Origin: Cystobasidiopsis lactophilus
Taxonomy: Eukaryota > Basidiomycota > Agaricostilbomycetes > Agaricostilbales > Chionosphaeraceae
Length of the DNA: 64,000 nt
NCBI GenBank assembly: GCA_001599975.1
Contig: BCIO01000001.1
Location: 1,612,001-1,676,000 of the forward strand
Direction of reading: 5' to 3'
Made by a program: the position numbers and the translations under genes. Below are positions 1 to 64,000 of the stretch, in pieces. The notes beneath the pieces are model-generated. The model was not told the DNA's origin and searched no databases. It saw nothing but the letters and a program-made list of their open reading frames with translations. How positions within the stretch are numbered: the stretch's first letter is position 1; every line of letters starts with the position of its first letter.

Positions 1-1110
1 CGTAACCCGGAAGTCGACATTCGCACCCTTAACGTTTCTTTCTGTCCTTCAATACTGACAGGCGACGATTTTGACATCCGCTCGTTCGACGTGGTGTTGG
101 ATTGCTCTGACAATGCTGCAACTCGCTATCTCTTGAATGACGCCTGCGTCGCTTACGGCAAACCACTCGTCAGCGGTGCTGCCATACGCTTTGATGGTCA
201 GCTCTCAATATGGAACTTGCCACCCAAAGCAGCAGCAGTGGAGCGCGGGCCATGCTATCGCTGCGTGTTCCCCGAACAGGCCTCGACGACGCAGGAGAGC
301 CAGAACTGCGAGGACGAGGGCGTTTTTGGTACCGTCACTGGAGTTATAGGGACTTTGATGGCGACCGAAGCTGTCAAGCTCATTGTTGGACTGCACGGTA
401 GGTTCTGAAGCTGGCTTTGCCACCATCAGATTTTGAAACTCAATGATGAAAGGCATTCAGACCTAGAGCCTCGCCTTACTCTCTACAGCATGACCAACAG
501 TGCCCCTTTCCGAACCCTCAAAATCAAAGGGAAGAAAGATGTCTGTTTGGCGTGCCAACCAGAGGGCGCTTCAAACCTGCTCCGGCAGGCGGCTCAGCAA
601 GAGCAGTCAGGCGCCTGGTCAACAGAGACGTGCGGTCTTGGGGAGAGCGTGCCCTTGGGACCAAAGCGAATCAGTGTTCAGGTGAGGTCATTTCACATGC
701 CACTCCCCAGAAATTTCGCGCTCAAGCCAAATTCCGCCAGGATCTCCAATCGGCCCTGGCCGCTGGCGCCAGCGTATTGGATGTGAGATCACGAGCCGAG
801 TACTCAATCTGCTCCTTGCCAGGATCAATCAGTGAGCCTATGTTGCCCTTGCCACACCGTCCAGCATAAATTTATTGGCCCGAAAAATCGTTCCTCCCCA
901 GACTTGCCCCTGCCGGACCTCTTACGGGAGCCTGCGTCACCTGGAATTGGTCCTTTGTTTGGGGCACCCTTCACAGTGATCTGCCGAAGGGGCAACGACT
1001 CAGTTCGTGCCGTGGAAGCGTTTGGGGCGCACGGCATGGAAGCGCGGGACGTCCAAGGCGGTTTGCGCCAATGGGCTCGCGAAGTGGATCCGGACTTTCC
1101 AGTCTACTAA
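1..1110 (+). CDS. UBA4: UBA4/MOCS3-type adenylyltransferase-sulfurtransferase, 3' part
   Basis: The window opens inside this gene. It encodes the second half of an E1-like (ThiF) domain followed by a rhodanese domain. The family activates the ubiquitin-like protein URM1 by adenylation and thiocarboxylation, for tRNA wobble-uridine thiolation and protein urmylation in the cytosol. Visible ThiF features are VLDCSDNAATRYLLND, the first zinc knuckle CYRC, the segment NCEDEGVFGTVTGVIGTL where the E1 cysteine sits, and the second zinc knuckle CLAC near 555-565. The rhodanese part starts near 770 with VLDVRSRAEYSICSLPGSI and carries the active-site loop CRRGNDS (near 980), so the sulfur-accepting cysteine is present. 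It ends DPDFPVY. Several introns split the frame, for example after about 400 and near 830-870. The 5' part lies outside the window. Confidence 0.9.
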
Positions 1111-1227
1111 AGAGCGCGCTCTGGGGTGATTATTCTCGTGTAAGGGGCGTCAGGAATGCACAGGCAGTCTAGACTCTCTACATTAGGGTCCATCAAGGCC
1201 AGTCTACGGTTTCGGGCAGTCTAGACT
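1100..1227. repeat. Four copies of CAGTCTA at a convergent 3' junction
   Basis: CAGTCTA occurs at 1100, 1165, 1200 and 1217. Two of the copies extend to the perfect 10-bp palindrome AGTCTAGACT (1166-1175 and 1218-1227). The first copy lies in the last codons of UBA4. The third overlaps the stop codon of the opposing phosphatase gene and the fourth lies just inside its C-terminal codons. No function is known for it. It could be a small local duplication or chance. Confidence 0.5.
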
Positions 1228-3177
1228 AAGCACTTGCGCCTCGCGACCGGCAATTTCTATCTGCTTAACGGCCAATCCGCGGGAGCTTGAGAATCGGGAG
1301 CCGCCCACGACCAGCGCAGACAAGGCTCGGCCGTACACGCAACCGCTGTCGAGGCCGAATGTGTAGTCTTGAATATTGAGGCCTTCGCCAGCAAAATGTC
1401 CATAGCTGGTGGGCAAAGCTGTCATCAGCAGGGAGGAGGGAGAGAAGGGGGAAAGGTGGCGAACATGACGTTGAGCCTCGAGCACTTCTTCGACTCTGCA
1501 TCCACTTCTCCGCCTTGCGTGTCCTCCTCGCCGTCGTACAGCATGGTCTCTTCGTCGTCACCATTGAACTGCCGCTTCGACGACTTGACCTTGCGCTTCA
1601 TCCTCTTCTTCTTTTCGTCCTCCTCGAAAAAGCCGGTGGCACACTTCTTCACGGCCTTGTTCCAAAGCTGACGCATGCTTGGATTTAGCATAGCACAAGA
1701 AACGTGTTATAATTGTTCACTCACCGTGTGCCAGGTCTTGCCTGCCGAAGCCTTGGAGTCGGGTCGCCCATGCTTGGTCACGCCTCGCACCTCGATGAGC
1801 GTATAGGGGTCACTACGAGCCGACTAATTGTAAGACACTTCTGTCAAGTGTGGGAAGGAAATGCATACCGGTTCTGCTCGACAAGCAAGACAGATTGCTC
1901 CGCATCTGACCGCATCGAGGAGAGGACGTGGCGGGTCGGGGNGAAAAAGAACGGGTTCAAGGAGGTGAGCTGGTCTGGGAGGTTGATGGCCTGGGATTCG
2001 GGGTCTGCGAAGGAGGTAGGGTCGAACGAGGGCTCGTCTGCAGCTTCGGCCGGTCGGGCGTAGCCAGAGGTCGGCGTCGAGGCCGGCAAGAGGCCGGCGT
2101 GCACGATGAACGCATGCAAAGGCTTGACATAGATGGTCAGAGGCAGAGAGCTCAGCCACTGGAACTGGGACGCGGAGAGGCTGCGGCCAATCCGCATGTG
2201 CTGGGTCCGCTTTCGCCAGGCCTTGGGGAAGCTCCACTTGGGCATGAGGTCCACCTCCTCGTCCTCGGAATCCAAAGCAATTTGAACGTCGTCCAAGTCG
2301 GCCCACGCAGCGTAATCGAAAGAAGGGGATGCGTCGCCCGTCATCTTGAGGTGGTTGTCCTCCATCCAGCTCCGCCAGTTGATGGCGTATTGCTGTAGGA
2401 CGAGCGCATTTTAGACACACACAGTATCAAATGAGAGTAAGGAAATCATACGTCGTGGTTGCCACGGACGCTCTTGACTCCTTTGATGCCCTTGATGTAT
2501 TCGACGACATCAAGCGAGGCTTGGATGGACGGGTGCTTGCCAACCAAGTCGCCAGCAAAGACAAGCGTGTCGGTCTCGCTATCAAAGTCGAGTCTGAAGA
2601 GGCGAAAGCAGGCAATAATTAGCGTCTGAAGCACAGGAGCGGAAATTGAGGGACGCGAGGCTTACCTGTTTAGCAACTCCTTCAGCGGCGACAAATGGCC
2701 ATGGACGTCGCCAATAACAATCAAGCGGCCTTTGGATTCGTCCCAGTGCAGCGTGTGGTGCCAGTGGTTGCGAGCGTAGTCCTTCGCCCTGGATTTGGCA
2801 ATGCCGAGCTCCTCGTCTCCCGCCGCCGCTGCTCCCACGTCCAGCTCTGCCATGATGCGCTGCTCCCTGCTCGAGCCCGACACCCAAGAGCCAAGCCAAG
2901 ATTGCCTGGTCGAGTCCTGGGAGCAAGCCAAGTACAAAATCACAAGGAACCAGAGCGCCAGAATCGCCGTCGACGTCGTGCGCCTGAGATGCTTTTTCTC
3001 GGTGGGCGAAGGCAGCGTTTCGTCCAGCCACGTCGTCGGTCGCCGCTTGTGCTTTTTGTAGTCGGTGGCCTGCGCAGTCGCCTCGTAGTTCCGAGGCATC
3101 ATCTGTCGACGAGCGAGTGCAAAAGGCGGTTCCTCGAGTTTGTTGCCTTTGGCGGAGGAACGTGCTCGATGATGCAA
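1204..3177 (-). CDS. Membrane-anchored calcineurin-like phosphoesterase, PPN2-like
   Basis: Metallophosphoesterase with an N-terminal membrane anchor, resembling the fungal vacuolar polyphosphatase PPN2. After a basic cytosolic N-terminus there is one hydrophobic segment (STAILALWFLVILYLACS, near 2970) and then the catalytic domain. Metal-binding blocks appear in the expected order: GDVHGH (near 2695), GDLVGKHP, GNHDV (near 2450), VHAGLLP and a late GH...FGLDSGCVYG (near 1340). A Lys/Glu-rich insert near 1490-1640 precedes the last block. The gene has about five exons. Start at 3177 is the longest frame; an in-frame ATG at 3102 is also plausible. The assembly has an undetermined base at 1942 inside a coding exon. 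Substrate is inferred from family resemblance only; another protein-phosphatase-like role is possible. Confidence 0.75.
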
Positions 3178-3245
3178 CGCCGATCCCCCTCAAAATCCAT
3201 TGACTTTGCAGCTCAGACTATCATTCAGATGCTGGCTTGTCATTG

Positions 3246-4819
3246 CTAGCAGTCCCCGGAGCTGTAGGCTGTTGGAAGTCGCCCCAGAAGCCAAACGCCG
3301 GCGCGTTCACATCCTTCCCCTCCGCACAAATCTGCCCTCTCCACAACCCCAGCAGCGTCGTATAGAAGGCAAGACAGAGGCCCGGTATCCACAAGAAGAA
3401 CATCACGGTGCCTGGAGTTGACCGTCGCTTGTGAGTCTGAGCGTTCTACCTCAAACCGTGCGAACACTGACCTAGCACCTTCAAGAAGTGACTGTTGAAT
3501 ATCTTGGAGTACTCTAGAGTAGTAGCGACAAATCCAGCGATCGGGAACGTCTGGGGTCAGCAAGTCAGTGACTGGCAGACGAGTGGACAGGTGGCAAATC
3601 TCACTAGCGCCCAATAAGCTGGAGTCAGAGCCAGACGTCGCGCTCGAAAATGCGCATAAAAGAATGCCCCGTCTATCATACGGTGATTAGCGCGTTTGGG
3701 TCGAGCGTTCTGCGACTCACAACACAGCAGCAGCCACCAAGCGCCATAGCCGTACAGCAGCAGTGACAGCACCACCGAGCAAGTCGTGTCTTGCAAAATT
3801 GCATCGGAGCCAAAAGCGGCCTTTGCTGCTTGGCCGAGGCCTAAGACGCCAAAGCTGCCCCAGCCGATGGGCGCCACCAAGATGAACATGAGTGGAGCTT
3901 GACTTGGGTTCAGGTCGCCCAGCCCGTGCACAACGAGTTTTTGGAGGAACAAAACATGATAGAGGAGGGCTGGCACGAGGCCAAAGCCGATGCTGATGTT
4001 GCCCGTGACCACTAGGTACCGAGCTGTGGTCGTCGAGACATGCTGAGAGATGGCATAGGCCAAGGTGCCGCCGTAGACCTTTACTGCACATCAAATGGTG
4101 ACCTATCAGACGGGCAAAGAAGTGACCTACAATGGCCATGCTGGGCATTATTGAAGGGAACGCAAGGTGGTTGAGCGGGCGGCCGCCAAATGCGACCATT
4201 TGAAGCAAAGGGATAAGCGCAGCGCCGATCACAGATGCAGCGATAAATATGAAGTAGAAGACGATGGCGGTTCTATGCCAAGCATGAGGGTTTTGCGCTG
4301 CTATATCCAAAGGTGGGGCCTTTACATCGGAAACCATGGGCCAGTGTGAGAAGCACCATCTTTCAAGAGTCGATGAGGAACTATTTATGCTACAGGGCTA
4401 GAAGATGCTCACAATGTACACCGGTGGAGCACAGCACAGCCAAAGCGAGAAAGGCGCAGGGCACAAAACTAAGCGAGAAGTCAATCAAGCCTGGCTCCGG
4501 GCCAATCACAATCTTACTTGCTCTCATTGGGATGCATCAGGCAGTTGAGCATGGCTTGCGGATATGCATAAAATCGCAACAGAAGCGCAGCGGTGACGAG
4601 CAGGAAGAGGCAGAGCGCCAGAACGAAGACGATTTGGCCCAGGACGATCAAGAAATGTGCGTCATAGCAGGTGTGCAGCTGCCACAACAAAGCTGAGCAG
4701 CCTCCAGTCCCCATGATCACGGTCATCAAATTCAGGCAGGCGCTGCGAATCCGGGAAGACCGGTTTCGCCAGCAAGTCGCCGGCAAATCTGCGTCCAAGC
4801 CATTGTAATGCGCCGCCAT
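3246..4819 (-). CDS. TDT-family anion transporter (malate/sulfite efflux type)
   Basis: Multi-pass membrane protein of the tellurite-resistance/dicarboxylate transporter family (TehA, Mae1, Ssu1, SLAC1). The first exon shows the family hallmark: VIMGTGGCSALLWQL, then LGQIVFVLALCLFLL and RFYAYPQAMLNCLMHP. Later exons give further hydrophobic helices: TAIVFYFIFIAASVIGAALI, SIGFGLVPALLYHVLFLQ, APIGWGSFGVLGLG, TVMFFLWIPGLCLAFYTTLL. Around eight to ten TM segments are visible, as usual for the family. At least six introns interrupt it. The short exon after the first intron (near 4420-4470) is divergent and its ends are uncertain. Whether the substrate is malate, sulfite or another anion cannot be told. 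It shares a 304-bp divergent upstream region with the gene starting at 5124. Confidence 0.75.
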
Positions 4820-5123
4820 TTGTGTTGCTTAGGAGGCCCAGGTGGTGTCCATCTACCATTTGGGCAAAGTTTGGGTGAACCCGTGCATTGGCCGATCCAG
4901 CGCAAGAAGCGCGAAAATCCAGGTCTTTCAGCAGCAGCGAATGGTCGGGTCCGCTCTCACACTTTCTCCCTCAGTTATCAGCTTGGGAGTCTCCTTGGAG
5001 CGCGCCACAGTGAGCCTTTGACCCTTTGCGAGGCACGCAATTGCTCAGATTGCATTCTGTTTACCTTGTTGTTCTCGCAGCTTTTTGGCCTCTTGCTCTC
5101 TATCAACGCGCCTGTGACCGTCA
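4820..5123. promoter_or_regulatory. Divergent intergenic region
   Basis: About 300 bp between two gene starts that face away from each other. It must hold both promoters. No clear TATA box or recognisable operator was seen. Confidence 0.4.
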
Positions 5124-6093
5124 ATGAGCTCAGACGTTGGCTCTTCACCCCAGAAGGAGGATGACGCCTTCAAGGTCTTCCTTGATTCCGCGTAAGTGCT
5201 CCGAGGAACTGGACGCGAAGACCCTTTCTCACGCCCACGCAGCAAAGGGAAGCGTCGGGCAGAGCGTCGCAGCGCGCCTTTCGTCCAAAAGCTACTGGGA
5301 AAGAGCAGCTCGTCTGGCACCAAGGCGGCGTCTAGCGAGTCATCGCCTTCGAAAGCTGGCTCATCAGAAAACGAGTCGTCCTCGCCTCCTCCCAACGCGG
5401 ACACCTCTTCTGCCTATGTCCCCAGTGCAGAGAAGGCCAGAAATTCCAAACCGATAGCGGTGATCGCGAAAGAAATCGAAGACGAGTCAGAGGCCCCAGT
5501 CGAAGAGGAGGAGGAAGTCGAAGAGGAGGAAGTCGAGGAAGAGGAAGTCGAAGAGGAGGTAGTCGAAGAGGAGGAAGAGGAGAACTGCCTTTGCGATATC
5601 TGTCAAGCCGAAGTCGCGCATGATAAGCAAAGCGACGAAGAGGCCGAGGCGAACGAATCTGACAGCGGCTCTGTGAGTGCATTGGGTTTGCTGGGTCCCG
5701 CTTCAACCTGACACGCTTCTCTCCCCTTAGGAAAAGCGCCCTTCTGAAGCATTTCAGCGAAGGCCCTCTTCCACCACGTCGGTCGAAGTCGAGACTACCG
5801 TCAACTCTCGCATTCGCAAAGAGCCCCCCAGCCAGCCGCCCCCTTTGGACTTCTCGAAACCGCTCTTTCACTTTGCCGACGACTCGACCTATCACAGTCG
5901 CAGAAGGGAATATCTTTTGCTCTGGATTCGATACTACGAAGAGCTTCTCCGAGCCGCCACCAAAGACTCCGCAATCAGTTGCCTCCAATCAGAAATCAGA
6001 CGCAAGCGGGAGAGCCTGCTGGAGCTTGATTTCCAGGAGGAAAACAAAAGAGTTCAAGATGCTCAACTTGCCAAACGAATGCGCCTGGGATAG
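5124..6093 (+). CDS. Acidic, disordered protein of unknown function
   Basis: Three exons joined by clear introns: one near 5194-5242 after the first 23 codons, another near 5673-5731. The protein starts MSSDVGSSPQKEDDAFKVF. A basic Ser-rich stretch follows, then a long Glu run interrupted by Val (5499-5580), then one CxxC pair (CLCDICQAEV). The C-terminal part is helical and ends with basic, coiled-coil-like sequence (SRRREYLLLWIRYYEELL, then KRVQDAQLAKRMRLG). The last third looks folded and may be the conserved part. No family was recognised. The composition suggests a nuclear, chromatin- or RNA-associated protein, but this is inference. Confidence 0.65.
5499..5580 (+). repeat. In-frame minisatellite encoding (V)EEE(E/D) units
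   Basis: Imperfect tandem repeats of about 15 bp built on gtcgaagaggaggaa, with roughly five units. They code for Val-Glu-Glu-Glu-Glu steps inside the acidic protein at 5124-6093. Unit sequences differ slightly (gaggag/gaagag), so the array is not freshly duplicated. Confidence 0.75.
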
Positions 6094-6211
6094 CTCTAGA
6101 GCAAAAAGGAGGAAGACATGCTAGAAGTGCACAACAATTTGGATGGAATCTAAAACCTTGCGTAATGCGTGGGGGGTATCCAACGAAACAATAAACCTAG
6201 TGAATGCTTCT

Positions 6212-7950
6212 CTAGGGATCCACCTCTAGCTCGGGCGAGCAGCTGCTGCCAACCCACTGCCACGCCTGAAACTTGTGATTGAGGCCCTTGTCCTCGTGCA
6301 CTGAGTAGACGCTGCCCAGTCCTCCAGCTGAGGGCGACGAACGAATATAATACACATGCGCGACTCTTGAATGCAGCAATGCCATCGAGCACATCAGGCA
6401 CGGCTCGTGGGTGGTGAAAAGGCTGAGGCCGGAAAGCAGGTAGGGCGGCGGTTGGCCGTCCACATTGCGTGCGTTGCTTAAGTCGAGGGCCGCCACGGCG
6501 TGGATGAGGTTGGCGATGGAGTGGCAGAGAAAGTTGCCGGTCGTGCGCCGCGAGTCCATCACCTCTGCCAGCGGCGGCCCGAGCTCGCTGGACGCCACCA
6601 AACTGGCTATCGGCAAGTCGCCTCGCCGCTCTGCCTCGGCTCCGAGCCGCTCGACGCGCGCCACCATGGTTTTCACCCACTCCAGCTGAGAGCGCGACCA
6701 GCCTTTAGGCATGACCTCGGCCGACGAGCCCACCCGCTCCGGCACGTAGGTTACCGGCCAGATGGCGTTGAAGGTCTTGATCTGCTCCTTGGACGCGGCC
6801 GCCCGATTCGGCACTTTGGTCTGGTAAGGGGTGCCAACCGCTGCCGGATGCGCTGCTATCGAATCGAGGCGCTCTGAAGGGCAGTTTAAGTTGGCTTGAA
6901 TTAAGATGGTCATCCGGGTGTGGTCTATTCGCCGGATACGCTTAAGATGCGCTGAATCGGGGCCGGGCCAAGAGGTGGTGTCGACACTCTGCTTGAGGAA
7001 GCTGTGTGGGTTTTGGTCAGCTGCGGCTCGACGATTGAAGAATGTGGGAAACGAACTCAAACATGCTGGTAGACTCTTTCGCGACGACGTCGACAACCCA
7101 GGCGTCGATGAGCTCTAGCGGCAGGTCGACCAAGGCGACCTCGTTGGTGATTCTCCGGCAAGGTAGATCGGCGAACGGTATTAGATCGTCTAGAGCAGGT
7201 TGCCCAGGCGATGGAGAGTCTAGTCGGGAGTTCAGCCCGTCCGCCAGGCCGGCGAGCGACGAGAGGGCGTCCCAGCCATCGAGAGTCTCCTCCTCGCTCT
7301 CCGTCTCCTCTCCGTATCGAGCGTGCGGCCCGTAGAAAATACACAGCTCCTCGTTGGCTGCCACGTCCTTTGCGAGCGAGTAGTGGATGACCTTGGCGTG
7401 GCGGTCGATGGCAAAGTTGACGTTTGGGAACTTTGAGTGGTTGAACATGGAGCCTGGGTGGTCTTCCAAGTGAGTCATCTCTGGGATTCCTATCAAGCAA
7501 GCCATAACGAAAAAGGGGCCCACCTAGGCCTAAAGCCACGCCCATCTGTCCCAGCCGCCAGGAGAAGACGTAGTCCTTGAGCACCGTCTCTCCGACGCCT
7601 CCCCTCCTGGCGTACTCCTCCTTGGACAAGACGATGACCGGTGAGATCTCGAGCAAAGTGCCTTTGGCCATGGCCTTGGACGTGTACACGCCCCGCCCTT
7701 TGCCGTCTTGCTGATCCAGGATTTTCAGCGAATGCACATTCAGGTGCTCCGTCTCCAGCGGGTACACCGGCCGCCCATCTTGGCCGGTCTCTAGCGGTGT
7801 CGTAGCCCCTGAGCGGGTGGTCTTGTACGGCAGGGCGGGCAAGGTGTCGAGGACGCCCTGGACTAGGCTGTCCTTGGCCTCTTTGGAGACAAACTCGACG
7901 CAGGCCGCCGTCTCTTGCTTCATGTCGCCTCTAAGCGTGGGCGGCCGCAA
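6212..7950 (-). CDS. TAD3: SET-domain protein fused to tRNA adenosine deaminase subunit TAD3
   Basis: Three exons appear to encode one chain. Exon 1 (7950-7524) and most of exon 2 encode a SET-like domain: GKGRGVYTSKAMAKGTLLEI, then HPGSMFNHSKFPNVNF and ANEELCIFYG. Exon 2 continues into VDLPLELIDAWVVDVVAKES, which resembles the N-terminal domain of Tad3. A clean intron (7060 down to about 6999, AT|gtttga...cacag|C) gives KESTSIFLKQSV and leads straight into AHLKRIRR and the deaminase domain. The deaminase has HAV, with Val at the catalytic Glu position as is normal for the non-catalytic ADAT3/Tad3 subunit, and PCLMC as the other zinc ligands. Tad2/Tad3 converts A34 to inosine in tRNA. The first intron is only 34 nt (7490-7523). 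Alternative: TAD3 starts separately at the ATG at 7096, but that would lose its N-terminal domain. TAD3 identity is firm; the fusion is a strong inference. Confidence 0.8.
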
Positions 7951-8152
7951 ACTCTAAGTCGTCCTTGCTTTCCAACCCAGTCACGAATTGTCACAGCATG
8001 CAGGGTGTGTCGGCGGGCTCGAGTCAACAAATTTTTGGGAGGATCGACTGGATGCACGCGAGCCCCATACATTTGTGGTATGCTGGAATGAGCAGGCTAC
8101 AACGCCCTTTATAGATGTGCTTACGATTATTGTACATGCATTATCGGCCCTT
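7951..8152. other. Short intergenic region, promoter of the SET-TAD3 gene
   Basis: About 200 bp between the SET-TAD3 start and the stop of the upstream minus-strand transporter. It should hold the promoter of the former and the terminator of the latter. No distinct motif was seen. Confidence 0.3.
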
Positions 8153-10227
8153 TCACTCCCATGAGACCCTGTTGGCGCCTGGAGACCCTGGAGCTGGGGC
8201 GGCGGTGAATTGCTTTGAGAAGAACTCGTACGCATCATTGCCTGGTTTCACAGATTTAAACACTCGAGCAAAGCAGAAGAGGGAGAGGACAGCGACTCAC
8301 TTGCGTTGAACATCCAAATGGCGGACAGAACCAGGCCGCCACCGATGACCGCAGCCGGCGTGATGTGGAAGTCGAAGAGGAAGACGGATGCGACGAATGA
8401 GATGAGGATGGAGATGGAGGTCGAGAAGTTCTTGGCAATGTTGTCGGCGTACTGTCGGAACGCGCAAAAGTCAGACAGAGACCAGCGCGGCCGCTGCAAG
8501 CCCATTCACCTTGATCACTAGCGCTGCCAGCAGGCCGCCCATAGTCTGTAAGACCACCACGAACCAGGCCATGGGTCCAAATCCAGCCAAAAAGTGCAGC
8601 GGCAGCTCTGCTACCGGCTTCAAGCTTTGGAAGAACGGCAAGGGCTCCACCATCGGGTCCGCTGCCCACCACGCGGCTCCGATCGACTTGAACGCCGTTT
8701 GATTGGCCTCTAAGTAGAACATGAGGAGGCCCATGAGCAGGGCGAAGGAGCTGAGTTGCACATTGCGAACCCAGAGGCCGACGGGCGGCGGTGGGTTTAG
8801 ACTGAGCGGCGGTTCTGAAGTGCTGGCAATGTTGGATGGGACGGGCAAAAGCGGCTGGGAAGAAGTCGATGACATATAAGACGGATCTCTAGACATTTCG
8901 TTGGCGCTGTTGGGCGTCGAGAACGACAGCGGCGTCGGTGGCGTATGGCGAGGGAGGAGGTCCGTGTGCTGGCTCTCCGGGTGTGGCCGATCCGGCACTT
9001 TGAGCACCCTTTCAAAGTAGGTGCTGGCAAAGCCAGAAGACAGCGACATCAGGAGCACTGCCAGCAAGCCAATGATCGAGTTCATCTCTGGCAGCTGAGG
9101 GAGCGCGTCCGAGTCTTTGGCGATCGATGGCCGAACCAACAGCGGTGTTGTGTCTTCTTGCGGTAGAGACAATTCGGACATTTGGGCGGAGGAAGAGGTG
9201 GCTTGTGTTTGGAGCTGAATGACGGCGACTCCGCCGGCCAGCAGGACGAGCGACAGCCATTGCATGTGGTTGAGATTGCGTTTGAGTAGTAGAACGGAAC
9301 ATAATGCGGTGGTTAAAATCTGCACTGCCGTCATGAGAACGCGAAGCCTGAAAGTAACAGAGGGAGGCACAAAGCACGCACTTTGAGTTGGACAGTGATT
9401 TGAAATGTGGGCACAGATAGGTTCGCGAGGGCGACCAATTGTAAGATGCTTTGTAGTGTGAACAGAATAGCTGGAATCGCCAGTTTCCAGGCCGCCGGGC
9501 CGAAAACTTGATACAGAGTGGTGTCGATGAGGTCGGCCCACGTCCAAGTGAGGTCGTCTAGCCCAGGCGACGATTGGTCCGGGTCGTCCTCCGAATCAAC
9601 AACTTGGGAGATGATGATGGCCTCTTTGGTCCGATTAGGCGTCGACTCGACCGAGAAGGGGTACTTCTCGGGCGACTGCCACGGCGTGAACTCGACGGAG
9701 CTCGATTTGCCGTGCGTGGGCGTCTTTAGGGGGTCGTCGTCTATAGGCGGCGCCTTGCTGGGCGTGCCCATTGAGATCCTCCGCTTGGCCCTGTGGAACG
9801 CTGGGCTCTCGGTGTCGTCCGAAGGCGCGGAAGCCGGCGGTGGGACCGGCAGGTCGGCCAAGTCGATCCCCAACCCTAGCTTGTCGCCCGCTGGCCGCAG
9901 TGGCACCTCACCCGAATCGTGCACCTCCTTCAACGCCAGTGCACAGCTCACAATGAGCTTGCCCAGTTCGCTCAACCTGCGCCCTCGTCGACTTTAATGC
10001 GCTGTATTTTTGTGCAAGCAGAGGCCAATGCACGTACGCAACAGCGCTGCTGGCCTTGTAGTTCTCTGTCGATGCATCATGACGCGCCCTGGAGCTGTGC
10101 AACACAATCGTCAAGACCCTATGGGGAACGCCGGGCGTCAGAGGAGGGCGTGTTTTGTTCCGAGCCAAAAGACTCGCGAATAGTGCACGGTGAGCGCCAT
10201 GAGGGACGCCGCTCGTCTCGAGGGCAT
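8153..10227 (-). CDS. Nucleotide-sugar transporter (SLC35A-like, UDP-GlcNAc/UDP-Gal type)
   Basis: Golgi/ER nucleotide-sugar antiporter. The membrane core includes AAWKLAIPAILFTLQSILQL, LANLSVPTFQITVQLK, RVLMTAVQILTTALCSVLLL, WLSLVLLAGGVAVIQLQT, LLAVLLMSLSSGFASTYFER and the late block FSTSISILISFVASVFLFDF. These are signature segments of the UDP-sugar transporter family. A long Ser/Pro/Asp-rich loop (about 9520-9930) after the second helix is unusual in length. A second low-complexity loop lies near 8780-8960. The last intron (about 8250-8303) joins to a short tail ending VSWE at 8153. The exon around 10037-10130 splices cleanly to give SSAVALSELGKL. The 5' end is not solved: HYSR near 10180 looks like the family TM1 motif, but the splice joining it to the next exon does not fit a canonical donor/acceptor in phase. 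Confidence 0.75.
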
Positions 10228-10461
10228 GGCTGGTTTGGTACTGATGCTACTGTGGCGCCAGCATTGGGAGCTTTACAAAAGGATTGTGGGCCGTTTGTGG
10301 GCAGACAATGAAGGTCGCGAACTTGGCGCGTCAAAGCTTCCGCAGCAGCAAGCGGTTCTCGTCAGCAATGATTTCAAGCCAAACGAGGTGGGAATGAATC
10401 GCTGAAGTGTACAGAAGAACGAAAAGGGAGCTAGAGGACCCCGCCACTCAGTCTGGGACCA

Positions 10462-12106
10462 TCACACAAAGCCAAACTCGTCCTCCGACATGCTCTCCAC
10501 CTTGTGCGGTTTCTTCTCAGCTGAGTAAAAGTCTACGGCCGAGTAGTTGGATGTGGGTTGCTCGGGAGCGGTCATGCGCGGCCCGTTTCCGCCGCTGGTG
10601 TTGCTCGAGGTTGGGTTGGAGCGCATGAGTCGATTGAAGGATTGCGTCCCCGTCCCAGTTCCGTGAGACGCAGCCTGCAACCAGCGTGAGCTGACAATCA
10701 AAAACTTAAAAGAGGGTCATCACTCTAGCCGAATCCTGGCGAAGGTTGATGACCAGTCGTCCAGCCAGCACCGCCGTCAGGGCGATACTGAATGGCTGGT
10801 GCAGTGCAGGGTTAGTCGCGCCAATAGCGAATTGGTACAGGTTCAAAGCATTCCTTAGAACGGTGTTAGGGAGGACAGCAGCTTGCAATCGGGTAAGGAG
10901 ACTCACAATCCAGCGATGACACAGCTACTCGCATGGCCAATCCTTGAGCAATGTAAGAGCCGAGTAGACCTGGACCACTCACAAGTATCCAAGACCACTG
11001 GGTAAAACCATGTGAGCCAGAGTTTGGCACAGAAAAACTCAACTCACTCGCGAACTGGTGGTCGTAATCCCGATGAGTTGAAGTCCGTGATTTTGAGAAA
11101 GAGCCACTCACCCATGATCTTGAGCAAGTTGGGCAAACCACCGTCCTGCCTCCAGAACTCGAAGATCTTGTACAGCGTCAAGCATAGTGCGGTGCAGTCG
11201 AATACCAGCGGGGGCACGAAGGCTACCCAGTACCAGCCTGCATTTGATGCACTGTTGTGGTCGAGACACCCAGGCACTCCTGGAGGTAGCGGTAGAAAGA
11301 TGTTTTTGCTGACATCGTAGACTGTCAAACGCAATCTCAGTTGCGCCCCTTTTGGCGCCAATTTTGCCACCCACATTGTATTCCAATCGATGACGTGATA
11401 ATAACCGCAAACAAGGCAGCGATGATCTTGTTTTGATTCCAACTGCTCCACAGATAAGTAAATGCGGTAATAAAGGAATAAGGGAAGGCTTGGCGTACAT
11501 GGCATACACGCGCGCACCAATGAGGATATTGCAGAGGGCGTACAGGATGATACCGAAGGCCGGCGACAACATGTGGATCTTCTTGCAAGTTTCGGGCGAG
11601 TACGAACCGAAGAAGAAAGCCAGGTCGGTAGAGAGCGTGACGATCCTGGTCTGTGGCCTCAGTAGGGCTCGGCCAAACTCGCCGTTGGACTCATGCCCAA
11701 TAACGTGTGGCAAGAAATATGGCTGTGATAAAGCTGAAGCCTCTACCCCAGCGCCAAAAGCATTTGTACTCGCTGAAAGGCATGAATCAGGACATGCTTG
11801 ATATTTAGAATTGATCGGACATCACAGACATGGGAAGGGTGATGAGCCATTCCCAAATGAGGATGGTTAAAGCAGCTGCAGAGTAGGCGCGGTATCTGAA
11901 ACGACGTCGGAGTCAGCGAAAGGAGCTAGTGGCCAAGTATAGAGGGCCGAGCGTTCAACGCACCTCCAGAGTACCGTTCCGAAGCCCAGCTCCATTCCCA
12001 ACTGCATCTGGACTGGTGCCAGAGCTGCAGCAACTGCTTGCTGGATAACGGCCGCTACCGAGGCAGAGGCCGCTGCTGCTGCCGCCGCTGGGTCAACCGA
12101 AGTCAT
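10462..12106 (-). CDS. DUF6533-like multi-TM membrane protein, tandem copy A
   Basis: Membrane protein with about seven hydrophobic segments. It starts MTSVDPAAAAAAASASVAAV. An intron after ALAPVQMQLG...VLWR leads to RYRAYSAAALTILIWEWLIT, which resembles the DUF6533 N-terminal region of basidiomycete membrane proteins. Further segments include SPAFGIILYALCNILIGARVYAMY and a loop with PPGVPGCLDHN. The C-terminal tail is hydrophilic and ends AVDFYSAEKK...DEFGFV. At least six introns. Copy B (12475-13925) has the same architecture, the same PGVPGCLD loop, the same first intron position and phase, and a similar acidic tail, so this is a tandem duplication. No biochemical role is known for such proteins. 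A receptor-like role is sometimes guessed but nothing here proves it. Confidence 0.65.
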
Positions 12107-12474
12107 GTTTGGTTTGCTTCAATTGGAATAGGTCGTTGTTCGCGGTCACAGACAGCAACAAGAGGAGAAAGTATTCCAGCACTCAACAACACATGGCCGA
12201 AGGAGGAGAACCCAAAGGAACTAAAACACAGGCTTTCCGAAAGGCGTTCTAAACATTGTCTCCCAGCCAAACGTCCAAGCTCATCAGACTATGGAGCACA
12301 AGAAGCTCTGAAAGACAACAAGAAGCACCGGTAGGGGAGAAAGAAGCTTGGGACAGACGCAAAGAGAGCAGATCGCCCCGGAGGCAAACCGGCGGGAACA
12401 GAGGGGCTCCTGCACTCGGCCAAAAAATCAGCTACCACCGACGTCTGGATGCATATATAGAACGCACAGAGATG
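12107..12474. other. Intergenic region between the tandem membrane-protein genes
   Basis: 368 bp upstream of copy A and downstream of copy B. It holds the promoter of copy A. It is purine-rich on the plus strand (12150-12400, many aag/gaa/aaac runs). No gene was seen. Confidence 0.35.
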
Positions 12475-13925
12475 TTAGGCAAAGCTGAAGTCGTCCGCGT
12501 CATCGCCTTTTCTAGATTTGGATTCTTTCGTCGTCCCATAAAAGTCAATGGCGTTGAACTCGAGATCTTGCTCCAGAGGCTTGGATTTGAGGTCACTGTG
12601 CGATTGGAGAGGGCCCTCTTTGTCGAAGGACATATTTTGGTTGGATGGGCCCATCGAAGACGGGTTCATTGAGCGCGTCCAAACCGACGTCGCAGGATTG
12701 TCAGCCGGTGCGTTGTGGCGGAGGTTCATGCAAAGGCGGCAGGTCATCACTGCAGTCATGACTTGCGTCATAGGTAAGTGTAAGGCCGCTGGACCGCAAT
12801 TCAATATAGGGATCCCATGGATGGTGGTGGCGACCAACTTACGGTTGGACCCGGCACGGATGAACCAGACCATGTTCAGACAGTTGAAGAGCACAATGAC
12901 AACAAAGTAGGCGAGGCCACTGATAAGGTTTGTTTTGAGCAAACGTCTGAGGCTCCAAGTCGATAGGCTTACTCTCGGATCATGATCTTCAACAAATTTG
13001 GTACGCTTCGGTCGACCCGCCAGAACCTGCCATAGCAGATCCGTCAGAAGGAAGGTGCAAGATTTCAGGTGTGTGTGGCCCACCAAATGATGCGGGTCAG
13101 CGTCAACGCCATTGCCGTCGTGTCAAAGACCAAAGGCAACACAGCTTGCGCGTAGTAGTAAGATGCATTAGAGTCCTGCGTTTTGCTAATTTTCAGAACT
13201 GACTAAGAGCGCTACGAGAACACTCACCGTGTTGATGTCCAAGCAGCCAGGAACACCGGGCGGGAGTTTGGCCCCAATGTTGTCCGAGCACACCCAAATC
13301 TCGACAGCAAAGGATGCGCAGGCCAACGTGAAGAGAAGACCTCCGATCCACTTGTTTTGATTCCAGATGGCCATCGTTCGGATGCTGAGCACAAAGGAGC
13401 ACCAAAGGTGCAACCTGAACCACGGTGAGCCAAGCCTGCCAAAGGGTCATCCAGGCTTACAGGTAGCCACTTTGCAAACATCGAGGATCGAATGAGTGAG
13501 GCAAAAAGGGACGTGCAGCTAGAAATCTCACAGAACAGGTTCGAGCCAGTGCACGGAATTACAGCGCTCCGCTGAGATGGAGCCGAATACCAACACCATC
13601 TCGTCCAGCGAGACCAGGATTGCCCAATATCGGACCAACAGGAAGAGCACAGTGATGGGGGTGTAGCGCTTGGCCCTCCAAAAGTACTTGTACTCGACGG
13701 GAAAGGTCGTGATGTATTCCCACATCAGGATGGTGAATGCGGCAGCCAGATAAGCCTTCGCTCTGAGCTCGAACACTTCAGAGTCCGTCAAAATCAACTA
13801 GATTGAGTAACTGACCTCCACATCACCGTCGAAAAGCCTAGGACCGCTCCGAGTTGCGCCTGAACGGGAGCAACAGATGCGTTTACATATTCAGCAATCA
13901 AGGCTTGTTGCTCGGGCGTGGCCAT
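12475..13925 (-). CDS. DUF6533-like multi-TM membrane protein, tandem copy B
   Basis: Paralogue of the gene at 10462-12106. It starts MATPEQQALIAEYVNASVAP at 13925. The first intron follows VAPVQAQLGAVLGFSTVMWR and joins phase 2 to AKAYLAAAFTILMWEYITTF, then FLLVRYWAILVSL. The conserved loop reads KLPPGVPGCLDINT. More helices follow (LWCSFVLSIRTMAIWNQNK, WIGGLLFTLACASFAVEIW, LISGLAYFVVIVLFNCLNMV), and the tail ends EFNAIDFYGTTKESK...DDFSFA. It has about six introns. The matching DFY block and acidic end in both copies suggest a conserved cytosolic tail signal. Function unknown. Confidence 0.65.
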
Positions 13926-14372
13926 TTAGAGGGCGTGTGGCGGTAAATCCGTGAAAGGAGGCAAGTTAGAAGCAATGGCAGTAGGAGAACAAGGAGAGAT
14001 TGGGGCGAACTGGCAGCGGCTTGGACTTGCAAAACCGCCGCTGCTTTCCTTCACGAACATTCTCGTCGTGGGGCCTAAGGGCCGTCTGTGCAGAACATAA
14101 TCCGTCGCGCTCCTTTAATTGACGATCATGGGACGCGCGACCGAGAGTCAAGCGAAGAAAAGCCAAAGGCAGCTTCTAGGCGCAGAAGCGGGCAGCAACA
14201 GAACGAAGGCCATCAAAATCTGAGTCTTGGCAGTCGTTCCTTTGCGAATTCGAGAAGAGAACCCTCGAATCGAAGAAATGCTCCGTCAAAGCGAATACCA
14301 GAGGAGCAAGAGCGGTGGCGGCGCGGACGAAGGGGCGAAGAGCGCTCTCCGTCCGCAACGACGACGTTCGAG
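13926..14372. promoter_or_regulatory. Divergent intergenic region
   Basis: About 450 bp between copy B (minus) and the CoA-binding gene (plus). It includes a CT-rich stretch at 13970-14060 and a G/A-rich stretch at 14150-14340. No coding signal was convincing on either strand. Confidence 0.35.
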
Positions 14373-14992
14373 ATGAGTTTGTCATCATCCGCGGCGAAGA
14401 CGTTCTTCTCAAGCACTCAGTTTGCGGTCGTGGGTGAGCACCGAACTCTTTGCTGTCCCGACGAGTGGCGAAACCAATCGCTGACCGATCACCGCGATCC
14501 TCAGGAGCCTCCGCCGACAAGAGCAAATTCGGCAACCGAGTGCTGAGATGGTACATTGATCGAACGTAGGGCATGTTACAAAGAGGCGTCGAGGTTCCCA
14601 CTGACATTCCTTCAAAGCTTGCCCGTTCAGCCCATCAATCCCAAAGCCAGCGAGATTGAGGGCCTGAAGGTCGTGAAAGCGCTTGAAGATCTCCCCAACC
14701 CTACAACAACATCGGTGTCCGTCATCACTCCTCCGCAGGCGACCGTCGGCGTGATCAAGTCGGCCAAGGCGCTGGGCATTCCCGCGGTCTGGCTGCAACC
14801 CGGCAGCGAAGATCCGTCCGTGCAAGAGGTCGTCAAGGCGGAAGGGATGCAGGACCGCGTCATCATGAATGGACCGTGTAGGTGGCTTTGGCGACTCTCC
14901 AGGTCAAAGAAAGCTGAGAGCTGGTGGCGACAGGCATCCTCGTCTTGGGAGATTCCATGATGAGCGAGCAAAAGCTTGGCACCAAGTTGTAG
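14373..14992 (+). CDS. CoA-binding (YccU-like) Rossmann protein
   Basis: Small protein of the CoA_binding family (bacterial YccU type). The exons can be joined exactly. The first encodes MSLSSSAAKTFFSSTQFAVV. An intron (about 14430-14498) leads to GASADKSKFGNRVLRWYIDR. The next (donor AC|gtaggg, acceptor aaag near 14620) gives LPVQPINPKASEIEGL. A last intron after VIMNGP (GGACCGT|gtaggt...gacag|GC) gives GPCILVLGDSMMSEQKLG. The Rossmann nucleotide-binding start (FAVVGASADKSKFGN) is intact. Its role in fungi is not established; the bacterial relatives bind CoA. The stop at 14992 lies 10 bp from the stop of the opposing PRCC gene, so the two 3' UTRs must overlap. Confidence 0.8.
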
Positions 14993-15002
14993 TTGATAAT
15001 GC

Positions 15003-16109
15003 TCAAAAGCCTGTGAAATACAAGCCTGATATCAGATGTGAACGAAGCGTGCAAAAGATGCGACACATACCATACTTCGCGCCACCCGCTCTCTTGTTCG
15101 ACTTGGCCTGCGCGATTCTCTCCTCCAGCTCTTCCCGCCTTGACCAGGCATCGGTCAGCAAGCTGGACAGCTGGTTTCTGCCTCGCCCCTTGCCTTGGAA
15201 CTTGGCAATCTGCGCCCGCTTCTTCTCCTCCGCCTCTGGGTCCTCCTCGACAACCTTGGCGGGTATCGCTGGCCTCTTGTCCTTCTCTTCTGAGGTGGAA
15301 GCCGACGCGGACAGAGTGCCGAACTTGGAGCCCTCGAAGCCCTTCGGTGCCTCCTCATCACCCATCGAGCCTTCCCCTTGAGCTCCCGCCTGCGCGGTCC
15401 ACCCATTGAGTTCTGCCCATTTAGCCCATTCTTCAGGTTCGTTGGGCGCCCACTGCCCGGACGGGAGGCAGTGAAAGCCAGGATAAGGGTCGTCAGGAGT
15501 AGCCGGCGCCAAGGTCTCGTAATAGTTGGGCTTGGGCTTCTCCACGACGGATGGTGCCGAAGAGATAGAGACACTGGGTGCTGAGGGCGCTAGAGAAGTA
15601 GAAGGCAGGGTAGGCCGGGGAGCAGGAGAGGGAATGGTGAAGAAGCTGTTGGTCTGCTCGGCGGGCTTGGGTGCGCCTGCTGGCTTTGGCTTTGCTCTTG
15701 CGATGTGCGTTGGCACCAGCAGATCCGGCTTGGGGGCGTCTGACGGTGTCTCTGCGGAGGTGGCGGCGGCCGTCGAAGTGGACGCCACTGGGGCGACGGG
15801 AGCTGCTGCCGCCTTCTTGGGCGCTGGCAACATGGCGGCCAAGCCAGACTTGCCCGAGGACAAGGTCATCTTTGGCTTCTTCTTGGGCAGGCTCTCCTCG
15901 GCCGCAGGGGCAGGCGCCGCAGGCCCCAGATCCAACATGATTTTCGCTCCTCCCGTTCGATCTCGCTTCTTGGGCAAGGCTGCTATTGGCTTTGGCGGTG
16001 GCGCAGGGGCAGTCACTGCTTGGGGTGGTGCAGATTCAGAGTCAGAGTCGCTGCCATAGTCGACCAACATCTCGGCAGGGAAAGCTGGGTGCTGGCTGGA
16101 GCTGGGCAA
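15003..16109 (-). CDS. PRCC homologue (proline-rich, MAD2B-interacting family)
   Basis: Long Ala/Pro-rich disordered protein. Its C-terminus carries the conserved PRCC block FQGKGRGRNQLSSLLTDAW followed by SRREELEERIAQAKSNKRAG. The N-terminus has MLVDYGSDSDSE, another typical element. A second conserved piece is YPGFHCLPSGQWAPNEPEEW. A final intron after KYG (gtatgtg...tttcacag) leads to GCTTTTGA, which restores the usual family ending KYGF; reading through instead gives a longer, unlikely tail with the same stop. In animals PRCC is a nuclear protein linked to splicing and to the mitotic checkpoint via MAD2B. The fungal role is inferred as nuclear and splicing-related. Confidence 0.8.
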   Translation of the reverse strand: MPSSSQHPAFPAEMLVDYGSDSDSESAPPQAVTAPAPPPKPIAALPKKRDRTGGAKIMLDLGPAAPAPAAEESLPKKKPKMTLSSGKSGLAAMLPAPKKAAAAPVAPVASTSTAAATSAETPSDAPKPDLLVPTHIARAKPKPAGAPKPAEQTNSFFTIPSPAPRPTLPSTSLAPSAPSVSISSAPSVVEKPKPNYYETLAPATPDDPYPGFHCLPSGQWAPNEPEEWAKWAELNGWTAQAGAQGEGSMGDEEAPKGFEGSKFGTLSASASTSEEKDKRPAIPAKVVEEDPEAEEKKRAQIAKFQGKGRGRNQLSSLLTDAWSRREELEERIAQAKSNKRAGGAKYGMCRIFCTLRSHLISGLYFTGF

Positions 16110-16176
16110 GAGCGTCTTAATCCGACCCGGCGACTGTCCACAGCTTCGACGTCATTCTTGACTTGCTCAATCAATA

Positions 16177-16841
16177 ATGGAGCTGCATGCAATAGTGACC
16201 GTAGGGTCCACGGAGTTCAGCGAGCTCATTTCAGCAGCGCTGGACGACGCCTTTCTCCGAGCCCTCGCCCAACGCAACTTCACGTCTGTCCTCGTTCAAG
16301 CGGGCAAGAGCCGGCTCCTTGACTCTTGGTCTATCGGGCAAGAACGTTTCATAGGCGAGGGAAAGCGATTGAGGGTTAAGGTGGTCGATTTCATCCCAAA
16401 CATCGACGATGAAGTCGCTGCGGCGTCCCTTGTCATCTGTCATGCCGGTAAGTTCAATCTTCATTCAAGGAGAGACGTAGACTAAGAACGTTTCCAAAAG
16501 GCGCTGGATCGATCCTGGCTGCGCTGAAAGGCCCTGCTTTGCCCAAACCGAATGCCCCTCCGTCACCACCGTCGAAAGCCGTCATTGTGGTCCCCAATGC
16601 GACGCTTATGGACGACCATCAATCTCAACTAGCCAAAGAACTGTCCAAGATGGGCCTGGTCGAGATGTGTCGGACGCCGCAAGAGCTGCTTCAAATTGTC
16701 GAGTCAGTCCAGCTCAAGAGTCGGGCGGGAGAAGGGGTATCAAAGCAGGCACAAGGCATGTTTGGCAAGTTCCTAGACAGCTTTATGGGATTCGAAGCGC
16801 GGCAGACAACGGGAACCGGGGCCGCTCAGCCCGCAAGGTGA
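16177..16841 (+). CDS. ALG13: UDP-GlcNAc transferase catalytic subunit ALG13
   Basis: Catalytic subunit of the ALG13-ALG14 complex, which adds the second GlcNAc to dolichol-PP-GlcNAc on the cytosolic ER face. It starts MELHAIVTVGSTEFSELI, the family N-terminus. ASLVICHAG is split by an intron (about 16447-16500) and continues GAGSILAALKGP, the glycine-rich donor-binding motif. It then has AVIVVPNATLMDDHQSQLA, matching the VxNxxLMDNHQxELA motif. Length of about 200 aa agrees with the family; no ALG14 domain is fused. Its last 59 bases overlap the opposite-strand F-box gene. Confidence 0.9.
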
Positions 16842-18080
16842 TGTCCCGCGCGTCGCACAGCTTTTGCATCTCCCCGTATCCCGCGATCTCGATCGAAAAG
16901 TTCTCAAAGTGGAGCCACTGGAGCTTGGGCAGGACGTCCCGCTTGGAGAGAGCCCGGAGGAGCACAGCGACGAGCAAGCGGTCGAATGAGTCGGATGGCT
17001 TGTTCAGCAAGTCCGTCATGGCAGGGTTTTGGATGCGGAGGGTGGTGATGTTAGGTGGCAGCTTGTAAATGTCAGCTTCTGTGAGCACTGTCGGCGAAAG
17101 CAGGAGCTCTTCGAGGTGGGTGAAGCGCTGAAGGGCGACGTGAGCATTGAGGTGGAACTCTAAGCGCTTGATGTTGCTAGTGATAGAGCCGCAGAGCTCG
17201 GAAAGAGAGGCTGTGAGCTGGATGCGCTCGTTGTGCCAGCCCCCGAGCGCGAAGGATTCGAGATGCGGGCAACCCTTGAGAAACGGCGCCAGGTGGGCCA
17301 ATGGCGCGTCGTACAGGGAGTAGACGGAGACAGAGGTGACTTCAGGCCCACTTTTTAGGCGAGCGATGACCACTTCGAAGAGGTGCGGCGTCTCGAGGAC
17401 GAGGTCTCGAAAGAGGACTCGGCTCCCTGACGAGGAGGTGCCACCCGGGGGCTGGCCCTTTTCGATTCTGAGAGTGTGCAGGCGAGGAAGAGCATCGAAC
17501 CAATCATCGAAGCGCTCTGAGCTGGCGCACACCAGGTCGAGGCTGGTCAGATTCTGGGGCATATGAAAGTCGAGAAGTCGTGTCAGCAAGAGTCGTGGGC
17601 GGATGGTCTCTGGGACCAGGAGTCTGGTGGCGAAAGAGTTCAGGTTAGGCACGCGAGCCGTGAAGGAGGCTGCAAATTCGAGAAGGCGGCCGAGGTTGAT
17701 CGTGGAAGCGCCGAGGTCACGGCGGAGACAGATGATGCGGACGTTGCGAATCAAATCGAATCGAAACCAGTCGGCAAGGATGATGGAGTGAAAGACTTTG
17801 ATGCTACCTGGGCTGACGACGTCTGGCAGGTGGAGGTCGATGAAGCGCCACGAAGAGCACCGAGAGTATTCCAGAAGGGCTTTGCAGATGGCCAGGGTGG
17901 GAGAGCGGAGAAACATGTCGAAAGCCAACATGACGCAGCCATCGTAGACGTGGCCAAAGATGAGCCAGAGGATCTCGGGGGCTAAGCTCAGAAGGCGAGG
18001 AGTCTGCAAGCGTCCGGCTGAGTTTTTGCGAGACGTCCTTCGTTTAAACTGTGATTTACCTTCTCTGGCTCCATGCTCAT
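16783..18080 (-). CDS. F-box-like/leucine-rich protein
   Basis: The long exon (18009 down to 16783) begins with a degenerate F-box-like helix set, LSLAPEILWLIFGHVYDGCV, and continues with irregular Leu-rich repeats (for example NLTSLDLVCASSERFDDWF, CPHLESFALGGWHNERIQL, FTHLEELLLSPT, NITTLRIQNP). This is typical of basidiomycete F-box/LRR proteins that act as substrate adaptors of SCF ubiquitin ligases. An upstream exon is likely: MSMEPEK followed by gtaaat...gcttgcag joins in phase to TPRLLSLAPEI, so the start is probably 18080 (ATGs at 18113 and 18074 are alternatives). The substrate is unknown. Its 3' end is antisense to the end of ALG13. Confidence 0.65.
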
Positions 18081-18113
18081 GGATACAGGGCGGGCCCTCA
18101 ACGTAGAGCTCAT

Positions 18114-18661
18114 CGCGAAGAGAGGGAGAGAGGCCCGAATTCGTCCCTGGACTACCTTCAATCCTTGGAAGGCTCTTCTTGCGCCTTGAAACCCGACCTT
18201 GGACTTCAGCTCGACATTTGAATACTGCCAGGGCATCATAAGCTCGCGATCAGTCCTCGGTAGTCCTTGCCCAGCGCTCCGAGCACCCGAAGTAACGAAG
18301 GTGGCGAGGCACGGGTGGCCTCCAGGCCGCGGTGAAGACGACGCAAGGTTTCCAGAACGGCACGTTTAAGACGAGATTGAGCACTAGACAGGGCAGCAGG
18401 CAAGGCAGCAAATGGCACGGCGCAACAAACGCAGCAAAGGGACAGCCGGCCTTCAAGTTGGGCAGCGGTTTGCGGGTGCGCAAGCTCTTTGTCGGGTCCA
18501 AGATTCGCTGTGTACAGCATCAGGGGCTACGATGGCATGCAACAGGAACGCAAATTGGACGTCTGCGATCAACCATAATTTCGAGGGCAGGGCTCTCTTC
18601 GAAGCCGTTGTTTATTTTCAGGCTTTTGCGCTCGTTCAGCGAGCCCGCCAAATCGACAGCG
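18114..18661. other. Intergenic region with unresolved small open frames
   Basis: Divergent region between the F-box gene and the gene at 18662. On the minus strand a 94-codon frame (18520-18236) ends in a Leu/Arg-rich helix (LKRAVLETLRRLHRGLEATR). On the plus strand a frame with no stop leads into 18662 from 18332. Neither resembles a known family, so no gene is called. Confidence 0.3.
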
Positions 18662-20376
18662 ATGGATTTGGAGGCGACAGTCTTCTTCGGGCCAGTGTCC
18701 GACTACGAGCAGCTAACGAGGCTGACGAACTACGATGGAGACGCCGACGAGACGTTGATTCTGGCCAGTCCAGCCAAGCTGCCCCTGCTGTTGCCGCCTT
18801 CGCCCCTTGCAAAAGGCCCGCAAGAGTCGCTATTTGAGAGCTTGGTGGTAGAGAATGTCCAGGAGCAGGCGGAGGAGGCGAAGGCAGCGCAGAGCAAGCT
18901 GCTCAAGCCGGTCACCACCCTCTCGAGCCTTCCGATGCCCAAGAAGACGCTATTGACCAAGACGACGTCCCTCCCAGAGCCCAAGTCGACCGTCCAGAAG
19001 CCATCTAACCTGCCGCTGGCCGCCTCCACCTCTGCTCTTCCCAAGCCACTCCCAGCCTTGCCAACGGTTTCCTCAGCGGACGCCCTCCTCCCCTTGCGGC
19101 CCGGAAGCGCCAACAGCCAGCGACCTCCGTTAGCGCCTGCAACAGGTTGGACATCATCCCAGCAAGCCCGGCAGTTAATGGCCATGCCGCAAAGGAAGCT
19201 GGGCTCGCCCGAGAAGCTGGTCGCCCCCCTGATGCAGCGCCAAATCTCAAAGCCCTACAGCGCCCCGTCGCCGGGTACCGTTCAGCGGGTGCGCTCTTTT
19301 ATCTATCTTTGCTCTGACCTTGAGCTGAGTTGGAAGAGCACAGACGGCCGAGCGCTTGTTTGGAGCGGTGCAAACAACAAAGCCGCTCGACTTGCTGCCG
19401 CCTTTGGAACAGCTCAGCCTACCCTCCGAACCTCTTATTCCACCGCAACCACAACCATCAGCGCCGCTTGCACCTGCCTCCAAGGAGCAGATTCCCTTGG
19501 CCGAGTCTGCCAGTCCGATTCGAACAGTCACCAAAGCCCCGACAAAAGCGAAACCGGCTTTGACAGCAGCAACAGCAGCAGAGAAGAGTCGACTACGACC
19601 GCCTAGAACGTTGAGCACTTCGGCTCCCCGGAAACCAAGGGCAGCTCCGCCCATTTCTTGCACCACCCCAGCGAAAGCGGACTCGAGCCAGCGCCCGGCC
19701 TCTTCCAAACCCGCTCTCACCCAAGCTAAAATCACCCAGCTCACTAATCAGCACACGACCAGGAATCGACAGGTCTACAACAAGCTCGAAGTGCAGACCA
19801 TCTACAAGGACGAGCCCCGGCCTCCCAGTCCGTCCTCTAAACTCCGCAAGCTGAACGACGAACCGGAGAGCTGTGAAGCGGCATCGTCTTCTTCGACGTC
19901 CAAAGCAAGTCGGAAGGAGCGGGCGGAAAAGCGGGGCGCGCTAAGGCAGAGCTGTGAGAGCTTGAACTTGGAAGACGATGGGAGCCCAGTGGTTGTGTCC
20001 GGCGTCAAGCGGCCGCACGAGGTGGCTCCAGGAGATGATGAAGGTGGATATTGCTCGCCGGCAAAGAAGAGACAGGCCACGGGCGTCAAGTCGGTCCGGT
20101 GGGATCGGCAACTTGCCCAAATCGATAGCCCGCAAGCCTCGACCACTTTGGCCGACGCACCCCGCAAGAAGCGTGCCTCTAAGCCCATTATCTACAATGT
20201 AGGTCTCTTTGTGCTTCATTTGAGGGACTTGGAAGCTGAATGATGATGGGTCGCAGATTCCCGCTCTTGATCCGCTGGGAAATGTCTTTAACGCCAAGCA
20301 ACCTCTATCGCCTCTTGTTCCAAGGCAAGCAGTGACAGTAACAAAACTGGTTTACGCGGACGACGAGGAGGTCTAA
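18662..20376 (+). CDS. Disordered Ser/Pro-rich protein of unknown function
   Basis: Three exons. The start MDLEATVFFGPVSDYEQLT has a folded-looking acidic N-terminus, followed by several hundred residues of Pro/Ser/Lys-rich low complexity. A first intron lies near 19288-19360, and a last one (20199 to about 20256, gtaggt...gcag) leads to IPALDPLGNVFNAKQPLSPL and the end YADDEEV. Two short islands look conserved-like: LTNQHTTRNRQVYNKLEVQT and VKSVRWDRQLAQID. The C-terminal basic segments (RKKRASKPI and PAKKRQATG) could be nuclear localisation signals. The composition suggests a nuclear or cell-cycle-regulated protein with many S/T-P sites. No family recognised. Confidence 0.55.
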
Positions 20377-20941
20377 GGAGAGAGGTGGGCGCGTGTATGG
20401 TATTGGCTTCTTGTGCAAAGTATGCAACGGACTGTGAGTTATTTGACCGCAGTGCCGATTTCCAATATGCTCAATCTCCTTCAGGTCGCTTCGAGATCAA
20501 TTCCTCTCGGGCCGATGCTCACCACTTTCCGCCCCCACACCTTGGAAGCGTCGCCGTGTCCCTGCTCGGCCGGCTCGGTCCCGGTTGGATCCCCCTGTGC
20601 CAATCTTGTGCGGGAAAGTAAGCTCGACTGTAAGCCGAAACTGTATGTATGGACATTTCGAAGCAACTCAGAAGACAAGCTCATGTCTTGCGATGCAGCG
20701 GGCGTCGTCACTTTTGGCTAACGATAACACTCGGCTTGCTCCTCCGCCGTCCCCTTCAATGTCGTCGTACAACAACAGTCTTGGCCCCCTTCTCGGAGGC
20801 TGTGCTCCAGGCACATGCTATCTTTATCATCCGCGGCGTGGATCTGCGACCTTCCAGCAGTCCGAGGTGGCGTTCTTGCCCTCGCTCCAGGCAAGATTCT
20901 CTCATCCTCGTCCTCAAACATCGAGTAAAAAAAGACCACCG
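20377..20941. other. Intergenic region upstream of the secreted orphan
   Basis: 565 bp without a supported gene. It holds the terminator of the disordered protein and the promoter of the secreted protein. Short frames on both strands show no family resemblance. Confidence 0.3.
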
Positions 20942-21672
20942 ATGTACTTCTTCCTCCTCGCTCTCGCTGCTGCGGTGGCCGCCGGTCTCCCATTGAACTG
21001 CAAAGACAACGTTCATACTTTGGAGACTGACTTCACCTGGCGCGGCGTCAAAGGCAACATCCACATTGATTTCCAAAACAACACGGATAGCGCCAAATGG
21101 GGTGATGTGCGTGGCCTCTGATCCTACTGCTGCCAAGACTCATGTCGTTGGACAGGACATTCCTGGCCTTCCAGCCGGCGCTGGACTGGGTTATCCCGTC
21201 ATCCAGGCCAACATCCAGCACCCTTTTGAAGGCAACAACGCGCTTTGCGGCTACATCCAGTTCATTGACTCCATCGATCTGACGAAGTCGAACGCGGCAT
21301 CTTCCCTTGCACTCGATCAGTTCCCTTCCTTTCAGGACGTTCTTACGCCGTTCTCGTATTGTGAGTTTTGCTGCCTCAGTTGGCTCTCATCACAGTGACG
21401 AACTTGCCGCAGGGGGTGTCAAGCCAATCGCTTTTGATTCCCCCTTCGGGCTGACCAACGTCAACTGGACGGCGCGCACTTACTTAACCTCGATCACCGA
21501 CTTTGCGGGCGGCAAAACAGTGGACAAGCCTTTCGCAGCGTGGTCTTGGGGCTTTGTGCATCGCGACGGGCAGCAGATCGCTCTCAAGGAGCCCAAATTG
21601 ATTCCGCTGGTCATGCAGCAAGGGGACTTGGCGCTGCTGAAGCAGCAGCTGCCGGAGTGGACTTTTGCGTAA
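20942..21672 (+). CDS. Secreted protein of unknown function
   Basis: Begins with a signal peptide, MYFFLLALAAAVAAGLPLNC, which suggests cleavage near AAG. Three exons. An intron after NTDSAKWGD (gtgcgt...ggacag) leads to DIPGLPAGAGLGYPVIQANI. A second after LTPFSY (gtgagt...gccgcag) gives SYWGVKPIAFDSPFGLTNVN. It ends KQQLPEWTFA. The mature protein is about 190 aa, with possible N-glycosylation sites NNT and NWT and few cysteines. No known domain was recognised. The size and secretion are compatible with a cell-wall or effector-like protein, but this is speculation. Confidence 0.6.
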
Positions 21673-21981
21673 GCTGCACCTCCCTTTGTCTGGCTTGCTG
21701 GATCACCGTCTGAGCCTTCAATCCAGATGAGCTCGCCACCCTGTCCTCCTCTTCCTTCAACCGGCTGCGACATTTCCTGTTTACGACGCTAGCCTGAAAG
21801 TGCTTCTCGATAATTCATGCCTTCCGGAGACGCTGGACGAACATAGGTGTCTGGCTCATAGAAGTTTCAAATTCAATGAACTCCGTAAACGCAGAGCATT
21901 TTCCCCTGCCTATCATACAAACAACTCCCCCGAACAAATGCCGCAGACTTCGACTAGATCCAGTGCAAACCGCTCTTCGGA

Positions 21982-24508
21982 TCAAACGGTTTCGGGGTCC
22001 ACGCGGAGAGAAGGGGCCACAACACCCTCGTGAAGGGCCTTGCCGGCTGGGACCATCTGCGAACGCCCAAGACGCGTCAGTAAAGTTCATGAGAGGAAGA
22101 CAGAAAAAGCAAGAAGTACAGGGTAGACGTGCTCTCTGCATGACATAAGAGTGATCAGCACCCTAGCAGCAGTAACAGCAAGGGAGATGACTCACCCCTT
22201 GAACACGCGGGCGTCCAGAAGGATTGGGCGGTTGTTGTCGTACTCCATGAACTCCTTCATGATAGCCGGCAGCTCTTCCTTGTTGGAGACGCGGAGAGCC
22301 TTGACGCCCATTGCTTCGGCCAGCTTGCAGAAGTCGGGGTTTGTCATTTGGGTGTGCGAGTAGCGGTTCTCGTAGAACAGATCCTGCCATTGAAGCACCA
22401 TGCCCTGGAACTCGTTGTTGAGGCTATGGGGCGGACATCCGTGAGAAGAAGTCAGACGAGCAAATCCGATAAGCCTCACATGATGACCTTAACACCGATG
22501 TTGTATTGAGCCGCAGTAGCCAGCTCCATAGCGGTCATACTGTACTCGGTCTATGAGAATCAAGGGAGAAGATCATCGACAGATAGCCAACCTGAAGGAA
22601 GCGTCGCCATCGATGTCGACGACGTATTTTTCGGGAGCGGCAACTTTAGCGCCCACGCAAGATGGCAGGCCAAAGCCCATAGTCTGGAAGGAATCAATCT
22701 CGTCAATTGAGTCCAGAAATGAAGCGGCTCAACACTTACGCCCAGACCGCCGCTCGAAACCCACGAGCGAGGGTGGGTCCACCTGAAATGCTGGGCGGCC
22801 CACATCTGATGCTGGCCGACGCCGGTGGTGACGATGACCTGGTCCTTCTTGCCTTGGCACCACCTGTCCAGCTCCTCGATGACCTCTTGCGGCTTGAGCA
22901 GCTCGCCGTCCTTGCTGGGCACGTAGGTGAACGGGTAGCGCTTCTTCCAGCCGTCCAGCTGGTCGAACCACTCCTTGCGCTCGGGGCCCTTCTCGGGCAG
23001 CAGGGGCAGAAGAGCGCCCAGGTTGTGGGTGACGTCGCCCTCGATGGCGTAGGTGGCGTCGACGACCTTGTTGATGTTTTTGGGCTGGATCTCAAAGTGG
23101 ATGATGCCACCCCGGCCTTCGGACGCTGCCAGCTTGGCTGCCGGAGCAAAGGCGGGCAGGGTGCCGGTCACACGGTCGTCGAAGCGGGCGCCAAGGGCGA
23201 TAATGACATCGGCGGTCTGCATGGCCAGGTTGGCGTAGTGGGAGCCGTGCATGCCGAGCATGTGCAGAGACTTGGGGTCGTCCTCGTTGAACGCGCCGAG
23301 GCCCTGAAGGGTGGTGGTCACGGGGATGTTGCCCTTCGCGGCGAGCTCGGCGAGAACCTTAGGCCCTTCGACGCTGCTGAGCATCCCTTGGCCGGCGTAG
23401 ATGATGGGCTTCTTGGCGTTGGCAATAAGATCGGCCGCGGCCTTAAGCAGGGGGTAATCGGGGGTCGGGAAAGAGGGTGGCTCGGAGAGGGCGTCCGGCG
23501 CCGACGAAAGTCCGACTTTTTGGGAGAGGAAAGCGAGCGGGTTGGAAGGCAGGGTCTCCTGTGCGCGGTGGGGCTGGGTGTAGCGGAGAGGGATGGCCTG
23601 GCGCAGGATGCCGGCGGTCACATCCTTGGGCAGGTCGACCAAGACGGGACCAGGTCGGCCGGAGGTGGCGATCCTGAACGCCTCGTTGATGCGCCTGGGA
23701 AGGTCGGCAATGTCCTTGACCATGACGTTCCACTTCGTGCAGCTGCGGCTGATGCCCACAACGTCGGCCTCTTGGAAAGCGTCGCTGCCAATGGCGCTGG
23801 TGGCGACCTGGCCGCAGAAAACGACCATCGGCGTGCCATCCGACAAAGCATCCTGCATAGGTGTGATAACATTGGTGGCACCAGGCCCGGAAGTGACCAG
23901 CACAACGCCGGGCTTGCCAGACACTCGCGCATAGCCCTCGGCCATGTGGCCAGCACCTTGCTCGTGCCTCGGCAGGACGAAGTCGAAGTGCTTCGAGTTG
24001 TAGATTGCGTCAAAGACGGGCAGGATAGCGCCTCCAGGGTAGCCAAAGACGTGCTTCACGTTGTGGCGCAGCCTGCATGAAATTCACGCACAAATCGGCG
24101 ATGGCCCATCAGTTTCGACTTTTCTTGGGCGCACGCCAATCATAAAGTAGACACACATCATTTCGTGGAAGATCTGGCCACCAGAGAGGCCGACAAAGCT
24201 GGAATCGAGCGCCTCCTTTGGCTTGGTGCGGGCCTGCGGTCTTGCTGGCATTTGATAGGTTGGCGGCGTTTGGAACGACGGGCTGGGTTGAGGGCGACTG
24301 AAAGAGATCGAAAAGCACGTAAGACGGTGGCACATTATACTAGCAATAGAGGGACGACTTGCACTTCGGCCGCCTTGACTCGAGTCGACTGGCTGATGGC
24401 CCGCTTGGGGGCATCTTTTTGGGGCGCCGCGCTGGCTGAGAACTGTCTTGTTGGCGCTGGCTTGGGAACAGCGGCCAGGCGCCGCATTTGCTTGGACGCG
24501 GACTTCAT
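21982..24508 (-). CDS. ILV2: Acetolactate synthase catalytic subunit, mitochondrial
   Basis: Thiamine-diphosphate enzyme for the first shared step of branched-chain amino-acid synthesis (2 pyruvate to acetolactate, or pyruvate plus 2-oxobutyrate), in mitochondria. Landmarks: [34 protein letters not shown], the catalytic Glu in [30 protein letters not shown], the TPP motif DIDGDASF (near 22600), [20 protein letters not shown], and an end that splices to [17 protein letters not shown]. The first exon has a mitochondrial presequence ([17 protein letters not shown] then TRQFSASAA). The join between exon 1 and FVGL is not certain; the in-phase option uses a donor after AEVQ near 24360 and an acceptor before [12 protein letters not shown] near 24237. 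At least five introns. Divergent from urease. Confidence 0.95.
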
Positions 24509-24764
24509 CTTGCTTGATTCGACTCAAGAAAATTCCAAGGCGGAGAGGTTTGGGGTCACGCTGAAAACACCGAATTGTCGGCCTATTTCCGTTCGCGGTG
24601 CCCTTGCCATTGTTTCTGTAAAGTCGTCCACCAGCACTGCTATCAGAAACGGTCGAGATCCTGAACAGGCTGCCTTGCCGTCGAAAGCTGCCCTGCGACT
24701 GCGCATAAAGGGAAGAAAGACTTTCTTCCCTTGCTCAAGTGATAGAGCACAACTCAGTTCAGCC
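24509..24764. promoter_or_regulatory. Divergent promoter region of ILV2 and urease
   Basis: 256 bp between two start codons facing away from each other. It must serve both genes. No obvious GCN4-like or GATA cluster was found by eye. Confidence 0.4.
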
Positions 24765-27700
24765 ATGCTGCTCCTGCCTCGAGAAGAAGCCAAGCTTGCC
24801 TTGCATGCAGTAAGTATAGTATCGCTACCCGAACTGCACGACAGTGGCTCAAAATGAACGCAACCCAGGCCGGCTCGTTGGCCCAAAAGCGTTTGGCACG
24901 AGGCATTCGCCTCAACCTGACGGAAGCGACTGCTCTGATTGCAACAGTCTTACAAGAGTTGGTGAGGTCTTCTCCCAATCGCTATGGGCATGAGCTTTTC
25001 TTGACATTGAAGGCCAACAGATTCGAGATGGCCAGCACTCAGTTGCTGATTTGATGGCTCTGGGTTAGTCTTACCTTCTCGTTGGAGGAAATAAGCTCTG
25101 ATGCTGATGAAACAATAGGCAAGCACGTTCTCGGGCGCCGACATGTCCTGCCAGCCGTTCCGCACCTCCTCCACGAAATCCAAGTCGAGGGCACCTTCCG
25201 AGATGGCACCTTCCTCGTCACTGTGTGAGTGCCATATTGTCCGAAATACGTTTTTTTCCTACATCGAGCACGACCGCCGCAGACACGAACCAGTCTCGTC
25301 GGAAAACGTCGAAAGCCTGAAGTGGGCGCTGTATGGCAGCTTCTTGCCCCTCGACTCCGCCTCCCTTTTCGCCAGCGTTGAGGACGAACCAGAGCCTGTT
25401 ATACCTGGGGCCATCATTGCTGCTCCCGGCCCAATCGTCATCAACAAGAACCGGAAGAGGGTTCAGCTGCGCGTGACCAACATGGGCGACCGGCCCATTC
25501 AAGTCGGCTCTCGTATGCACTTCTCTTTCGAAAATGACAGCTCAGCTTGCTCTGACAGCTGCTGCTTGCAGACTATCACTTCTCCGAAGTTAACAAGTTT
25601 TTGGCCTTCGACCGGTCTCTCGCTCTCTTCAAGCGCCTGGACATTGCAGCCGGCACGGCTGTGCGCTTCGAGCCCGGCGACTCCAAAACGATCACTCTGG
25701 TCGAGATCGCTGGCAATAAGATCATGCGAGGCGGCAACAACCTGGCTGCCGGCTTGACGTACAACTCGTCGCAAGAAGAGAAGAACCGAGCGTGCGCCGA
25801 GATGGTCGAACTTGGCTTCAGCCATGTGCCAGCAGACCTGAGCAGTCTTAAAGCCAGCGAGGACATCGAGCCGTTCGAACTTTCACGGCAGTCGTATGCC
25901 GCCATGTACGGCCCGACGACCGGGGATCGGGTTCGATTAGGAGACACCGACTTGTGGATCCGAGTGGAGAAAGACTTGACGGTGTACGGGGATGAGCTCA
26001 AGTTTGGAGGCGGAAAGACTGTGCGGGATGGGATGGGTCAAGCATCCGGCTTGCGAGACAGCGAAGTCTTGGATTTGGTGCTCACCAACGCGTTGATCGT
26101 GGACTGGTCTGGCATCTACAAGGTTTGTTGATCTCACTTCGATGCTGCAGGAGATGATGAACAAAGCTGCGCATGTGCAGGCCGACATCGGAGTCAAGCA
26201 CGGGTACATCGTTGGCATCGGCAAGGCTGGCAACCCGGACATGATGGAAGGAGTGGACGAGAAGATGGTTGTCGGCGTCACCACCGAAGTTATTGCGGCC
26301 GAGAAGATGATCGTGACGGCGGGGGCCATCGACGCTCATGTTCACTGTGCGCCCTTTTTGGCTTTCCCTTCCCCATTTCGTAAATAACGCAACTGCCTCA
26401 GTCATTTGTCCCCAACTCTGTACTGAGGTCCGTTGCCCCTCCTCACACGCAATCAACAAGGCTAACGAAGGACCACAGGCATTGGCTTCTGGAATCACCA
26501 CGCTGATTGGCGGCGGGTGGGCTTCGTTTGCTCTAAGACTAGACAGAAAACCATCTCAATAAGTGATGTGGCAGGACTGGCCCGTCTGCGGGGACTTGCG
26601 CCACCACTTGTACGCCGTCCAAGACCGACCTGCACAACATGTTCGCAGCTTTCGATGACGTTCCACTCAACATCGCCGTCACGGGGAAAGGAAATGACAG
26701 CTCTCGTGTCGGCCTAGAAGACCAGATCAAAGCCGGCGTGGCAGGCCTGAAGCTGCACGAGGTTCGCTTCTTTGTTTCCCGCCTGTAGCACCTAGACTCA
26801 GTGCTTTCCTCAGGACTGGGGAACAACGCCTGCAGCCATCGATTCCTGCTTGACAGTCTGCGATGAGTACGATGTGCAAGTAAGCGCCCGTGCCTCTTCG
26901 CATATCCCGTTTCTAGTCTGATGGCGCCCAGGCGAACATCCACACCGACACTTTGAACGAATCTGGATATGTTGAAGGTCAGTGGCTGATGTTTTCGTGC
27001 TAGTAGATGTCGCTGAGCTTCGGGCCCAGATACGATTGCCGCTTTCAAAGGCCGAACAATTCACACATACCACACCGAAGGTAGGTCGTTCTGACGGTGA
27101 CATTCACTTCAAGGTACTGAAGGGCTGTCTTCGGACTCAGGCGCTGGTGGAGGTAAGTTGCCGGACTGCTAAGACGATGTCCTCTAATTTTGTGCACAGG
27201 GCATGCGCCCGATATCATCGTTGTTTGCGGACAAGAGAATGTCTTGCCCAGCTCCACCAACCCAACAAGGCCGTATTGCCACAACACGTTGGATGAGCAC
27301 CTTGACGTGAGTGCTACAAGCATCACTTGCGCCACGCATGTAGTAAAGCAAGCCCTCAGATGCTCATGGTGTGTCACCACTTGGACCGCTCTATCCCCGA
27401 GGACATTGCGTTTGCAGAGTCGCGGATCAGGGCGGAAACTGTAGCAGCCGAAGATGTAGGTCGACGCTGCCTCAGCTTTGTTGGTCCGATGCCTACCAAA
27501 TCCCAATTCGTTTCCAGGTTTTGCAAGACTCAGGCGCCATTTCGATCATCAGCTCAGACTCTCAAGCGATGGGGCGCATCGGCGAAGTGGTATCCAGGAC
27601 GTGGCGCACGGCAGCGAAGATGAAGACGATGACTGGCCCGCTAGCTTCGGATTCTGCAGAAGACGACAACAACCGCGTGAAGCGCTATGTCTCAAAATAC

Positions 27701-28300
27701 ACCATCAACCCAGCGCTAGTCCATGGCATGGGCCACGTCCTGGGCGACATTGCGGTGGGCAAACTGGCCGATTTGGTGCTCTGGACGCCAGCCAACTTCG
27801 GTGTGCGGCCGTCCAATGTGATCAAGGGCGGCTTGATTGCCTACGCTCAGATGGGTGACGCCAACGCTTCCATCCCCACGGTGCAGCCTGTTCTTGCCAG
27901 GCCCATGTTCGCCGCGTCTGCGGGAGCAGCGCCGCGTTGCTCCGTTCTCTTCGTCTCGGAAGTCTCTATGTCGACAGGTCAGCAGTGCTTTCTTTCTGTC
28001 TTACCAGATGCCTACTCACCGATTCTCCGGACCGAAGGCATCATCAAGGAGGCCAATTTGAGGAAGACGATCAAGGCCGTCAAAGGCTGCCGCACTGTCA
28101 CCAAAAAGCACATGAAGCACAATGACACCTTGCCAAATATCACCGTGGATCCGGAGACTTACAAGGTGACGGCAGACGGCCAGGTGCGCGGACCCTCCTT
28201 TCGTGCTGCTGTACGCCCTCTGAGCGCGTCTCTCCGACAGCATTGCACTGTGGCACCAGCTACTGAGCTGCCTCTGACCCAGAACTATATGCTGTTTTAG
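24765..28300 (+). CDS. URE1: Urease, single-chain fungal type
   Basis: Nickel enzyme that splits urea to ammonia and carbamate in the cytosol. All three bacterial-type parts are present in one chain. Gamma part: [15 protein letters not shown], then [20 protein letters not shown] and [20 protein letters not shown]. Beta part: [20 protein letters not shown]. Alpha part: [20 protein letters not shown], nickel ligands AIDAHVH, the carbamylated lysine in [27 protein letters not shown], the flap MVCHHLD, and [17 protein letters not shown]. The last intron (near 28182-28243) leads to the end [12 protein letters not shown] dozen or more introns split it. The start at 24765 follows from the family N-terminus and is better than the downstream ATG at 24854. 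Accessory proteins are not in the window. The stop is 6 bp from the opposing gene. Confidence 0.95.
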
Positions 28301-28306
28301 AAGCAC

Positions 28307-30292
28307 TCAAAATCTGCTTCTCTGGGTTAAAGATGCAACAAACTTTTGAACGGCAGCTTTGGCTTTGCCCACGCCCCCTTCCCTGTTCTTCTGAGAGTGC
28401 TTGTTGTCGGCCCCTGGTCGATGTCTGAGCGGCGTGGACGCTTCGCCGACCCAAGTGGAGCCCTTCTTGTCCCAGGCCCACTGCAGCATTCGGTACAGCC
28501 CGCCGATGAAAGCTTCTTCGACGGACATGCCCGCAGATGGAAGGCATGGCACAAGGCAGTTGCGACTGTTGGGCGGCGTCGGGTCGTCCAAACTGCCAGC
28601 TCCGAAGGCGCTGCCGCCGACGAGGCCTGAGCGCCAGATGCTCATCGGGGTTTCCATGTCCAGGAAGGGCACGCCAACTTTAGGCAGGATGACTCGTCGC
28701 AAGATGTGGTTCTGGAGGACGGTCTGGAGGTTGTAGAACAGGATGTCCAGTTCGACGAGTTCAGAAGAGGCGTCGGTGGGGTCTTTGAGGAGCAGCTCTT
28801 GCATGGAAGGGGGCTGCCAGAACGGTGCTGGCCCATCGCCAGGAGAATCCACCCAGTCTGACACCACATTGGTTGCGGTCTTGTTGTTGGACGCTGCAGC
28901 ACAATCGGCCTGCATTCGCCAGCCTCCGCGCCAGACCACCAGCCCTCCGAAGCTCCATGTGACTTGACTGTTCCGCAATGATGCCAACACCTCTGCCAGC
29001 CACACTTCCTTGGTCAGCGCTACGGCCAGATCTAGGAGCTCGACTGCCTTGTCCTCGCCTGCCCACGAACCCTCGGCGAGCGAGACGACTCGACTGCTGA
29101 ATTCAGACGAGGCTGCCGGAAATGCCATGGGCGCTCTTGAGAAGATGATGAGGTCGGCTCGCTTAAAATCTGGCGTAATAAAGTTGTCGAGCTCGCGCAC
29201 TCCAAGCTGAGGGTGAATGTAAACCGGATCGATCACATCGTCCGGGGCGTGTACGATGAAGCCGTCGTTGCGCCGGTACCTGAACATCGTCGTGGTGTCC
29301 TTGGAAGGTGGGTGCGGGCTGCTCTGGTTCCACTTGTGGGTGTGCGTGTGGGCTGGCGGGACCGGCAAGCGCTTGAATGCCAGTTCATCCCCTTCCCAGC
29401 CATCGAGCTCCCCACGCTGCAGCGACTCTTGGGGGCATATGGCGTGCTCATAGCAGTATAGATCGCCAAAGCAGGTGAGTGGAATCGGAGTCGTCCAGTC
29501 CAGGAACAAGTCGTGCATGTAGTATTGCGCGATGTCCCCACTCATCAGAATGTACTTCTTTTGCAGCAGGCGGCACAGCTCTTTTCGCGTCGGAAGAGGC
29601 TTCTTGGGGTCAAATTTGATGTGGTCGGGCAGCTGAGCGGCGCAGGACGGGTTGGGCTGCCACCTGTACTTCAAGCTGTGGCGCACGTCCCAGTCTGAAC
29701 TCGATTCGGTGCCCTGGCGACCTTTGTAGTAACGCTTGTCGCATGCTGCCAGAACGCTGGACTGTTTGTGGACCGTGAGACCAGCCAGCTGCCCATCCAG
29801 ATGCGCGCCGTGCGGGTCGTACTCCCACAAGCCCTGGCTCGACACGCAGTCCAGATATTCCTGCAGCTCTTGAGCTTCTGCACGAGATGTCACGCTGGAT
29901 CCGGGCACTCCCTCGAGGAGGTCCAGCTCGAAAGTGCGAAAGTATTCGTGCAGCTCCTGGTCGGCGATTGCTTCCAGCGCTTGTATCGCCTCCGCCCAGC
30001 TCGCCTCGAAAGTCCCGATGTCTGCCATGTCTGCATCAAAGCGAGGCATTCCTGGGCGCAGGCGAAGAGCAGCAGGAGAGGCAGACACGGGCAAGAGTCG
30101 GTGCACGGGCGGTTTTGAATGGTCTTCGACGATGGCCATACGGGCCCTCATCTCTTGCGGGACATAGTCGCCTCCCTGCCCTGGATCTTCTTCCGCATTT
30201 CCAGACCAGTTGCTGAGCGTGTAATAGGCGCCGAAGAAGACTAGCGCCACGAATGCGGCGCGTGGAGCTTTGGAGAGAGAAATGCGAGGCAT
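28307..30292 (-). CDS. Type II membrane protein resembling a degenerate PC-esterase (TBL-like)
   Basis: Single exon of 661 codons. One N-terminal anchor (AFVALVFFGAYYTLSNW) suggests a Golgi-lumenal protein. The core resembles PC-esterase/trichome-birefringence-like proteins: ELCRLLQKKYILMSGDIAQY at the place of the GDS block, LTCFGDLYCYEHAIC, ADLIIFSRAP, and a C-terminal CLVPCLPSAGMSVEEAF, like the usual C-x-x-C-L-P-G end. The catalytic Ser of GDS is Ile here, and the D-x-x-H pair is not seen before CLVPC. Either it is a non-catalytic relative or the family call is wrong. Relatives O-acetylate polysaccharides. A His/Thr/Pro-rich loop (PPAHTHTHKWNQSSPHPP) sits mid-protein. Role inferred, not shown. 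Confidence 0.5.
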   Translation of the reverse strand: MPRISLSKAPRAAFVALVFFGAYYTLSNWSGNAEEDPGQGGDYVPQEMRARMAIVEDHSKPPVHRLLPVSASPAALRLRPGMPRFDADMADIGTFEASWAEAIQALEAIADQELHEYFRTFELDLLEGVPGSSVTSRAEAQELQEYLDCVSSQGLWEYDPHGAHLDGQLAGLTVHKQSSVLAACDKRYYKGRQGTESSSDWDVRHSLKYRWQPNPSCAAQLPDHIKFDPKKPLPTRKELCRLLQKKYILMSGDIAQYYMHDLFLDWTTPIPLTCFGDLYCYEHAICPQESLQRGELDGWEGDELAFKRLPVPPAHTHTHKWNQSSPHPPSKDTTTMFRYRRNDGFIVHAPDDVIDPVYIHPQLGVRELDNFITPDFKRADLIIFSRAPMAFPAASSEFSSRVVSLAEGSWAGEDKAVELLDLAVALTKEVWLAEVLASLRNSQVTWSFGGLVVWRGGWRMQADCAAASNNKTATNVVSDWVDSPGDGPAPFWQPPSMQELLLKDPTDASSELVELDILFYNLQTVLQNHILRRVILPKVGVPFLDMETPMSIWRSGLVGGSAFGAGSLDDPTPPNSRNCLVPCLPSAGMSVEEAFIGGLYRMLQWAWDKKGSTWVGEASTPLRHRPGADNKHSQKNREGGVGKAKAAVQKFVASLTQRSRF

Positions 30293-30491
30293 GGTGCCCT
30301 CTCAAGGCGCACTTTCGAGCTTTTCGGCGAGTCTGTAAAGCACCAGGCTCTGCACAGACGGGGTATCGAGGTCGTAGCTGAGTTGTCGTGGACGGGAGGG
30401 TGAAAAAGCCGGACGGCGCGTCTTTCCCAAAAAGTGAGGCAGCTCAGCCCAGAATCGTGGTGGCAATTTTGCATGTTACGGCTCTATAAAG

Positions 30492-31873
30492 CTAGCGAAC
30501 AGGGGCCCAATTGGTAAGCATGGCCTTGCCCTTCAGCCAGGACACCAGTTTGCTGGCCACTGGCAGGGAGCCAACTTGGCCAGCGCCTCGGCTGAGCCCG
30601 AATGAGATGACCCCAGCAGCAAGTTGGTCGCCCGTGTAGATTTTAAGTTTGGCGCTGGGGTTCTTGATCAGTGCGAGCACATTTGAAGCGGCCAATGCAC
30701 TGCGTTCGAGCTGAAAGTGAGTCCTAACTAACTTGCAGGCCAAGCGTATCAAAACTAGTACCCAGTGGCATCGGCAATGTAAGCGAACTTTCGTTTGTTG
30801 GACGCGATATCGCCTGCAAATAATAACCACAGAAAGTATATGAGCATCGGGCGCGCCGCTAAGAAGAGAGTGCAACTCGCCAATGGCAAACACGGTGGCG
30901 TCTTGACCGGATTGTAAGGTCGCTTTGACGTCGACGTAGCCCTCCTTGTTGAGCAGTTGCTTAGGAAGATACTCCGAAGAGGGGTGGAAGCCAACAGCCG
31001 AAATAAAGAGACCACTCAGCGTATCGGTGCTGAGCACCACGCTGACCTCTTCGAATGAGGTCTCCGCAGGCGCGATCACTCTGCTGTTATATCTCGTGTC
31101 CACTCCAGCCTTTTCCAAATGGTTTTGCATCTTGTGGGCCACCGATCGATTCCATCCGTTCTTGGACAGAGGTCCTGGCTCGGCGCTACCCCTGCCGTCA
31201 GCCCATGACGCTAGGTTTAGCCCAGTCAGAGGGATCTCACTCGACCAGCACCACCTTTTTGGTCTTGCCGTACTTGGCAGTGATTTCGCCAGCGAGTTCG
31301 ATGCCGACTGGCCCACCGCCAGCAATGACAATTCGGCTGCTGTCCTGGATCGCGGCGGCCAGCTTTGCTGCGTCTTGTTGCAAGAGAGCGCTGGGGTCGC
31401 CTTCGGGTCCCCTGACCTTCCAGGGACGGCTGGCACTACTTCCACTTGCCACGATGACTGCAATGTGTCAGTCTTGGCCGGACGTGCGCCGAGACAATGG
31501 GAATGGCGCTGACGGAAATCGTAGGCCACCGAATCACCGTTCGCCACAGACACTTTTTTGGTGACCAAATCTATACCAGTTACAAAGCTGGTCACCTTCT
31601 TGACGTTCTTAAACTTGGCGAGCCACTTGTCGTAAGGAGTGAAGGCCCGTTCCGTGAAGTCTGCATCGACGACGGCCCGAGGAAGTCTGATCGACGGCTC
31701 TTAAGTGGAGATATACTGGGCAAAATTCGTCACTCCACTCACGCCGGGTGCCAGACGAATCGAGAATTGGGCTCAATCACCACAATGTCCCACCCCTCCC
31801 TCAATTTTGGGGCTATTTTGGCCACGAAAGAAACACCAGCGTGCGAGAGTCCAATCACTACGACTGTAGGCAT
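30492..31873 (-). CDS. AIF/AMID-like FAD-NAD(P)H oxidoreductase, tandem copy A
   Basis: Pyridine-nucleotide-disulfide oxidoreductase of the AIF family (FSP1/AMID, yeast Aif1). The start MPTVVVIGLSHAGVSFVAKI has a modified FAD-binding glycine motif (G-x-S-x-A-G) and continues VIEPNSRFVWHPA. The NAD(P)H-binding motif is RIVIAGGGPVGIELAGEITA. A third block, LFISAVGFHPSSEYLPKQLL, precedes the second FAD contact near VFAIGEL. It ends MLTNWAPVR. At least six introns. The family reduces quinones with NADH and is linked to oxidative stress or death signalling; the physiological role here is unknown. Copy B (32360-33731) has the same order of motifs, so the two are tandem paralogues. Confidence 0.8.
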
Positions 31874-32359
31874 CTTGTGGAGAGGGAGAGGCCGTCGGAG
31901 GAAGACAAGGCTCGTGAATGATGCCCGCCTGCCCCTCGGCCCTCGGCGCAAATTCGAATGCGTAGAAGGGCTAAGATGCGCACAGACACCCAAATCACCA
32001 GAGTCATATAATCGACAAAAACCTTGCATTGTTACTCCAATTGAGCCAAACCGGGAAGCAGTAGAGAGATCTGAGGCAGGATCTGTGCCTTGGCAAGTGG
32101 CAAGCAACGAGACCTTGGGGCAAGACGTTCTCCGCGAGGTGCTGATCGATAGCGCTTTGCCTGATGTTTGCAGCAGTTCGTTCGGACTCAAATCGTACAG
32201 CGCAAGGCTCGAGGGCTTGTGGAAGGCAAGAGCAAGGTGGCAACTTCCGAACTCGGGTCCCGATCTCTTTCGCAGAGCATAGTGGTGGTTGGCGGCGTTA
32301 TCAAGTAACAAATGAAAACAATCTACGGACAGTGATCTAAAAGTATAACAGTGAGTCTC
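31874..32359. other. Intergenic region between tandem AIF-like genes
   Basis: 486 bp between the stop of copy B and the start of copy A. It holds the promoter of copy A. The long plus-strand open frame that crosses it is antisense and shows no family features. Confidence 0.35.
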
Positions 32360-33731
32360 TCAGAGGGGCATCTTGCTAACGAGCATGTCGCCGCCTTTGA
32401 TGCTCTTCACCATGAAACCCGGGAATGGAACCCAGCCCAGTCTGCCGGCACCCCTGGCCTTTCCGACAGTAACCAGACCCATCTGCGAACAGCCAGGGTC
32501 AGCCATAGCCTCCCTATGGATAAGAAAGGTCGAAGACTCACAAACATCCCGTTGTCTCCGTCGTAAGTTTTGAGTGAGGCGCTGGCGCTCTTGGTCAAGG
32601 CCAAAACGTTGGCAGCGGCGACGGCGGACATGGATCCGGCAATATGGGCAAATTTGCGTTCGTAGGACGCCACATCGCCTGTTAGGCACTCGTGTCAGCA
32701 GCGAAAGCACAAAGAGTGGCTGAGCCCCATACCGATCGCAAAAACAGATGGGTCGGCAGCAGATTGTAACGTAAGCTTGGTGTCCACAAAGCCCTTCGCG
32801 TTCAGGAGCTCTTTGGGCACGAAGGATGCGACCGGGTGGAAGCCGACTGCCGAAACATAGACGCCAGTCAAGGTGGAAGCGTCAGATAGGGTGATGGTTG
32901 TCTCTTCGAAAGATGTTGGAGTGGGAGAGACGACCTTGACGTTGTGAAGGACTTCGACGCCGAGATCCTTGAGCATGCCCTCGACTTTGCCGCCGATCGA
33001 GTCGCCCCAGCCACCGGCACGCAAGACTTGCTTGCCCGAGCTGGAAATTGGCAGATGAGCTATGTTCGGCTAGTGCACAGAAGCTGAAGCGCTCACTCCA
33101 CCAAGATGATGCGTTTGGAGTTTCCATACTTCTCCTTCAGCTCGCCGACAGTTTCGACGCCCACGGGTCCGGCGCCAGCGACAACCACCGTTGAGGCAGA
33201 AGCGATCGCACCGGCAAGCTTGACGATTTCCGCCTTCATGGCCACGCTGGGGTCACCCCCTTCATTGGCAATCACCTTCCACGGCTGGCTGGCACCGCTG
33301 CCGGTGGCGATGACAACTGCAGAGGGCAGCTTGAGATCCGCGTTCTCGTCAACAGCTTTTAAGTGGGCTCACGGATATCGTAGGAGAGCGACTCCCCGCT
33401 GGTAAGGGCAACAGATTTGGCGGCGAGGTCGATGCCGGACGCGAAAGTCTTGACGAACTTGACGTTGGGGAACTTGGCCGAAAGCTTGTCGTAGGACACG
33501 AAGAGCTTATCGGCAAAGCTGGCGTCGGCCAGAGCACGAGGCAGGCCAATATGCCACACATACATGGACGAGGGCTCGACGACTAGTGATCGAGTGAGTC
33601 CCTGGGTCTGGCGAAGAAAACGCATTCTCCTCACCGACGATCTCCCAGCCAGCAGACAGCTTGGGAGCGAGAGCGGATATGAAGCCCACGCCAGCGTGCG
33701 AGGCACCGAGGACGAGAATTGTTTTCGACAT
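32360..33731 (-). CDS. AIF/AMID-like FAD-NAD(P)H oxidoreductase, tandem copy B
   Basis: Paralogue of copy A. It starts MSKTILVLGASHAGVGFISA, with the same modified G-x-S-x-A-G FAD motif. The NAD(P)H motif is VVVAGAGPVGVETVGELKEK. Later blocks are TGVYVSAVGFHPVASFVPKE and DPSVFAIG. The end is FMVKSIKGGDMLVSKMPL. About six introns, several at places similar to copy A. Copy B is somewhat closer to the standard family in the first exon. The two stand head to tail with a 486-bp spacer, which fits unequal crossover followed by divergence. Confidence 0.8.
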
Positions 33732-34073
33732 GATCTACAAAGTTGAGTTCTGGGCAGGCGCGGTCCTGAAAGGAGTGATGGCAAACGAGGGGAGAGATGC
33801 GATATTTAAACAAAAACAAGACCAGCCAGAGTTGTCAGCTACGCCGCTGGCCGAGCAAGAAGACGCCTTCTGGCGGGTTTCTTTCGGAGAAGGCAATCAA
33901 TAAGCGTCAAAATTTTGCCGGGCGAGTCCGGATCTCCGGGTAGGTTTAAATAAGCTCGGAAGTGGCAGGGTCGGTAATAGGTATTTCACGAGAGCAGCGG
34001 CTACGAGGAGGGACAGTTCACAGACAGTCACCAAATTGATGGAAAGAAAGCGACTCACGCACAGAGTAGCGAG
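33732..34073. other. Intergenic region
   Basis: 342 bp between the AIF-like copy B start and the stop of the next minus-strand gene. Nothing coding was recognised. Confidence 0.3.
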
Positions 34074-35187
34074 TCAGTTGATAGCACGTTCGGCCCCGAC
34101 CCTAATGCAAAGCCCACAGATGCCAAAGAAGCAGAACACGCAGGTGACCAAGCCAACGAGGACCATGGTGGCGACGCCGGCGGCCTCCTCGTGAACGGCT
34201 GCCGTCAGGGGACAAATAAGCGACGCAAGGTGTCCGACTCTTGTGAACTTACTCTTGATTACTGAACAGCACAGGGCAACGAAAGATCATGAGATCAGCA
34301 CTCCACGATCAGAGCTTGGGTGCCCACCGAGCCCCAAGAAAATGAAGCCCGCCAGCGTCAATAGGCCTGACTGTAAGAGCATAATGCTACTGGGAGTGGG
34401 CCTGACAGCTGGAGAAGTATTGGCCATCTCTCACTTGGAAACAGAGGCTCGGTGCTCAATCATCCACTCGAAAGAGCGAAATATCTTGGCCAGCTTGGGC
34501 AGCTCGGGCAAACCTTCGGCAACCAGCTGTACCCTCTTTAGCATCGGGGTAAAGCACACAACCAGAGGTATTCCCACCCAGACTTGCGAGTAGATGGCGA
34601 GGAAGAGGCCTAGGGCGAACAAGACGAAGGCGATAGCTAAGAAGTGTATGACGAGGTCGCGATGCAGCACCGTGTCGCCCAATGACAGTATCGAGCTGCT
34701 TGGTGCTATTTATCAGGCAGGCTCCGCGAAGAGGAAGGCGGGGCTTGCTTGAGAGTAAAACCACCTGGGGCGCGTGCTTGCAGCCTCTGATCTTAACACA
34801 ATCTTCTGAAGGAGAAGAGCTCACCCGCAAAGACACACACTTGGACCAGGCTCTTTGAAAAGTGCTCGAGAGCAGGTTTCTGAGAAGAGCGAAAAATCTT
34901 AGACAGCCTTGCGCCATTGCAGAAAAGCGGCCGCTTGCCATCGACGCTAAAGTTTTCTCTGCATCTACAACAGTCTGCTGGGCTCCTAACTGTGGCGTGG
35001 AGCCGACGGTCTGCGAGGCTGCATGGTTGGCGGGCAAGGAGGCCCTGCTGCTTGGAACTAGATTTCCTTGCTGTGGGCTCGCAGCGAGCCCTAGGCCTTG
35101 CTGGTTTGTAGCGAGGGATGGCGGACCAGGAGGGTGATGGGAGCTTGAGGAGAGAGGATGGTTAGATACCGAGTGCAAGCGAGCCAT
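34074..35187 (-). CDS. Orphan multi-TM protein, tandem copy A
   Basis: Four hydrophobic segments follow a long Ser/Pro-rich N-terminus that starts MARLHSVSNHPLSSSSHHPP. The exon near 34690 reads SSILSLGDTVLHRDLVIHFL and continues with one helix (LFALGLFLAIYSQVWVG). Later exons give LLTLAGFIFLGL and a last helix MVLVGLVTCVFCFFGICGL; the end is RVGAERAIN. The same pieces in the same order occur in copy B: SLGDS, then FVFLGLVV, then VCSVFTVFGLVGLAV. Splice sites between the first and second exon are not settled. No known family was recognised. It is probably a small membrane protein specific to this lineage. Confidence 0.55.
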
Positions 35188-35406
35188 GGCCGTTCCAGAG
35201 CAAGGAAAGGAAAGGCAAGCTCTTGACTTTGGTTTGCACAGCAAAGCATCGCTTTATCGACTATCTTCTTCCGCAACACTAATCAGGGCACTCTTCTCAA
35301 GACGAAAGACTGATCCTTAGCTCCACTTGACGGAACGGGAGGCGAGATTGACGGTTTGCCACCTTGGCTTTCACACCGGCAGTGGCAAACTTCCAGAGCC
35401 AAAAGG

Positions 35407-36382
35407 TCAAACAGCTTCTTTACTCTGAACTGCAGCATGAAGCTCTGGGCTTTCGGCTCTCGCTCCCTGCGGCGTGTCACTAGTTCTCTGAGGTGGCGAA
35501 CCCTCTCCAGCTCCGTCGGCTTTGTTTTCCTTCTCCGTGTGGCGATACCGCACAGCCAAGCCCACCAGCCCAAACACTGTGAAGACGCTGCACACGACGC
35601 CGGTCAAGACCACGATCGCTATCCCGCAAGCAGGCAGCTTGACGCTGATGACCACGAGGCCGAGGAAGACAAAGCCCGAGAGTGCGCACCACCCAGCGAT
35701 CAATAGCATCACACTTGGACCAGCATTAGGCCCATCAAGAAGAGAAAGAACATTCCAGCTCACTTGGCAATCGCGACCTTTTGGAATTCTCAACTTGGGC
35801 AAGCCGGTCATGCTGGGCTCTGTGCGCTCACCTTTTCAGACTGCAGAAATTTCAACTTTGACGAGAGGGAGCGGATGTGCTCTAGCCCTTCGGCCACCGT
35901 CTTTCAGATGATCAGTAGTGCTCCTCGACTTGTAGCAAAGAGCGCTCACGATCATGCGGCTGTAAATGGAGAGGTAAAGGCAAAGGCCGAAAAGAATGAA
36001 GCTGCGATGTCTCGGAGTGAGTTGCGTACCGTGGAACCAACAAGGAGACAGCGTACGCTATAGCCAGCAAGTTCGACACTCGCTTTTGGTTAGGGATGGA
36101 GTCGCCCAAAGAGAGGAGCGAGCTTTTGGAGAAGGGTCAGCATTAAATTTCCGGATTTTCGCAGTCTGAAACGCACTTGAGGGTGAAGGCCCCTGCGAAA
36201 GTGGACACAGACACGAGCGAAGAGCCAAAGTGCTCCAGAGCTGGGATGGTCTTGACGACAGGCTGCTTGGCGGCTTCCGCCGACAGCGGCTTTTGAGCGC
36301 GGAATTTGGCCGTGCGAGACCGCCTGGGGCCAAAGAGCTTGCCCCGAGCGGGCTTGGATGAAACAGGTGCTGGCAAGGACAT
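35407..36382 (-). CDS. Orphan multi-TM protein, tandem copy B
   Basis: Paralogue of 34074-35187. It starts MSLPAPVSSKPARGKLFGPR with a basic tail, then LEHFGSSLVSVSTFAGAFTL. The exon near 36110 reads SSLLSLGDSIPNQKRVSNLL. The last exon has LRIPKGRDCQVSWNVLSLL and two helices (LLIAGWCALSGFVFLGLVVI and IVVLTGVVCSVFTVFGLVGL), then a hydrophilic tail ending QSKEAV. Between them, the exon near 35900-36050 is poorly resolved. The SLGD motif shared with copy A lies just before a helix and may be a functional loop. Function unknown. Confidence 0.55.
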
Positions 36383-36967
36383 GGCAAAGGTCGTGGAGCA
36401 AGCACAGGAAAAGGCTGGACACCAGGCATGATTTGTGACGGCAGAAGGCGCCGCCTTCCATTCTTTGATGCCTTCAATTGTTGTACATAAAAAGAGGCCG
36501 CGCCACAGGTAAACAACGTCAACAAACAGCGACCATTCCAAGCAGAGAGCAAGAGCAGCGAGAGCAGACGTCGCATTTGGGAGCGCACGGACAAGGATCG
36601 ACAAGATCAATGCATCATCGGAGTCGTCATGAGGACGCCGCCAAAGTGGAGCTGCAAGGGAAGTCATTGGCAGGGAGATGCTCTTCACTCGCAAGGTCTG
36701 ACAAGCTGAACGTGGCCTCCAACAATGCGCGCGCGTCCGAGAACAAGACAGGAACATATGGCCGGCCCGAACGAGCCAAGTTTTTTGCGTGCGTGCTCTT
36801 GATCCCGCACCTCGAACTCGATACTTGTAGCCGCCTTGAGCAGCAGCCCTAGCCTGATACAGCGACCCGCTCTCGCTCGGAGAACCCTGTCGAGGAGGGC
36901 AACAGTCAGTAGATCTGTGATTCGGGCGCAACGTCTTCGCACTAACCACACGCGCTAAGCAGATACC
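36383..36967. promoter_or_regulatory. Divergent intergenic region
   Basis: 585 bp between the copy B start and the start of the TPR/zinc-finger gene. It should hold both promoters and 5' leaders. Short frames are present but none has a family signature. Confidence 0.35.
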
Positions 36968-39467
36968 ATGCTGCGGTCGCTCCAGCAGAGCATCAGCAGC
37001 TATCTGGAGAAGGGTTCGCCACCAGAGCATGAAGCGTCGTCGGACGAGGACGGCGAGGACAGCGGCGAAGAAGGATCGTCGGGCGAGGAGGTCGACTTGG
37101 ATGATTTGCTGTATGGCGCTCAGCGAGCCCTGCTCCGGCGGGAGTACGCCACGGCAGCGTCGCTGCTCACCAAGGCTGCCACCCATGGCTCCTCAGAAGG
37201 CTGCTTGACCCTCGGCAACCTGGTGGACAGCGACCGGGACCATCAGCAGGCGGCGACCTGGTACATCAAGGGCCTCGAGCTCGAGTCGCGCAAGTCATTC
37301 CGGTTCGCTACTGTGGACAACAAGCGAGTCTCCCTGCATGGTTTGGCTGCGATACAAGAGACAGAGGCCGATGGCGACATGGAGTTCCTCAACCTCGAAT
37401 GCACCGCGCATCTGGCTTCGGCTCTCTGCTCGCTCTACCGGACGGGGCGGATAAAGCCAGATATGGAGGAAGACGACGACAAGGGCAAGGGCATGGACGT
37501 CTGGGAAGCGGGCGCCAATATCGCCCACGTTCTTCTTAATCACCCAGCTTTGCTCCGGAAACGGGATGCCTTCCAGAACAACAAGGACGAGCAGGTCTGG
37601 ATGCCCTCAAAGCTGCCTGACCTCGACGACCTGCGCCAACGCTCGGCCAGCCTCTCCCGCTCCAATTCTCCCGCCCCGACCATCGCCCTCACCTCGACCC
37701 AAGTCCTCCGTCGGTCCATCTACGCCTCGCTCTGCTACGTCCTTGCTTTGGTTGCCTTCTCCAACGCCCAAGGCTCCCAAAACGAGCACCAGGTGGAAGC
37801 CGTCAGCTGGTTCTCAAAAGTAGTGGCGGTCGAAAACGAGCCCGGTGGCGCTGGCTCTCGCAACGCCGAGGAGCTGTGCGCAAAGGCGCGCATCCGGCTC
37901 GAGATGGTGCGGCTGGCGTCCCAGATGGAGCAAGAGCACCACCACCAGGTGAATCACCACGGCAGGTCAAGCTCTAACGGCAGCGATCATCCTCACCACC
38001 ACCATCCTTGGCGCCGGCTCCTTTCCCCCAACGCCGCCCTCGACACTCCCGAAATATCGGAGAAGGCCGACCCGTTTGTTCAGATCAAGCAGATGAAGCC
38101 CCGCTCTGCTGTGCAGGCCGCCGACCCCGTCCCGGCCAGCCTGCCCAATGGCCACGTCCTGAGCCTCCCTGCATCGACGGAAAAGGCAGCCTTGTCTTCC
38201 AACGGCTCCATGACCACCACCAATGGAGGCAGAAAGAAGGTGTCAAAATTCTCATTCCACGAAGACGATGCGTCCACCCGATCGCGCTCGTCTTCCGTCG
38301 CGAGCAGCGTGAACGGTCTGCCCGGGGCCATCAAAAGGGCATTATCTCCTCCTTCGCCCAGTCGAAAACCTCGCAGCAAGCGGAGAGGCTCGGTGGAGCG
38401 GACCAATCTGCGGGAGGTTCGCTCGGCGCTGGACTTGCTTGGCCACAATGCCAGGAGCAAGACTCTCCAGCCCAGCCCTTCTTCCAGCTTCTTGTCCGAA
38501 GAGGTGATCGGTATTGCGCCGTCTGGCCTCAAGAACCGCGCCCACTCTATGTCGCTGCTGTCGGTCTCTGAAGCGCGCGATTTCACCGCACACCGCCGGC
38601 CCGCCCCGCGAAAAACCTTCTCTTCAGCCTCGCTGGTCAGCCTGCCGCACCAGCCCAACGATTATGTGCGCAATCAAGGCCAGCCCAATGGCCATTCGTC
38701 GCCCTCGGCGCCCAAGAACTCGATTTTTGGCCGCGCTCTCCGCAATGCGACCATCATCAACGCCATCACAAACCTCCTGCCAAAGTCTGGCCACGACGAT
38801 GACACGCACATTCTTTTCCGCCAGACCGACTCGGAAGCTTCCTCCAAGCTGCAGACCATCCTGACCAACGACTTGCTGGCGGAGGAGGACTTCAGGAGGT
38901 GGAACGGCGAGCTCGAGACGGATGTCGAATCCAACTACGACGAGGAGTCCCGCCCCCAAACGCCTACTCGCAACGGCGGCCCGGACGTCTTTGGCAGCAG
39001 CCCAGTCCTAGACTACGCCGCCCACTCGAGACCCACCAGCCCAGCGCTTGAAGTCTCGGGGGGCCCGTCCCGCAGCTCTACTCCCTTGTCTGGACGCTCT
39101 CTTTTGATGGCCACCAAGCACCATCTGGTTGCTCCCGCTCCTACGCCGGATTCCAACAGCGCGCGGGCGCGCCTGTCTAGGTCCAAGCAGCTTCAGATGG
39201 ATCCACTCCTAGAGGCTCTGGAGAATGCCAGCAAGCTTAATGTCAAGTCTCGCTGCACCATTTGTGGCAAGAAGGGCACCAACTATCGTGAGTCCTCCAT
39301 TTCCGAGTCTTGTTTATCCCAGCTCTTGCTGACTGGGTCTGGTGCCCACAGCTGCGTGCTCCAAATGTGGTCGTGTTTATTGCTCAAGAGATTGTCGGAC
39401 GACTGAGGAAAGCTGTGGGCATTTTGGTCGAGCGACCAAGACCGTGCTTGAAGTCGATAGTAATTAG
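36968..39467 (+). CDS. TPR/Sel1-like protein with C-terminal MYND-like zinc finger
   Basis: Long first exon plus a short last one. The N-terminus has an acidic Ser-rich segment, then helical repeats (LLYGAQRALLRREYATAASL, SSEGCLTLGNLV, QQAATWYIKGLELES) that resemble TPR/Sel1 units. A long disordered Ser/Pro middle follows, including a His run (near 37935-38010) and many basic-Ser motifs. The last intron (about 39288-39352) joins SRCTICGKKGTNY to PACSKCGRVYCSRDCR. This gives a CxxC...CxxC...CxxxC pattern like MYND or HIT zinc fingers; it ends KTVLEVDSN. Residues near 330-345 look like phosphosites. Probably a regulatory scaffold. No exact family recognised. Confidence 0.65.
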
Positions 39468-39504
39468 TGGATCTTAATGTAGGGGCTGAGGGACGACGGG
39501 AATG

Positions 39505-39889
39505 CTAATGACGATGCTGACGACCCTTGGCGATGGGACCTAGTGGGAATGAGGAGGAAGAGGCGACGGAGCGGACGCTCGGGCTCGAGTAGTTTTCAAG
39601 CATTTTGTTGCCCAGCCGGACTCGATACTCGATGGCCGCCACATCTCGTGGTCGCAAACCCGTCTTTCTGAATTGCTCAGCGACAAAATTGAACCACCTG
39701 TACGAAGGCATTTTGAGCAGCGCGGGCATCTCTCTGGATCGCAAACCCACATCGGGCGGTTTTGGAGCGGCTTAGTTGCCACCATTTTGCTTGAGACTTC
39801 GTAAGCGTGGATTAAGCAATGTTTCAACTGTCGTACAGGGATTGTTTGTACAGCGTCAGGACGCTCTTCTGTAGGCCAGAGTGCGGCAT
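39505..39889 (-). CDS. SDH6: Succinate dehydrogenase assembly factor 1 (SDHAF1/Sdh6), LYR family
   Basis: Small mitochondrial LYR-family protein that helps insert Fe-S clusters into the SDH iron-sulfur subunit. The first exon starts MPHSGLQKSVLTLYKQ (LYR motif as LYK) and matches the N-terminus of fungal Sdh6. The last exon carries NFVAEQFRKTGLRPRDVAAI then EYRVRLGNKMLENYSSPS, matching the family's F-R-x-(13)-IEHLLRxGxKK block. The middle exon and its splice sites, between about 39720 and 39830, are not settled, because no single frame runs through. Start at 39889 was chosen by family length (about 80-100 aa). It lies tail to tail with the preceding gene, 37 bp apart. Confidence 0.75.
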
Positions 39890-40009
39890 CGAAATTTCGT
39901 TTCTCGATGGTCGAGGGGCAACCTTCTCAGAGTGATCTCGCGCTCTTCTCCTCTCACGATTTTCGGAAATTTACATCTGAAAGACGATGGAAAGTTAAGG
40001 TCCTAACGC

Positions 40010-41295
40010 TAGATGTACTTTGCAAGGCCCCCGTCCACCGCCAGCGTCGTTCCATGAATGTAGCTGCTGGCTGAACTGGCCAGGAAGAGGAACATGTTGG
40101 CAACTCTGGACGCTTTCTTTTGAGGAGAGTATACCAAGAGGAACGACGGACGTACTCTGCAGGATCGCCAACACGTCCGAAAGGTATTATCGTTCCTTCG
40201 TCCTTGATCTCGGGGTTGTTCTTGAGGAACTCCTCCGTCATCCTAGTGTCAAAGGCTCCTGGCCTTGAATGATGTGTGGTCACGGCGAGGCTCTTGGAAT
40301 GAATTGAGTGAAAGGCTCACGCGACCGCGTTGCAGCGAATGCCATGCACTCCGAGTTCCGGAGCTGCGGCGCCAATAATGCCTCTCAGACCGGCTTTGGA
40401 GGCGCAGTATGGAGCATAATCTGAACCGAGACCTTTCAGGACAGCAAAATGGGTCAGTTAATCGGAGTCTTGCTTGGAAATCCGGTCAATCCCTGAACAT
40501 GGCTCAGCTATACGGAATGACCTCTCGTCAAAGCTAAAACTACACACCATGTTTGAAGAGCAAAGTGTAATAGAGCAGCCTTGCCCTTTGGACGGCGAAT
40601 TGAGCATCGCAATGGCCGAATACTTGAGACCCAAGAAGGCTGCCAGCCCAGCTTCAACGACCCCTGCATTCCGCAGGATGAAAGAGCTTACGACCTCTCA
40701 AGTTGACGCTGATGACCTTGTCAAAGTCGGCGACGTCCTGCAAAGGCGTGTTGAGCGTCAAGATAGCCCACCGTCCAAAGAACTCACCAATTCCAGGATT
40801 GATTTCTTGGGACCACTGAGCCCGTACATTCAGAACCTGTTTGATAAAGACAAAGACCCAAGACGAACGGGATGCCGGCAATTTGACACGAGATCTTGGG
40901 AAAGGCGGCGCTCAGCCTCCCAGCATCGGCGCGGACAGGGCAGCTCACATCTAACCGCTCGAAATGGCCGACATGCTTAGACACGTAAGAGCGAGTAGCG
41001 TCTTCTTGAGAAGTGTCCGCTTCGACAAACAGCACTCGATCCGAGTAGGCACTCAGCATTTGTTGGGCAGGCGAGTCGGCAAATGATAGGTCGACGGCGG
41101 TCAATCCCATGCAACCCGCCTCCAACAGTGCTTTAGCAGTCTGAAGCCCAATGCCGCGAGCGGCGCCAGTGACGATCGCGTACTAGGGGTTTCCGTTAAA
41201 GTACGGCATGAGATAACGAGGGTCGCCGAGCTCTGCAAGCGCAAGCATCTCACTTTGCCTTCGACCGAGAATTCCTGGAGCTTTGCAGTAGACAT
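40010..41295 (-). CDS. Short-chain dehydrogenase/reductase
   Basis: SDR with an NAD(P)-binding Rossmann fold. The start is MSTAKLQEFSVEGK; after an intron comes AIVTGAARGIGLQTAKALLE, with the TGxxxGIG motif. Then LTAVDLSFADSP (coenzyme discrimination, Asp favours NAD), NVRA.../VISVNLRG, the active-site tyrosine and lysine in YAPYCASKAGLRG (near 40400), and APGAFDTRMTEEFLKNN. It ends with HGTTLAVDGGLAKYI. About seven introns. The substrate is unknown; the overall pattern resembles fungal ketoreductases and sorbose/mannitol-type dehydrogenases. Start at 41295 gives the standard SDR length of about 260 aa. Confidence 0.8.
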
Positions 41296-41474
41296 GGTTG
41301 AAGTGGAAACGGAGGACAAACAGGGGTGGCGGACAGACAAGGAAGAGAAGGAGAGCACCTTCCCACAGCGGTGGCACCTCACAATGTTGGGTGGCGTTCA
41401 AACGTGCTTCGGTTACAAGGTACAAGATGGTCCTAGAATTAGATTGCAAGATATGACGTGGAAGGTAAAGCGAT

Positions 41475-43430
41475 TTAAACAACGGGATCCTGCCCGTCTG
41501 ACTTCTCCAGCACCTTTTCGCTGAGGCTGTCGGCTTCGTTCTGCCAAATGGCTGACGCCACCTTTGACTTTTGGCGCAGTGTCTTGCCGTAGGGGATGAG
41601 GATGAATGGAATGGGCGTAAAGATGAGAAAGAGGAAGCCGATCAAGCTGGATGCCCATGGGAAGCCGAGCTCGTCGTACATCTGCGCCGACTTTTTTTCA
41701 GAACAAAGCTCTCTCACGAGCTTCACTCTTACCTGGGTTCCAAAGAAGCCAAATGTTGCACCAAAGATCCCACGAAGAAGAGATTGGGCGGCTTGAGCGG
41801 AGGAAGAATATCGCTCGTAAACATCGGAGAGGTATAAGTAGGTCGCGAGGTAGATGGTGTAGAGGCCGACTTGAAGTAGAGTGATGAAGATCGCTGGCGC
41901 GATCCACGGCACCCATTCTCTTGCGCTCCAGCCGAACCCAAAGCTGACGGCTTGGTATTAGCATGAGAATGCCTTTCAGAAGAAAGAGACTGACCATCCT
42001 ATGACTACTGCCGGCCCAGCGGCCAGCGTGAGGAGCAGACGAGCCTCGGGAGCTGGTCGACCCCCTTCAGCCTGGGCCTCCTTGCGCCGATAGAGCTGCA
42101 TTTGGATAAGCTCGTTGAGAGCCAGGCCGATCACTGCTCCAATGGTTCCACAGATGAGGACGCTGCCTCCCTGGCCAGCATTGAACTCGTATGTCTCGGC
42201 AAAGACGTGCGGAATTGCGCCGAGAAAGAGGAAGGTCTGCCCATCAAATTGAGCATTTTGGTCTTGAGCGATCGGGAGGGGAGTACGCACGACGCCAAAA
42301 GCAAAGCCAATCCAGCTCGCACAAGCCAGGACGATGGGCTCGGTGCAAAGGTAGAGCAATGGCCGCGTCGTCGAGATCTTGAGAGCCTCGCGCCAAGACC
42401 GCGGGCGATGGACGCCTTTGACAAAGTGCTGCTGGCCAGTTTGTTGCGTCAATTTGGCCGCCCGCTCCTTCAAGATGGCCTCATCACGGCTGTTCATCCG
42501 GGTCAGTAATACTGTCAACGAAGTCGGCCACACGTACGTTTCGGGCAAGAAGAGCAAAACCAGAACGAAGACGACACCGGCCATGATCATTTGAAGCCAG
42601 TAAACCCAATGCCACGAGACTTTGTAGGCCAGCCAGTTGCTATTCAAGCTTTTGAATCAGCCACCTGACGAAAGGAATTGGATTTGTGTACGCACGAGAC
42701 AGTAGGGCCGATCCCATTGCCCGAGTAGACCGCCAGCACAAATATCGACATCGCTCGGCCTCTGTCTCGCCTGATGAACACATCCGCCGTTATGCCAGCT
42801 ACCACAGGTCCTTCTACACTCCCGCATATCCCTTGGAAGCAAAGCGGGCCAAATCAACACAAAAATTGTTGGGGTTTCGGAGGTACTCACCTTAAAGAAG
42901 CAAATACGGACCACGTCATTCATAATTGCGCGGCCTGGTCGAGAGCACTCACCCTGGAAGAGCCTGGTAACGAGAATGCTGGCAAAGTTCGGTGCCAGGG
43001 CTTGGGGAAGAAAGAGGAGTAGGTAGATGAGGGCGAGAACCGTCAACAAGCGCTTCCTTCCAAACACTTCTGAGACTGGCGCGAGGAATAGAGGGCCGAT
43101 TCCAAGGAAAAGCTGATAGACAAAAGTGGTAGTGATGTACTGTTCGCTACCGATGGTCGCGGAAGGGTGTTCGCGCCGGAAGCCAGCCGAAGTTGAGCCC
43201 TGTGCAGAGGCGTTGAAGGTGCTGATAAATGTGATGAGGTACGCTATCGCAAGTGTGCGCCATTTCTTCGCTGCGGGCCAGTTATGGGGGTCTTCGGGGT
43301 CGTTCTCTCCGAAAGCGACAAGGAGCTTAGGATCAGGTGCTTCCTCGAACGCCTCGAAATTTTTGCCGTTGGCCTTGATCTGGACGGAGGGCATGCCGTG
43401 CACTACTCGGTGGAGGAGCAAGGAGTCCAA
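41475..43430 (-). CDS. MFS transporter, DHA1-like drug/polyamine efflux type
   Basis: Twelve-helix major facilitator. The cytosolic N-terminus has FGENDPEDPHNWPAAKKWRT, the typical DHA1 opening (D-P-x-N-W). TM1 is IAYLITFISTFNASAQGST. Motif A reads GPLFLAPVSEVFGRKRLL. The C-terminal half has VYWLQMIMAGVVFVLVLLFL, then PETY, and WASSLIGFLFLIFTPIPFIL, and it ends KSDGQDPVV. About six introns. Start at 43430 is the longest; an ATG at 43394 (MPSVQIKANGK) is equally plausible. Relatives export drugs, polyamines or bicyclomycin-like compounds; the substrate cannot be told. A perfect palindrome lies about 400 bp upstream. Confidence 0.85.
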
Positions 43431-44050
43431 TGCGCAGCGTTCTAGGGCGCTTCAAACTTGGTCCACCTTTTCGAGCCGAAAACCTGGGGTAAAAAAAAAA
43501 AATGGTGTCTCCGAACAAACGTCGCAAGATGCGAGTGTCCAGTCGAAAGGTAGTCGTATAGAGCCGTCAGGGAGGAAGCAAGCGAACAAGTCCGAGGCGA
43601 AATTTGTCGAAGGTGGACACGGTGTTTGGACTGGAAACGGAGTGGATGCCAAACAAGAGAGGCGTGTCGTCGAGGAATCCGCTCCAATAGACACACTCGT
43701 GCAAAGGTTGGTGGAGGCAGACAGAAAGATCCAGGTCAGCGAGCATTGAGGAGAAAATTGGGCGAAGCACTAAGCTATTTTTAGCCCAGCGAGCGAGTGC
43801 AGCTCATGCCGTCATCACAGGTGAAGCCGAGCTCGGTATACCGAGCGAAGCAGAGCGGCATGCTGAACGACAAGAGAGCAGTAGTAAGTAAGTGATCGGC
43901 CAAGACCTGAAGAATTCCAGCACGCAAAGAACCTATCTACACTTCACTTCGGCATGCCTTCAAACCGCGAACGAGAGTCTTTTCCTTTCGTGACAGCAGT
44001 CAATCCAGGACGATGAGAGCAGCTTCAAGAACCAAGAGGGTGACTGGCGA
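43431..44050. promoter_or_regulatory. Intergenic region with poly-A run and palindrome
   Basis: 620 bp between the MFS start and the stop of the upstream F-box gene. It contains a 12-nt A run (43491-43502) and the palindrome noted separately. No gene was recognised; a plus-strand frame that crosses it into the MFS gene is antisense. Confidence 0.4.
43831..43846. promoter_or_regulatory. Perfect 16-bp palindrome with CGG-N4-CCG core
   Basis: GCTCGGTATACCGAGC reads the same on both strands. Its core CGG-TATA-CCG is an inverted pair of CGG triplets, the kind of site bound by dimeric Zn2Cys6 fungal regulators. It is about 400 bp upstream of the MFS transporter start. Regulator and function are inferred. 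Confidence 0.4.
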
Positions 44051-45386
44051 CTAGGCGCGGCCGATGAGGTAGGGGCGCAAGAGGAGACGGCCGCAAACGC
44101 AGGTCTTGACATTGGCGCCATGATCCTTCAACTCAGCCTTGGCCAAGTCCTCCAAAGCTTGCTCTTCGACATTTCCCTTGTTGTGCTCCATATCTTCGCG
44201 ATATTCCTCCAACTTGAAGTCGTAGTAGCCATCGCGGCTCTGACGAGCCCAGTCCATGTTGTGCTCTTGCCAGGCTTCATCGCGGTACTTCTGCAGGAGC
44301 TCGGGATAGGCCGAGTGAGCGTGGAGCACGTGCATGCGGACCATGACGGGCACGATCTCCTCAATCTTGCCGTATCCATGCTCGATGTAGTTGGCGCAGA
44401 GGCGGGAGTCGCCTCGCAGCTCGAGATGCTCCTTGGCGAGGGCCGCTTGCAAGTCGGCGCTCCTCTTGCGAGATTTGATGGCGTGGGCAGCTTTGGCGGC
44501 CAAAATCCTGGCGATGGAAGCGGCCACGTCGGCGACCTTGCCGCGGCCCGTCTTGATGTAGGTCTCGCCAATGTCCGAGTAGCCGGTGTACTCGTCAAAG
44601 TGACCCACACAGCCCGCAGAGTAAGTCTGGCCCAGGTCAGCGACGGCTTTCTCCAGGTTCGAACGGCGCTTGATGGCAGGATGAGGTCGGGGAGGGGTAT
44701 TCCTGGCCTTCTGCAGAGCAGCAGCGAGCGTGGTGCCCTTCTTGGCGAACTTGGCCTCGGAGATCTTCTTGACCTTTTGTGAACAGGGGGATCCAAATCA
44801 GAGGCGGGGGCGGAGGGACGAAGCGATGGCCCTTACCTCGCGCACAGCGTAGAGATGCATTGGCGTGTTCTTGCGAACGCCATACTGCTTCTTTTGGATG
44901 AAATTCAGCTCCTTGATGTCCTTGTCTGACACCTTGAACTCGGCCTTGGCGTCCGTCTTGCAGATCAAGCGATATTCATCCTCTCCGTCGCAGTCGGCGC
45001 ACACCGGCACCTTCCAGAACTTCGAGATGGGAGCGCCAACGGTGTAGCAGCCATCACAAGCGGTTTTGTAGCTGGTTCTCGACTCAGTCAGAACCGCGTT
45101 GCCAGGTCTGTTGAGGGGACGCGCGCCTCACCACTCGATGACATCCTGGCGAGCCTGAGCTTCGGACTCGACCTCCCAACCAAGAGTGCGGTAGACCAAG
45201 GCGACCCAGATTGGGCTGCTGCGGCCGAGCAAGGCCCAGGTTTTCTTGCAGAGGATGGAGAGCACCAAGCAGGAGCGCAGGTCGCACTCGTCGAAAATCT
45301 GGAGCAAGCACTCGTTGGGCAGCTGGGCTCTTCCACCAGTGAGCTTAGTGCTTCATACTCATCGGTGGGTACCTCACGTTCTGCAT
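44051..45386 (-). CDS. F-box protein with CxxC zinc motif, tandem copy A
   Basis: A tiny first exon (MQN) is followed by an intron (gtgagg...agcccag) and the F-box LPNECLLQIFDECDLRSCLV...LCKKTWALLG. A CDGCYTV...VPVCADCDGEDEYRLI segment forms a CxxC...CxxC zinc-like pair. A long helical, Lys/Glu/Ala-rich region follows with FDEYTGYSDIGETYIKTGRG and CANYIEHGYGKIEEIVPVMV, and a last CVCGRLLLRPYLIGRA. Copy B (45835-47154) has the same layout, including the F-box, the VPVCRGCAETDEYAL segment and the end VCYCGKPDLRKHIASKL. F-box proteins recruit substrates to SCF ubiquitin ligases. The combination with the conserved cysteine segment is not a family I can name. Confidence 0.65.
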
Positions 45387-45834
45387 GGTCAGCTAGTCGA
45401 AAGACGGTCGGGTGGGAGCAACAAGGGTCAAAAAAGTGCCCGTGCATTTTGGGTGGCAAATCGTTTCATCGCCTCATCCAAGGCACAATTGTGGGCACGC
45501 TCTTTTGGGACGGATCTGCACGCGAGACATTTCACAATGTGCGAAGCAAGAGTTCTGCTGGTGTCGAAAGAAAGGTGGATCCCGCCTCATCCCGAATCCC
45601 CTCCCAGTGCATCCAAACCTCTGGTGCCCAGATATTCCCGTTTCACAAAAAGAGTCCTACATCGAACGCGCGCATCCTATTACCATATTAAAGTTGCCGT
45701 TGCCGAAAAGGGTGGGAAAGGTGGAGAAGGAAAGGGTGGTCTTGTTGAGAAAGGAGAAGAGAGAGAAGTTGGCCAGGTACTGCCACAGGGAAGGGAGATA
45801 TGCACATGTTGTGAAGGGTGTAGAAGGCGATTCT
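45387..45834. other. Intergenic region between tandem F-box genes
   Basis: 448 bp. It holds the promoter of copy A and the terminator of copy B. A plus-strand frame crossing it is mostly antisense to copy B and was not accepted. Confidence 0.35.
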
Positions 45835-47154
45835 TCAGAGCTTGGAGGCGATGTGCTTGCGCAAATCGGGCTTGCCGCAGTAGCACACCTCGATGAAGTC
45901 CAGGTCCTCGGTCTCAGCGTCAGCCTGGGCCAAGAGCAAGAGCGCCTTGTCCTCGAACTTGGGACGCTTGGCCTCGAGCTTGGCGTCCCAGTCGTTCTTT
46001 CGAGCTTGCCACAGGTCGGCGTCAAAGTTGGGTCCGTCGGTCAAGCCCGACTTGGCCCAGGCAGCAGAGCAGTGCTCCTGCCACATCTTGCCGAATGGCG
46101 AGTGCTTCATCAGGACGTGGGTTTGGACGAGGCCCTTGACCAGGTCGCCTAGGTCGCCGACGCCGTGCTCGATGTACGCCTCGCCCAGACCATCGACGTC
46201 GTCCTGGGCCAAGTTGAGTCCTTCGCCCTTCAAAGCGGCCTCGAGTTGACGACGGCGCTCGGCGCGGTGCTTGTTGGCCTTCTTCTCCAGCTTGTAAAAG
46301 CGCACCACGGCCTCGGCCACATCGGCCACTTTGCCCTTGCCGAGCTTGATGAAGTCGTCGCCCACGCCTCCGGCGCAGCCGAGCTTGAACTTGAACGTGG
46401 GCTCCAGTTCGAACAGCGCCTCCTTGAGCAAGCCGATGCGGCGCTTGTGGTTCTTCTCGTCCGCCTGGCGCTGCCTCTCCTCCTTCTCGATCTGCGCTTT
46501 GGCACGCTTCTTGGCAGCTTTGGCCTTGGCGATGCTCTTGGCCAAAGCGACCTTTTTGACCTCTCGGACAGGGTAGGCCTTCATGGGTGGCAAAGCCTTG
46601 CCGAGAGGGTTGGTCTGGGTCAAGAAAGGGATGGGGGAGAGGTCCGAGTCGGAGAGCTTGTATTCCTTTTTGACGTGCGACACGGGCATCAAAGCGTACT
46701 CGTCCGTCTCCGCGCACCCACGGCACACGGGCACGTGGTAAAAGTCGGAAACGATGTCGGTTCGGCGGCAGCAGCCGTCGCAGAGGGTCTTCAGGCTGTG
46801 TTCACCTCACCCTCTCCAAAATCAGATTCCGTATCCCTGAAGACAAAAGGCGGACACATAGTGAGAGTAGGAAGGGCGCAACGAACCTGGCAATGACCTT
46901 GGGTCGGGCCAACAGGGTGTTGCCAAGCTTCAAGCCCAAACGGGCTTCGATGAACGTCAGCCAGGCGGCGTTGGAGCGGCCCAGGAGCTTGTACGTCTTC
47001 TTGCACACCAGCGAGAAGCACAGCGCGCTCCGGAGCGAGGTCAAATGATTGAAGATCATCAGCAGCAGGTTCTTGGGCAGGGCTGTCAGGTTGGTCTGTG
47101 AGCGCTCACAGCACTCAGGGCACATCCAAGCGCTGGTTGGCCGGGCCTCACCAT
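45835..47154 (-). CDS. F-box protein with CxxC zinc motif, tandem copy B
   Basis: Paralogue of copy A. The first coding exon seems to be only the ATG at 47154, followed at once by an intron (gtgagg...gctcacag) that joins to TNLTALPKNLLLMIFNHLTS, the F-box, and CKKTYKLLGRSNAAW. Next come CDGCCRRTDIVSDFYHVPVC and RGCAETDEYALMPV, a Lys-rich coiled-coil-like region (AKSIAKAKAAKKRAKAQIEK), and the repeated helical block DDFIKLGKGKVADVAEAVVR and GEAYIEHGVGDLGDLVKGLV. The end reads EVCYCGKPDLRKHIASKL. Compared with copy A the central Lys/Arg stretch is longer. A start in the intron-retaining frame (MCPECCERSQ) is a less likely alternative. Confidence 0.65.
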
Positions 47155-47463
47155 TTTGTGCGCGTGCGTGTGTTCCAAGGAATGGTAAAGTGACACAAGG
47201 CAAAGGCGGCGTCGTGGGAATGGATCAAGCTCTGGCTCGGGAGGCAGAGCAGACGCGAACAAAGAACAGAAGGTCCACTGGCAATGGGCCAAAGGCAATC
47301 AGCAGTTCATTGGCGTGAAATTCAAAAGGCAGCATTCAGGGAACAAGGTCAAGGATGCTAACCAACCAGCGCGCAACCCCCAAAGTCGAGGGCAGCACCA
47401 CCAGCGCCAAAAAATTTCGCCACCCAGCCAGCGAGCTCGCCTCTTGTCCTCAAACGATCACAA

Positions 47464-48282
47464 ATGGCTCTGATTCCAGTGTTGGTGGACGCCTATGCGC
47501 CTCACAAGACCATCTCCCTCTCCCTTGACTCGGCCACGCCCCTGAGCGCGCTGCCCGACCTGCTGCAAGCCTACTGCCCGCGCTCGCAGCAAGTGCTCTC
47601 GCTCGCCAATGGCCGCTCCCTCTCCGCCTGGCCGGCCACCGAGCCCATCTCCAGCCTGCGCACCGACTCGCACGCCGTCCACCTCCGCCTGACCGCCAAG
47701 ATGTGCGGCGGCAAAGGTGGCTTTGGCTCCCAGCTCCGAGCGGCCGGCGGTCGAATGGCGTCCCGGGGTGGGAAGAACAACCTGAACACCGACTCGTGCC
47801 GGGATTTGAACGGGAGGAGGCTGTCGAGCGTCAAGGAAGCAGAGAGGCTGAGGGCGTACATGGAGGCGGCGCCGGAGCGGGAGAAGACGAGGAAGGAGCA
47901 GGCCAAGAAGAAGCTCGAGGAGCTCCAAAAGGAGATTGAGCGCATGGACTCGGCCGTCGCCTCCACCTCGGGCACCACCACCGCCGCCGGCGAGGGGGAC
48001 AAGGTCACGCTCGGCAAGCGCAAGGGCGGCGCGGACCACGACGAGTTTGTGCAGGCCAACAGGGAGGTCGGCGAGAATGTGCGAGGCGCAGTGGCGGCAG
48101 GTTCGTTTGCGCTCTCTCTTTGACTATCAATACATGTCGACTAACATGCGGTTACATTAGCCCTGCTTAAGAAGCGCAAGAAGAACGCGGCGGCCAAAGC
48201 GCCGTTGGTCGACTCTGCCAAGCTGGCCGAACCCGCAGCCGCCGCCACCACCGCCTCGTCCTCCGTCGCCGCCGCCGCATAA
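47464..48282 (+). CDS. SDE2: SDE2-like ubiquitin-fold processed splicing factor
   Basis: SDE2 has an N-terminal ubiquitin-like domain cleaved after a GG-KGG junction; the released C-terminal part works in the spliceosome and genome stability. Seen here: a ubiquitin-like part of about 80 residues (MALIPVLVDAYAPHKTISLS...VHLRLTAKMC), then the processing site GGKGGFGSQLRAAGGRM, then NNLNTDSCRDLNGRRLSSVK, the conserved Sde2 block. A coiled-coil Glu/Lys region follows and a last exon (intron about 48101-48161) gives ALLKKRKKNAAAKAPLVDSA with an Ala-rich tail. The sequence between the ubiquitin-like fold and GGKGG (TAKMC) replaces the usual RLxGG-type end. Length about 250 aa, as in other fungi. 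The nearby ankyrin gene is convergent. Confidence 0.9.
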
Positions 48283-48435
48283 TCTATTTGTAATATTAGT
48301 CGGTCTTGATTTCTGGTGGTTCAGGATTTGTGGCGGAAAGGGAAGAAAGTCTTGTAGTGAAATGCATGGTGCTCTCCCTTCCTACTCTCCCAAAAAAGTG
48401 TCCTTCTAAGGTTGTTGCTACAATGTGTGAGAGAA

Positions 48436-49081
48436 TCAGTCCTCGTCTGAGGGTGGCCCGCCATCCTCGTCCTCGTCGTCCTTTGCCACCTGGGACATGT
48501 CCACACTCGCCTCTGCCTCGGCCCTCCGAATGGCCTGCTTGACCGCCTCGTCCTTGGTCAAATCCTGCGGTAGCTCCTTGTACTTGTTCGGTATCCTGTT
48601 TCGTGTGCACCCGACACTTTGAGTCACAGCGAGGATGACAAGGGGGCGAGGCCCAGACGAACCTGGAATCGGCGCCGGCGTCCAGCAAGGAAGTGACTAT
48701 CGCCAGCCGCGCTTCTGGGTGCTGCAGCTTGACGGCCAGGTGCAGAGGCGTCTCCCCGTCCAACCGGTTCAGCAGGTCCACGTCCGTCCCCTCGTGCTCC
48801 AGGATGAGCTCGAGCACAGTGGGCGATGGCCCGGCGACGCTGTCCGCCTATATCAGCCTCAGCTCTGCCTGTCTGAGGGGCAGCTCACGCATAATGTAGA
48901 GCTGTGGAACACCAAATGAGTGCAAGTCCAGGGGCAGGAAGGGAGCGAGCGAACCGGTGTTGCCTAGGCCATCCTGGAAGTTAATGTCGTAGCTCGCTTC
49001 GCCAGAGGCCACCAGCTCGTTGAACAGCTCGTCGTCGTCGTTCTTCGCAGCGTACAGCAGCCGCTCGTTCCCAGACGCCAT
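48436..49081 (-). CDS. Small ankyrin-repeat protein
   Basis: About 170 aa. It starts MASGNERLLYAAKNDDDELF, with an opening helix pair, then YDINFQDGLGNTG, two canonical ankyrin units (VLELILEHEGTDVDLLNRLD then GETPLHLAVKLQHPEARLAI, and SLLDAGADSR), and an acidic tail ending DGGPPSDED. The intron after DGLGNTG removes a noncoding stretch (near 48870-48950); another lies near 48605-48660. The layout resembles a small conserved fungal ankyrin protein (yeast YGL242C type). Partner unknown. Confidence 0.75.
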
Positions 49082-49210
49082 TTGAGACGCGCGCGCGGAT
49101 GCTGCTGGTCAAGGTCCAAAGAATGGGGGAAGTGTTCGTCAAATGGCATCGTTGTCGTTCGTTTATGGGAGAAGTCATTACAAGCGACTTTCGTAAAAAG
49201 GGAGAGAAGA

Positions 49211-49483
49211 TCAAAGCGTGAAAGTGAGAGCGACGCCGGCTGCGATCCACCAGATGGTCTGCCTCCGCATTGCCATACTGGCGTCGGACGAGCTCGAGGT
49301 CGTAGGCACTGAAGTAGTCACGTCTCTGATTTTCAACATCAGAGGAGTATGCAGGAGAAGGGAGCGGCAAGAACGCACTCGGTCGAAGTGGAAGTAGACG
49401 TGGGAGGGTCAGAAGTGGTGGACGTTGACGAGGGTGGGCCGTCCGTCACCTGGGCGACTGTCAAAGTCTACTGTCAGCTTCAT
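49211..49483 (-). CDS. Possible small tail-anchored protein
   Basis: Weak call. Two Ser/Thr-rich stretches (TSTSTSTE and DVTTSVPTTSSSSDAS) join in phase through a canonical intron (gtgcgt...aaatcag, near 49322-49376), followed by MRRQTIWWIAAGVALTFTL, a single hydrophobic segment at the very C-terminus. The start MKLT at 49483 would need a 22-nt intron or an unseen upstream exon, so the 5' end is unsolved. It lies 130 bp upstream of the ankyrin gene on the same strand. No family recognised. Confidence 0.3.
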
Positions 49484-50399
49484 CTTGGGAGCCAAGAAGC
49501 AAGGGCGTACTGCCGGCAGTGGAGATGGCTTCGCCAATCGAGTTTAAGCCGCTCTCTGTTCGCTACCTTCGACAAAGGCCCTCGAGTGCCTAAGATGAAC
49601 AAGAGGACATACCGAAGCCCTGAGTTATATCCCTACACTCGAATGTCAGCCCAAGACGCGTGAAGGCATAGGAGTTAAACGCACGATACGATCCCTCTCT
49701 CCTCCAACCCTCCGTAAACCTCCCTGAAACCCAAAGGAGCAGCGGACGCTAGCAGAGCAAAGCAGGAGAATTTAAGCAGTAGCATTGCGGTCGTTGATTC
49801 CCAAACAAAACGAGCAAAGAAAGAGGGCAACGAAGAAACAGGGGCAAAAGATGATGGTCAGGGCATTACGGAGGGACCTGTTTAGGAGCTTAAATTTCTA
49901 GTGGAAGGGCCTTCTTCCATTTGTGGAGAGCTCCTATGTCCGTGCTTGGGCACGTTTCGAATCGATACCACCGGGGAAAGCTTAGCAGGGAGGAAACACG
50001 CATGGTTGGATGCGGAAGAGAGAGTTTTGGAGAGGTCGGAGACAACCGATGGGAGACGATGGTTCTGGTCCACGGCTCTTTATCCATTGGAGGCTCGAAG
50101 TTGGCGTGTTTGCTCCCGGTTGGTGCTCAAGGTGGCTAAATTGCACGCCGCGCTGGGTGGCAAATCACGCCTCCGCTGCAGATGCTGTTCTCCTTCGATC
50201 CTCTTACCGACTCTGCCACGTACAACTTCAAATCTAGTGGAAAGCCCTGCTGCACTGATAGCAATAAAGAGCAGCCGAAAACAAAGGCTTTGTTCGCCGA
50301 ACATTGCAGAATCAATTTCACTTGCAGATAATCTCTGCACCTTTTTTTAGAAGTCTATCGTGCTTGCGAGATTTGGAACGAGATGTAAGAGCCAGTTTT
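49484..50399. other. Long intergenic region
   Basis: About 900 bp with no supported gene. A plus-strand frame at 49901-50350 has no family resemblance or intron pattern and lies opposite the downstream side of the phosphatase gene. It probably carries the phosphatase 3' UTR and the promoter of the gene at 49483, if real. Confidence 0.3.
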
Positions 50400-52545
50400 C
50401 TATTTGGGCTTTGGTGGCAGGCCATTGTAGTCAACGCCAGGTTTGGCGGTGTAGTTTCCAAAGCCTGTCGAGAGGGTTTTGAGAAGGCGTCGCTTCCAAT
50501 GACGGAGAAATGGGCTCACAAGCGTAGTCAAAATCAATCTCAGAGATACGCTTCTTGAGGTTGGACACGACGGTGTCAAATGCGCAGAGGCCGTTCGGGT
50601 CCTCGGAGCACCCAGGATAGTTGGTGATGGGCACGACAGCGTCGTTGACAATGAAACGGATCTGCTTGGTTGGCGACGAGGTAGAGCACTCCAAGACTTG
50701 AGCGACCATTCGGGTGCCGAAGGGAACGACGTTGGAGGCGACAAACTTGTTCTTCGGCATGCTCTGATCGATCGCGACCGGGCCCGAAGTGAGGCCGGTC
50801 AGGTTGAGCGCGGTGAGGATGTCCAAAACAATGACCTCGTGCGTGGCGTCAGCGTAGATGGACTGGTTGAGAGGGAAGTAGGTCGAGCTGGAGTCCAGCG
50901 TCTCGTTGACGTTGCTGTCCGCGTTTTGCAGGATGTCGTTCGAACCCTCCAAGCGAGCAACAAACTCCTGGACCCAGCCTTTGCCCTGGGCGGCAGCGAC
51001 CGGTGAGCCAGGGCCGTTGTTGTAGTAGAAGGTGAGGTCGTAGTCTATCAGTGAACAAACTATCAGCTCGGCCAAGGTCCGCAAAATGTCGAAGGCCTTA
51101 CAGTACTCGAACTTCTTGAAGTCCTCCTCAGTGAATGCGCCGCAGAAAGAGGAGAATCCGAGGGCGTCGGTCTCGTACGCGCAGAGCTGGAGCATGTAGA
51201 TGACGTCGATGGCCTTCAGGGTGTAGCCGTCCAGGTAGCCTTGCAGCCGAGATTGGGTTTCAGCAAAGGCGGTAGCTGCCCATTTGTTGGCCGCAGTGGA
51301 GCCGATGGATCCGAGGGCCGCAACGTTGGAGTTGTTGCAGGTTTCGTACGAAGCTTGAGGGAGTGCACTCAGCATGCGTGGCTCTTCAGACCAAAAAGAG
51401 CACAGCTCACCACCAGTATCATTGACCCCGGCGACCTCGACCATGATCTCGATGTTGACCTGGTCGACATACTCAGGCACGCCACTGGCGTTCTAGTCAA
51501 TATTGTGCACAGATAAGGGAGAGGAGCGAGATGCACAAGAAACCGGCAGCTGAATGAAGCATAAGTCAGTAAGAGACCTTAAACATGGGAGATGTACGAC
51601 AGCACACCAAAGTTCAACGCGGTCTTGACCATGCGATCCTGCGACTCGGTGCGGAAGGTCGGGATGGTGCCGGCGTCGGTGAAATTTTGAAGCAAGTGAC
51701 CGTAGAGCTGACGGAACGAGACTCCAAGGTCGAAGTTTTGCTGGCGGCCAAAGGCTGTTGGGAAGAGGGGCTCAGCTTCCACCAGTCTTGGAGCGTGAAA
51801 TTTTGCCCTCACGGGTTAGGAGTTCCGCGCCAAGTTTGTAGGTCCAAGTGTTGAGGAAGCTCTGTATACAACGCTCAGACCCATTGGAAAAGGGTTGATT
51901 GGAGAGCTATTCACCAACGGGCCACTCGCGCTGAGGCCAGTCTTGGTAGCGTTGGCAATTTCTGTCGCGAAGGTGGAAGGTCCAGCGCCAGAAGTAGGGT
52001 AACGGGCTCCATGACGATAGAGCAAGTGAACTTGCGTGATTGAGCACTGGTCGGGTAGCAAGGGCGAAGCCTCGTCCAATCCGTATTGGCTCGATTCAAC
52101 GGAGTGCATAGGACTCAGATTGCCCCACGACTTGAAGATGTTGACAGGGTCAGAGTTCTTGCCGCTGATGACAGGTTGAATCAGAGGTGGGAAGGCTGCG
52201 CCAAAAATCAGTCAAGACAAAAGGCCGCCAGATGTCGATACACACCCTCAGTGTTCTTGGGGTAAGTAGGTGCTGTCTGAATCGCAAAAGGCTCAGCGCC
52301 CGTCGGGGTGGCTTGTCTGTCCCCCGAGAATGTCAGCTGGCATTTTTCGGATTGCAAGGCATGGCACCTCACTGGAAGCCGACGACGGACTCGACAGGGA
52401 AGCTGGCGGTGTTGGGAGTGGGAGCGCCAGCCGCAGGGTAGGTCTCCGAAACCGAAGCTCCAGCATACGATGCAGCAGAGGAACGCTTCTGCAAGGGCGA
52501 GGCTACAGCCAGATGGACAAGGGCGGCCAAGAGAAGACACTTCAT
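50400..52545 (-). CDS. Secreted histidine acid phosphatase (phytase-like)
   Basis: Branch-2 histidine phosphatase. It starts with a signal peptide, MKCLLLAALVHLAVASPLQK, followed by a Lys-Arg (Kex2-like) step. The catalytic motif is LLYRHGARYPTSG (RHGxRxP). The proton-donor region reads SIYADATHEVIVLDILTALN: the usual His-Asp pair is His-Glu here. Several Cys residues (for example YETCNNSN, CSEDPNGLCAFD) fit the disulfide pattern of the family. N-glycosylation sites are common (NVNET, LNQS, LNLT). The last intron (near 50461-50525) gives DYACFGNYTAKPGVDYNGLP. About six introns. It probably frees phosphate from organic phosphates outside the cell; phytate specificity cannot be read from the sequence. 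Confidence 0.85.
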
Positions 52546-53225
52546 CTTGGAGATTGGGGAAATGGCAGGCAGACAAAGGAGCTTTGATACGAGAACAAGA
52601 GTTTGAAAATGGAGTCGGTGAAAAGCGAGCGCAGTCAGGCAGCCCCAGGCGCAAAGCAGGCAAACGATTCGGTCGTTGCTTCACACCAACGTGTTGGAGT
52701 CCCATTATTCGCGCACATCATACGCAGATTCTTGCAAATCCAGAGTCAGAACGTGCAGGTCAAGGGTGTCTAACCACGCGGGTAACGGAGGCAATTGAAA
52801 GATGCGAACCAGACTGCTCTGAGCTAGTCGTTGCGGTGCAGAACCTGGCGGATCCGATTGGGCTTGCCCAGATGTGAGGAGGTGCACAAGATCGACACCG
52901 AATTGAGCAAGATCGCAGCGAGACAGATAACCAGGGGGCCGAGCGATGAGAAGATCTCACCCGCCGATGCATCGATGATTGGCTGCTAAATTTAGCAGCG
53001 GCTCCCATTCTGCTGCCCTCAAAGCTGGCGGGTCGTGAATTCGAGACGAGTGTGCACTCTCCAAGGTCAGCACGAGAGCTCCCTCTAAGAATGGCTCGTC
53101 AGTCGCGGCTCTGAGTGGGCAAGAAGAACTGTCGGCTGACAAGTAGTGTAAAGTACAGTGGTGTGCAAGGAGATCAACGCCTCTAGATCTATGGGGGAAT
53201 CTCGAGAAGGTCGCACCAGGAAAGT
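52546..53225. other. Intergenic region upstream of the acid phosphatase
   Basis: 680 bp holding the phosphatase promoter and the 3' end of TMA16. Open frames on the minus strand have no family resemblance. No PHO-type CACGTG box was noticed by eye. Confidence 0.3.
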
Positions 53226-54088
53226 CTACTCTTCGACGCCCATTGCTTCATCCTCGACGTCGCCAGTGGCAGCATTCGGGTCTTCCTGCTCGGTCGCCTT
53301 GGTCGGCCCTCCCGACCCAATGATGACCTCGCTGGCTCCAGCCTGTTGTATTGCCAGATTCAGGCTTGCGTCTTTGTAGATGCGCACCAGCCGCAGCTTG
53401 GGCAGGAAGGACGGGTTGCCGGACAAGTTTGAGGCCCAGTGGCGTAAGTTTTGGACAGCGATCTCGTGCGTCAAGTCCGGTATCACTACGGGCAACAAAT
53501 GTTATTCAGCATGATGAAATAAACGGGAGGGAATTATCGGCGAAGCCGAAGAAGATTTTGCCACTCACACAGTCCGCCGCCAGTCTCGTACTCTGCCATC
53601 TCGCGCTCCTTCTCTGTCTCTAGCCGTTCGTGTTTTTTCGACTTGGGCTGCTTCGGCCGCCTGTTTGAAGCCTCCTCCTGGATGTCCTCGTCGTTTCTGG
53701 AGATGAAGTCGTTCACGAGCGCGTGCAGCTCCGGCAGTGATAGCTTTGGAAGGTCCGGGTCCATCGCCAATGCGAACCAGAGAAGACGGTCAGCTTTGGT
53801 GGAGGTTTGCCTGGTGGCAAGATGGGGCAGATTAGGTGTGCAGTGCGATGAGAAGAATGTCAAGGCGCATACTGATTTCGTGTCCGTTGCCGCTGAAGAA
53901 GGGCGAATTAGCATCGGCCTTCGCACCAAAAAGTCAAGCTAGTAACTTACAGATGCCAACTTGTCTTCTCTCAACTGAACCCGAGCAAACTGCGTCGCCC
54001 GTCTCGAGTGCGGGTGCAAAGTTTTGGCATTGCCAGATCCCTTCTTGCCCTGCAACTTTGAGCGCGAGTGGACCTTGTTGTTCGGCAT
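53226..54088 (-). CDS. TMA16: TMA16-like ribosome-associated protein
   Basis: Translation-machinery-associated 16 family, found with pre-60S particles. The first exon starts MPNNKVHSRSKLQGKKGSGN, then KTLHPHSRRATQFARVQLRE, the typical N-terminal block. The second carries DRLLWFALAMDPDLPKLSLP and ELHALVNDFISRND, the family centre. A final exon has VIPDLTHEIAVQNLRHWASN, then PSFLPKLRLVRIYKDAS, and an acidic tail (GDVEDEAMGVEE) longer than in yeast. Three or four exons. It shares a 198-bp divergent upstream region with BUD6. Confidence 0.85.
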
Positions 54089-54286
54089 CTGAGCTTTGTA
54101 ATTTGACCTTTGTAGGGCCTGCTGGCTTGCAAGCGTTGGCTGCAGCTCGCCAGCAAACGATTTTGCGGCTCTGCGAATCGGGTCACGTTTTTCGAAGCCG
54201 TCTGGCGCTGGCACCAGCGGCTTTGGCAATTTCGACCTTCATCAGCCACCTCCCTCCCAGCAGCTGGCTCTGCCAGGGCAGCTATA
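54089..54286. promoter_or_regulatory. Divergent promoter region of TMA16 and BUD6
   Basis: 198 bp between two start codons that face away. No motif stands out. Confidence 0.35.
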
Positions 54287-57200
54287 ATGGACTCGCGCCC
54301 AGTGTCCACCTCGGCGCGGTCGTCCAAGCGGCCGAGCAACCCGCCTCAAATCAATGGCAGCCAGCGCAACTCTCGTCCCGCCTCGCCGTCGCCGTCTGCG
54401 TCGGGCGTCGACTCGGCCGTCACCAGGCTGCTGGTCTCTACCAAGACCCTTCTCGAAGGCCTCACCCAATGGAGCTTGGGCAACGCTTCGGACGACAGCA
54501 TCTCCGATATTTACGTCCAGCTGGGCAACAACTTTAATGCGGTCTGCTCCGTCTTTGCGCGGGAGCACATCTCTATGAAGTGAGCAGAAGCCTTCTTCAG
54601 CATCAGACTGCCAGGCGTTTGGCTGAGCCGCAAGACACCAGGGATCTGCTGACGGTGCCGGACGACCTGAGAATCTGCCTGGAGACCTGCTTGTCGGCCG
54701 ACGAGGCGACGCCGGCCACGCTCGAGCAGCACCTGCCCTCAATCAAGAACATCATCGTTCGCTTGCTGCAAGGCTTGAAGGCCAAGCAGGTCCAGCACAA
54801 GGCCATCGTCAACGAGCGCAAGGCGGCTAGTCAACAACAGGCCGCCGCCGCCAGCAGCTCCGTCCCGCCCGTGCCTGCCCTCCCAGACCACGCTTCGCCT
54901 GCGCCCAGCTCCCACCACTCTCAGAGCCCGTCGGTCTCGTCCATTCGGTCCATTGAGGCGCAACAACAGCCCCCACAGCCAGACCTAAGAAGGAATGTTA
55001 CGTCCTCGGGGACATTGGGCCCTCCAGGAGTGGGAGTGGCCAGCCCAGGGTCAATCTATAGCACCCAAATGTCAACAATGGGCTCGCCGCCGCCGCCGCC
55101 GCCCGAAGCCATGTCCAAGGGCGATTCGCTGCAAGGCGTCCAGAGGACACGGACGGTGCCTGCTCGCCCGCCGCCGCCCTTCCAACCCGTCAATCTGTCG
55201 AAGTCCAGGTCCATCTCCAGTATTTCCCACCCCGTTCCCGCGCAGCAAGCGCCTCCCGAACTCCCTAATTTGGCTTTCGAGCCCTTCAAGCCCAACTCCT
55301 CCACCTCCTCCACCTCCAGCCTGCCCATTCGCATGCCCACCGTGACCGCTCCGCCCATTCCTGCCTCGTCTTCCGCTGCCTCTTTTGAATCGCTTAAGAA
55401 CTCGGACAACTTGGTTCGAAGAGCTTCAAAGCGCTTTTCCAGATACACGCTCGACAAAATGGTCGGCGGCCAACCTTCTGGTACAAAGGAGGATAGCCCC
55501 AGGAAGATTCGGCCCCCGATGCCCCCGCCACCTTCCAACCCGAAGTTTGCGGCGAGAGGCTTTCCGGCAACGCTGGCGCCGCCCTCGAACGAACCCGACT
55601 CTTGGAACATGCACGTGGCTGAACTGGAGAAGCGCTCGGCGGACTCGGAAACGCACGGCGAGGCGGCAAGGAGGCCTTCTGACAGCTGGAATCAGCATAT
55701 TGCCGAGCTGGACAGCATCACCTCGCCAGCGCCGGATGCGACGCCTAGCATGCTGCCCGGGCCAGGGGTACCAGGAGGCCTGCTGTCACCTTCAGACAGC
55801 ATCCCAAGGCTCGCAGTGGTGACGGAAGTGGCAACGCCGCCCATGCAGTCCACCCCTTCCATGATGTCCATGACGCCTTCGGTAGAGACGGCTTCCATGA
55901 CCGCCACACCTTCGCCGTCTGTGGGTGGCGACCACGTCTTCGAGCCTATCACTCCTATTCCACCAGTCCTCGAGCCCATGTCGATCTTTGTCACCTTTGG
56001 CCGCGAAACCAAGAAAGCTATCTTGGAGCCGGACCAGATTCCGCCCACCTTGCCAGCGCTTCGCATCATTTTTATGGACAAGTTCAGCTATAATCCTGGC
56101 ATGGACGACTTTCCCGCTATTTACATCAAGGACTTGCGGTTGGGCGTGGAGTACGAGCTGGAAGATTTGACGGAAGTGCGGAACGGCTGCGTGCTAAGCT
56201 TGAATGTCGAGCGTGAGTCGCCGCAGTGTTCTCAAAGGCTTGGTGCTGAATCATATCTGTTCCTTCTGCAGCGCTGGACCAAGTGAAGCAGCACATCGAC
56301 GCCGGGCTGTCCGACTTGTCGCGGGATATCAAGGACCTCAAGACCTCCATCATCTCTGCCGTGCGGCGCGTGTCCGTCCCGCCGCCGTCTTCCACTATTC
56401 TCTCGGCGCCTACGGCCAACGGGCTTTCACCGACGAAAGCGGGCGCGTCGCTCCTATCGCCGTCCGCCTCTAGCAAGCTTCTGTCCGACATCAAAGGCTA
56501 TCAGGAAGAGGTCACCAACGTACGTCGCGACCTGGCAGTCCTGCGCCAGATCTATGGCGACTACTCTTCCCAGCACAAGGACGTCATCTCCAACTTGCGC
56601 AGCCAGGTGGACAAGGTCAAGAGCATCGCCGCCACCCAGCCCTCGTCTTCCCGCGCGTTCATCGAAGCGGGCAAGAAGAAGCTTGACACGCGCTCGCAAG
56701 ACCTCTTGACCAAGGTCGAGAGTCTGATGGACACGGTCGAGAGCATGCGCGACGACGTGACCGTCCGGCGGGTGCGGCCGGTGGCGAGCAAGCTGGCCGA
56801 CATCCGCAAGGAGATCGACGGCACGCTGGCCGAGATGCAGGACATCCGGTCCTACATCAACACGGTCCGGCCGTCCTGGAAGAAGACGTGGTCGAACGAG
56901 CTGCAAAACGTGGTGGAGGAGGAGCGTTTCCTCAAGCACCAGGAAGAGATGCTGCACGAGCTCGCGGAGGACCACAAGGACCTGTCGGAGATGTTTGGCA
57001 TCATCGACGAGCTGATGAAGAAGCAGCCGCCGCCGAGCAGCAACCTGTCCGGCTCCCAGCGCGGGCGCCTAAAGGAGTACATCCCGCCAGACCCCGACGC
57101 CAGCCACGAAGGTCTGTCCACCGTCATGACCGAAGTCAAGAGCTTGGCTGTGGACCCGGAGAAGCGCTTGCGGGCGATTGCGATCGCCGAGAAGGCGCGG

Positions 57201-57541
57201 GACCGGGAGAACTTGGCTCGCAAGGGCAACGACGCCTTCTCGTCCGAGCTGGGCGGATTTGTCGAGCAGAAGCTGCTCAAGAAGACTGGTGGGCTGATCT
57301 CACTTCCGATCTGGCCCTTGCCGCTTGCTCAAAGATGTTCCTACCTGCAGGTGGCGCCGAAGAGGCCGAGCGAATCCGCCGCCTCAAGTCAGAGGCCACC
57401 CTCAAGCAGTGCGTTTGTCTTCTCGGATGTCGACGTTGACCTTCAACTTACTTTGATGCAACGCATAGGATGTTTTCCCAAGCGCAGGAGAGCCCTCTCC
57501 CGGAGTCGCCGGCCAAGGCTCGGCCTGCCTCAGAATTATGA
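54287..57541 (+). CDS. BUD6: Actin-interacting polarity protein BUD6/AIP3
   Basis: Polarisome protein that works with formins to assemble actin cables. An N-terminal helical block (VTRLLVSTKTLLEGLTQWSL...LGNNFNAVCSVF) is followed by a long Pro/Ser-rich middle with poly-Pro runs (about 55088-55110 and 55165-55185), then the AIP3 domain: ETKKAILEPDQIPPTLPALR, IIFMDKFSYNPGMDDFPAIY, IKDLRLGVEYELEDLTEVRN, and a coiled coil (KSIAATQPSS...RSQDLLTKVESLMDTVESM). Last introns (about 57286-57350 and 57417-57469) give GGAEEAERIRRLKSEATLKQ and MFSQAQESPLPESP...PASEL; reading through instead would give an unlikely tail. At least five exons. Confidence 0.9.
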
Positions 57542-57731
57542 CACCTTGTTTGTATAGAAGCTTGCTTGATCACATGGACTGTCAAATCTGCTGTAGCTTT
57601 AGGCCTATTCCATCCTAAGGATCTTGTGATAGTCAGCAAATCGTGACCACGAGCTGTGAAAGGGGCAGTCGCTCCCTTTTCCGCACCGAGAACGGCTTGG
57701 TCCTGATCCGCCGTCAAGCTCATCGCACAAC

Positions 57732-58642
57732 ATGGCGCAAGACGGCGATTTGTGGAATCAGTTCAGCCAGAACCCGTCGTACTCGGAAGCGGGCAGCTTC
57801 ACGCTGGGCAACGACACCAATGAGCTCGCCCGCCTGCTCGCCGACACCACGGCGGCGACCTATGTGCACCCATCAGCGTCCTTCGGCGTCTCGGACACCT
57901 CGATGCCCTCCTTCTCGCAGTTCGTGAGCCCCGCGGAGGACGACTACCACCAGAGCTTCCCGAGCGCCACGCTCAAGATGCCCACCTCGTCCTCCAAGCC
58001 AGCCGGCTCGACGTCCAAGAAAAACAAGTCCAAGCGGCAGTCGCCCGAGGACACCATCTCAGCCGGCTTCGGCACCAGCGCGCCCGACTCGTCCATCTTC
58101 ACGCCCCCGGCCAAGAAGATCAAGATTGGCTTCAAGAAGATGGAGGCGGACCCGACCACGATTCCCACCGGCTTGCCATTGCCCAGCGAAGTGTCGCTCG
58201 CCAACGTCGGCAAGGCCAGGTTGGAGAAGAGGCTGGGCGAAGGCAGGTCCAAGAACTTGGAGAGGCCGCCCATGCCAGAGTTTTTGTTGGACACGGGCGA
58301 CGAGGAGCGTAGGCGCAGCATAGCCCACTTGTCCCAGCAAGCCGCCACATCGTGCGTTGCTCTCCTTCACTCCAATTCGATTTGGAAGGCTAAAAAGCAC
58401 CTCGCAGTGATTACACGACCATGGTGTGGCGAAGAGCCGGCAGCTTGCGCGAGGGTTTCAAGGAGGCCATCGACCTCGTTTCGGTCGATGTGTTCAACAT
58501 CAATGTCGAAGAGCAGATCTTGCGGAACATGAAAGAGCTCGTCCAGGTGCGCTTTTCGCTTGCCGTTCACCGATGCCCAGTCTGACCTTGTCAATGGCAC
58601 TCGTAGCAAGAGATTGCAAAGGCTGCCGCGGCTGCTGCTTGA
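57732..58642 (+). CDS. Nuclear-type protein of unknown function
   Basis: It starts MAQDGDLWNQFSQNPSYSEA, with a Ser/Thr-rich, acidic N-terminus (PSFSQFVSPAEDDYHQSF), then a basic stretch (STSKKNKSKRQSPED and PPAKKIKIGFKKM, likely nuclear localisation). A folded-looking C-terminus reads VWRRAGSLREGFKEAIDLVS and NVEEQILRNMKELVQ, joined across a short intron (about 58353-58417). A final intron (about 58547-58611) gives an Ala-rich end, LVQIAKAAAAAA. About 265 aa. The C-terminal block may be conserved, but no family was recognised. Confidence 0.55.
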
Positions 58643-58884
58643 ACCAGGGCTTACTTCAAAGGTGATTTCCATCCCCTTCCTGCCTTGCCTTTCGCTTGGG
58701 CTGATCTCTTTTTCGGGGTGTCCACAGATTTCAACTGTACTATCATCATTGTGAGATGGAAAGAGATCGTTTTAATATAGAGTAGGGACCAAAGGTGTGA
58801 GGAGCCAGCGAGCCAGCACTGGCAGGGCAGAAAGGGCAGCATCCCGTGCATTCCCAGGCCCTTCTCCGGTGCCCACCATTCGCG

Positions 58885-60185
58885 ATGTGCGGACGATTCG
58901 CCTTGAACCTGAATGCGGATGAGCTCGAGTCCGCGGCCCGTCAGCAATATGCGCCTGATGTCCAAGGCTGGCGAGACCCGCCTCGAGGAGCTCAAGACGA
59001 GCAAGACGACGCTTCAGGCTCACCTGGCTCACGGACCCTTCACGAGCACGGCTTTCGGCCCAACAACTTTGTAGGCCCTGACTGTCAGTCAATTAGCATC
59101 CTGATGCTCAGTCTCGACGTTAGAACGTGTCCCCTCAAACGAATGTGCCCGTCATCTTTCGCCCAGAGATCAGCGAGGGCAATCTGGAGAAACCGGTGCT
59201 GCAAGCTATGAAGTGGGGTCTGATCCCTCACTGGCAAAAGACCCCCGACAAGTCATTTAGCAGCAAGACCATAAACGCTCGGGACGACACCATCAAAGAG
59301 GGCTCGATGTGGAGGGGAGTTCGGCATCGTCGCCGCTGCGTCATCCGTGAGTTGAAGAAGAAGGCACCCAAAGCAACTCAGGTGATGGATTCGATGATTG
59401 TGCAGTCGCCGATGGCTTCTACGAGTGGCTGAAGAAAGGCTCGGAGAAGACGCCACATTTCACCAAGCTGGCCGACTCGCGACTCATGTGTTTTGCTGGC
59501 CTATGGGACTCCGGTAGGTGCAAATACATGTTCAGCGTTAGATACTTTCCATTCTGATTCTTAAGCGGCCATCCTTGCTTGACACAGTCCAATTCGAAGA
59601 CGCCGACGTGCCCATCTTTTCGTTCACGATCATCACGACCGACAGCAACAAGCAGCTCAAGTTCTTGCACGACCGCATGCCCGTCATTCTTTCCAGCAAA
59701 GAAGAGGTCGAGCGCTGGTTGGACGTCAGCAGCGGCGAGTTCGACGTGGCGGACATGATGCGGCCCTTTGACGGCAAGCTCGAGTGCTACAGTCAGTGTC
59801 TTCCATTCGGTATTCACTTCGAGCCCAAAGCCTGACAGGTCCTACCTTTGTTTGCTGTGCGTAGAAGTTCCAAAAGAAGTTGGAAAGGTTGGGAACCAGT
59901 CACCAGATTTCATCAAGGCAAGCTCTTTCGCCTGGCTTTGCGCACTCGTATTTGACACTGCGAAATAAACAGCCGATATCGGAGCGCAAGGGCAACATCG
60001 CCAGCTTCTTTGCCAAGCAAGCAGCCAAATCGTCTCCCACAAAGCCGGCCGCGGCTGGGTCCGGCTCCAGCCCTCCTGCTTCGCCCTCGCACAAGCGAAA
60101 GAAGGACGAAGCGGACAGTGACCTTGAGGAGATCAAGCCCGAAGACGTGCCTCCGTCCTCCAAGAAGCTCAAAAACTCGGCGTGA
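58885..60185 (+). CDS. SRAP-domain protein, HMCES-like abasic-site shield
   Basis: SRAP enzymes crosslink to abasic sites in single-stranded DNA through the N-terminal cysteine left after Met removal, protecting replication forks. The start is MCGRFALNLNADELESAARQ, so Cys2 is in place. Next come FRPNNFVGP (FRPRYNVAP-like), AMKWGLIPHW (MRWGLIPxW), KTINARDDTI (NARSET-like), a spliced RRCVILADGFYEWL, and FSFTIITTDSN with HDRMPVIL (catalytic His). The N-terminal part has an insert (about residues 28-55) compared with short relatives. The C-terminal tail holds RKGNIASFFAKQ (PIP-box-like) and basic segments. Seven or so exons. HMCES family membership is firm. Confidence 0.85.
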
Positions 60186-60429
60186 GGGTGCCACAGTAAG
60201 CCCAGTAAGCCTGGCCAACAGTTTTTGACGGGCTTGTCTGCGGCCTATCAGCGTGACTCAGCACTGTATGATTAGTGTACGATTACTACGATGTACATTC
60301 TGCTGCCTTCTCGAAGGCTGCTCAGTCAGATGGGCCCGGATTGCCAATCCGGCGCGTCATCGCCGCCGCCGCAAAGTTCTCTCGAAATATTTCTTGCTCC
60401 GCTTCCAAACACTCGCTGCGACTTCAGAC

Positions 60430-61898
60430 ATGGCCCCAACCACTATGAACGCTGTCGTAGTGCAAGAAGACAAGACTGTCAGCTGGCAACAGGCTTCGTC
60501 CCCAGTCCTCAAAGGCGAGTCTGTCGCCACCCATAATTTTGGCCCAGGACTTGAACAACTCCCGCACAGACAACGAAATTCTCATTGCAATCAAGGCTGT
60601 GGGACTGAACCCAACCGACTGGAAGCAGTAAGCGTTTCCCATCCATCTATGCAGTTGGAAGCGCTGTTGAAAGTTTCCCAAGCGCTACATACGGACTCGC
60701 CAAAGCTGGCGATATTGCGGGTTGTGATGCGTGCGTTCTGAAAGGTGCTACCTGTAAATCACTAAGTGGCTTCGTCGATCAGCGTCGGAGTCATTGCCAA
60801 GGTCGGAAGTCAAGTTCCAGCGTCCGCTGGCTTCAAAGAGGGCGTTGCTGCGGGTTTCTTCAGTAGGCGTCGTGCACGCGTCACCTCTGAACGGTTCTGA
60901 TTATCTTTGCAGCTCGAGGAGGACAGAGCTCGGAGCATGGTGCCTTTGCCGACTTCGTGGCCATGCCTTATGATCTTTGCTTTAAGGTCCCGTCGAACCT
61001 GAGCTTCGAGCAGGCCGCTACCATCCCCATCCGTGAGTGTGCCTGCATACTCCAGACTTTCCGCTCACTTCGTAGCTTGCAGCATTCTTCACGTCTGTTC
61101 AGGCTTTGTTCTATCGCTTGGGATTGGACGAGCCAACGCCGGAGAAGAAGCTGCCTTTGCCCGACAACGGCAAGTGGGTTTTGGTGTGGTCGGGCGCATC
61201 CTCTGTGGGCCAATATGCCGTCCAACTCGCCAAGGTGGCAGGATACAAAGTCGTTACCACGGCCAGCGAGTCCAACTGGGAGCTGCTGAAGAGTCTCGGC
61301 GCGGACGCTACCTTCGACTACAAGGACAAGGAGGTGGCGAGCAAGATCAAGGAAGCGACTGGCAACACCCTGCAGTACGCTTTCGATTGCGTTTCGATCC
61401 AAGAATCGGCCCAGCGGTCGGTGGAATCATTTGGGGCTGCCGGCGGAGTCTACGTTTGCATCCTGCCTCTGGATGACGCTAAAGCTCTGCCCCGCCGCAA
61501 CGATGTTCAAGTGGTGGAGACGCTGCTGTACAGTGAGCTCTCAATTTCCCCGGCGAACGGTGGCACAACTCACCGAGTTATAAATTCCAGCCGCCCTGTC
61601 CGGGGAAGCAGCTGATTTTGGACCCTGGCATGTGCCGGGTGGGCGTTTCCACGCTTTTTAGGATGATAGTGACCATCATTTGGCTGATCGTCACGACCCA
61701 CGGGGGACAGGCAAGCCGGAGCATCGTGCACACCACGTCCAGTGGCTCACCTACGCGCCCGCTCTTTTCGAGTCTGGCTTGATCAAGACGCTCCCGACTG
61801 AAGTGGTTGGCCAACTAAGCAAGGACAGCCAAGCTGCTTTCGACAAGCTTAGCTCAGGCGCCGTCAAGGCCTCGAAGCTGATCCTCCTGCACAATTGA
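60430..61898 (+). CDS. Medium-chain dehydrogenase/reductase, enoyl-reductase/zinc-free ADH type
   Basis: MDR-family NADPH oxidoreductase (related to fungal trans-enoyl reductases and ToxD-like proteins). It starts MAPTTMNAVVVQEDKTVSWQ; then NEILIAIKAVGLNPTDWK, GVIAKVGSQVPASAGFKEGV, GAFADFVAMPYDLCFKVPSN and LSFEQAATIPI. The cofactor-binding motif is WSGASSVGQYAVQLAKVAGY, followed by TTASESNWELLKSLGADATF. The end is LSSGAVKASKLILLHN. No zinc-ligand cysteines were seen, so it is likely the zinc-free type. About eight exons. No polyketide synthase is nearby. The substrate is unknown. Confidence 0.8.
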
Positions 61899-62700
61899 CC
61901 TCGTGGTCATCGAAATAAGGTCCGCTCTAATCGGTTATGCCTTGCGATCCGCAGCTGATTATCCCGTTGAAGCGGGTTACCTGGAAGGACCTCCGAGAAA
62001 GGGCCGCCAAGGGGGCCTCTTTTGTGCGCGCGCGTCCCGTTGAAATTACATGTCTGATCTCCGGTTTCTGTAAGAGATCTGTAAGAGATCTAAACGGTCA
62101 AGTGCGACAATTGCGGAGCGTCGATTCGAATCGGGGCTCTGCCCAAGGGCTAGCATGCGGTGGAGAGCTTTAGCTGGGTGTGGCGCTCCCCTAGGCCCAG
62201 GGGATTTGGAGGTGGTGCGGCGCCCTTGGCCAGCCTGCTCCTCGGGCCGAGACAAGAGGTGATCGTGGTTCGCGTGTTGAATAATTTTTGGAGGCGCTCA
62301 GACGCGAGGGTGGCCGGATGGATCTGCCTGCCCTTTCCTTCTAACGTCCGTTCCCTGTGACGCAGTCCACCCATCGCTTTGTCCGTCTCCTTAACTGAAG
62401 ATCGGCGCACAGTTAGTCGTGTGGCCTTCTCTACTCGGTTCTCCACCATCCGTTCAAGTCACCTTACACCTTTCGCCGACCCTCGTTCCTTTGAGATTTC
62501 AATCCCCCTTTGCAACCTACGGCCTCCCCGTCTGGCCAGGTCTTGTGCTCTGTGACTGCTGTGCTCGTTGGCCACTCCGGTTGCCTGCGTTTTCAGAGTG
62601 GGAGACGCCCGAACTGCATGAGAAGGACATCGAGGTGAGGAAAATTATGCGCTCTATTCTGTCAGATCTGTTGGCGCTGACGCCGGCTCCAGTGCCGCGA
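61899..62700. promoter_or_regulatory. Intergenic/5' leader region, pyrimidine-rich
   Basis: About 800 bp. It contains an 11-bp direct repeat (ctgtaagagat twice, 62069-62090) and a CT-rich zone (62385-62540), typical of fungal promoter/leader DNA of the next plus-strand gene. No gene was recognised. Confidence 0.35.
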
Positions 62701-64000
62701 ATGTCGGCGGCAGAGCAGACCTTGAGTTTGGCAAACAGCGACTACCAGCAGGAATGGGCCTGGGGCGCCAGTCAGCATCCGGCTGGCCAGCACTTCGCCG
62801 AGTTTGACCTGCCGCACCAAGTGCCGGCGCACGTCCATCCAGCCCACACCTTGGTGCGTACACTCCTTGCATGCATACCTGTTGGGCAGGCTGACCAGGT
62901 GGCTCTAAATCTCTCTTCCCGTTCTTGTTCTGTTAATTGTTTGGTCCCGCTCCTTTCCTCACCTTTTTGCGATTGTTCTATTTCACCCGGTCTGCTCTCG
63001 CGCGCGCTTTGCACCCACCACAGGCCTTGCCAGAACATTTATCCAGGTGCGCACACTTCGCCAGCCCCCAATATCCGCAGCATCTGATGATAAGTCGGCA
63101 AACGTACAAACAGGCCGTCTGCCATTTCGTATCGCAGCTGCCCGAACCTGCCGCTCAGCGACAGCACTCTGCATGCTTCAACGATTCATCCCTCTGCAGC
63201 CGAAGCCAGCAGATGTACCACGCCCAGGCAGCAGTACGACGTCTTGGGTGGTGCTCCCGGGTCGGCAGTCGAGCGCCCAAATTCGGTGGATTATCTTTCG
63301 TCTCAGCCCCTCCCCACGCTAGCTCGCTCGTACAGCGAAGGCAACCTGTACACCCCTCAATATCTTTCCGTCGCGGGGCTTTCGCCAAAAGCAGCCAGCC
63401 GCCCAGTTTCTCGGCTCACCATGACCCCTTTGCGGACTCCTTTGGAGCGCCAGTCTTCTCCACTCTCGTCCGCTGCGATGTCGACGCAATCATCGGACGC
63501 GCCTCAGCTCAACCGCTCCGTGTCCTCCCAAAGCATGGCCAGCTACACAACTTCTTCGAGCGCCAGTTCTTCGTCGCATCTCGAGTCTTCATACACCAAC
63601 CTCGCGGACCTTCCGACTTCCCAAATTCACCGCTCTCCTTCCTCTCAGAGCCTAGCCAGCACATCTGAACTTGGTTCGCGTTCGCGTTTCTCGTTGGGCG
63701 GCGCTTCCACACCCGGGTCCGAGAACTCTGTGACTTCGCCGACCCGGTCTGAAGGCGTGTTCTCGTTGCTCCGGTCCACGAAGCACAGGCTCTCTGCAGC
63801 GGTCAGCGAGCAGCCGCACAAGTCGCGTAGGAGCAGCAAGTTGACCGAGTGCGTGTTGTGATGCTCCCTCGCTTGGGTGTCTCACATTATGCTGACCCAT
63901 CACTCGGCTTTTTCCGCATAGACTGGATCGCAAGCGCATATGCGAGTATGCTAGGGACCACCCTCAACTAAATCAGGATACCATTGGCGCAAAGTTGTGA
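62701..64000 (+). CDS. HTH (CENP-B/psq-like) DNA-binding protein, 5' part
   Basis: Incomplete at the right edge. An N-terminal exon (MSAAEQTLSLANSDYQQEWA...HPAHTL) is followed by introns and a Ser-rich disordered region (PLPTLARSYSEGNLYTPQYL, SVSSQSMASYTTSSSASSSS, SRSRFSLGGASTPGSEN). The last visible exon, after an intron (about 63849-63922), reads LTELDRKRICEYARDHPQLN, then QDTIGAKF if spliced at the final gtga. This matches the start of the helix-turn-helix found in fungal transcription factors and CENP-B-like proteins (LTxxxRxxICxYxxxxPxxxQxxIxxxF). Codons 63994-63999 end at a donor, so the in-frame TGA at the edge is probably intronic. Exon borders between 62870 and 63240 are not settled. 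The start could lie upstream of 62701. Confidence 0.55.

What the first reader, a model, noticed from the sequence alone, without database searches (positions are those of the whole stretch)
6212..7950. SET domain and tRNA deaminase subunit TAD3 look fused in one gene
The exon that ends the SET domain runs on, in frame, into a stretch (VDLPLELIDAWVVDVVAKES) that resembles the Tad3-specific N-terminal domain. A canonical-end intron joins it in phase to the rest of that domain (AHLKRIRR) and then to the deaminase core (HAV, PCLMC). Splitting the gene would leave the SET protein with an orphan tail and TAD3 without its N-terminal domain. A methyltransferase-type domain attached to a subunit of the wobble-inosine enzyme is an unexpected link between protein (or other) methylation and tRNA editing. 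I do not know whether it has been described.
Basis: partly seen in the sequence, partly recalled or inferred. Interest (0 to 1): 0.75.

Follow-up and report, generated by a model that had tools for sequence, protein, structure and literature searches.

The report
Methyltransferase fused to tRNA-editing enzyme subunit
In this fungus one gene appears to make a single protein that joins a Set7-type protein-methylating enzyme to Tad3, a subunit of the enzyme that edits tRNA anticodons, and the same joined protein is found in many mushrooms and their relatives, which ties together two processes usually studied apart.

Summary
The fusion is real at the sequence level. The minus-strand gene 7923-6212 encodes 528 aa: a Set7-type SET domain (residues 59-185), an acidic linker, and a complete Tad3 (230-528) with its N-terminal tRNA-binding domain. 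One open exon (7453-7057) carries the end of SET and the start of Tad3, so the join does not rest on a splice guess. Of 291 homologues fetched, 148 have both domains, all in the order SET-Tad3; the named ones are Basidiomycota. Set7 without Tad3 is seen in Mucoromycota, fission yeasts and apparently some basidiomycetes. In this genome Set7 and Tad3 were found only here; a Tad2-like gene lies elsewhere. Catalytic SET residues are kept in nearly all aligned rows. Six searches of an open-access library showed no paper on the fusion. Most likely it is a bifunctional protein that places a lysine methyltransferase on the tRNA wobble deaminase; no transcript or enzyme data exist here, and functional coupling is not shown.

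The parts
6212..7923 (-). SET7-TAD3 fusion gene, ATG 7923 to stop 6214-6212, three exons, 528 aa
7524..7923 (-). exon 1: N-terminal extension and about 60% of the SET domain
7454..7523 (-). intron 1, 70 nt, GTGGGC...CCCAG; gives the conserved GLG-SMFNHS join
   Evidence: homologues
7057..7453 (-). exon 2: end of SET domain, linker and start of the Tad3 N-terminal domain in one open frame
7002..7056 (-). intron 2, 55 nt, GTTCGT...CACAG with CTGAC upstream of the acceptor; lies inside the Tad3 N-terminal domain
6212..7001 (-). exon 3: rest of Tad3 N-terminal domain and deaminase-fold domain, stop TAG
7299..7749 (-). Set7-type SET domain (residues 59-185, interrupted by intron 1): GRGV, NHSKFPN, EELCIFYG
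7167..7298 (-). linker (residues 186-229), acidic, with the motif LDGWDAL
6215..7166 (-). Tad3 part (residues 230-528, interrupted by intron 2)
6521..6523 (-). H426, conserved metal-binding His of the HSI motif (no catalytic Glu)
6389..6403 (-). PCLMC zinc-binding motif (residues 466-470)

Best explanation
One gene makes one two-enzyme polypeptide. Its C-terminal 300 residues are a complete Tad3, which would pair with the separate catalytic subunit Tad2 (a Tad2-like gene lies elsewhere in this genome) to turn A34 of tRNA into inosine; Tad3 supplies the tRNA-gripping N-terminal domain and a zinc site without the catalytic glutamate. Its N-terminal part is a lysine methyltransferase of the fission-yeast Set7 type with its catalytic residues intact, attached by an acidic, probably flexible linker to the tRNA-gripping domain, so that each wobble deaminase complex would carry a methyltransferase. 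Shown from sequence: the single reading frame, the two complete domains, conserved catalytic residues, no second Set7 or Tad3 found in the genome, and conservation of the fused order in 148 proteins. Inferred: that it is translated as one chain, that the SET domain is active, and that tethering serves a purpose (keeping Set7 with the deaminase, acting on histone H3 as reported for fission yeast, or on the deaminase itself). I put 0.95 on the fusion, 0.75 on both halves being active in one chain, and 0.4 on functional coupling.
Against: No transcript or protein evidence. The Pfam deaminase match of the window protein is just under its cut-off (23.7 against 25 bits). The intron 2 donor GTTCGT is unusual. 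Some basidiomycete Set7 entries look free: three Serendipita, Cantharellus, Clavulina, Wallemia (144-163 aa), so the joint form is not indispensable. 130 of 148 fused homologues do have a Met between the end of SET and HLKR, so Tad3-only starts are possible elsewhere. Part of the linker is predicted with very low confidence in the homologue model, which gives no sign of a fixed SET-Tad3 contact.
Confidence: 0.75

Rival explanations
1. Passive fusion: one chain is made, both halves work, but they have nothing to do with each other; joining only gives equal dosage or shared expression, as two neighbouring genes lost the boundary between them.
For: Part of the linker is very low confidence in the model; Set7 without Tad3 exists in other fungi and apparently in some basidiomycetes; the start of the linker resembles free Set7 tails, so it may be just Set7's old tail; known precedent of a SET methyltransferase gene fused with an unrelated translation factor gene, Su(var)3-9/eIF2gamma, later split again in aphids (PMC1435931, abstract and outline).
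Against: The order is the same in 148 of 148 fused proteins and a Trp motif persists in the linker (109 of 133, shuffled mean 26, maximum 36 in 200 shuffles; related rows, so this overstates independence; 15 of 148 rows without the anchor were dropped).
Confidence: 0.4
2. Fused gene, but the SET half is a binding module or has lost activity.
For: A few fused homologues vary at a catalytic position (H139 replaced in 6 of 145, Y174 in 2 of 148).
Against: The window protein and nearly all others keep these residues; at R77, N138, H139, P143, N144 and Y174 it equals S. pombe Set7.
Confidence: 0.1
3. Two separate adjacent genes wrongly read as one.
For: Some public models are split: Postia, Leucogyrophana and Plicaturopsis have SET-only and Tad3-only entries with the same reported contig lengths.
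Against: Tad3 N-terminal sequence lies in the SET exon; no Met between M136 and M264; 14 of 23 Tad3-only entries match the linker profile at E 0.01 or better, so many of these look like split annotation.
Confidence: 0.03
4. One locus, two products: alternative promoters or splicing make both the fusion (or Set7 alone) and a Tad3-only form.
For: F. graminearum TAD2 and TAD3 use alternative promoters (PMC11087585, passages); in-frame M264 could start a Tad3 lacking the first part of its N-terminal domain.
Against: A whole Tad3 N-terminal domain cannot be made from an ATG inside the gene downstream of the SET core, as none exists there.
Confidence: 0.2

Closest known systems
Schizosaccharomyces pombe Set7 (PDB 5h6z, 5ww0), titled an H3K37 methyltransferase required for proper gametogenesis (Shen et al. 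2019; title only, seen in the reference list of PMC9145779)
   Same: Best solved match of the SET half by sequence and, in the model of homologue P0002, by fold; same GRGV, NH...PN and ELCI.YG motifs
   Different: S. pombe Set7 is a free 147-aa protein; here it is fused to Tad3; substrate here unknown
Eukaryotic Tad3/ADAT3 (PDB 7bv5, 7nz7, 9hmm, 8aw3)
   Same: Full-length match including the N-terminal domain; zinc ligands kept, catalytic Glu missing
   Different: Carries an N-terminal SET domain and linker; no solved chain in the table has its best stretch over both halves
Chlorovirus vSET (PDB 1n3j, 3kma)
   Different: Viral, free, more distant by sequence (E 3.9e-9)
Su(var)3-9/eIF2gamma fused locus of insects (PMC1435931, abstract)
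   Same: SET methyltransferase gene joined to a translation-related gene, ancient, with a later split
   Different: There the Su(var)3-9-specific exon sits in an eIF2gamma intron; here one exon continuously encodes parts of both partners

Membership tests
Set7-type SET methyltransferase | SET domain with S. pombe Set7 as closest solved relative | tested here: met
   for the window protein; fold tested on homologue P0002 only
Set7-type SET methyltransferase | Catalytic and cofactor residues (GxG, NH..PN, catalytic Tyr) present | tested here: met
   the roles of these residues are recalled
Set7-type SET methyltransferase | Groups with free fungal Set7 in a tree against other SET families | tested here: inconclusive
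   27 rows taken as basidiomycete, fused and free, form one side of a branch (98/96) against 10 other fungal Set7 rows; no distant SET family was included
Set7-type SET methyltransferase | Methylates H3K37 | not testable with these tools
   needs biochemistry
Tad3/ADAT3 | Tad3-specific N-terminal domain joined to a deaminase-fold domain | tested here: met
   fold on homologue P0002
Tad3/ADAT3 | Zinc ligands H and PCxxC kept, catalytic Glu replaced | tested here: met
   H426-S-I and PCLMC; Glu replacement (usually by Val) in Tad3 from PMC11087585
Tad3/ADAT3 | Sole Tad3 of the genome with a separate Tad2 | tested here: met
   Tad2 named here from its HAE and PCLMC motifs, not by a full comparison
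Tad3/ADAT3 | Forms a heterodimer with Tad2 that makes I34 | not testable with these tools
   needs biochemistry

The most novel reading that the evidence does not exclude
The fusion reveals a real and general link: Set7 works with the Tad2-Tad3 complex, methylating the complex itself or chromatin at the place where tRNAs are made, so that wobble inosine editing and lysine methylation are co-regulated, perhaps in the sexual phase; fungi with separate genes, fission yeast included, would then keep Set7 and Tad3 as interacting partners.
Probability: 0.3. Interest if true: 0.8.

Novelty: new variant of a known kind. Interest (0 to 1): 0.6.

Why it matters
Tad2 and Tad3 are essential in yeast and Fusarium (PMC11087585, PMC11156358, passages) and make the wobble inosine of tRNAs; Set7 is tied by the title of one paper to gametogenesis in fission yeast. 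A fusion kept in many Basidiomycota prompts the question whether the two meet in the cell, and gives Set7 a testable partner. It also helps annotation: entries of the fused protein are named 'SET domain-containing protein 7', 'Histone-lysine methyltransferase Set7' or 'cytidine deaminase-like protein', each of which tells half of it.

Tried and rejected
Rejected: 34-nt intron 1 (18 bits worse) and donors 7062 and 7074 for intron 2. Rejected: HAV as the metal motif. Rejected: split genes.

History of the fusion: undecided. In a SET tree of 37 chosen rows, 20 of 21 fused rows group with weak support (81/63) and Calocera stands apart; the fused rows are one side of a branch in 0% of 200 bootstrap trees, yet one clade is not rejected (p-AU 0.065). 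An earlier 51-row tree needed 6 changes for the fused label; nine partial or short basidiomycete models were labelled SET-only there. The label 'fused' was given by eye to P0172, P0183, P0187, P0228 and P0045 in these trees; a Tad3 N-terminal profile does not reach E 0.01 on them (best 0.58), though the linker profile does for P0172, P0187 and P0045. One fusion with later splits, or repeated fusion, both remain.

My first claim that the linker's Trp motif is rare in free Set7 (strict pattern, 1 of 54 free tails against 109 of 133 fused linkers cut to 60 residues) is weakened: the first part of the linker profile matches free tails too, for example Umbelopsis, Absidia and Serendipita (25 of 120 SET-only entries at E 0.01 or better, cut fused genes among them). 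The 54 were picked by hand (56 names, 2 without the anchor) and include the doubtful liverwort record.

Not reached: I saw no protein named from Ustilaginomycotina, Tremellomycetes or rusts among the 120 rows listed per search; the lists are capped, so this shows no absence. The window's species was not identified; the nearest named relatives are 37% identical over 83-87% of the query, and placement near Pucciniomycotina rests (class names recalled). DNA of relatives was not available for an exon-level comparison.

A-to-I mRNA editing as the purpose: set aside. It is described for filamentous ascomycetes. Older reports of editing in basidiomycetes are reviewed in PMC7306014 (passages); PMC11156358 (passages) says a later analysis found them erroneous. 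The four perithecium-specific modifications reported for FgTad3 are one acetyl-Lys, two phospho-Glu and one methyl-Glu; no methyl-Lys (PMC11087585, passages).

Literature: the SET survey of 229 fungal species (PMC9692433, passages) lists S. pombe Set7 in its Group 19 and has no occurrence of 'deam' in its text; its figures are not held. Searches whose listings showed no report of the fusion: 15 of 429 listed; no paper; 25 of 28 listed; 19 of 20 listed; the papers that I opened I saw in passages or abstract only, none whole. Searches looked for Set7 papers.

Full report
What is in the sequence. The gene is on the minus strand, ATG 7923 to the stop at 6214-6212. I built six splice models and scored them against a profile of 119 homologues (the 120 listed without the partial ORF P0045; the window protein is not among them). 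A profile of five homologues from Sporobolomyces, Atractiella, Microbotryum (two) and Rhodotorula gives the same order (410.4, 403.9, 395.8). The protein has 528 residues.

Is the junction more than chance. Exon 2 alone codes for the end of the SET domain, the linker and about the first 36 residues of the Tad3 part. A profile of the Tad3 N-terminal segment from 148 fused homologues, scanned over 2000 six-frame ORF pieces of the window, finds the ORF of this exon first (E 2.4e-4) and the exon 3 ORF second (E 0.16); an overlapping profile of linker plus Tad3 start finds this exon (E 7e-5) and nothing else better than E 3. There is no Met between M136, inside the SET domain, and M264, inside the Tad3 N-terminal domain. 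So the gene cannot give two whole proteins with ATG starts of their own.

Catalytic residues. In an alignment of 148 fused homologues the SET motifs are nearly invariant: R77 in 128 of 130 ungapped rows, N138 in 145 of 145, H139 in 139 of 145, P143 in 146 of 146, Y174 in 146 of 148; the window protein keeps all of them. In Tad3 the metal-binding His is H426 (146 of 146), followed by S and I where the Tad2-like protein has A and E; the cysteines of PCLMC are in 147 of 147.

How common it is. Of the 120 proteins listed, 119 have both domains; the other, P0045, is a metagenome ORF that runs from SET through the linker into the start of Tad3 and stops, and P0290, the rest of Tad3, is reported on a contig of the same length, 4948 bases. 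Of all 291 proteins fetched in three searches, 148 have both, 120 SET only, 23 Tad3 only; in all 148 SET comes first. Each search listed only its best 120, and one search was restricted by length to short proteins, so its SET-only number is by design. Some SET-only entries are cut fused genes: P0122, P0153, P0157 and P0225 contain Tad3 N-terminal sequence by profile (E 3e-7 or better); P0172, P0183, P0187, P0189 and P0228 look so by eye but are not significant with that profile. P0128, counted among the 148, is also a cut fused model. Others look free: Mucoromycota and Mortierella relatives, fission yeasts, a chytrid (partial record) and, within Basidiomycota, three Serendipita, Cantharellus, Clavulina and Wallemia. 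Of the 23 Tad3-only entries, 14 match the linker profile at E 0.01 or better, which suggests split annotation of a fused gene.

History. In a SET tree of 37 chosen rows the 27 taken as basidiomycete group against the 10 others (98/96). The fused rows are not one clade in the best tree (Calocera stands apart; 0% of 200 bootstrap trees have them together) but one clade is not rejected (p-AU 0.065). With 51 rows the fused label needs six changes. Whether there was one fusion with later splits, or several fusions, stays open.

Own genome. A search of the 22.1-Mb assembly with the Set7-type sequence finds only this locus; with Tad3 it finds this locus and a weak match (40% identity) at the Tad2-like gene on contig 2, which has TLHAEFVAMG and VEPCLMC. 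Other SET genes exist (16 Pfam SET matches at E 0.001 or better, this locus among them). If Tad3 is essential here as in yeast and Fusarium (PMC11087585 and PMC11156358, passages), the cell depends on the fused protein.

How it works, best reading. Tad3 pairs with Tad2; its N-terminal domain grips tRNA and by rotating presents the anticodon loop to the active site (PMC11802342, passages). The SET domain hangs on that N-terminal domain by a linker that is probably flexible. An active lysine methyltransferase would then accompany each deaminase. Its target may be histone H3, as the title of the S. pombe Set7 paper states (Shen et al. 2019, title only), or the deaminase or a neighbour. That it is translated as one chain and that the SET half is active are supported by sequence but not shown; functional coupling is a guess at about 0.4.

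A small observation on the linker. A short motif with a tryptophan (LDGWDAL in the window) is, by a strict pattern, in 109 of 133 fused linkers against a shuffled mean of 26, and in 1 of 54 free tails. A profile shows, however, that the first part of the linker resembles free Set7 tails as well, so it may simply be Set7's old C-terminal tail. It could be a docking site; the rows are related, so the statistic is weak.

Novelty. The joint architecture can be seen in public protein names (for example 'SET domain-containing cytidine deaminase-like protein' in Phanerochaete and 'TAD3' in Sanghuangporus), but six searches of an open-access library showed no paper on it in their listings, and the fungal SET survey that I read in passages has no word beginning with 'deam'. 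Subscription papers were not searchable. Both halves are known families; the joint form, kept in many Basidiomycota, is the new thing, hence 'new variant of a known kind'.

Noticed in passing
8471-9595 (-): Neighbouring upstream gene is a nucleotide-sugar transporter (PF04142, E 1.4e-33).
   Followed up: partly
5128-6093 (+): Convergent neighbour with a strongly acidic, Glu-rich stretch; the two ORFs tested (5196-5711, 5731-6093) have no Pfam match at E 0.001.
   Followed up: partly
7167-7298 (-): Linker of the fusion carries a Trp-containing short motif shared by most fused homologues by a strict pattern; its first part also resembles free Set7 tails. Function unknown.
   Followed up: partly
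P0188 (Marchantia paleacea record): A liverwort record holds a Set7-type protein that falls among basidiomycete-type sequences in the tree; possibly fungal contamination.
   Followed up: no
P0245/P0147, P0261/P0152, P0276/P0126: Postia, Leucogyrophana and Plicaturopsis have SET-only and Tad3-only entries with equal reported contig lengths, so the fused gene is probably annotated as two.
   Followed up: partly
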